DNA from: Gemmatales bacterium | GTDB lineage: Bacteria; Planctomycetota; Planctomycetia; Gemmatales; HRBIN36 | Reading direction: 5' to 3' | DNA length: 32,320 nt | Assembly: GCA_025055835.1 (NCBI GenBank) | Contig: JANWWR010000055.1 | Span: 1-32,320, forward strand | Shown: positions 1 through 32,320 of the stretch, piece by piece | Position numbering within the stretch: the first letter of the stretch is position 1 | Layout of the letters: each line of letters opens with the position of its first letter | Notes under the pieces: generated by a model | The model's input: the letters and a program-made list of their open reading frames with translations, nothing else | What the model was told of the DNA's origin: nothing | The model's database searches: none | Position numbers and translations under genes: made by a program

Positions 1-426
1 CTCGAACTGGCAGTGCGGCTGGCCAAGTTCCACGATGCCGGCCTCGCCTTCGCTCTTGGGCTTGGGCATCTTCACACCGGCGGGCGGCTTGAGGAAGACG
101 ACGGCGTATTGAAGACCCTTATTTTCGGGATTGACGTACCAGCCCTCGGCGGGCACCTGGGCCGGGCACTTGTCCTGGTCCTTGGTCGGAGCGAGCATCT
201 TGGGACCGGGTGGATCGTCACCGTTGTAGGTGACACGGCCTTTGACGGCCGCCGCCCAGCCAGCCACCTTCGCTTCCACCGCCTTGCCGGCCGCAGACTT
301 CGTGGTTTCCTTCTTGGTCGTGCCGGCTTTCTGGGTGCCCGTGTCGGTTCCGCCGCCGCAGCCGCCCAGGGTGACGACCAGGGCCGTGAGCGTCAACGGT
401 GCGAACATCCAAAGCAGTCGTCGCAT
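1..426 (-). CDS. Exported lipoprotein paralogous to the cupredoxin-like neighbour (3' end outside window)
   Basis: The first 142 codons are present and the gene runs off the left edge. The ATG at 426 has a GGAGG Shine-Dalgarno about 9 bases upstream. The N-terminus is a lipoprotein signal: basic MRR, a hydrophobic stretch, then a lipobox ending LGGC with Cys23. A Lys/Ala/Thr-rich linker follows. The mature part shares NPxNKG, VFLKP and a QPxCxFE motif with the next gene upstream, so the two are paralogs. The region where that paralog carries its copper-type ligands lies outside the window, so a copper site cannot be confirmed here. It sits 19 bases after the 446-1204 gene and is probably the same operon. 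Its role as an anchored electron carrier or copper protein is inferred. Confidence 0.8.
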   Translation of the reverse strand, partial: MRRLLWMFAPLTLTALVVTLGGCGGGTDTGTQKAGTTKKETTKSAAGKAVEAKVAGWAAAVKGRVTYNGDDPPGPKMLAPTKDQDKCPAQVPAEGWYVNPENKGLQYAVVFLKPPAGVKMPKPKSEGEAGIVELGQPHCQFE

Positions 427-445
427 GAGAAGAATCCTCCGTTTC

Positions 446-1204
446 CTACTTGTTGAGCTTGAATTCGATGCGGCCCAGATCGGTCACACCGCCAGGTTTG
501 ACCTCGATGGGCATGCCGCGCGCCCCCTCTCGACCGCCGCTGTATCCCGTCTCATGCCAGATGGCCAGGTTCCATTTGCCGGCCGGAGCGTTCTTGATCT
601 CGAAATTGCCGTCCTCATCCGTCACCGCAAAGTAGGGATGGTCGAAGATCCAGCAGTAGCCGGTCATCCACATGTGGATGCCGCAGGAGAACTTGACCGC
701 GTTGCGTTCCGGCTCCAGTTGCAGCCGTTCTTCCTTGCCGGCGGGGATGGTCAGGTTCTTGTCGTTCTTGAAACCAGCGATGACGATGTTGTGCGTGATC
801 GGAGACGAGTTCTTGGCGACGAGAATCTGATCGGCCCGAATGCCGAGGACGTGCGGCTCGAAGGCACAGCGCGGCTGGTCAACCACGACCTCTTTCTGGG
901 CCGGTTCTTTGAGGCTGGGATGGATCGGCAGCTTCTGCGTGCCTTCCGGCTTGAGGAAGACCATGACCCAGCGGATGCCTTTGTTCTTGGGGTTGACGAC
1001 CCACTTTTCGCTGTAGATCGGCCCTTTCTCGAGGCAGTGGGGCTGGTCCTTGTCCACGTTCAGCGGTTCACGGGCCGGTGGATCGCCGGGATAAACGATC
1101 TGGCCCTTGATCGTGCCCCATTCCTGGGCCCAGGCGGGAGTGACGGCGACCAGCAAACCGAGCAGGGCCAGGGAAATCAACGTCAAGGGGGGATGTCGCA
1201 TCAT
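446..1204 (-). CDS. Exported cupredoxin-like protein
   Basis: This 252-residue protein has a signal peptide (about residues 1-26, ending AWA-QE). Residues 28-115 look like a beta-sandwich segment. A cupredoxin-like part follows, with His138 (in THN) and then Cys174, His177 and Met180 in CGIHMWM. That spacing, H...C-x2-H-x2-M, is the type 1 copper pattern of plastocyanin/pseudoazurin-like proteins. The C-terminal 70 residues (TDEDGNFEI, PAGKWNL) resemble a carboxypeptidase-regulatory-like beta domain. The start ATG at 1204 overlaps the stop of the octahaem cytochrome gene (ATGA) and has AAGGAG 7 bases upstream; a second ATG follows directly. Position and ligands suggest a periplasmic electron acceptor for the cytochrome complex. 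Copper binding is inferred from motif alone. Confidence 0.85.
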   Translation of the reverse strand: MMRHPPLTLISLALLGLLVAVTPAWAQEWGTIKGQIVYPGDPPAREPLNVDKDQPHCLEKGPIYSEKWVVNPKNKGIRWVMVFLKPEGTQKLPIHPSLKEPAQKEVVVDQPRCAFEPHVLGIRADQILVAKNSSPITHNIVIAGFKNDKNLTIPAGKEERLQLEPERNAVKFSCGIHMWMTGYCWIFDHPYFAVTDEDGNFEIKNAPAGKWNLAIWHETGYSGGREGARGMPIEVKPGGVTDLGRIEFKLNK

Positions 1205-4200
1205 CTCTGTTCTCCTTGCGGTGTCTGGATGCGTGGACCGGCGGCACGGGCCGTCGGAGGCGGGTCAACGAGGTAGCCCCAGCTCATCAGCGCGTCACGC
1301 ACAGCCCGGGTCTTGTCGGCGGGCAGCGTGGCGAACTGTAGCTGAAGCTGATTATACGCCTCGTCGGTGATTACGAACGGAGCACGCTGGACGGTTTGCG
1401 AGCCGAGCAACGGTCCCAGCTCGATCAACCGCCGCGCCTCCGGTCGCTGGAGGGCCTGCTGAAGATGGTAGTATTCCGGTCCCGGAGCGTAGAACGGATC
1501 GTACTGCGGCATCAGTGTGTAAGGAATGAGCCGCTTCGGGAAGGATACCCAGCGCTCGATGTACTCAGGCCGCAGACGATCGGCGGCGAGATGGAGCGGC
1601 GGTCCTTTCTCTTCGTCCTTGCCTCCGGCCTTGTAATTGCCGATGTTGTGGCATTTCACGCACAGGTTTTCGTTGACCAGCAACTGCCAGCCGCTCTCGA
1701 AGTAGTCCTGCTTACTCGCATCAAAGCCCGGAGCGCTCCTCATGTACCCGGCGATGCGGGCCTGATACTGACGGCGCAACTGCTCCTGGTAGGCGGGATC
1801 GCGCTGCGGAGGCGATCTGCCGAAGTATTCCAGCCCCAGAGCGGGATTCTCGATCCGATCCACCGCGACGAAATAATGCACCAAGGCTTCCAGGTCTTCG
1901 TGGCTCAGGGTGAAGCGCGGCATCTTGAGGTTGGCGGCCACGGTCGGCCGGATTTCGTGCGGTTGCTTCAGGAAATCGTAGAGCCATTGCGGCTGGACCT
2001 TTTGGCCTTCCCGCATCAGCGGCGGGGGGACCGATCCGGCCAGGAAGCCGCGGTCAAGTACCAGATTCTTCCGCTGCGTCTCGGCCAGGACGTGCATGAG
2101 GATGTTGGCGTACAGCCCACCATAGGTCCCATGCTGATGCTTGAGCGCTTCCACGGGAATCTGGATGCGGCTTAATCCCGCGGGGAAGTCCTGATAGATG
2201 CCGTCGGCATCCATGAAGCGGATCGCTTCCCACAGTTCGATGTTGATGCTCTCCTCGTCCTCGCCGGGCAGCGGCAGTCCGCGGGCAATCAGGCGGCCGT
2301 TCGGAGCCACCGTCTGAGCGCGCCAGGCGGAATGTTCAGCAAACGTGGGGTCACGGGCCAACTCCGTGACGCTCTCGGTTCGGCTGTGATAGCGGCGAAG
2401 CTGGGCGAGCAGGTCCTCGGTCAGCACGGCGTCGAAGTAGGCCGGCTTGGCGATGTGGCAGCCGGTGCAATTGAACTTCTCAAGCACCTGCATCCCGGCC
2501 ACCTCGTGGCGGCGGTCCTCCCGCATGGTGTTGACGAACTTCATCGGGATCGGCTCGGCCACCAGACCGAGGACAAAGGTCATGACCGCTTCGATGTTGT
2601 CGTGCTCCTCCTTGGCGGCCCGAGCGGCGAAATCCTCGGGGCTTTCGCCCTTGTTCGGCTTGATGCGGGAGAACTTGAACTGGGGCATCTTGAGCCGGTC
2701 GTCCCAGGGCCGGGTCGGAATCTTGGCGTAGTCGTAGCTCCGGGGTTCCCGCAGCTTCTGGTACAGGAAGCCGATCCGGGTGTGATGCTTGAGGGCGTCG
2801 AAGAAGAACGGCTCCATCGTCCACGACGGCTGGGCCTCGGAGGCACTTTCGCCGTGCCCTTCGTCGTGGCCATTGCCATGCCCCTGTTCGCCGTGGGCCA
2901 GCCGATAGCGCTCGACGTAGTCGAGGATGTTGTCGAAGGCGAGCCGGTCCGGGTCCTTCTTGCCCCAGTCGTTGATCGGGGTACCGATGGGCTTGGCGTT
3001 CTCGAAGCCGGGGATGTCGTGGCAGGCAAAGCAGCCATAGCGGGCGATGCTCTTGCGGCCGACGTAGTAGGTCAGCTTCTGATCGTGGGTCCAGCCGTGG
3101 AATGGCGAATCCGTCGGCGGGTTCTTGGCCAGAACCCGCTCATCGGCATCAAGCCGCAGGCCGGACACATCAGCCAGCCCCTCGTTGAGCGCTTGTTCGG
3201 CTTCAGTCCGCGGGAGGGCCTTGTCAAGATACGTCTTGGCCAGGCCGCGGATGTCGCCTTCCGTCACCCGTACTTCGCTCCAGGCCAATTGGCCCTCCTG
3301 CGGCGGCAGTGGGGCGACGTTGCCCGCGCCGGTCAGCAGCCAGGCGACGAGGTCCGCTCGCTGCTGCGGGGTTAACTGCGGATTGGGCATATTGGTCCGC
3401 GGGTGATAGCGGGTCGGATCGCTGAGCCAGTAGTAGAGCCACTTCTCGGCCCGCTGCGGGTTGTCGTCATAGCCCAGCTTTTCCCGCAGACCGATGAGAT
3501 TCGGGCCGTAATCGGCCTGGGTCAGCAGTACGCCCTTGTCATCATAAATCTTCACCGCCTCATGGCTGTGACAAGCCGCGCAGCCGTGCTTCTGGAACAA
3601 CAGTCCGCCGTTGGTGGCGTTCGGCTGGTAGGCCAACTTGCCGTCCTTGTCAGCCAACTCACCGGGCGGGTAAGGCAGTTCCTCGAGCGTCTTGCCGTAT
3701 TTGCGGTAACGAATTTGCTCGGCGAACCAGCCCAGGACCAGTTGCAATTGGTCCTTGGTGAGGCATTCCCGCGTCGGCTCCTCGGCCAGACGTTGTTCGA
3801 AGGTGAGATTCGGCTTGCCGGCGGGAAGTTTTGCCAGGATGGCCGGCGAGGTGTCGCGGGGGAGCTTGGGATGATTCTGGTTCGGCACCAACTGCGGATT
3901 GAGCTTCCGCTGTTCGCTCAGTCGCACGAAATCCTGATAGGTCCGCTCAAACTGCGACCAGGCGGCATCGTCCATGCTGTGGACCTGCTTGACCTGGGCC
4001 AGATGAATCTGGCTGGCTTTCAGCAGGTAGAAGGTCATCGAGTGAATCTCGGCATCCGGGAAGCCCTTCTGATCGTCGCCGATCTGGCTCGGTCCGTTGG
4101 GCTGGGTGTCGGAGAGTTGCTCGGGATTGTTGTTGGTCAATCCGAAGAAGTGCGGCATCTGGGTGTCGTAGCGGAACGACCGCGGAGAGCGGATCCAGCG

Positions 4201-5703
4201 GGCCGTCCAATCCGCGCCATTCTTCTCGCCGACTTTCTCGGCCAGCCGACGCAGGCCGGGGCCGACCTTGCGGAGCTTGCCCGGCGGGTCGTTGGGATCG
4301 CTGGTCAGATTGGCCCGCTCCAGCGGCGTCAGATCGTCTAACGGCGGGTAGGGTTCCAGCCGCATGTCGGGACCGATGGGCCGACCGCCCTTGTATCCCT
4401 GAATCTCATGACATCCGAAGCAGCCCAGATCGCGGACTAGCCGATAGCCCTTGATGAGCTTGGGGGCTTCCTCGCGGCCATCCGTCTTGACGAGATCGAG
4501 TATCTGATGATGGCACTTGACGCAGGAGGATTCGAGGAAGCGCCGCGGCAGCATGGGGTGGTCCCACATGTAGTCGGGATGCAGGTCGTGATGCCAATTG
4601 CGATCCTTCTGCCAGCGGGCTTTCATCTCCTCGTAGGTTTCCACGTCCTTGCCGTTGGTCTTGCCCGTGTCCGGGGAGTGGTAGGCGAAGCTGAACGTGG
4701 CCGCTCCACCCATGCCGCTGTGGCAGATGGTGCAGCCAAACTTCTCGACCGGGTGCGGACTGTTCGACCCGACGTAGAGGTCGAGCCGGGGATGGTTGCA
4801 ATAGACGTTGAACTCGCCGAGCTTGGGTCTGAGGTTTTCGGGCAGACCGGCCAGGGTTTCCTTGTCGAAACCGAGCCGGTCGCTGAACATGTGGCAGGTC
4901 ATGCAGCGGTCGTTGCGCTGCACCTGCTTGAAGTTGTAGTCGATGGTCAGGCCTTCGGGGATGTCCTGGCGGATGCGGAAGGGGGAAGCGAAGGCGTCCA
5001 GAATGGGCAAGGCCCGGATTCGCGCGCCCCAGCCGAAACTCTTTTGCCGGGCCGTCCGCATGAGCCGGTCCCGCTCCCGCACCAGGCGGTCGAGGTCGGC
5101 CACGGCGAGGCTGACGGCCCGCAGTTGATCCTCGATTTCCTGCTCCCGCTGGGCGGCCCGTTTCGCCAAGTCCTCGACCCCGCCCGGTCCCTTCTCCAAG
5201 GCCCAGATTTCATCGTTCATGGCCTGCACGCGGGCTTCCAGTTCGGCAATCACCAGCGGCGGCGCGCCTCGCTCCAGCAACTGGTCGCGCTGGCTGATGA
5301 TCGAATCCCGCACCGCCTTCATGGCCGAAACGCGTTCGGACAGGACGACGAATTCGGAGTCCGGCGGGAGCTGGGTCCGATTCTGAATCGCCTGCTTGGC
5401 GGCGGCCAGCAGTTCGTCGTCACTGAGCGAGGGCGAGACGCCAAGCTCGGATTTGGCTAGTTCTTCCCGCAGCCGAGCGGCGGCGTGCTCGATCTGCGTG
5501 GCGTTTTCCTCGGTGAGACGCTTCGCCTGGTCTTCCAGGACCGCCACTTCGATGTCGAAACCCTTCCGTTGGACGCTCTTGAACGGCCGGTTGTAATCCA
5601 CCCAGAACATCCAGATGAGGCTCAGAAGCATGACGATGGAGGACACCGCGAACACGATGTCCAACATCTTCTGATCGCGATAGGTTTCGTCTCTGGCAGC
5701 CAT
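1201..5703 (-). CDS. Membrane-anchored octahaem c-type cytochrome, 1500 residues
   Basis: There are eight CxxCH haem c motifs, beginning at residues 267, 324, 394, 428, 708, 891, 1079 and 1348. The N-terminus has one transmembrane helix (about 14-36) and then a charged, Glu/Arg/Gln-rich segment (about 47-220) that should form a coiled coil. The haem region is therefore held outside the cytoplasmic membrane. Between haems 6 and 7 is a His/Gly-rich insert (about 937-953). The final haem lies in a separate C-terminal cytochrome domain. The gene is 72 bases downstream of the subunit-IV-like gene, and its TGA overlaps the start of the cupredoxin-like gene. This makes it the likely c-haem subunit of the Rieske/cytochrome b complex, taking the place of cytochrome f or c1. 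The family looks planctomycete-specific; the exact electron path is inferred. Confidence 0.9.
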   Translation of the reverse strand: MAARDETYRDQKMLDIVFAVSSIVMLLSLIWMFWVDYNRPFKSVQRKGFDIEVAVLEDQAKRLTEENATQIEHAAARLREELAKSELGVSPSLSDDELLAAAKQAIQNRTQLPPDSEFVVLSERVSAMKAVRDSIISQRDQLLERGAPPLVIAELEARVQAMNDEIWALEKGPGGVEDLAKRAAQREQEIEDQLRAVSLAVADLDRLVRERDRLMRTARQKSFGWGARIRALPILDAFASPFRIRQDIPEGLTIDYNFKQVQRNDRCMTCHMFSDRLGFDKETLAGLPENLRPKLGEFNVYCNHPRLDLYVGSNSPHPVEKFGCTICHSGMGGAATFSFAYHSPDTGKTNGKDVETYEEMKARWQKDRNWHHDLHPDYMWDHPMLPRRFLESSCVKCHHQILDLVKTDGREEAPKLIKGYRLVRDLGCFGCHEIQGYKGGRPIGPDMRLEPYPPLDDLTPLERANLTSDPNDPPGKLRKVGPGLRRLAEKVGEKNGADWTARWIRSPRSFRYDTQMPHFFGLTNNNPEQLSDTQPNGPSQIGDDQKGFPDAEIHSMTFYLLKASQIHLAQVKQVHSMDDAAWSQFERTYQDFVRLSEQRKLNPQLVPNQNHPKLPRDTSPAILAKLPAGKPNLTFEQRLAEEPTRECLTKDQLQLVLGWFAEQIRYRKYGKTLEELPYPPGELADKDGKLAYQPNATNGGLLFQKHGCAACHSHEAVKIYDDKGVLLTQADYGPNLIGLREKLGYDDNPQRAEKWLYYWLSDPTRYHPRTNMPNPQLTPQQRADLVAWLLTGAGNVAPLPPQEGQLAWSEVRVTEGDIRGLAKTYLDKALPRTEAEQALNEGLADVSGLRLDADERVLAKNPPTDSPFHGWTHDQKLTYYVGRKSIARYGCFACHDIPGFENAKPIGTPINDWGKKDPDRLAFDNILDYVERYRLAHGEQGHGNGHDEGHGESASEAQPSWTMEPFFFDALKHHTRIGFLYQKLREPRSYDYAKIPTRPWDDRLKMPQFKFSRIKPNKGESPEDFAARAAKEEHDNIEAVMTFVLGLVAEPIPMKFVNTMREDRRHEVAGMQVLEKFNCTGCHIAKPAYFDAVLTEDLLAQLRRYHSRTESVTELARDPTFAEHSAWRAQTVAPNGRLIARGLPLPGEDEESINIELWEAIRFMDADGIYQDFPAGLSRIQIPVEALKHQHGTYGGLYANILMHVLAETQRKNLVLDRGFLAGSVPPPLMREGQKVQPQWLYDFLKQPHEIRPTVAANLKMPRFTLSHEDLEALVHYFVAVDRIENPALGLEYFGRSPPQRDPAYQEQLRRQYQARIAGYMRSAPGFDASKQDYFESGWQLLVNENLCVKCHNIGNYKAGGKDEEKGPPLHLAADRLRPEYIERWVSFPKRLIPYTLMPQYDPFYAPGPEYYHLQQALQRPEARRLIELGPLLGSQTVQRAPFVITDEAYNQLQLQFATLPADKTRAVRDALMSWGYLVDPPPTARAAGPRIQTPQGEQR

Positions 5704-5775
5704 CTTGCACCCTTCGCTTCTCGGCCTTGGATGGGGAACGCGTCCTGATCCCCCTTCCGGGGCCGCGATTGCCGC

Positions 5776-7359
5776 TTAGATGTTGAAGAAGAACTCCGGA
5801 ATGGCCACGATGTACTTCAGGTTGATCGTCCACCGCAGCACCATCTTGATGGGCAGGCTCGCCATGAACAACAGAATGATGATCATGGTCATGTAGCGGA
5901 TGAAGCCCATGCGGAGATAGAAGCTGCGGAAGATCGTCTTGGCCAGCACCGGCGGCAGAATCATGAAGTAGCCCAGCACCAGCAGGATGCCGGGCAGTTC
6001 CCGCATCAGGATTGTCAGAAAGCCGCTGAGGGACTGCGGATCGTTGGTCGCCCAGATGATCCCCAGGCCGCGAACCCAGAAATAGTCCGAAAGATTGACG
6101 TTGTTGAGCGGCACGAGCTTGTGCGGGTCCCACGGCTCATACAGGCCGAAGAAGTTCCAGTTGGGACCGCGTAGAAACGTGCCGAGGAAAATCAATGTCA
6201 CCCACAAGACAATGAACCCGAACAGCCAGACCACGATGGCAAAGGGGCGCTCCTCGAACGTGAAGTAGCCGTTGCCCTTTTGGTTGAAGTCGATGTACGG
6301 CATGGCCATGAGGCCGAGGATGATAAGCGTCGGCAGCACGACACCAGCCAGCCACGGGTCGTAGTACACGAGCATTTCCTGGAGTCCGAGGAAGTACCAC
6401 GGGGCCTTCGACGGGTTGGGCGTCCGGGTGCTGCTGGCGGGTTGTTCCAGCGGAGCAGGCAAAGCGACGGCCCAGACGATCAGCACGATCGTGACCACGA
6501 CCATGCAGATGAGTTCCGTGTACACCAGGTCCGGCCAGACGAGGACTTTGTCTTCCTCCTCCTTCTCCGCCGGGGGCAGGCCCTGCTTGCGACGCTCATC
6601 GTTGATGACCGCCTTGCGGAAGGCCAGCCAGGTGAAAAAGCCGACGACAAAGACCAGACCGACGATCGGCACGTTGTCCGGCTTGATGATGATCGTGCGG
6701 AAGTCGTAGTCGGTCATGCTCAGGCCGCCGAACAGCAAAGCGGCGTTGAAGATGCCCCAGATCACCATCGGCTTGGTGAGCGTCTTCCGCCACACAAGAA
6801 AAGCCATGAAGCCGACGATGGAGGCCACGAAGTAGCTGATCGCGTTGGTGCCGAAAAGGATCAGACCCAAGAGCGCAATGACTACCAGCTCCGCGGTGAT
6901 GCGGCTGAGAGGTTCCCGAAGCCAGCCGCCATTGCCGTTGCCTCGGTTGTTGGCATTTCCGCCGCCGTTGCCATTCGCCGACGAAGCCCGGAGGAAATAC
7001 GAGTAGATGATGTCCCCGGCGAGGACGAAGCACATCAGAATCAGCAGGCCCAGGCCGACGTAGAAGACCCCATCCGCCGCCGTCCCCACCACGCCGAAGT
7101 GCATCAGCGACCGGACGATGCCGTGGTCGCTGAGGTCCTTGTACCAGATGGGCAACTTGACCCAGGGAACGTGGGCGAGGTTGAGCAGAGCCAGCACGGC
7201 GAAGACGCCGCCGACCACCGGCCAGACGAAACCCTGGAGTTTGTCCTTGAACTTGTAATAGGCCAAGGCCCCGTAAGCCAGATTCGCCAGTGCGGCCAAG
7301 CCGTAGTACCCGGCCAATCCGTTCTGGACCGCCGGGGTCAAATCCTGTCCGCCGACCAT
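5776..7359 (-). CDS. Cytochrome b C-terminal half (subunit-IV-like) with extra membrane N-terminus
   Basis: This is a 527-residue polytopic protein. Residues 273-400 align by eye with cytochrome b6f subunit IV/cytochrome b C-terminal half: WPDLVY, helix E (about 278-303), the quinol-site motif, helix F (333-357) and helix G (371-396). Two further helices (about 452-477 and 488-510) resemble the longer bc1-type C-terminus. The Qo motif PEWY reads APWY here (319-322), so the usual glutamate is absent. In front is an unusual 250-residue extension with about seven hydrophobic helices, split by an Asn/Gly-rich linker (126-146). The ATG at 7359 has AGGAGAAGG upstream. It lies between the b6-type gene and the octahaem cytochrome gene. 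Confidence 0.88.
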   Translation of the reverse strand: MVGGQDLTPAVQNGLAGYYGLAALANLAYGALAYYKFKDKLQGFVWPVVGGVFAVLALLNLAHVPWVKLPIWYKDLSDHGIVRSLMHFGVVGTAADGVFYVGLGLLILMCFVLAGDIIYSYFLRASSANGNGGGNANNRGNGNGGWLREPLSRITAELVVIALLGLILFGTNAISYFVASIVGFMAFLVWRKTLTKPMVIWGIFNAALLFGGLSMTDYDFRTIIIKPDNVPIVGLVFVVGFFTWLAFRKAVINDERRKQGLPPAEKEEEDKVLVWPDLVYTELICMVVVTIVLIVWAVALPAPLEQPASSTRTPNPSKAPWYFLGLQEMLVYYDPWLAGVVLPTLIILGLMAMPYIDFNQKGNGYFTFEERPFAIVVWLFGFIVLWVTLIFLGTFLRGPNWNFFGLYEPWDPHKLVPLNNVNLSDYFWVRGLGIIWATNDPQSLSGFLTILMRELPGILLVLGYFMILPPVLAKTIFRSFYLRMGFIRYMTMIIILLFMASLPIKMVLRWTINLKYIVAIPEFFFNI

Positions 7360-7451
7360 GAGGAACCTTCTCCTGAATCAGCCCTCGCCTCTGCCCCTCA
7401 CTCGCCGGGAGGAAAAGCGGGAGAACTGTCTTCCCCAAAGCGCCAGAACCA

Positions 7452-8225
7452 TCACAGCGGCCCGCTGATTCCGCCGTCCTTGCGGACTCGCCAGAAGTGG
7501 ATGGCGATCAGCAGGGCGACGGCCAGCGGCAGGGCGATGCAGTGCAGGACGTAGAACCGCAGCAACGTCATCTCGCCGACGAACCGCTGTCCCAAGAGGG
7601 CGAACCGGGCGTCGCTGCCAGAATGGATCAACTCCACGCCGCCAATGACGAGCAGCTTCGCTCCCGGTCCTTCGTGGCCCAGCAGCGGCGTGGCTCGGGC
7701 CATGTTGCTGCCGACGGTGATCGCCCAGATCGCCAGCTGGTCCCACGGCAGCAGGTAGCCGGTGAAGCTCAGCAGCAGGGTCAGGACCAGCAGAATCACG
7801 CCCACGACCCAATTGAACTCGCGCGGCGGCTTGTAGCTCCCAGTCAGGAAGACGCGGTACATGTGCAGCCAGATGGTGATGACCATCGCATGGGCCCCCC
7901 AGCGGTGCAGTTCGCGGAGGACGCCCAGCGTCGTCACCTGGCCGAGCGTGACGATGTCGTTGTAGGCGTGTTCCAGCGTAGGCCGATAGTAGAACATCAG
8001 CAGCACGCCGGTCACGGTTTCGACCAGAAACAGGAAAAACGTGATGCCTCCCATGCACCAGGTGTAGCTCAGGGCGATGCCTTGTTTGCGAATGGAAACC
8101 GGGTGCAGGTGAAGGAAGAAGTTGGTCAGCATCACCACCACGCGGTTGCGGCGGTCCTTGGGGGCCGGGTGGCGGAAGATGCTTTTCCAGACCTGGCTGT
8201 TGCGAATGAAGTCGCCGACGGACAT
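7452..8225 (-). CDS. Cytochrome b6-type protein (petB-like) with haem ci cysteine
   Basis: This is a 257-residue, four-helix di-haem cytochrome b. The b-haem ligands are visible as His107/His121 (HRWGAH...WLH) and His228/His243. The 15-residue step in the second pair is the b6 spacing rather than the bc1 one. Cys57 in WCMGGITFF matches the cysteine of b6 that covalently holds haem ci (cn). FYYRPT, the LPWDQ turn and the C-terminal GISGPL are also b6-like. Its role is quinol oxidation and cross-membrane electron transfer together with the Rieske and subunit-IV-like proteins. The ATG at 8225 has GGAGAG just upstream. Family assignment is firm; the presence of haem ci is inferred from the cysteine. 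Confidence 0.95.
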
Positions 8226-8333
8226 GCCCTCTCCGTTTCACTCTCGCTGGTGCCTTATCCGGTTCAGCCGAACCGGGTCGGGATCACCCGACGCAGCTCC
8301 GAGGGGTTCCCGATCCGGACACCGCCTGCGATG

Positions 8334-8933
8334 TCACAGGGTGATCGAGGCGTCCGGGTCGTTCCACTGGCCAAGTTCCTTCTGGAACTTTCTGCTTTTG
8401 TCCACCACGATCTGCCCGTCGTCGCCGATGCTGATCTTGTAGCGTTCCAGCGGTCGGGGAGCCGGGCCTTCGAAGTTGACGCCGTCCTTGTAGAAGCCGC
8501 TGCCGTGGCAGGGGCATTTGAATTTCTGCTCGTTTTCCAGCCAGTTCGGCGTGCAGCCCAGATGGGTGCAGACGGTGCTGAGGGCGAAAATCTGATTGTC
8601 GATGCGGACGATCCACACGCCGTATTCCTGCTTGTAGCGTTCGACGACGACGCCCGGCTCGTACTGCTCCGGCGTGCCGGCCTTGAAGGTGCTGGGGGGT
8701 TCCGCCACGACGTTGGGAAACAGGAAGCGGACGGTGCCCAGGGTCATCGCCGCCATCGAGACGGTAAAAGCGGCCCAGGCCGCTCCGAACCAGGTGGCGA
8801 AGATGGTGTAGAAGAAGCCGCGGCGGTCGCTGCCGGGCTTGGCGGCCGGTTTCGCCGGGGCCGGTTTGCTGCCCAGCGGCGGCATCGCGGAAGGACCTGT
8901 CGCCGGGGCCGTCGGGGGTGTCGGCTCTGCCAT
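8334..8933 (-). CDS. Rieske [2Fe-2S] protein of the cytochrome b complex
   Basis: This is a 199-residue protein with both Rieske boxes: CTHLGC (Cys122, His124, Cys127) and CPCHGS (Cys140, Cys142, His143). By family rule Cys122/Cys140 and His124/His143 bind the cluster and Cys127/Cys142 form the disulfide. The N-terminus is a Pro/Ala-rich stretch, then a twin-arginine-like SDRRGFF and one transmembrane helix (about 41-70), fitting Tat insertion with the cluster domain outside. I chose ATG 8933 over an in-frame TTG at 8978, because 8933 starts directly before the Pro/Ala-rich region and the TTG has no support. It is the first gene of the operon and takes electrons from quinol. Confidence 0.95.
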   Translation of the reverse strand: MAEPTPPTAPATGPSAMPPLGSKPAPAKPAAKPGSDRRGFFYTIFATWFGAAWAAFTVSMAAMTLGTVRFLFPNVVAEPPSTFKAGTPEQYEPGVVVERYKQEYGVWIVRIDNQIFALSTVCTHLGCTPNWLENEQKFKCPCHGSGFYKDGVNFEGPAPRPLERYKISIGDDGQIVVDKSRKFQKELGQWNDPDASITL

Positions 8934-8990
8934 GTCAGCTTTCTTGCGTTGAAGATTCCCCTCGGAATGTCCTAGCAACCACGGAGTATG

Positions 8991-9018
8991 GTTGTAGGCA
9001 GCCTCATTCCGATGTCAA
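8991..9018 (-). promoter_or_regulatory. Putative sigma-70-type promoter for the Rieske/cytochrome b operon
   Basis: On the minus strand there is a perfect TTGACA (9018-9013), a 16-base spacer and TACAAC (8996-8991, four of six consensus bases). This predicts a start near 8984 and a leader of about 50 bases before the Rieske ATG at 8933. It is seen by pattern only. Confidence 0.45.
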
Positions 9019-9188
9019 CTTATTTCAAATCGTTCTTGACAAGCTCCAGGCACATTAGCAAACCCTGTGCCCACCCTCGACGGATGGCTGATCCGAAAGG
9101 TCTGGTTCCAGCCCGGGAACGCTGAAATTGACCGCTTTCGCCGGGCCGACTATATTCCCGGACCGACGGCAGGGGGCACCCCTTGCCA

Positions 9189-9306
9189 TTCCCGTATGCG
9201 GGAACGGCGGCTTGCCAACCTTCCGGCGAGCGGGAAACCCCTTTCAGGCGAGCGGGAAGCATGAGCCTCCCCGTACGGCGAGCGGGAAGCGTCAGCTTCC
9301 CGGTAC
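9189..9306. repeat. Cluster of REP-like hairpin repeats
   Basis: Three copies of GGCGAGCGGGAA begin at 9225, 9247 and 9277. The third continues into a perfect hairpin, GGGAAGC-GTCA-GCTTCCC (9284-9301). The second has the same shape with one stem mismatch (GGGAAGC-ATGA-GCCTCCC). Upstream, TTCCCG-TATG-CGGGAA (9189-9204) is another short palindrome of related sequence. This looks like a cluster of small dispersed intergenic palindromes. Whether other copies exist in the genome cannot be seen from this window. Confidence 0.65.
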
Positions 9307-9322
9307 CACGGACATCTACACC

Positions 9323-10270
9323 ATGCCCTATCTCCTCAAAGACGATCTTGCCCCCAAGTCCCCGACCATCGGGCCCCACGACATCCGCTGGGAAGAACCG
9401 GACTGCCTCCTGTGTGGCCGACGAAACTGGCAAACGCTCGTGGAAGCGCCGGATGTTCAAGGCGGGACGGGGCTGTGGTTTGCCGTCGTGCAGTGTCTCG
9501 AATGCGGCCTGTGCTTCACCAATCCCCGACCGACCGCCTCGTGGCTGGAGCAGTTTTATCCGAAGGACTACCGTCCCCATCTGAGCAAGCCCGCGCGACG
9601 GCGTCGCTGGCCCTGGTTGCATTTCTGGCAAGATCGGCATGGGATACCCTGGCACGGCCTGGGACGGCTGCTCGATTTTGGCTGCGGCGGGGGCGATTTC
9701 CTCTGCCGCATGCGGGACCTCGGCTGGCAAGTCACCGGCGTGGATGCGTCGCACAGTACGGTACGGCGATTACAGCGAGACTTGGGCTTGCATGTGCTCC
9801 ACGGCACCCTGCCGCATCCCGACCTCGAAGCCGGCAGCTTCGACGTCGTGACCATGTGGCACTCCCTGGAACACGTTCCTGATCCCCGCGCGGTCCTGCT
9901 CGAGGCCCGCCGTCTGCTGACGCCCGACGGCAAGCTCTACGTCGCCGTGCCGAACATCGACAGCCTGGCCTTCCGCATCTTCGGCCCGCACTGGTTCGCC
10001 CTCGACCTGCCACGGCATCTGGTCCATTTCTCACCGCAAACCCTGCAATTCCTTCTGGAACAGGCAGGGTTCCGGGTCGTCTCGATGCGGATGCAACGCC
10101 GTAGCGCCTGGATTCGCCACTCAGCCCGGCTGGCGGCTCGACAACCCGAAGCCACCTGGTGGCATCGTCTGCTTCGCGGCCACCTGTGCTCTCGGGGGGC
10201 GGCACTTTACAGCGTGCTGACGGGTCAATCGGACTGCATGACGGCCGTGGCCGTGCCGCTGGAAGGCTGA
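9323..10270 (+). CDS. Class I SAM-dependent methyltransferase with N-terminal Cys4 motif
   Basis: This is a 315-residue protein. The N-terminal 60 residues have two CxxC pairs (CLLC about residue 30, CLEC about residue 60), the zinc-binding look common in sugar- or small-molecule methyltransferases of the Methyltransf_23 type. The Rossmann core follows, with motif I RLLDFGCGGGDF, acidic GVDAS, and WHSLEHVPDP for post-motif II. VPNIDSLAFRIFGPHWFALDLPRH is the typical segment after strand 5. The substrate is unknown; no sugar-pathway neighbours are seen. ATG 9323 is preferred to in-frame upstream codons, which would read through the hairpin repeats; its Shine-Dalgarno is weak. It converges on the BBP7-like gene across a strong terminator. 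Confidence 0.85.
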   Translation: MPYLLKDDLAPKSPTIGPHDIRWEEPDCLLCGRRNWQTLVEAPDVQGGTGLWFAVVQCLECGLCFTNPRPTASWLEQFYPKDYRPHLSKPARRRRWPWLHFWQDRHGIPWHGLGRLLDFGCGGGDFLCRMRDLGWQVTGVDASHSTVRRLQRDLGLHVLHGTLPHPDLEAGSFDVVTMWHSLEHVPDPRAVLLEARRLLTPDGKLYVAVPNIDSLAFRIFGPHWFALDLPRHLVHFSPQTLQFLLEQAGFRVVSMRMQRRSAWIRHSARLAARQPEATWWHRLLRGHLCSRGAALYSVLTGQSDCMTAVAVPLEG

Positions 10271-10311
10271 CGATCCCCCCTCTGTGGAGACTAATCCCGG
10301 TAAAAGCAACA

Positions 10312-10340
10312 ACACCCACGGGAATGTCTCCCGTGGGTGT
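10312..10340. terminator. Bidirectional hairpin terminator
   Basis: A perfect 12-base-pair stem, ACACCCACGGGA / TCCCGTGGGTGT, with a 5-base loop lies between the convergent methyltransferase and BBP7-like genes. On the minus strand it is followed by a T-rich run (TGTTGTTGCTTTT), so it best serves the barrel gene. It may stop both transcripts. Confidence 0.75.
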
Positions 10341-10396
10341 CGTCCTGTTCTGGTTTCGTCTCGCCTGCTCGAAACGCTGGCCCTTGCCGTGGATCG

Positions 10397-11776
10397 TCAC
10401 CACAGCCAGACGATCCGGGCATAGAAGCCGTCGAGGCTCAGATCGTTGTGGGTGACGACGCGCGGCGTGGACAAAGCGTCCACGGAGGAAGTCGCGCCCT
10501 GCCAGACATAGGTGAACTCGTAACCGCCGCCGAACTGGAGCCGACCGTTCCACACCGTCACCTCGGCACCGGCGGCCAGTTCCAGCACCGGCACGATCTC
10601 CTCGCGGCTGTAGCTGACGAAGGAGATGTTGTTGATGCCGCCCAAACCGGTTTCGACGAGCAGCGAGTCGTCGTTGCGGTGGGTCAGCAGCAGGCTGCCG
10701 AAGCTGCGGCCGTAGAGATTGAGCCAGGGGAAGATGTAGCAGCGAGCCTCGCCGCCCATGCGGGGACCCATGCCGCGGGTGTTGATGGTCAGGTTCTCGC
10801 CCTGGATGACGCCGCCCGAGGACGAGGCGTCCACCGTGGTGCGATAGTCCTGATCCATCCACAACAGCTTCAGACCGCCGCCCGCGACCAGGTCGAGATA
10901 GTTGGTCGGGCTGAAGACGCCGCCGAAGAAGATGTCCACGGAGCGGAACTGGAGGTTCCAACTGCTGATGATGAAGCCCGGCTGTGCCAACGTCGAGTTG
11001 AGCAGCTGGCCCGGGCCAACGTAGGTCAGCGAGAAGGCACCCGTGGGATCGGGATTGAAATAGATCTGGTCGGACAGGTTGTCCGTGAACTGCATGTAGG
11101 TGGCCAGGAACAACCAGCCGCCCTCGGTCAGCCATCCGCCGCCGACGCGATAGGCGTATTCATGATCGGCGTCGTAACCGATCAAGGAATTGAAGCTGGT
11201 GATGTCCTCGGTCAACTGAGCCTGAATGACCGGGTCGCGCCGGCTGGCTCGCAGGAACAGGAACTCGCCGATCCACAGCGGACCGCACTCGTTGCATGGA
11301 CCGCAATCGGGCTGGGGAGGCAGCGGCGGACAGGGGACCGGAGCCATCGGCACGGCCGCGCCTGGAGGCATGCAGCCCGGGGCGACCGCCATCGGATGAC
11401 CCGCCGGAGCGGGCTGGACGACCGTGGCCGGTTTGTCGTCGCTGAAGTTCCGCGGCATGGCGGCATACGGAGCCGGCCGAGCCGCGAACTGGCTCGTCGG
11501 AGCGGGACGCTTGAAGTCCCCGATGGCCTGCGTCTGCACGATTCCCGAGGCGGAATCGGTTTCGGCCACAGGCGTGGTCTTCGGAGCCGGGGGCAGCGGC
11601 GGCACGACCGGCAACAGACCGTCCGGTTCCGGCCGCTCCATCGCAGGCCGCTGCACGTTTGCCACGCCGGGGTTGTTCTTGTCCGGCTCACTGGCCGCCG
11701 GCAGGGTGTCCTGAGCGAAGCTGCTTGCCGGCCAGCCCAGCGCCCCAGCCAGCACGAGCGAAGTCCATCTACGCAT
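10397..11776 (-). CDS. BBP7-like outer-membrane beta-barrel protein
   Basis: This is a 459-residue protein with a signal peptide (1-21, ending SSFA-Q) and a long Pro/Ala-rich, probably disordered region (about 30-160) with a CGPCNECGP motif at its end. About 290 residues of alternating hydrophobic/polar strands follow (GGGWLTEGGW, RSVDIFFGG, LQFGGGYEFTYVW), ending in an aromatic residue (YARIVWLW) as outer-membrane barrels do. This matches the planctomycete BBP7 porin-like family by general appearance. ATG 11776 is chosen because GGAGAGG lies 7-8 bases upstream and the signal peptide begins there; the open frame extends a further 102 codons upstream without signal-like sequence. The transported substrate is unknown. 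Confidence 0.8.
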   Translation of the reverse strand: MRRWTSLVLAGALGWPASSFAQDTLPAASEPDKNNPGVANVQRPAMERPEPDGLLPVVPPLPPAPKTTPVAETDSASGIVQTQAIGDFKRPAPTSQFAARPAPYAAMPRNFSDDKPATVVQPAPAGHPMAVAPGCMPPGAAVPMAPVPCPPLPPQPDCGPCNECGPLWIGEFLFLRASRRDPVIQAQLTEDITSFNSLIGYDADHEYAYRVGGGWLTEGGWLFLATYMQFTDNLSDQIYFNPDPTGAFSLTYVGPGQLLNSTLAQPGFIISSWNLQFRSVDIFFGGVFSPTNYLDLVAGGGLKLLWMDQDYRTTVDASSSGGVIQGENLTINTRGMGPRMGGEARCYIFPWLNLYGRSFGSLLLTHRNDDSLLVETGLGGINNISFVSYSREEIVPVLELAAGAEVTVWNGRLQFGGGYEFTYVWQGATSSVDALSTPRVVTHNDLSLDGFYARIVWLW

Positions 11777-12156
11777 TGATCGCCTCTCCTTCAGGCGCCC
11801 CAAAACCACGGCCCCTGCCGTCGGCTTGGACGCGACCAGAACAGTTTTTCTCCGGGCCAAATCTCCGGCCGCTGTGCGGGCGCTCGACGCCCACTTGCCG
11901 GTAGTATCGGCAAAATCCTCACCCGCCTTGAAACCGTTATGCAAAGAAAACTCGTCCCAGATTCTCCAGGCGGGGAATCCGTCTCTGCCCATCTTGCCAG
12001 GATGCCGCTTCGGCCCCACGACCTCGGCTCCGTCCGCACGTTTCGTCGCTTCTCCCGTCCGCCTCGTCTTCCATCGTCCCATCCTTCCGCTGTACGATGA
12101 ACGTGCAGGACCGCGATCGGGCTGCCTATTCGCTGTTCGCCTTCGCCAAGGATCCC
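11777..12156. other. Divergent intergenic region
   Basis: 380 bases between the barrel gene (minus) and the AAA+ gene (plus). It must hold promoters for both directions, but I see no convincing -35/-10 pair, hairpin or repeat. An alternative AAA+ start (ATG 12097) would shorten it. Confidence 0.5.
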
Positions 12157-13176
12157 ATGACCCCTTTGGATTCCCACCTAGAAACGCCGCTGCCCGAGCA
12201 ACTGGCCCAGGTCCGCCAGCGCTTGCGGGAACGCTACCGCCTGGATCGCTTCATCGCCTCCGATCCCGCCATGATGCGGGTCCTGGATCAGGCGCGGCTG
12301 GCGGCGGCGGTGCCCGTGCCGATCTCCCTGGTCGGCGAAGTTGGCACCGGCAGACGCCACCTGATCCGCTGCATTCACCATCTGTCCGCTGAATCCGACC
12401 GGCCCTGCGTCTTCCTGGAATGCTCTCTGTTGCCGGAGGCGCATCTGGAGCGGCAGCTTTCCGAGGGGCAGCTGCTGGGTCCGCCGGATTCCGCCTCCGC
12501 GGGATGGGGAACGCTGGCAATCGTCGATCCCGCCGCCTTGCCCCGAGAGCTGCAACAGCGGTTGCTGGCGTTTCTCGAAAGCAAGGCCCCGAGCGACCGT
12601 CGCCGTCTGGCGGTCATCTGCGATCAGCCGTTGACATGGTTATGTCAAAACCAGGGACTCCTGCCGGCGCTGGCGGAACGCCTCGGCGTTCTGGTCATCA
12701 CCCTGCCGCCGCTGCGGGAACGGCCCCAGGATATTCCGCTTCTGGCTCAGCACGCCCTCGAACTCTGCAATCTGGAAAGCGACCGGCGCATCACCACGAT
12801 CCAGGAAGCGGCGCTGGACCAGTTCCGGGCCTACTCCTGGCCGGGCAACGTGGGACAGCTCATCGAGTTTGTCCGGGAAGCTCATCGCCGGGCCGAGGGG
12901 GCGGAACTGCGGGTCGAGGATCTGCCTCTGGTCGTCCGCCTGGCCGGGCAGCCCAATCCGCCCCGCCGACCCCTGCCGTTGCCTTTGGATGCCCTCTTGG
13001 AAGCGGTGGAAATGCGGCTTCTCCGCCTGGCTTGGGAGGAAGCGGGCGGAAATGCATCCCGAGCCGCGGCTCGGCTGGGGATTACTCCGGCCCGGCTGAA
13101 TCGGCGTTTGATCCACTTCGGGCTTCGCCAGCCACCCAACCGCGACCATTCAGAAGCCGATGCCGCCGAGGGGTGA
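12157..13176 (+). CDS. Degenerate sigma-54-activator-like AAA+ protein with Fis-type HTH
   Basis: This is a 339-residue protein. The AAA+ core covers about residues 30-265: Walker A GEVGTGRR (60-67), with Arg where the catalytic Lys belongs; a Walker-B-like strand GTLAIVDP (118-125), where the usual DE is DP; then PPLRERPQDIP and YSWPGNV, which are classic for NtrC-type activators. The GAFTGA loop that contacts sigma-54 is absent: the segment expected to hold it (about 101-117) reads through LLGPPDSASAG. The C-terminus (about 278-322) is a Fis-type helix-turn-helix (GGNASRAAARLGI). It probably binds DNA but probably does not activate sigma-54 by ATP hydrolysis. ATG 12157 has AAGGA upstream; ATG 12097 is an alternative without Shine-Dalgarno. 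It is the first gene of a three-gene operon. Confidence 0.8.
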   Translation: MTPLDSHLETPLPEQLAQVRQRLRERYRLDRFIASDPAMMRVLDQARLAAAVPVPISLVGEVGTGRRHLIRCIHHLSAESDRPCVFLECSLLPEAHLERQLSEGQLLGPPDSASAGWGTLAIVDPAALPRELQQRLLAFLESKAPSDRRRLAVICDQPLTWLCQNQGLLPALAERLGVLVITLPPLRERPQDIPLLAQHALELCNLESDRRITTIQEAALDQFRAYSWPGNVGQLIEFVREAHRRAEGAELRVEDLPLVVRLAGQPNPPRRPLPLPLDALLEAVEMRLLRLAWEEAGGNASRAAARLGITPARLNRRLIHFGLRQPPNRDHSEADAAEG

Positions 13177-13177
13177 A

Positions 13178-13564
13178 ATGTTCTGCACGAACGTCCTCGT
13201 CATGGAACCCGGCAGCGAAATCGCGGATTTCCTGGCCGTCTCGTTTCCCGAGCGGTCCTGGATCCTTGGCGGCGTTCGCAATCTGGAAGAACTGCGAAAA
13301 TCGCTGGCGCAGACCGGCCCGGGCCTGACGGTGTCGCTGTGGCAGCCGCGCTTCTGGCCCCTTTTCGAATGGCTGGCGGCACACCGACCCGAAGTGCCGG
13401 TCGTGCTCTTGTCCGATGCTTGGCCGAATGGCTTGCATCTCCACCTGCAAAGCCTGGGAACCCTGGCCTGTCTGCGCTGGCCCAAGGACAAACCGCTGCT
13501 GGCCGAGACGGTCCAGCGCTTCGTCCAGGCCCGTCAGTCCCCGACCGCGATCCGTCTGGCATGA
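13178..13564 (+). CDS. Small protein with receiver-like fold lacking the phospho-acceptor
   Basis: This is a 128-residue cytoplasmic protein of unknown function. The pattern of strands and helices resembles a response-regulator receiver: VLVMEPG as strand 1, VSLWQPRFWP as strand 3, VPVVLLSDA as strand 4, and CLRWPKDKPLLAETVQRFV as the strand 5/last helix region. The acidic pair after strand 1 and the acceptor Asp after strand 3 are missing, so phosphorylation would not be expected. The ATG at 13178 lies one base after the AAA+ stop and has GAGGGG upstream. Its stop overlaps the ferredoxin start (ATGA), so the three genes are translationally coupled. The receiver assignment is an inference from pattern. 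Confidence 0.65.
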   Translation: MFCTNVLVMEPGSEIADFLAVSFPERSWILGGVRNLEELRKSLAQTGPGLTVSLWQPRFWPLFEWLAAHRPEVPVVLLSDAWPNGLHLHLQSLGTLACLRWPKDKPLLAETVQRFVQARQSPTAIRLA

Positions 13565-13767
13565 ACGATTTCCGCGAATTGCCCGTGGTTGATTCCCGAC
13601 GCTGCACCGGATGCGGCGACTGTGTCCGCGTCTGCCCCGTGGACTGCCTCGGGTTGAATTGGGACCTGCCCTACCTGGAACATCCCCGCCGGTGTATCAG
13701 TTGCGCTGTGTGCGTCGAGCTGTGTCCCGAGGACGCGCTCCAGTTGGCCTCACGCTGGTGCGGGTAG
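13561..13767 (+). CDS. Small 2x[4Fe-4S] ferredoxin
   Basis: This is a 68-residue protein almost entirely made of two cluster-binding motifs: CTGCGDCVRVCP and CISCAVCVELCP, each CxxCxxCxxxCP, the bacterial 8Fe-8S ferredoxin pattern. The start ATG overlaps the stop of the receiver-like gene. A short ferredoxin as last gene behind an AAA+/HTH protein is unusual. It could supply electrons to an unseen enzyme or give the regulator pair a redox input; the sequence does not decide. The gene is followed by a bidirectional hairpin. Confidence 0.9.
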   Translation: MNDFRELPVVDSRRCTGCGDCVRVCPVDCLGLNWDLPYLEHPRRCISCAVCVELCPEDALQLASRWCG

Positions 13768-13808
13768 ATCTGGGGCCGGTGATGTGTTGGAATTGCCGGC
13801 GAAAACAA

Positions 13809-13834
13809 GAGAGGTTCCCCTGGGGGAACCTCTC
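13809..13834. terminator. Bidirectional hairpin terminator
   Basis: The inverted repeat GAGAGGTTCCCC / GGGGAACCTCTC is separated by TG (effective loop CTGG) and lies between the convergent ferredoxin and TIGR03000 genes. On the minus strand the stem is followed by TTGTTTTC, fitting an intrinsic terminator for the 13878-14507 gene. Confidence 0.75.
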
Positions 13835-13877
13835 GAATGGTCGAGGAGTCGGCAGAACGAGGCGGCAGCGGCTTGTT

Positions 13878-14507
13878 CTACTTGGAGGCGGCAGCCGTGG
13901 CCGTGCCGGTCGGGGTCGAGAAGCTGACTCGGGCTTCCTGACCGGCCCGGACGATGAGTTTCCTGCTTTCAGTCACGGTCTGGCCTTCCCGTTCCATCTC
14001 GACCTTGACCATGTAGTAATAGTCTTTGCCCTGCTCCAGGGCCGGGGTGACGAACACTCGCTCCGACTTTCCCGTGTTGGCGGTGAGCATGTCGTCGATG
14101 TAGAGCTTGGCCTCGGCCGGGGCCTCGATGACGACCTTGGCCTGCGGGCTGCCCTGAGTTCCCGCCGGCTTGGGTTGCGGTGCCTGCTGAGGAGCCGGCT
14201 GCGGAGCGCTGTGAGCGGGCTGGACGATCACGCCGCCGCAGCAGCCGTGGCAGCCATAGCAACCGTGGCAGGCGTAGCAGCCATAGCCGCCGTAGCAGGC
14301 GCAGCTATACCAGGCACAGCTATGGCAGCCGTAGCATCCGCACCAGGAGTAGCAGCCGCAATACGAATAGCATCCACACCACGAATAGCAGCCGCACCAG
14401 CCGCAGCTATAGCAGCCGCAGTAGCTGTAACAGCCGCACCGATGCCAGCAATGGGCCGGCACCGTCGCCTGACCGCTGAGCGCGGCGGCAAGCACAAGAC
14501 TGTACAT
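13878..14507 (-). CDS. TIGR03000-type protein with Cys/Gly/Tyr-rich repeat region
   Basis: This is a 209-residue protein. The first 14-18 residues are a short hydrophobic signal-like start. Residues 20-90 are a repeat tract built of CGCYSYCGCYSW-like units with about 24 cysteines. A Pro/Gln/Ala linker follows. Residues about 125-200 match the planctomycete TIGR03000 domain (AKLYIDD, tTGKSERVFVTPALEQGKDYYYMVKVE, RAGQEARVSF). The ATG at 14507 has AAAGGAG 8 bases upstream, better than an in-frame codon at 14537. The TIGR03000 domain has no known function. The Cys tract could crosslink through disulfides in the envelope or bind metal; this is inference. A promoter candidate lies at 14611-14639. 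Confidence 0.85.
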   Translation of the reverse strand: MYSLVLAAALSGQATVPAHCWHRCGCYSYCGCYSCGWCGCYSWCGCYSYCGCYSWCGCYGCHSCAWYSCACYGGYGCYACHGCYGCHGCCGGVIVQPAHSAPQPAPQQAPQPKPAGTQGSPQAKVVIEAPAEAKLYIDDMLTANTGKSERVFVTPALEQGKDYYYMVKVEMEREGQTVTESRKLIVRAGQEARVSFSTPTGTATAAASK

Positions 14508-14918
14508 GCAAGGCACTCCTTTCTGGTAGCACCACAACGTCTCTTCCTCGGGAAGCCTGGACCTCCCGGCGCTGGTTTCTAACTTGGCGAACTAGGAAGA
14601 ACCGGCTGGAATGGTAAACTCAGCCAATTTTGGGGTCAACCAAATTCCGCAGTTTTTCTCATTTCCCAAGATTGCACAGCCGACACGATCGTAATCTGGC
14701 AAAAATCTGGAAAATGCAGAACATGGTGCAATTATTCACCCTCGACTTGCCTGTGTACAGAAGTTCCGATCTGGTATAAGAGCTAGTCGCTTCTGCTATG
14801 AAGAAGGCCTCATCCCATTCGCCGCCAGGGTTGGCCTTACATGAAACGCGGTTCTCCGTTACAGTCCGACGACTTCCGTTGGGAAAAACATTGCGCAAAA
14901 AAATGCGGGAGCCGTCTC
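14508..14918. other. AT-richer divergent intergenic region
   Basis: 411 bases between the TIGR03000 gene (minus) and the HEAT-repeat gene (plus), clearly more AT-rich than its surroundings around 14580-14810. It holds the minus-strand promoter candidate at 14611-14639. A TGGTATAAG extended -10-like string near 14772-14780 could serve the plus-strand gene, but its upstream -35 spacing is poor. No RNA gene or riboswitch was recognised. Confidence 0.5.
14611..14639 (-). promoter_or_regulatory. Putative sigma-70-type promoter for the TIGR03000 gene
   Basis: On the minus strand, TTGACC (14639-14634), a 17-base spacer and TACCAT (14616-14611). It predicts a leader of about 100 bases before ATG 14507. 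Pattern match only. Confidence 0.4.
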
Positions 14919-16049
14919 ATGTCGCTGCGCAAGTCTCATCTTGCCTTGCGTTTACGTGGCGGAGTCAGGATCAGGGGGACTCCGCGAAATGTTGCGCTTT
15001 GCGTAGTCCTCGGATTGGTGGCGGGCCTGATCCCTCTGTGGATTCAAGCTCAGCCGCCCATCGCCGGGCCAAGCCTTCCGGCTCAGGAAGACGTAGAAAT
15101 GTTGCGCCAACGCTTGCGGAGTCCCTTCTCGGTCGAAGTCGTGACGGCGGCGCGGGGCCTGGAACGGCTCGGGCCGGCTGCCAAATCGGCAGTTCCTGAC
15201 CTCAACCTCGCTTTGTTGCGCGCCAGTTTCAGCGATGAGCGGATCGCCATCGCCAAGGCCCTGGGGGCGATTGGACCAGATGCCGAGGAAGCGGCCCTGA
15301 ATCTGGCCCTGGCCCTGCGGAAGGCAGGGTTTCCCCAGGAACGCCAAGCGATCATGCGGGCCTTGGGGAAGATCGGACCCGGGGCCAGACCGGCGGTGCC
15401 GATCCTGGTCGAAATGTTGCGCAGCGGTCTGCCGGAAGAATCCCGGCTGGCGGCAGAGGTGCTGGGCGAGATCGGCCCCGCGGCCCAGGAAGCCGTTCCT
15501 GCTCTGCGCATGGCAGCGGGTAGCGGTTTCTCCCACATCAAAACCGCCGCGGCTGAGGCGCTTCAGAAGATTCAGCAGGCGGATCAGCGGTTCGGCGTCA
15601 AGGACCACGGCAGGGTCTTCAGCCCGGCAGCGGTCATGCTTGCCAACGACGAATTGCGTCGCCTGGCAACCACGGGCAAGGCCGGCGTCGTCTTGGAAAC
15701 CTACGCCAATTTTCCCGCGGACCAGGTGTCCAAGGTAACGAGCCGAATGCTGCCTGAAGGCCTGAACCTGATCGACGCCTGGGCCTTGGACCGGGTGCGA
15801 ACCGCGGATTACAATGGATTGCTCATCTTGATCTGCCGCAGCCCGTTGCAGGTCGCTGTCATGCCGACCCCGACGATGCGGAGCCAGTTCGACCCGCAGA
15901 GCTGCGCCCGATTACGAGAGCAAATCCACAACCGACTTCAAGCCCATCAGGAAGACCAGGCGCTGCGGGATGTCGTGAGCTTTCTGCGGGAGCGCTCCGG
16001 ACCCGGAACCCGGAGCGAATCCCCGGCGAAACCCACGCCGCAGCCATGA
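14919..16049 (+). CDS. Membrane-anchored HEAT-repeat protein with possible TPM-like domain
   Basis: This is a 376-residue protein. A basic N-terminus is followed by a hydrophobic helix (23-42) acting as signal or anchor, so the rest is probably outside the membrane. Residues about 60-220 hold four to five HEAT/PBS-lyase-like repeats (ERLGPAAKSAVPDL, KALGAIGPDAEEA, RALGKIGPGARPAVPIL, EVLGEIGPAAQEAVPAL). Residues about 230-360 (VFSPAAVMLANDELRRL, VVLETYANFPAD, YNGLLILICR) resemble a TPM (TLP18.3/Psb32/MOLO-1) domain; that call is tentative. ATG 14919 is chosen over in-frame ATG 14841 because GGGAG lies 7 bases upstream and the intervening bases are A-rich and look non-coding. The function is probably protein binding in the envelope. 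Confidence 0.75.
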   Translation: MSLRKSHLALRLRGGVRIRGTPRNVALCVVLGLVAGLIPLWIQAQPPIAGPSLPAQEDVEMLRQRLRSPFSVEVVTAARGLERLGPAAKSAVPDLNLALLRASFSDERIAIAKALGAIGPDAEEAALNLALALRKAGFPQERQAIMRALGKIGPGARPAVPILVEMLRSGLPEESRLAAEVLGEIGPAAQEAVPALRMAAGSGFSHIKTAAAEALQKIQQADQRFGVKDHGRVFSPAAVMLANDELRRLATTGKAGVVLETYANFPADQVSKVTSRMLPEGLNLIDAWALDRVRTADYNGLLILICRSPLQVAVMPTPTMRSQFDPQSCARLREQIHNRLQAHQEDQALRDVVSFLRERSGPGTRSESPAKPTPQP

Positions 16050-16145
16050 GCCGCCCCGAAGGCGGGGACACCTCTTGGAAGCCAGCGAACAGCCTGGGGA
16101 CGCAGACCCGGCCGAGGTCCGGGCCGTCCGGAACGGGGGAGAGGC

Positions 16146-16910
16146 ATGAATGTCCACATCACTGAACTTCTGACATTCCGTGATCCGGTCGCCGCCTGGA
16201 CCCACTTCGCCGGCTTCCTGTGGGCTTTGCTCGCCTTTGCCATCCTGTGGCGGTTGTGCGCCGGGGACCGCGTTCGGCAGATCAGTGTGGCCCTGTTCAC
16301 CGGCAGCATGGCGCTGCTCTATCTGGCCAGCGGAACGTATCACGCCCTGCGTCTGCCGCCGGAGCAGCTTGCCTTTTTCCGCATGCTGGACCACACGGCC
16401 ATCTACTGTTTGATCGCTGGCACCTACACGCCGATCTTCGTGGTTTACCTGGAAGGACGGTTCCGAACGGTGTTCCTGGCGGCCATCTGGGTTGTGGCCG
16501 TCGTCGGCAGCGTCATCAAGTGGACCTTGCCGATCAGCTATTATCCGCTCACCGTGGCGATCTACCTGGGGGTCGGTGCGTTCGGACTGATTCCCGCTCC
16601 GGTGATCGTCCGCAAGACCGGCTGGGGCGGGGCGTTCTGGGGCCTGCTCGGGGCCGGTCTGCACGGCCTGGGCGGCATTCTCGACGCCTTCGGCTGGCCG
16701 ACGCTCGCCGTGGGACGCTTCGGCTCCCACGAACTGTTCCACGTCCTGGTCTTGCTGGGCACCGCATCCCATTTCGTGTTCATGGTTCTGTATGTGGTCC
16801 CCAAGACGCGCACCGCACCAGCAAGTGTCGGACCTCGGCCCCGCTTGCACAAAGCCCCGACCGGCCCGATTTCCCATCCGGTGTCCGACCGCCAGGAAGT
16901 TGGCGTGTAA
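16146..16910 (+). CDS. Haemolysin III / PAQR family integral membrane protein
   Basis: This is a 254-residue protein with seven hydrophobic helices. The family motifs are present: SGTYH (Ser62, His66), LDHTAIY (Asp82) and SHELFHV (His195, His199). In this superfamily (HlyIII, YqfA, adiponectin receptors) three His and one Asp at these places form a zinc site, and some members are lipid amidases. The last 35 residues are a polar tail. A strong GGGGAGAGG lies just before the ATG. True haemolytic activity should not be assumed. It stands alone between the HEAT protein and the kinase on the same strand. Confidence 0.9.
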   Translation: MNVHITELLTFRDPVAAWTHFAGFLWALLAFAILWRLCAGDRVRQISVALFTGSMALLYLASGTYHALRLPPEQLAFFRMLDHTAIYCLIAGTYTPIFVVYLEGRFRTVFLAAIWVVAVVGSVIKWTLPISYYPLTVAIYLGVGAFGLIPAPVIVRKTGWGGAFWGLLGAGLHGLGGILDAFGWPTLAVGRFGSHELFHVLVLLGTASHFVFMVLYVVPKTRTAPASVGPRPRLHKAPTGPISHPVSDRQEVGV

Positions 16911-17008
16911 ACAGGCCGAATTCCCGGCAAAAGTCGATTCCGCAACCTATGCTTGGGATGAGGAACCAACGGTGCCCCGAGAGTTCGCCCCCAGGGTGCG
17001 GGAAGACC

Positions 17009-18355
17009 ATGCGCGGCAAGATCGTCCTGGGACGCTATGAAGTTGTCCGGCAGCTTGGTGAAGGCGGGATGGGCAAGGTCTATCTGGCCAAGCAGTTGGA
17101 TCTGAATCGGCCCGTGGTCCTGAAGGTCATGCACGACCACATCGCCGCGGACCCTCACTTCCGCGAACGCTTCCAGCGGGAGATGCTGCTGATGGCCCGC
17201 TTTCAGCATCCCTACGCTGTCACGCTCTACGATGCCGCCGTCAACACGGACGAAGGCCATTGCATTATCATGGAGTACGTCCGCGGGGAGACCCTGGCGA
17301 CGATTCTCCAGCGGAACCACCATCTGACGCCCTACCGCGTCGGTCGATTGCTCAGCCAGCTGTGCGAGGTGCTGCACGAAGCCCACTCCCAGGGAATCAT
17401 TCACCGCGACCTGACGCCGTCCAACCTCATGGTCCTCGACGCCGATTCGCCCTACGAAAAGATCAAGGTCATGGACTTTGGCTTGGCCAAACTGATCGAG
17501 CCGAAGTCCCTGCGTCAAATGGTGGAGATGAAATCGAGTCCCAGCAGTGGCAACGACTGCATCATCGGTACCCCGGCGTATATGTGTCCGGAACAGGCCC
17601 GGGGCGAAGAGACCGATCACCGCGGCGACATCTACAGCGTCGGGGTAATCCTGTACGAATTGCTGACCGGCCAGTTACCGTTCCGCGGCCTGTCCACGAT
17701 GGACATGCTGCTGGCCCATGCCGTGGACCATCCCCCGCCCATGCACGAAAGCCCCGTGTGGGTGCCGCCGAGCATCGAGCGGGTAGTCATGCAATGTCTG
17801 GAAAAGCGGCCTGAGAAGCGTCCCGCCAGTGCCCGGGAGCTGGCCGACCTGTACGAACGGGCATTGCGGGAGATGGAACCCGTCGCCGAAACCGAACCAG
17901 AACCCGAGCCGGACGACAAGGCCGACGAACCGCCGCCGTTGCCCGCTCAGCTCGATCCGCTCACCGCCGCCTACCAGGTCCAGGCCTGGATGCCAGAAAG
18001 CATCGCCGCCTACAAACTGCGGGGCTTCATCCACGACGTCGGCGGGCAGGTGGTCGAGAGCGTGCCGGGCAGGATTCGGGTGCTGCTGGGCGGCAAGGGC
18101 AGTGCCTATGCCGTGTCCTCGGGACGGCTGGCTTGGCTCGGTCTGGGCGGCAAAAGCGGCTTTGAAATGGAACTGCACCTCTACCAGCCGCCGGACTCCC
18201 GCCGCAGCTATTTGTGGGTGACCGTGTTCATTCGCTATCTCGGCCGCGGCTCCGATGCGGCCTGGCGGCGACAAGCCGAGCAGATTTTCCGGGACTTGCG
18301 GGGCTATCTCATCAGCAGCCAAAGCGGTGTCGTCAGTCCGCATCTTCGGCCGTGA
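17009..18355 (+). CDS. Hanks-type Ser/Thr protein kinase with novel C-terminal region
   Basis: This is a 448-residue cytoplasmic protein with no transmembrane helix. The kinase domain is at about 10-280: GEGGMG loop (17-22), Lys39, HRDLTPSN (132-139), DFG (156-158), GTPAYMCPE (188-195) and DIYSVGV. The catalytic-loop Lys of the usual HRDLKP is Thr136, and APE is CPE. An acidic Pro/Glu linker (about 290-315) leads to a 130-residue domain I do not recognise (AYKLRGFIHDVGGQVVES... YLWVTVFIRYLGRG). ATG 17009 places the start directly before the kinase fold. Upstream in-frame ATGs (for example 16950) would add a non-conserved Cys/Pro-rich stretch. It converges, with a 16-base gap, on the anti-sigma/sigma pair, hinting at a regulatory link. 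Confidence 0.9.
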   Translation: MRGKIVLGRYEVVRQLGEGGMGKVYLAKQLDLNRPVVLKVMHDHIAADPHFRERFQREMLLMARFQHPYAVTLYDAAVNTDEGHCIIMEYVRGETLATILQRNHHLTPYRVGRLLSQLCEVLHEAHSQGIIHRDLTPSNLMVLDADSPYEKIKVMDFGLAKLIEPKSLRQMVEMKSSPSSGNDCIIGTPAYMCPEQARGEETDHRGDIYSVGVILYELLTGQLPFRGLSTMDMLLAHAVDHPPPMHESPVWVPPSIERVVMQCLEKRPEKRPASARELADLYERALREMEPVAETEPEPEPDDKADEPPPLPAQLDPLTAAYQVQAWMPESIAAYKLRGFIHDVGGQVVESVPGRIRVLLGGKGSAYAVSSGRLAWLGLGGKSGFEMELHLYQPPDSRRSYLWVTVFIRYLGRGSDAAWRRQAEQIFRDLRGYLISSQSGVVSPHLRP

Positions 18356-18371
18356 GAGGCGTCGGCCCGGC

Positions 18372-18623
18372 TCAGACAGAAGCCTGCGGGAACTTCTGCT
18401 TCCACTTCTCCCGCAAAGCCTGGCGAAATCGCTCCTGGAACTCCGGCGGCATCGGGAAGGGTTCGCCGTCCTGATACAAACGGATCGTCTTGCGAAGATT
18501 GTCCACGACGACCTGACACGGATTGCACCGCGACAAATGCTCGGCAAACTCGCGGTACAAGGCCAGTACCGACTCGTCGTCCAGATAGTCGTTTAAACTC
18601 TTCAGCAGCTCTTCGCAAGTCAT
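18372..18623 (-). CDS. Small zinc-finger anti-sigma factor
   Basis: This is an 83-residue protein with the anti-sigma zinc motif HxxxCxxC (His29, Cys33, Cys36: EHLSRCNPC). Helical N- and C-terminal parts fit the ZAS fold that clamps an ECF sigma factor. It lacks a transmembrane helix, so it is soluble and would sense a cytoplasmic signal (redox or zinc state) rather than relay one across the membrane. It follows the ECF sigma gene on the same strand by 66 bases, making it the likely partner. Confidence 0.88.
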   Translation of the reverse strand: MTCEELLKSLNDYLDDESVLALYREFAEHLSRCNPCQVVVDNLRKTIRLYQDGEPFPMPPEFQERFRQALREKWKQKFPQASV

Positions 18624-18689
18624 CGCTCGTCTCCGCTAGCTACCTGGTATGATGCCGAGAAGCAGTTTTTGGTTACAGGAGTCGGCATT

Positions 18690-19355
18690 TCAATGTCGGT
18701 GATCGGGAACCAGCCGGCGAGTTTCGTCGCCAAGAACTCGGGTCAGCCTCTCCCGCAGATGCATCCGAGCCCGAAGGAGCCGAACTTTGACATTCGACTC
18801 GCTCAAGCCCAGAACTTCGGCTGTCTCACGGACTGACAGTCCCTCGACATCTCTCAGAAGAAAGACTACCCGATGTTTTTCGTCCAGGTCGGCAATCGCC
18901 TCATCGAGCAGGCCCTTCAACTCGGTTTTCTGGGCCAGCACGGCCGGATCGTCCCGCCACGGGGCAATGAACTCCGGATGCGGTACCGAAGCATAGCTAT
19001 CCGGATCATCGGCTTCGTTTTCCACGCTCATCGTCGGCAGGCCGCGACGCTTGCGGATCACCTTCAGGGCATGGTTGGCGGCGATGCGAAAAACCCAGGC
19101 GGCCACGCTGGATTCCTCGCGGAACTGATCGAGGTGTTCGATCATGCTCAAAAACGTCTGCTGGGTGACATCCTCGGCGTCATGCCGGTTGCCGAGCATC
19201 CGCATGGCCAGGCCGAAGACCCGCGGCTGGAACCGATCCACGAGTCGCTCAAAGGCCGTGAAATCTCCCGTCCGTGCCAGGCGGAACAGTTCCAGATCGT
19301 CCGACGCGGCTCGGTTCTCGGAGGACGTGACGGAACCGGAGGTTTGGAGCGGCAT
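18690..19355 (-). CDS. ECF-family RNA polymerase sigma factor
   Basis: This is a 221-residue protein. Region 2 is at about 33-100 (FTAFERLVDRFQPRVFGLA, DAEDVTQQTFL, AAWVFRIAANHAL) and region 4 at about 145-205 (LDEKHRVVFLLRDVEGLSVRETAEVLGLSESNVKVRLLRAR), the two domains of extracytoplasmic-function sigma factors. A moderately long acidic linker (DNEADDPDS-like) joins them. ATG 19355 is the only good start in frame; its Shine-Dalgarno is weak. It is followed by the small zinc anti-sigma gene, and the pair forms a probable regulatory operon. The target promoters are unknown. Confidence 0.93.
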   Translation of the reverse strand: MPLQTSGSVTSSENRAASDDLELFRLARTGDFTAFERLVDRFQPRVFGLAMRMLGNRHDAEDVTQQTFLSMIEHLDQFREESSVAAWVFRIAANHALKVIRKRRGLPTMSVENEADDPDSYASVPHPEFIAPWRDDPAVLAQKTELKGLLDEAIADLDEKHRVVFLLRDVEGLSVRETAEVLGLSESNVKVRLLRARMHLRERLTRVLGDETRRLVPDHRH

Positions 19356-19554
19356 GGCTTCAGGCCCAGGCTGAATGGTGCGTCCGTGTCAGCCGACGAC
19401 GTAGTGCTATCGCTTCTCAGCTTCCGGGTCAATGAACGGATGCCTTGCTGCTGCCAGATCTGTCCGGATTTCTCGCTTTGCAGCGAGGTCGCAATCCGCG
19501 CCTGACGGCTCGGCCCTCCGGACGTACAACGAATGCGACAGGAGGTGACTCGAC

Positions 19555-21687
19555 ATGCCGCTACGCTTCGTGTTTGGAGTGCATAACCATCAGCCCGTCG
19601 GCAATTTCGACTCTGTCTTCGAGCAGGCCTACCGCGACGGCTACACTCCGTTTCTCGATCTGATCGAGCATTACCCGGAAGTCCCGATCACGCTCCACGT
19701 CAGCGGCTGCCTGTTGGAATGGCTTCAAGCCCATCGGCCTGAGTATGTCGAACGGCTGCGGCATCTGGTTCGACAAGGGCGGATGGAAATCCTTGGCGGC
19801 GGGTTTTACGAACCGATCCTCAGCATGTTGCCGCGTTGGGATCGGCACGGTCAGATCGCCAGCTACACGGAGCATCTGCAACGCCTCTTCGACTGCCGCA
19901 TCCGCGGCATGTGGCTAGCTGAGCGCGTCTGGGAGCCTGATTTCGTCGCCGACCTGGCCGAGGCCGGCATCGAGTACACGCTTTTGGACGATTTCCATTT
20001 CCGCCAGGCTGGCCTGGACGAGGAGCAACTTTTCGGCTGGTTCCTCACCGAGGACGAAGGCCGCCTGCTCAAGGTCTGGCCGATCAGCGAGCCGATGCGC
20101 TATCTCGTTCCGTGGAAAAGCCCCGAGGAAGCCGTCGGCTATCTGCGGGAAGTGGCCCACCGTTACCGCGATCCGGTGGTGGTCTGCGCCGACGACGGGG
20201 AAAAGTTCGGAGCCTGGCCCGAGACGCACAAGCACTGCTACACGGACGGCTGGCTTTGGCGGTTCTTCGACCTGCTGCGGGCCAACCGCGACTGGATTCG
20301 CTTCTGCACACTGTCACAGGCCCTTGACGAAACCGCCTCCCAGGGCGTCGTCTATCTGCCCGATTGCAGCTACCGCGAAATGACCGAGTGGGCCTTGCCG
20401 GCGCACCGTCAGCGGCTCTACACGGAGCTAGTGCAGTCCCTGGAACACGATCCCCGCTGGCCCCGGCTGCGGTCGTTTCTCCGCGGAGGCATGTGGCGGA
20501 ACTTCCGGGCCAAGTATCCCGAAGTCCGGGAAATGTACTGCCGAATGCTTGAGACCAGTTCCCGCCTGCACTCTCTGTCCCTTCCCGCCCAGCGGCAGGC
20601 CGAGGTTGCTTCTGCACGGCAGGACCTCTATCGCGCTCAATGCAATTGCCCTTACTGGCACGGAGCCTTCGGCGGACTTTACTTGCCGCATCTTCGCAAC
20701 GCCGTTTACCACCACCTCATCAAGGCCGAAAACGCCCTGGAAAGAGTCTCCCCCGACACGCCGCCCGTGGACGCCGTGACCAGCGATTTCAATCTCGACA
20801 CGCAACCAGAAATCAAACTGCAAAACGCCCATCTCGCCGTGTACGTTGCTCCGCATCGCGGCGGCATGATCTACGAACTCGACGTTCGCCCCATCCATCA
20901 CAATCTGCTGGCAACTCTGTCTCGCCGCTACGAGGCCTATCACGACACCATCGCCAAAGTCGCTCAAGGAGCCTACGCCGAGAGCGTCGTCAGCAAAGTC
21001 GTCGAGGGCGTCCGGTTTAAGCAGACGGGGCTGGAGAAGGCCCTCATCTACGACCGCTACCAACGTAAGTCGCTCCAGGACCACTTCCTGTCGCCGAGCA
21101 CCGATCTGGCAGCGATGACTTCCCTGCATTACGAAGAACTTGGCGATTTTGTCACCGGGCCGTTTGACCACGAAGTGCAAAGCAGCGAAGAGCGCGTGCA
21201 AGTGACCCTTCGGCGTCGGGGTCAGGTAGCGGGCCGACCGCTTACGCTGACCAAGATCGTCAGCCTGAAAGGATCGGGGGAATCCCTCGGCATTCGCTAT
21301 GTGCTTGAGGACCTTCCCCGCGATTTGCGGCTCAGGTTCGCGGTTGAGTTTCAGTTCGCCGGCATGGCAGCGGGACAGGAGGACCGCTACTTCCACTACG
21401 ATGACCGGCCTCGAGCCGGGCAGTTGCAGACGCTTCAAGACGTCCCCTCGGTCCGGTGCTTCGGACTGACGGACGAATGGCTCGGACTGGACGCCACGCT
21501 GAGGTTTTCCCGTCCGACCAGCGTGTGGGCTTTTCCCATTCAAACGGTCAGCCAGTCCGAGGGGGGCTTCGAGATGGTGCATCAAAGCACGACGGTGATG
21601 CCCCACTGGCTCATCGAGGCCGACGCCTCGGGCCGCTGGGAGGCGGGACTGGAACTGACGCTGGGAGTGATTCGGCGAAGTACTTAG
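19555..21687 (+). CDS. GH57 4-alpha-glucanotransferase / alpha-amylase-like enzyme
   Basis: This is a 710-residue protein. The GH57 catalytic barrel fills about 1-380: FGVHNHQPVG near the N-terminus, the nucleophile Glu123 in WLAERVWEP and the acid/base Asp214 in CADDGEKFG. These are the same residue numbers I recall for the Thermococcus litoralis 4-alpha-glucanotransferase. The C-terminal 330 residues match the beta-sandwich domain of that type (LQNAHLAVYVAPHRGGMIYELD). It should cut and re-join alpha-1,4-glucans such as glycogen. There is no signal peptide, so it acts in the cytoplasm. A perfect AGGAGGTGA stands 7 bases before ATG 19555. The nadD gene follows closely. Family call is firm; transferase versus amylase is less so. 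Confidence 0.92.
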   Translation: MPLRFVFGVHNHQPVGNFDSVFEQAYRDGYTPFLDLIEHYPEVPITLHVSGCLLEWLQAHRPEYVERLRHLVRQGRMEILGGGFYEPILSMLPRWDRHGQIASYTEHLQRLFDCRIRGMWLAERVWEPDFVADLAEAGIEYTLLDDFHFRQAGLDEEQLFGWFLTEDEGRLLKVWPISEPMRYLVPWKSPEEAVGYLREVAHRYRDPVVVCADDGEKFGAWPETHKHCYTDGWLWRFFDLLRANRDWIRFCTLSQALDETASQGVVYLPDCSYREMTEWALPAHRQRLYTELVQSLEHDPRWPRLRSFLRGGMWRNFRAKYPEVREMYCRMLETSSRLHSLSLPAQRQAEVASARQDLYRAQCNCPYWHGAFGGLYLPHLRNAVYHHLIKAENALERVSPDTPPVDAVTSDFNLDTQPEIKLQNAHLAVYVAPHRGGMIYELDVRPIHHNLLATLSRRYEAYHDTIAKVAQGAYAESVVSKVVEGVRFKQTGLEKALIYDRYQRKSLQDHFLSPSTDLAAMTSLHYEELGDFVTGPFDHEVQSSEERVQVTLRRRGQVAGRPLTLTKIVSLKGSGESLGIRYVLEDLPRDLRLRFAVEFQFAGMAAGQEDRYFHYDDRPRAGQLQTLQDVPSVRCFGLTDEWLGLDATLRFSRPTSVWAFPIQTVSQSEGGFEMVHQSTTVMPHWLIEADASGRWEAGLELTLGVIRRST

Positions 21688-21733
21688 GCGGCGCTGGAAA
21701 TCTTCGGGTGTCTGTCCACCCACGAGGTCGGTG

Positions 21734-22312
21734 ATGCGTTTGGGGGTCTTTGGCGGGTCGTTTGATCCGGTCCACTATGGGCATTTGATTCTGGCGGAAA
21801 ACAGCCGGGAGGCGGCCCGTCTTGATCTTGTCCTGTTTGTGCCCGCTCCCCGTCCCCCGCACAAGCTGGATCGGGAGCAGACGCCCTTTTTTCGCCGCGT
21901 GGAAATGCTTGAACTGGCCATCGCCGGGCACCCAGCTTTTCAAGTCAGCCAGATCGAGAAAGACCGCCCCGGTCCCAGTTTCACCGTGGATACCCTGACG
22001 CAGTTGCAAGCGGAACGCCCCGAGGCCGAGTTGTTCCTGCTTCTCGGCTCGGACTCTTTGCAGGATTTTCCCCTGTGGTATCAGCCGGAGCGAATCGCCG
22101 AACTGGCCACGCTGGTGGTCACGTTGCGGCCCGGGGCCGAGAAGCCGACGAACCTTCCCTCCCATTTCCGCGTCCTCTGGGTGGACGCGCCGAGGATCGA
22201 CATCTCCAGCACGGACATCCGCAACCGCGTCAGAACAGGCCGGACCATCCGCTATCTTCTGCCTCGCGCTGTCGAGTGCTACATCGAAACACATCGGCTC
22301 TACCGGGACTGA
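21734..22312 (+). CDS. nadD: Nicotinate-nucleotide adenylyltransferase
   Basis: This is a 192-residue protein that transfers AMP to nicotinate mononucleotide in NAD synthesis. The nucleotidyltransferase signature GGSFDPVHYGH is near the N-terminus, and the C-terminal ISSTDIRNRVRTG motif is diagnostic. FVPAPRPPHK and SFTVDTL are also typical of NadD. Length is normal for the family. ATG 21734 is preferred over the adjoining GTG 21731, as it has better spacing to GAGG. It lies 46 bases after the GH57 gene on the same strand, so co-transcription is likely, though no metabolic tie is evident. Confidence 0.95.
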   Translation: MRLGVFGGSFDPVHYGHLILAENSREAARLDLVLFVPAPRPPHKLDREQTPFFRRVEMLELAIAGHPAFQVSQIEKDRPGPSFTVDTLTQLQAERPEAELFLLLGSDSLQDFPLWYQPERIAELATLVVTLRPGAEKPTNLPSHFRVLWVDAPRIDISSTDIRNRVRTGRTIRYLLPRAVECYIETHRLYRD

Positions 22313-22519
22313 TGCAAAGCGTGCAATCGAGCCAAACTGCGAAGCAACCCGGCATGGTGGTTTCTTGCCGGAGCGTATGCGGTCGGCCTGGTCAGGTCGT
22401 TTTAAGCGGTTGAATGGCCAGCAGTTAAGATGAAGACGGCATGATGCCGCTACCGATACCTCTATGCGGACGCACACGCCAGACCGTCGCGCCGAGGGAC
22501 AGGTCCGGGAGGTGACGCT

Positions 22520-23275
22520 GTGACGATGACCAATTCGGTCGAGACGCCGACGACGCAGGAGGCCGAGCAACTCCGCCAGCAGCTCCTGCAAGCCCAGAAG
22601 CTCAGCAGCGTCGGCACGCTCGCGTCCAGCGTTGCCCATGAGTTCAACAACATCCTCACCACGATCATCAACTACGCCAAGCTGGGACTGCGGGCCGACA
22701 GCGAATCCGCCCGCGTCAACGCTCTCGAGAAGATTCTGAAAGCCGGTCAGCGAGCCGCCGCCATCACGGGAAGCATGCTCGGCTTTGCTCGCAAGAGCAT
22801 CAATCGGCGGGAGGTCTGCGACATTGTCGCATTGGTCGAGGAAGTGCTCATCCTGACGGCCAAGGATTTGAGCAAGCACCACATCACCGTCGAGACGCGC
22901 TTCGAGGGTCGGCCCAAAGCCTGCGTCGTTCCTGGGCAGATCGAGCAGATTCTGCTTAATCTCATCATCAATGCCCGGCAGGCGATGCCACGGGGGGGAC
23001 TCTTGCGGGTCCAGGTGCGGGAAGTCCGCGAGAACAACATGGTGGAGATCCGCGTCGCCGACACCGGCTGCGGCATCCCGCCGGACAAGCTGCGCCTCAT
23101 CTTCGAGCCGTTCTACACCACGAAACAGCCCGACGAGAACGGCCACGGCGGCACCGGCCTGGGTCTGAGCGTGTGCCGACAGATCATCGAACAGCACCAC
23201 GGCCGGATTCGAGTCGAAAGCGTGGTCGGCAAAGGTTCCGTGTTCACCGTCAAATTGCCGCTGTCCAGCGAATGA
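22520..23275 (+). CDS. Sensor-less cytoplasmic histidine kinase
   Basis: This is a 251-residue protein. After a short Gln-rich helix comes the dimerisation/phospho-acceptor helix with His40 (SVAHEFNNILTTI), then the ATPase domain with N box NLIINARQAM (Asn151 region), G1 DTGCGIPP, F box FEPFYTTK and G2 GGTGLGLS. HEFNN is the NtrB/PAS-linked type. There is no transmembrane helix, PAS or GAF domain, so it must get its signal from a partner. GTG 22520 is taken as the start because GGAGG ends 7 bases before it; ATG 22526 would be 13 away. No response regulator gene is adjacent. The nearest receiver-like protein in the window (13178) lacks the acceptor Asp. Confidence 0.93.
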   Translation: MTMTNSVETPTTQEAEQLRQQLLQAQKLSSVGTLASSVAHEFNNILTTIINYAKLGLRADSESARVNALEKILKAGQRAAAITGSMLGFARKSINRREVCDIVALVEEVLILTAKDLSKHHITVETRFEGRPKACVVPGQIEQILLNLIINARQAMPRGGLLRVQVREVRENNMVEIRVADTGCGIPPDKLRLIFEPFYTTKQPDENGHGGTGLGLSVCRQIIEQHHGRIRVESVVGKGSVFTVKLPLSSE

Positions 23276-23327
23276 CGCCTTCGTGTCACCAAGCCGGCTG
23301 CATAGAGGGACCGGCGTGGCCCTTCGC

Positions 23328-23972
23328 TCAGAGGCATTCCTTGAGTCGCTGCAAAATGCGTTGTTCCAAAGCGTGGTCCCGACCGAAGGGAAGCCAGCCG
23401 CGGCGAACGTAATACGGATCGACGACGGTAAACTGGCGTTCGATGGGATTGTCCGTGCGGTAGGAGGCGCTGCCTGCCGCCGCGTGAGACGGTCTGGGCA
23501 GGTCTTCCAGCTCCTTGAACACCTGCACGTCGATGTAGTAGCCGCCGCTGGTGGCTGGAGTGATGGTCACGAAGGCGATCCGGCGGACGGATTGCAACGT
23601 GCTTTCCGTGTTTTCGTAGTGGTCGTAATAGCCGAGACGCAGCCCGAAGCCGTCGAAATAGCCTGCCGTTACCAAGGGATGGCTTCGAATCTCGCCGGAA
23701 AAGCGATTGGAATAGGCGATGTCGAAGTATTCATCGAGCACATCGTAGGCCGTGTCGAAGACCAGCGCGTAGGCTTCAGGACGCTGCGGCACCCAGATCG
23801 GATTCGGTTCATTGCTGCTTAAGACCGCGCCGGATTCATGTCCCGGATCGGCGAAGAAGGGATTGCTCGGAAGCGGTCCACTGGCACAGCCGAGAGCGGC
23901 GACAACGATGGACAGCGTCAGGGCGTTTGCAAGGCGACGGCTGCATCGAAGCCCACGAAGATCGCGGACCAT
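23328..23972 (-). CDS. Lipoprotein of unknown function
   Basis: This is a 214-residue protein. A basic N-terminus (MVRDLRGLRCSRR) and hydrophobic stretch lead to a lipobox ending ALGC-AS (about Cys28), so it is likely lipid-anchored. The mature part has aromatic, beta-rich stretches (ALVFDTAYDVLDEYFDI, GYFDGFGLRLGYYDHYE, RRIAFVTITPATSGGYYIDVQVFKE) and a conserved-looking YVRRGWLPFGRDHALEQRIL tail. It fits planctomycete envelope lipoproteins, but I recognise no known domain. ATG 23972 has GGGAG about 9 bases upstream; in-frame upstream ATGs lack one. It converges on the histidine kinase gene. Confidence 0.75.
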   Translation of the reverse strand: MVRDLRGLRCSRRLANALTLSIVVAALGCASGPLPSNPFFADPGHESGAVLSSNEPNPIWVPQRPEAYALVFDTAYDVLDEYFDIAYSNRFSGEIRSHPLVTAGYFDGFGLRLGYYDHYENTESTLQSVRRIAFVTITPATSGGYYIDVQVFKELEDLPRPSHAAAGSASYRTDNPIERQFTVVDPYYVRRGWLPFGRDHALEQRILQRLKECL

Positions 23973-24089
23973 CCTTGGCCACTCCCGCTGCGCTGGTTCC
24001 ATGCCGAGGCAAACTTTGCCCATTCCCGAAGGACGGTACCTTATGCCGTGGATGCTTGGCGATTGCAAGGCGAAACGGCAGTTAGATGA

Positions 24090-24119
24090 TTGCAGAAAGT
24101 TGCAGGTCCTCGCTAAGAT
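24090..24119 (+). promoter_or_regulatory. Weak promoter candidate for the toroid/HEAT gene
   Basis: TTGCAG (24090-24095), an 18-base spacer and TAAGAT (24114-24119) lie about 45 bases before ATG 24163. Only seven of twelve consensus bases match. Confidence 0.25.
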
Positions 24120-24162
24120 AGGAGACGGAGGTATTATCCCTTTTTCATGAGGAGACGCGGCC

Positions 24163-25902
24163 ATGCGAACGTGGGGGATAGTTATCGCTGCGCTTCCGGC
24201 TCTGCTTTTCTTAGCCGGTCCCGCACCCCTGGGACGAACCCAGGAAGTGGATAAGGATGCCATTGATAAAGCCGTCGCTGCGGCGGTGCGGTTCCTGCGG
24301 GCCAACCAGGCGGCCCCGGGCTTTTGGGTTCATCGCAGTGGTGGGCCGGACCAGGAATGGAATATCGGAGCGACCGCCTTGGTCGGCTTGGCCCTTCTGG
24401 AAAGTGACGTCCCTCGCGACGACAAGATGATTACGGAAGCGGCCGCTATTGTCCGCGCCGCGGTCCCTCGGCTTACCAAAACTTACTCGATTTCGCTGGC
24501 CGTGATTTTCCTCGACCGCTACCGCCACGGTAAGGATCCCGAATTGGTCCGGCGCATGGCTGTCCGTCTGGCAGCGGCTCAGAACCAGGGTGACGGCGGC
24601 TGGAGCTACGACGTCCCGCATCTGACGCCGCAACAGGAAGCGCAGTGGATGGCCACGCTGAAGCGGCTTCGCAATGTGAAAAACGTGCAGGGAACAGGCC
24701 AGCAAGGGTCGGGGCTCAGCAGCGACAATTCGAACACTCAATTCGCCGTGCTCGCCTTATGGGTGGCCCGTGTCCATGACGTGCCGGTGGACTATCCGCT
24801 GCTCCTGGCCGAGTGGCGCTTCCGCAGGACCCAGCGGGAAGACGGCGGGTGGAATTATGGCATGAACATCGGCGTCGGCGGCAGCCAGGAATCCACGCCT
24901 TCCATGACTTGCGCCGGCTTGCTGGGGTTAGCCATCGCTTACGGCACGAAGCGGGAACAGGCTGCCGTTTTGCGAGCGGGGGGAGACAATCCGGACGGGT
25001 CCGAGCCCAAGCCGCCGCCCCCCTCGCCCCGTCTCGACATCGACTCCGACCCCGCCGTGATAAAAGCCAAGGGCTATATCGCCCACGCCCTGACCAGATC
25101 GCCGCGGGACATTACGCATTTCCTTTATTTCCTCTGGTCGCTGGAGCGCGTTTCCGTCACCTATCGGTGGAAGGACTACAACGGCATCGACTGGTACAAC
25201 TACGGGGCCAACATTCTCCTGCGTTCGCAGCAGCAGAACGGCTCGTGGATGATCGAAGAGACGCCGAACATTGACACCGCGTTCGCTCTCCTGTTCCTCC
25301 GCAAGGCCAATCTGGTCGGCGACATCAGCGGCACGGCGATTTTGCGTTCTGGCACCTATGACCCGCTCAAAGCGGCGACGGTTCAGGATCCCGTCACCGG
25401 CGGGGCTAAGAAACCGGCCACCAACCGACCCGTGCGGGAAATCGCGCCTGATAAGGCCGAGGCCGAGGCCAAGAAACTCAGCGGCGAGTTCCTCATCTCC
25501 CGTCCCCAGCGGCAACGCGAAATCCTGGAAATCCTCCAGGACACCAAGGACAGCACGGGCAACTTCACCCAGGCGCTTATCGACCTGATCGGCCAGGCCA
25601 AGGACGAACAAAAAGAAATGGTCCGCCGTGCTCTGGCGGAGCGGCTGTCCCGGCAGACGCTGGCCAGCCTGGTCAAACGGCTTTCGGAAAACGACGTGGA
25701 AGTTCGTCTCGCCGTCGTCCGGGCTATGGGCATGAAGGGCGATCAAAAGGCGATGCCGGAACTGGTCAAGCTGTTGACCGACAGCAACGAGGACATCGCC
25801 GAGGCCGCTGAAGAATCGCTCAAGGCCCTGTCCGACGGCAAGGACTTCGGACGCAATCCGCAACGGTGGCAGGAGTACATTGACAAGTTGCGTATCCGCT
25901 GA
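24163..25902 (+). CDS. Exported squalene-cyclase-like toroid protein with C-terminal HEAT repeats
   Basis: This is a 579-residue protein with a signal peptide (about 1-27). Residues 35-385 resemble the alpha/alpha toroid of prenyltransferases and squalene cyclases, with repeat signatures QGDGGWSYD (142-150), REDGGWNYG (225-233) and QQQNGSW (356-362). The catalytic DxDD of squalene-hopene cyclase is not seen, and the protein is exported, so it is unlikely to cyclise terpenes. A Pro-rich insert lies at 280-292. The C-terminus (about 485-560) has HEAT repeats (DVEVRLAVVRAMGMKGDQKAMPELVKLL). Such exported toroid proteins are common in planctomycetes with unknown role. GAGGAG stands about 8 bases before the ATG. 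Confidence 0.8.
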   Translation: MRTWGIVIAALPALLFLAGPAPLGRTQEVDKDAIDKAVAAAVRFLRANQAAPGFWVHRSGGPDQEWNIGATALVGLALLESDVPRDDKMITEAAAIVRAAVPRLTKTYSISLAVIFLDRYRHGKDPELVRRMAVRLAAAQNQGDGGWSYDVPHLTPQQEAQWMATLKRLRNVKNVQGTGQQGSGLSSDNSNTQFAVLALWVARVHDVPVDYPLLLAEWRFRRTQREDGGWNYGMNIGVGGSQESTPSMTCAGLLGLAIAYGTKREQAAVLRAGGDNPDGSEPKPPPPSPRLDIDSDPAVIKAKGYIAHALTRSPRDITHFLYFLWSLERVSVTYRWKDYNGIDWYNYGANILLRSQQQNGSWMIEETPNIDTAFALLFLRKANLVGDISGTAILRSGTYDPLKAATVQDPVTGGAKKPATNRPVREIAPDKAEAEAKKLSGEFLISRPQRQREILEILQDTKDSTGNFTQALIDLIGQAKDEQKEMVRRALAERLSRQTLASLVKRLSENDVEVRLAVVRAMGMKGDQKAMPELVKLLTDSNEDIAEAAEESLKALSDGKDFGRNPQRWQEYIDKLRIR

Positions 25903-25956
25903 CACCGTCAAACCGTGAGTCTTCCCCCAACGCATGCAAGGAGTGAGGCCCGGGCC

Positions 25957-27303
25957 ATGATGCACCGTCGGAAGTTTCTTCAATCCTCCGTCGCCGCGGG
26001 TCTGGTCTATGCGGGGACGAGCCGCTATGCGGAACCGTTCGGCGACATGAAGTTCCGCGTGGGCCTGATCGGCTGCGGCTGGTATGGCACCTGCGACCTG
26101 CTGCGGTTGATCCAGGTGGCTCCCGTCGAGGTGGTTTCCATTTGTGACCCCGACAAGCACATGTTGGCGGAAACCTCGGCCCTGGTTGCCGAACGCCAAG
26201 CCTCCAAGAAGCATCCCCGCCACTACAAGGATTATCGGGAGATGCTCAAGGAGAGGGACCTGGACATTGTCATCGTCGGCTCGCCGGACCATTGGCACGC
26301 TCTGCACATGATTGCTGCCGTCGAGGCCGGTGCCCACGTCTATGTCCAGAAGCCGATCAGCCGGGATGTCGTCGAAGGGCAGGCGATGGTCGCCGCCGCT
26401 CGCAAACACAAGCGGGTCGTGCAGGTCGGGACACAACGGCGAAGCACGCCGCATCTGGTGGACGCGATGGAACGCATCGTCAAGGCGGGCAAATTAGGCA
26501 CCATCGGCCACGTCGAAATCTGCTGCTACTACCACATGCGGGCCAATGGCAATCCGCCGGTTCAGCCGGTGCCGGACCATCTCGACTACGACTTGTGGAC
26601 CGGCCCGGCCCCGCTGCGACCATACGACGGCCTGCCGCATCGCCGCTGGTGGCGGACGTTCATGGAGTACGGCAACGGCATCGTCGGCGACATGTGCATT
26701 CACATGCTTGACATGATCCGCTGGCAACTCGGCCTCGGTTGGCCCAAGCGGATCAGCTCTCACGGCGGCATCTATGTGCAAAAGGGCGGCAAGTCCAACA
26801 TCACTGACACGCAGACGGCGACGTTTGAATACGATCAGTTCCCGATCGTCTGGCAGCACCGCACTTGGGGCAATCCGCCCGATCCCGAATATCCCTGGGC
26901 TGGGTTCATCTATGGGGAAAAGGGTACGCTCAAACTCAGCGTTCACCGCTGGGACTTCATTCCGACCGGCAAGACCGAGCCGACGGAGAGCGGTACTGCC
27001 GTCATTGTGGACAAATACCCGGAAGATCGGACCGAAAAAGACCTGGAACTGCACGCTGCCGAGGCAAATCGCGCTCATCAGCGCGACTTCCTGCGGGCCA
27101 TCGCCAGCGGAGGGCGGCCAGTCGCCGACATCGAGGAAGGCCACATCAGCAGCGCCAGTTGCATCCTGGCCAACATCGCCATGCAGTTAGGCCGCACGCT
27201 CACCTGGGATCCGGTAAAGCACGAGGTCGTCGGCGATCCCGAGGCCAACAAGCTGTTGCGTCGGCCCTATCGGTCCCCGTGGGTGCACCCGGAAGTATCG
27301 TGA
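25957..27303 (+). CDS. Tat-exported Gfo/Idh/MocA family oxidoreductase
   Basis: This is a 448-residue protein. A twin-arginine signal HRRKFLQ at residues 3-9 and a hydrophobic run mark export in folded form, usual for planctomycete members. The Rossmann fold has VGLIGCGWYG (35-44). The family EKP motif reads QKP (131-133), and GDMCIHMLD matches the GDxxxHxxD active-site motif of the C-terminal domain. It probably oxidises or reduces a sugar or inositol derivative with a bound NAD(P); the substrate is unknown. ATG 25957 (ATG-ATG) has GAGG 8 bases upstream, better than GTG 25915, which would place 14 residues before the Tat motif. It follows the toroid gene by 54 bases. Confidence 0.92.
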   Translation: MMHRRKFLQSSVAAGLVYAGTSRYAEPFGDMKFRVGLIGCGWYGTCDLLRLIQVAPVEVVSICDPDKHMLAETSALVAERQASKKHPRHYKDYREMLKERDLDIVIVGSPDHWHALHMIAAVEAGAHVYVQKPISRDVVEGQAMVAAARKHKRVVQVGTQRRSTPHLVDAMERIVKAGKLGTIGHVEICCYYHMRANGNPPVQPVPDHLDYDLWTGPAPLRPYDGLPHRRWWRTFMEYGNGIVGDMCIHMLDMIRWQLGLGWPKRISSHGGIYVQKGGKSNITDTQTATFEYDQFPIVWQHRTWGNPPDPEYPWAGFIYGEKGTLKLSVHRWDFIPTGKTEPTESGTAVIVDKYPEDRTEKDLELHAAEANRAHQRDFLRAIASGGRPVADIEEGHISSASCILANIAMQLGRTLTWDPVKHEVVGDPEANKLLRRPYRSPWVHPEVS

Positions 27304-27325
27304 AATATCGTTGCCGCCTGCTCCG

Positions 27326-28591
27326 TCAGGATCGCTCTCGGATGTCGTAAACGAAGAGCTGGTCCTGTTCCCGGACGTAGAGTTTGCCGTCGGAGATGAC
27401 CAGGTGCGGCCAACTCGGTCCGGTGTCCTGCCGCGGGATGCGGAAGCTGCTGATCTCGCGGTATTCGGAGGCATCCGGGTCAACCAGTGCGATGGTGCCG
27501 TTCTGATAACGGACATAGAGCCGACCGTCGGCGTACATCACCGCTGCCGATCCACCGCCGCGGCCCTGTTTCTGCCAGATGACGCTGCCGTTCTTGGCAT
27601 TGACGCAGCGAACCGTGCCACGGTCATCCCGGTCGCCGAACAGACGATCCCCAACGCGCACCCAGCCGCCGTGCTTGTTGTTCAAGGCCCGGTCGAAGTA
27701 CACCTCCTCGATGCGAATGCCGTCGCCCTCGGGAATCAGTTTCAGCAAGGCTCCGCCGCCACTGCGGTTCTCGTAGCCTGCCGAACAGAACACCTCGTCA
27801 CCCTGAACGATGCAGGTGGGAATGTTGGCGGTGTTGTTGAGGAACTTCTCGTACCGCCATAGCAGCTTGCCGTCGTCGGCCCGGACGCCGATGACGCCAC
27901 CTGTCGTCAATTGCACATAATGCCGGATGCCTCCAACCTCGGCGACGACCGCCGACGAATGCCCCGCTCCGCAGCCCCGCACCAGACACCGCCAGATTTC
28001 CTCGCCGGTCTTGCGATTCAAAGCGACCATCGTGGCCATGCTGCCGCCCGGGGTGATGATGACCTTCTCGCCGTCGATCAGCGGCGATTCGCTGCAACCC
28101 CAGTTGCCGTCACGCTTGCCGTTGTAGTCGCGGGAGAAGCTTTTCCGCCATTTTTCCTCGCCGGTAGCGGCATCGACGCAGACCACGTCGCCGAACTGTC
28201 CCACGGCATAGACCAGCCCATCGTGGACCGTCGGCGTGCAACGCGGCCCCGGATAGCCTCCGCCACCCTTGGGAGGACCCACCTTGACGGTCCAAATCTT
28301 TTTCCCGCTGGTTTCGTCCAGAGCGAGCAAGTAGCAGGCGTCTTCCTGATCGCCCATCGTGTAGATGCGATCGCCGACGACGGCTACGCTGGAGTAGCCC
28401 GATCCGAGGCCGCTGGCCTGCATGACCAGCCTCGGCCCACCAACCGGCCACTGCTTCATCAGCCCGGATTCCTTGGAAATGGCGTTGCGTTCCGGGCCGC
28501 GCCATTGCGGCCAGTCCAAGCCGACCGCCGAACTGCTCAGCCCCATTGCCACGAGCAGGCCGATCAGCGTCGCCAATCCGAGTTGTCTCAT
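27326..28591 (-). CDS. Exported PQQ-type beta-propeller protein
   Basis: This is a 421-residue protein with a signal peptide (about 1-24). The mature protein opens with WPQWRGPERNAIS, the hallmark of planctomycete PQQ-like propeller proteins. Blade repeats follow: LALDETSGKKIWTVKVG, CVDAATGEEKWRKSF, VALNRKTGEEIWRCL, GVRADDGKLLWRY and CVNAKNGSVIWQK. The repeats give a pyrrolo-quinoline-quinone-dehydrogenase-like fold, but no cofactor ligands are identifiable, so enzymatic activity should not be assumed. It may be a periplasmic scaffold. ATG 28591 has GGGGAG 7 bases upstream and starts the signal peptide; the open frame extends 29 codons further. It converges on the oxidoreductase with a 22-base gap. 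Confidence 0.88.
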   Translation of the reverse strand: MRQLGLATLIGLLVAMGLSSSAVGLDWPQWRGPERNAISKESGLMKQWPVGGPRLVMQASGLGSGYSSVAVVGDRIYTMGDQEDACYLLALDETSGKKIWTVKVGPPKGGGGYPGPRCTPTVHDGLVYAVGQFGDVVCVDAATGEEKWRKSFSRDYNGKRDGNWGCSESPLIDGEKVIITPGGSMATMVALNRKTGEEIWRCLVRGCGAGHSSAVVAEVGGIRHYVQLTTGGVIGVRADDGKLLWRYEKFLNNTANIPTCIVQGDEVFCSAGYENRSGGGALLKLIPEGDGIRIEEVYFDRALNNKHGGWVRVGDRLFGDRDDRGTVRCVNAKNGSVIWQKQGRGGGSAAVMYADGRLYVRYQNGTIALVDPDASEYREISSFRIPRQDTGPSWPHLVISDGKLYVREQDQLFVYDIRERS

Positions 28592-28755
28592 CTTCGTCTC
28601 CCCGGCCAGTGTCCGTGTCTGGATTGTTTGATTCCACGCAAAGCCAAGCCGATCCGTTGCTTTGGCTGTCTCCGACATTTAACCCCGGACCCGGGCGAAA
28701 CTCCCGCTGTACTCGGGTCAAAGTGTCTCGCCAATAGGGCATGAAGCTGCCGCCG

Positions 28756-30561
28756 TTATTCGGGCTGAGGTGCGTCGTTCGCTTTGTCGGCAGGCAGCTT
28801 TCGCACCGCGATGAGGATTCGGCCACGGCGATCACGCTTGCGCCGGTCGCCGGTCTCGTCCACGACGATTTCCCAGCGGTCCGACGCCTGCTGCAAACGC
28901 TGCCTCAGCCCCGGGCACAACTCCGCCTCGGCCAGAACGATGTCCACGCCGTAGCGGTCCAGAATGTCGGACCAAAGCGCGGATCCCATCTTCACCTGCT
29001 GGCAATCGTTCCAGACTCTGGGCGAAAACAGATGCACGTGGGTGTACATGAAGATGGGCAGCTTGCCCTGGCCGGCCCAGGCCAGATAGTCGCCCTGCGT
29101 TTCCGTGCAGAAGATGCGTCCCGGCAGCTTGTTTTCCGGGTCGTATCTGCGGAGCCAGTCGGCCAGGGCTGGATAATGCTCACCGGTACGGTGAGTCAGC
29201 TCAGCGAAGAACCGCCACGGGGTCGCCTCGTGCATGGTTTTTTCCACGGGAGCCGGGCTGCCATTCATAAGCCACGTCGCCGGGGCCGTCCACAGAAGCA
29301 GAACGATCACCGACAGCACCGCAAGAATCGTCTTGCGGAGACTGAGCACATCCCGATCCACCGCGGGCCTGCCGAGCAGATCGAACACCGTATGCCACTG
29401 CCACGCCAGCATCCAGGTGATAAACGGCACCCACCACGGCGTGAAGCGGGTGTGCTGGAGCGTTTGCTGAGCGAACAGGAGCAGAAGAATCCAGTGCAGC
29501 AAAGGAACATACAGGGTGTATTTCGCACTCCACAGAACCAGAGGGAAGGAAGCGATTGGTCCAGTCCGGCCCAGAAGGCGGAGGAGCCAGTGCATGGCCA
29601 GCGTGAGAGCCAAAAGCCCTGTGGAGGCAAGGAACACGACGCCCCAGGGGGTGGCAAAGTCCAGCGGTTTCCATTCGTCCATGTCGGCGATGTTCGGATG
29701 CTTGGCTAAGTCCAGTGTGTGCAGGAACAGCCAAGGACCGTGGGGATTCAGCAAAGCCACACCGATAACGGACAAGATGCCGGCCACTGCCAGCCGGGCT
29801 GCGGATGCACGCTCGACCTTTCCCGTCAAGCCGCCGAGAGCCGCAACGACGACTGCCGCGCCCAGAACCGCCAATCCGATCAGATAGGAGCCGTGCGAGT
29901 TGGCCCAGATCGTCATCAGAATCGCCGTCGCTATCACACTGCGCCACGAGAACGCCGACCCGCTCAGCAGGAACAACAGGATTGCGAAATAGACTTCGCC
30001 GAATCCCTGGGGTCGGAGAACGCTCAGGTTGGGCAGCCCGAGCAGCGTGGCCAGGACCACGCCAGCGACGGCTAACCAGCCGGAGTCGGTCATCCGCAGA
30101 ATCGCCGCTCCGAGGAAACCGATCCGCAGCGTGACCAGCAAAGCAAACAAAGCCCGTAACGCTTCGACCCCTCCGGCCAGCGAACGAAGTTCGTTGCCTC
30201 CCGCCAGCCATGCTCCCAACCGATAGGTCAGATAGAAGATTGCCTGGCTGATCCACTGGTAATTGGCATACGGCAAATGCTGCTCCGCCAGGTCGCAGAG
30301 CAATTCATGTTCCGGCAACCGCAAGTTCTCGACGATGTATCGGCCATAGGCCGCATGGGCCCAAACGTCCGTGTGCCACAGCCGCATGTAGCCGACGACC
30401 ACGAAGATCAGGGCCAGTACGATCGCCAAGGCGACGTGGCTGCTTCGCAGGTAATACCTGGCCAGGGGACTGTTAGGATCGGTGAAATCGATGCCGGCTC
30501 CGACGGCGTCGGATTCAGCTTGTGTCTGGGTTTTCGAAGGGTTTTCTTCTTGGGTGGACAT
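28756..30561 (-). CDS. Polytopic membrane protein, GT-C glycosyltransferase-like
   Basis: This is a 601-residue protein with a cytoplasmic N-terminus of about 37 polar residues, then about ten transmembrane helices to residue 430, then a soluble C-terminal domain of about 160 residues. The first outer loop carries TDVWAHAAYGRYIVEN, which resembles the acidic/WH loop of GT-C type lipid-linked-sugar transferases. That membership is an inference from topology and this motif. ATG 30561 lies 2 bases after the upstream gene's stop; its Shine-Dalgarno is weak, so translation is probably coupled. It is the last gene of the operon beginning with two YkgJ-type genes, and how they relate functionally is unclear. 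Confidence 0.75.
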   Translation of the reverse strand: MSTQEENPSKTQTQAESDAVGAGIDFTDPNSPLARYYLRSSHVALAIVLALIFVVVGYMRLWHTDVWAHAAYGRYIVENLRLPEHELLCDLAEQHLPYANYQWISQAIFYLTYRLGAWLAGGNELRSLAGGVEALRALFALLVTLRIGFLGAAILRMTDSGWLAVAGVVLATLLGLPNLSVLRPQGFGEVYFAILLFLLSGSAFSWRSVIATAILMTIWANSHGSYLIGLAVLGAAVVVAALGGLTGKVERASAARLAVAGILSVIGVALLNPHGPWLFLHTLDLAKHPNIADMDEWKPLDFATPWGVVFLASTGLLALTLAMHWLLRLLGRTGPIASFPLVLWSAKYTLYVPLLHWILLLLFAQQTLQHTRFTPWWVPFITWMLAWQWHTVFDLLGRPAVDRDVLSLRKTILAVLSVIVLLLWTAPATWLMNGSPAPVEKTMHEATPWRFFAELTHRTGEHYPALADWLRRYDPENKLPGRIFCTETQGDYLAWAGQGKLPIFMYTHVHLFSPRVWNDCQQVKMGSALWSDILDRYGVDIVLAEAELCPGLRQRLQQASDRWEIVVDETGDRRKRDRRGRILIAVRKLPADKANDAPQPE

Positions 30562-30563
30562 GG

Positions 30564-30983
30564 TCAGAGGATGGTTTCGACTTCGTGATTGAGAAACGCA
30601 TGCAGCGGGGCGTAGCGCCAGGGAACGCCATACTGGTCCGCAAGGGCTTTGAGCCGACGGAGGTATTTCTCGGAGATCGTCTGCCCCGTCTCCTGGTACG
30701 CCGGATCGCAGTAATAGACCCGGCATCCCAAGGGCCGATGGTCCCGCACTGTGCAGAGCTTCCCCCGTTGAAACGGGCATCCCTCCTCGGAAACCGGTTG
30801 GTCATACGCCGGGGCGTGCTTGAGCAGCACCGCCGCTTCCAGGTTGCTGAGAAACAGCGTGTGACCATGTTCCTTGAACCGGCAGCAGCGTCCGCTCAAT
30901 TGGCAAATCGGCCCGGCCTGGGCGATGTCGGCCTCGGCTTCGGCATAGATGGCTCGGATTTCCTTTTCGAGGTTTTCGTGCAT
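30564..30983 (-). CDS. YkgJ-like cysteine-cluster protein (second of a pair)
   Basis: This is a 139-residue cytoplasmic protein. The cysteine pattern is Cys27, GRCC (Cys33, Cys34), Cys69, Cys77, RPLGCR (Cys87) and Cys92. This is a variant of the CxxCxxCC zinc- or iron-chelating family: the first CxxC is reduced to a single Cys six residues before CC. RPLGCRVYYC is typical of the family's second half. The start at 30983 is 4 bases after the stop of the partner gene, and the membrane protein follows 2 bases later, so these are clearly one operon. The family's role is not established; some members are proposed Fe/S or metal chaperones. Confidence 0.8.
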   Translation of the reverse strand: MHENLEKEIRAIYAEAEADIAQAGPICQLSGRCCRFKEHGHTLFLSNLEAAVLLKHAPAYDQPVSEEGCPFQRGKLCTVRDHRPLGCRVYYCDPAYQETGQTISEKYLRRLKALADQYGVPWRYAPLHAFLNHEVETIL

Positions 30984-30987
30984 GGCC

Positions 30988-31401
30988 TCACAGACGGATC
31001 AGCCGGATGCGCCGTACAATCTCCTCCGCACTGATGAGTTCTCCGTGGCCCGCGCCAGGACAGACTTCGCAGGTCCGCTGCCACGCCTCCGGGGTGGCGA
31101 CGTTGCTCTCCCAAAATGGCCAGCTGCGGCACTGGCGAGGACGCACCGGGTAAATCGTGCAGCCTTCCTTGGCATCATAGAACACGCAGTCGCCGTTGCT
31201 CTGCTCCCGCAGCGACAGCCCGCGAGGCCCGGGACGTACAAACAGATACCGCACCTGCTCCGCTGTCTGTCCGCGGTACGCCGCGATCTGAGCGATTTCC
31301 TCTTCGTTGACCCAGACGAAGCCCGGCTCGCCGGTGCAGCATCGGCCGCAGCGAGTGCAGGAGAAGCGTAGCCCATCTTGGTACCACGGTGCGTTTTTCA
31401 T
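30988..31401 (-). CDS. YkgJ family CxxCxxCC cysteine-cluster protein
   Basis: This is a 137-residue cytoplasmic protein. The N-terminus has the full motif CTRCGRCC (Cys15, Cys18, Cys21, Cys22). The rest has GDCVFYDAKEGCTIYPVRPRQCRSWPFW, the standard second cluster of the family (PF03692-like), and a further CEVC. It likely binds zinc or an iron-sulfur cluster; the biochemical job is unknown. ATG 31401 has CAGGGTGA just upstream. It is the first gene of a tight three-gene operon; an extended -10 candidate lies at 31419-31424. Confidence 0.9.
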   Translation of the reverse strand: MKNAPWYQDGLRFSCTRCGRCCTGEPGFVWVNEEEIAQIAAYRGQTAEQVRYLFVRPGPRGLSLREQSNGDCVFYDAKEGCTIYPVRPRQCRSWPFWESNVATPEAWQRTCEVCPGAGHGELISAEEIVRRIRLIRL

Positions 31402-31418
31402 CCGTCACCCTGAACGCC

Positions 31419-31427
31419 ATTGTAACA
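31419..31427 (-). promoter_or_regulatory. Extended -10 candidate for the YkgJ operon
   Basis: On the minus strand, TGT followed by TACAAT (31424-31419) fits an extended -10 element five of six bases from consensus. The start would fall only about 10 bases before ATG 31401, giving a very short leader. No good -35 is seen. Confidence 0.3.
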
Positions 31428-31490
31428 GGATTACTGCCTGCTGTGTTGATTGACAGGTCGTTGACGAGGCTGCCCGACACCCGGAGCGAC

Positions 31491-31529
31491 AAAAAGGAAC
31501 GTCCACCGACCAAAGCCGATGGACGTTCC
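31491..31529 (-). terminator. Intrinsic terminator of the Cys-rich protein gene
   Basis: On the minus strand, GGAACGTCCA pairs perfectly with TGGACGTTCC (31529-31520 with 31505-31496), with a partly complementary inner stretch, and is directly followed by TTTTTG. This is a textbook rho-independent terminator 30 bases after the stop of the 31559-31972 gene. Confidence 0.85.
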
Positions 31530-31558
31530 GAGGTTGGTTCAGGCCCTAGGCCCGGCGG

Positions 31559-31972
31559 TCACTTCTTGCAGCAGGAGCCGTCAGCCTTGCACTCGCAGGC
31601 GTTGGCACAGCTGCCGGAAGCGGCACAGGCACAGTCCGGGCAGTTCGGGCACACGGGGCAGGCCTGGTCGGCACAGCACGAACCGGCCTTGGCCGCCTTG
31701 GTGGCCGCGCAGCACGAGCCGTCGGCGCAGCAGGTGCAGGAGCCGTCACAGCACTTGCCGCTGGCACAGCAGGGGCAGTACGGACAGTCTGGGCACAACG
31801 GACAGCATCCGCCGCCTTCGCAGCAGCCCGGACCCGCAGCCATCTCCCCGCTCGTCGAGGAACAGGCCTGGAGCAAACAGCCCAGCGGACAGGTTCCCGT
31901 CAGGGCGATGGTGCCGACATACGCCGCCAAGGCCACGCCGAGCAAACCCACGCCAATCACTTTCGTCATCAT
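31559..31972 (-). CDS. Membrane-anchored cysteine-rich (metallothionein-like) protein
   Basis: This is a 137-residue protein. One hydrophobic helix at the N-terminus (about 4-25) may be a signal or anchor. The rest holds 31 cysteines, mostly in CC, CPxC and GSCC patterns (CPLCPDCPYCPCC, CCDGSCTCC, CPVCPNCPDCAC), separated by Gly, Ala, Lys and Asp. It resembles metallothionein in cysteine density but is longer and has a membrane segment, so metal binding at the membrane surface or a disulfide network is possible. ATG 31972 (ATG-ATG) has GGAG 8 bases upstream. A strong intrinsic terminator follows, showing a single-gene transcript. No homologous family is recognised. Confidence 0.75.
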   Translation of the reverse strand: MMTKVIGVGLLGVALAAYVGTIALTGTCPLGCLLQACSSTSGEMAAGPGCCEGGGCCPLCPDCPYCPCCASGKCCDGSCTCCADGSCCAATKAAKAGSCCADQACPVCPNCPDCACAASGSCANACECKADGSCCKK

Positions 31973-32320
31973 CGCTTGTTCTCCATCTGGGACCGATAGC
32001 AGCTCGGCTCAATTCACAAGCCGGCGCTATTCGGCATAGGAACGAAGTTTAGACACCCAACTTATAGGCGAACGAAAGCGCGGCGTGAGCCTGTTAACAC
32101 AACCAGATGCAGAGCAGAACGTGTCTCAGAACAGGGGATTCTGCGATTGGGAAGCCGCAGCAAGCAGGAGATCGGGAAACCGAGTAATCCCATGCATCGT
32201 GAAGATCAACGACGTAAGCAAAATCGTGGTCGCTGACGTCGAACCGTTCACCCCGCGGGATCGAGCGATGATCGTGACGGCACAGGCAAGCGCAACCAGA
32301 CTTGCTGGGCGACTTACCCT
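31973..32320. other. Right edge, no confident gene
   Basis: 348 bases. The left part should contain the promoter of the Cys-rich gene. Two frames stay open to the window edge. On the minus strand 32320-32126 gives 64 codons, hydrophobic in places, ending TGA, and could be the end of a membrane protein. On the plus strand a frame is open from 32040, without a good start or Shine-Dalgarno (possible GTG 32085 or 32121). Neither matches a family I know, so no gene is called. Confidence 0.4.

Follow-up and report, generated by a model that had tools for sequence, protein, structure and literature searches.

What could three consecutive genes do together when two of them encode signalling proteins that have lost the residues typical of their kind, and the third encodes a small Fe-S protein? 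The set may be a decaying remnant, a regulatory unit that works without phosphorylation, or a means of setting the production of the Fe-S protein itself. Enhancer-binding proteins that lack the GAFTGA motif are known to work at sigma70 promoters without ATP hydrolysis (PMC10274813), and pseudo-receivers have been found to be controlled by partner contact, by ligands such as quinones, or by redox-driven dimerisation; the 2025 review that records this calls their switching on and off a mystery (PMC12632262). A recent sigma54 survey retained only GAFTGA-bearing proteins (PMC12316311), a filter through which a GAFTGA-less clade such as the one described here would be missed. We refer to the whole stretch of DNA analysed, 32,320 nucleotides from a Gemmatales bacterium, as the window.

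Results

Arrangement, conservation and selection

All three genes were found where the earlier note on this DNA had placed them, with the following features:

12157–13176, plus strand: gene A, 339-aa degenerate sigma54-activator-type AAA+ protein with a C-terminal Fis-type helix-turn-helix (HTH)
12334–12357, plus strand: Walker A site GEVGTGRR of gene A, Lys replaced by Arg
12523–12528, plus strand: Walker B site of gene A, Val-Asp instead of Asp-Glu
12715–12951, plus strand: AAA+ lid domain (AAA_lid_14) of gene A, Pfam E 4.1e-17
12997–13110, plus strand: Fis-type HTH (HTH_8) of gene A, E 6.9e-6, above the Pfam cut-off
13178–13564, plus strand: gene B, 128-aa stand-alone pseudo-receiver, a receiver fold without phospho-acceptor Asp, acid pair and Lys
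13561–13767, plus strand: gene C, 68-aa predicted 2[4Fe-4S] ferredoxin, its start overlapping the stop of B (ATGA)
13603–13647, plus strand: first cluster motif CTGCGDCVRVCPVDC of gene C, including an extra (ninth) Cys
13693–13725, plus strand: second cluster motif CISCAVCVELC of gene C

Overlapping starts had been read as a sign of coupling. This is true of B and C, which share 4 nt (ATGA, 13561–13564), but between A and B, taking 13178 as the start of B, there is a gap of 1 nt; an in-frame ATG further upstream, at 13160, would overlap A.

Gene B is present in 71 of 102 genomes of the order (E below 1e-12), the main family of B-bearing genomes being Gemmataceae, including Gemmata; outside the order, in a sample of the phylum, its profile gave values of 8e-8 or weaker, the same level as ordinary response regulators. 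Among 45 B-bearing genomes, C lies within 400 nt downstream of B in 40 and is absent or not directly downstream in five, and A lies within 400 nt upstream in 33, within about 1 kb in 35, and at 2.0 kb in one more. In some genomes A is far from the other two, and B and C stay joined where A has moved. Across the 61 genomes sampled the co-occurrence of A and B is perfect, A being present in 45/45 genomes with B and in 0/16 without it (profile scores reach 258 bits or more, PAS region included, where A is present, and 204 bits or less, that region not being covered, where it is absent). Unlinked genes elsewhere would have spoken against a unit; in most genomes the genes are linked.

Between the window genome and a congener, Nei-Gojobori (NG86) dN/dS was 0.22/1.18 (about 0.19) for A, 0.37/2.19 (about 0.17, dS being saturated) for B, and 0.17/1.11 or 0.12/1.03 (0.11–0.15) for C, values that show purifying selection on genes that have been kept working. 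Together with the conservation of the arrangement across the order, these low ratios argue that the triplet is more than chance. A recent mobile or viral origin was rejected, B having no match in plasmids or viral contigs. An apparent second triplet in the congener G001 was likewise set aside: B/C pieces that match in all but a few residues lie at the end of contig C14 and the start of contig C18, for which an assembly break or strain variant is likelier than a second copy.

Alignments of the regions upstream of A and B, inspected also for inverted repeats, yielded no convincing common operator site, and an Rfam scan of 11000–14600 matched no conserved RNA element. Other neighbours of the triplet are not widely shared. 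On the minus strand, a Cys/Gly/Tyr-rich repeat protein adjoins it (13878–14537), and G038 and G047 have a similar protein close to their own triplets; also on the minus strand, 3 kb upstream, lies a cluster encoding a cytochrome b/Rieske-type complex, a 1500-aa multihaem protein and a plastocyanin-like protein (446–8978), which is not conserved as a neighbour. Some 138 bases (11707–11844) around the start of a divergent BBP7-like outer-membrane gene have an identical counterpart in G001, where the flanks of this segment, single copy in both genomes, are only 65–93% identical.

Gene A: old and recent losses in an activator-type AAA+ protein

The Sigma54_activat model matches A at 1e-10, and PF00158, PF14532 and PF25601 all exceed their Pfam cut-offs, indicating that the sigma54-activator AAA+ fold and lid are present. 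The AlphaFold model, searched with Foldseek, is of the ZraR/NtrC1/NtrX type (ZraR match, E 1.2e-16); VpsR is among the matches, and NifA matches in both structure and sequence. The earlier note held that the Walker A Lys, the Walker B acid pair and GAFTGA had been lost and the Fis HTH kept. The Lys is indeed replaced by Arg (GEVGTGR), and the GAFTGA loop is deleted while HTH_8 scores above cut-off; in Walker B (LAIVDP) the first Asp is gone, but the Glu has become Asp, so that the pair is damaged and one acid stays. Window A thus has Arg and Val-Asp where ATP hydrolysis calls for the Walker A Lys and the Walker B Asp-Glu, and its deleted L1 loop beside a retained HTH is the mark of GAFTGA-less, sigma54-independent enhancer-binding proteins. 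As sigma54 is encoded in the window genome, the loss of contact with it is not due to a missing factor.

Alignment of 42 A orthologs from Gemmatales separates these losses by age. The sigma54-contact motif GAFTGA that defines sigma54-dependent enhancer-binding proteins is absent from 42/42, the Walker B Asp has been lost in 41 (one keeps it) and the first Arg finger in 41, so that no close relative carries a full set of intact AAA+ motifs; these three losses are old and shared by the whole family. The Walker A Lys is kept in 37/42, and its loss is therefore a late, local step. The motif loss is specific to A: in 15 enhancer-binding paralogs drawn from the window genome and related ones, Lys, acid pair and first finger are all intact and the loop reads GAFTGA or nearly so. 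In the tree, A orthologs form a single clade against these paralogs with 100/100 support.

Gemmataceae orthologs of A carry an N-terminal PAS domain. The window genus has no sensory domain left in A, having lost PAS and, along with it, the Walker A Lys; the sensor II Arg is a further loss. A probably descends from a PAS-type enhancer-binding protein and not from a response regulator. The proposal that the unit was rebuilt from a two-component system consequently stands in part: it is a conserved unit of degenerate signalling components, one unlikely to act as a sigma54 activator, and such a source fits B, but not A, since PAS survives in Gemmataceae. The best PDB matches of these PAS domains (L003, L028 and others) are LOV domains, and an invariant Cys in a ten-row alignment lines up with the LOV photoactive Cys; an identity as LOV photoreceptor was nevertheless rejected, because the flanking Gln and the Asn of the LOV matches, which are flavin-contact residues, are not conserved.

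Gene B: a stand-alone pseudo-receiver

Window B has no match in Pfam, and Response_reg (PF00072) falls below the cut-off even on the best B homolog; the B profile finds weak matches to receivers in the PDB. The AlphaFold model (pLDDT 86, pTM 0.80) has the (beta-alpha)5 receiver fold, and its top Foldseek match is the pseudo-receiver TadZ (4lda, E 1.8e-5, TM 0.70), in keeping with the earlier description of a receiver-like protein of 128 residues without its Asp. Residues were judged by alignment with seven true receivers of the same group. None of the 22 aligned homologs retains the phospho-acceptor Asp, the acid pair or the Lys: the phospho-Asp is gone in every sequence, the acid-pair position mostly holds Glu followed by a non-acid, and the Lys position holds Pro or other residues. 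The Thr/Ser position, often kept, is the sole receiver phosphorylation position so retained. A receiver fold stripped of its phosphotransfer residues makes B a pseudo-receiver, and this loss agrees with the suggestion that control here is not by Asp phosphorylation. B proteins of the Gemmata group (for example L028:1373-1894) have a conserved acidic C-terminal peptide, VIDLADEDxxE, after a proline-rich linker; this peptide is not present in window B.

Gene C: a predicted two-cluster ferredoxin

Two complete CxxCxxCxxxC motifs and a Fer4_7 match at 1.8e-12 uphold the identification of the third protein as an 8Fe ferredoxin; C is a predicted two-cluster 2[4Fe-4S] protein. All eight cluster ligands are kept in 40/41 homologs, and the ninth Cys, within CPxxC, in 41/41; a Cys at this place lies beside a cluster in Azotobacter ferredoxin I. 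The LdpA Fe-S Pfam model scores 27.5 bits on C, below its cut-off of 27.6, and C is only 68 aa long, which does not place it in LdpA. The window genome encodes other ferredoxin-domain genes. In one genome (G032), the two cluster motifs of the ferredoxin at L170:3720-3986 are set apart by an inserted stretch that contains an internal repeat (DHSETT...).

Related loci in two other families

A profile search of the phylum found PAS-bearing, GAFTGA-less homologs of A in two other families of the class, here called f3 and f4. In the tree, the GAFTGA-less A proteins of Gemmatales, f3 and f4 fall on one side of a 100/99 branch and intact proteins on the other. Family f3 has A without B or C; in several of its genomes, these stand-alone, PAS-bearing A genes without GAFTGA (L200–L204) are followed by an acyltransferase-like gene and a gene for an FAD-dependent protein. 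In 17 of 21 f4 loci, the gene after A is a B-like open frame and the next one encodes an Mrp/NUBPL-type Fe-S carrier ATPase, its Mrp type being given by PF10609 with an N-terminal PF01883. Compared as profiles, the f4 B-like and Gemmatales B alignments match at 97.8% probability (E 9e-13); as both are receiver-like, their shared place after A makes a stronger case for common descent. In two lineages, then, an A protein without sigma54 contact and joined to a pseudo-receiver has come to be linked with an Fe-S protein, a ferredoxin in one and a cluster carrier in the other.

Discussion

Relation to known systems

Every part of this operon is of a known kind, and the combination has no published description that we could find: a search of the open-access literature returned no paper describing the triplet. 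The NtrC proteins of Caulobacter and Rhodobacter capsulatus and VpsR of Vibrio cholerae resemble A in their AAA+ fold, Fis-type HTH and deleted sigma54-contact loop, and act at sigma70 promoters (PMC10274813); unlike them, A has also lost the Walker B Asp and the first Arg finger, its sensory part is PAS or nothing, and its gene is grouped with those of a separate pseudo-receiver and of an Fe-S protein. NifL-NifA and other PAS-controlled enhancer-binding systems share the PAS, AAA+ and HTH logic and a redox link, but NifA is a working sigma54 activator. TadZ, FrzS, RitR, HP1021, CikA and KaiA have, like B, a receiver fold without phosphorylation residues, and several are redox- or partner-controlled (PMC12632262); B differs in standing alone and being encoded beside its presumed effector. 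The pairing of C with B recalls the redox input of the cyanobacterial clock, in which the Fe-S protein LdpA and the pseudo-receivers CikA and KaiA help to read the redox state (PMC5520375, PMC12632262); LdpA, however, is a cyanobacteria-only protein, its Pfam Fe-S model is a generic cluster motif, and there are no clock parts at the triplet. Mrp/NUBPL carrier ATPases are the third gene of the f4 operon, the place that ferredoxin takes in Gemmatales.

A proposed mechanism and its rivals

With moderate confidence, we propose that A and B are a phosphorylation-free, sigma54-independent transcription-control pair which the third gene links to Fe-S or redox status. A would bind DNA through its Fis-type HTH, its dead AAA+ domain serving as an oligomerisation scaffold instead of a motor, and, by analogy with the published GAFTGA-less proteins, would regulate sigma70-type promoters without ATP hydrolysis. 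B, being beyond phosphorylation, would dock on A in trans and switch it by protein contact. C, made in step with A and B, might report redox or cluster state to them as a sensor, or be the main output that they balance. A sensor role for C is a reasonable possibility, somewhat short of probable, and we give a role as regulated output the same standing; some other role is rather unlikely. Sensor and output would look alike at the level of sequence, and C could also be an ordinary electron carrier. That an Fe-S signal reaches A and B is what we infer, and redox sensing by the triplet is plausible; it gains weight from the related A–B pair of f4 being joined to a different Fe-S protein, Mrp. The Mrp gene also fits Fe-S genes as the output of A and B, and leans slightly towards Fe-S supply over bulk redox as the subject of control.

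The output role shades into a rival explanation that has a real though less than even chance, namely that the Fe-S protein is mere cargo: the signal that A and B follow in setting ferredoxin (or Mrp) production would be a different one, such as a signal that PAS binds, and the Fe-S protein would have no sensing role. The third genes are plain Fe-S proteins in both lineages, and the PAS sensor on Gemmataceae A offers such an input; yet the window genus has no PAS, so that the signal must reach A by another route, and the B–C pair holds even in genomes whose A lies elsewhere, not what one would expect if C were simply a target of A. This adjacency could instead mean that B and C are their own redox unit, with B as a receiver-like adaptor to the ferredoxin or to the enzyme that it serves, A being merely the transcription factor of the pathway. 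The tighter linkage of B to C than of A to B speaks for it, but with A and B co-occurring perfectly, and the A–B pair persisting in f4 with another third gene, we consider it improbable. That the window operon is decaying and functionless might be read from the extra losses in the window genus (PAS domain, Walker A Lys, sensor II Arg); with dN/dS of about 0.1–0.2 in all three genes, intact frames and every cluster Cys kept, the chance of this is very slight, and pseudogene decay of the triplet is rejected on the ratios and the frames. Against our reading of A, B and C as one unit stand the five of 45 genomes in which C is missing or not next to B, the genomes with a distant A, and the lack of any clear shared operator in front of A and B; f3, moreover, has A without the other two, implying that A can act alone.

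Implications

A broader extension of the proposed pair is more doubtful: that a phosphorylation-free 'two-component' system spans the class Planctomycetia, its members being a non-catalytic enhancer-binding protein and a free pseudo-receiver that would sense the state of Fe-S clusters or redox state by way of their own, replaceable Fe-S partner (ferredoxin in Gemmatales, Mrp in the second family). The operon itself puts a stand-alone pseudo-receiver beside its presumed effector and an Fe-S protein, and does so in two lineages whose Fe-S partners differ; how pseudo-receivers are switched can thus be put to a direct test. Many planctomycetes carry this operon of worn-down signalling parts, a dead-motor regulator, a non-phosphorylatable receiver and an Fe-S protein, which together point to a phosphorylation-free Fe-S/redox circuit.
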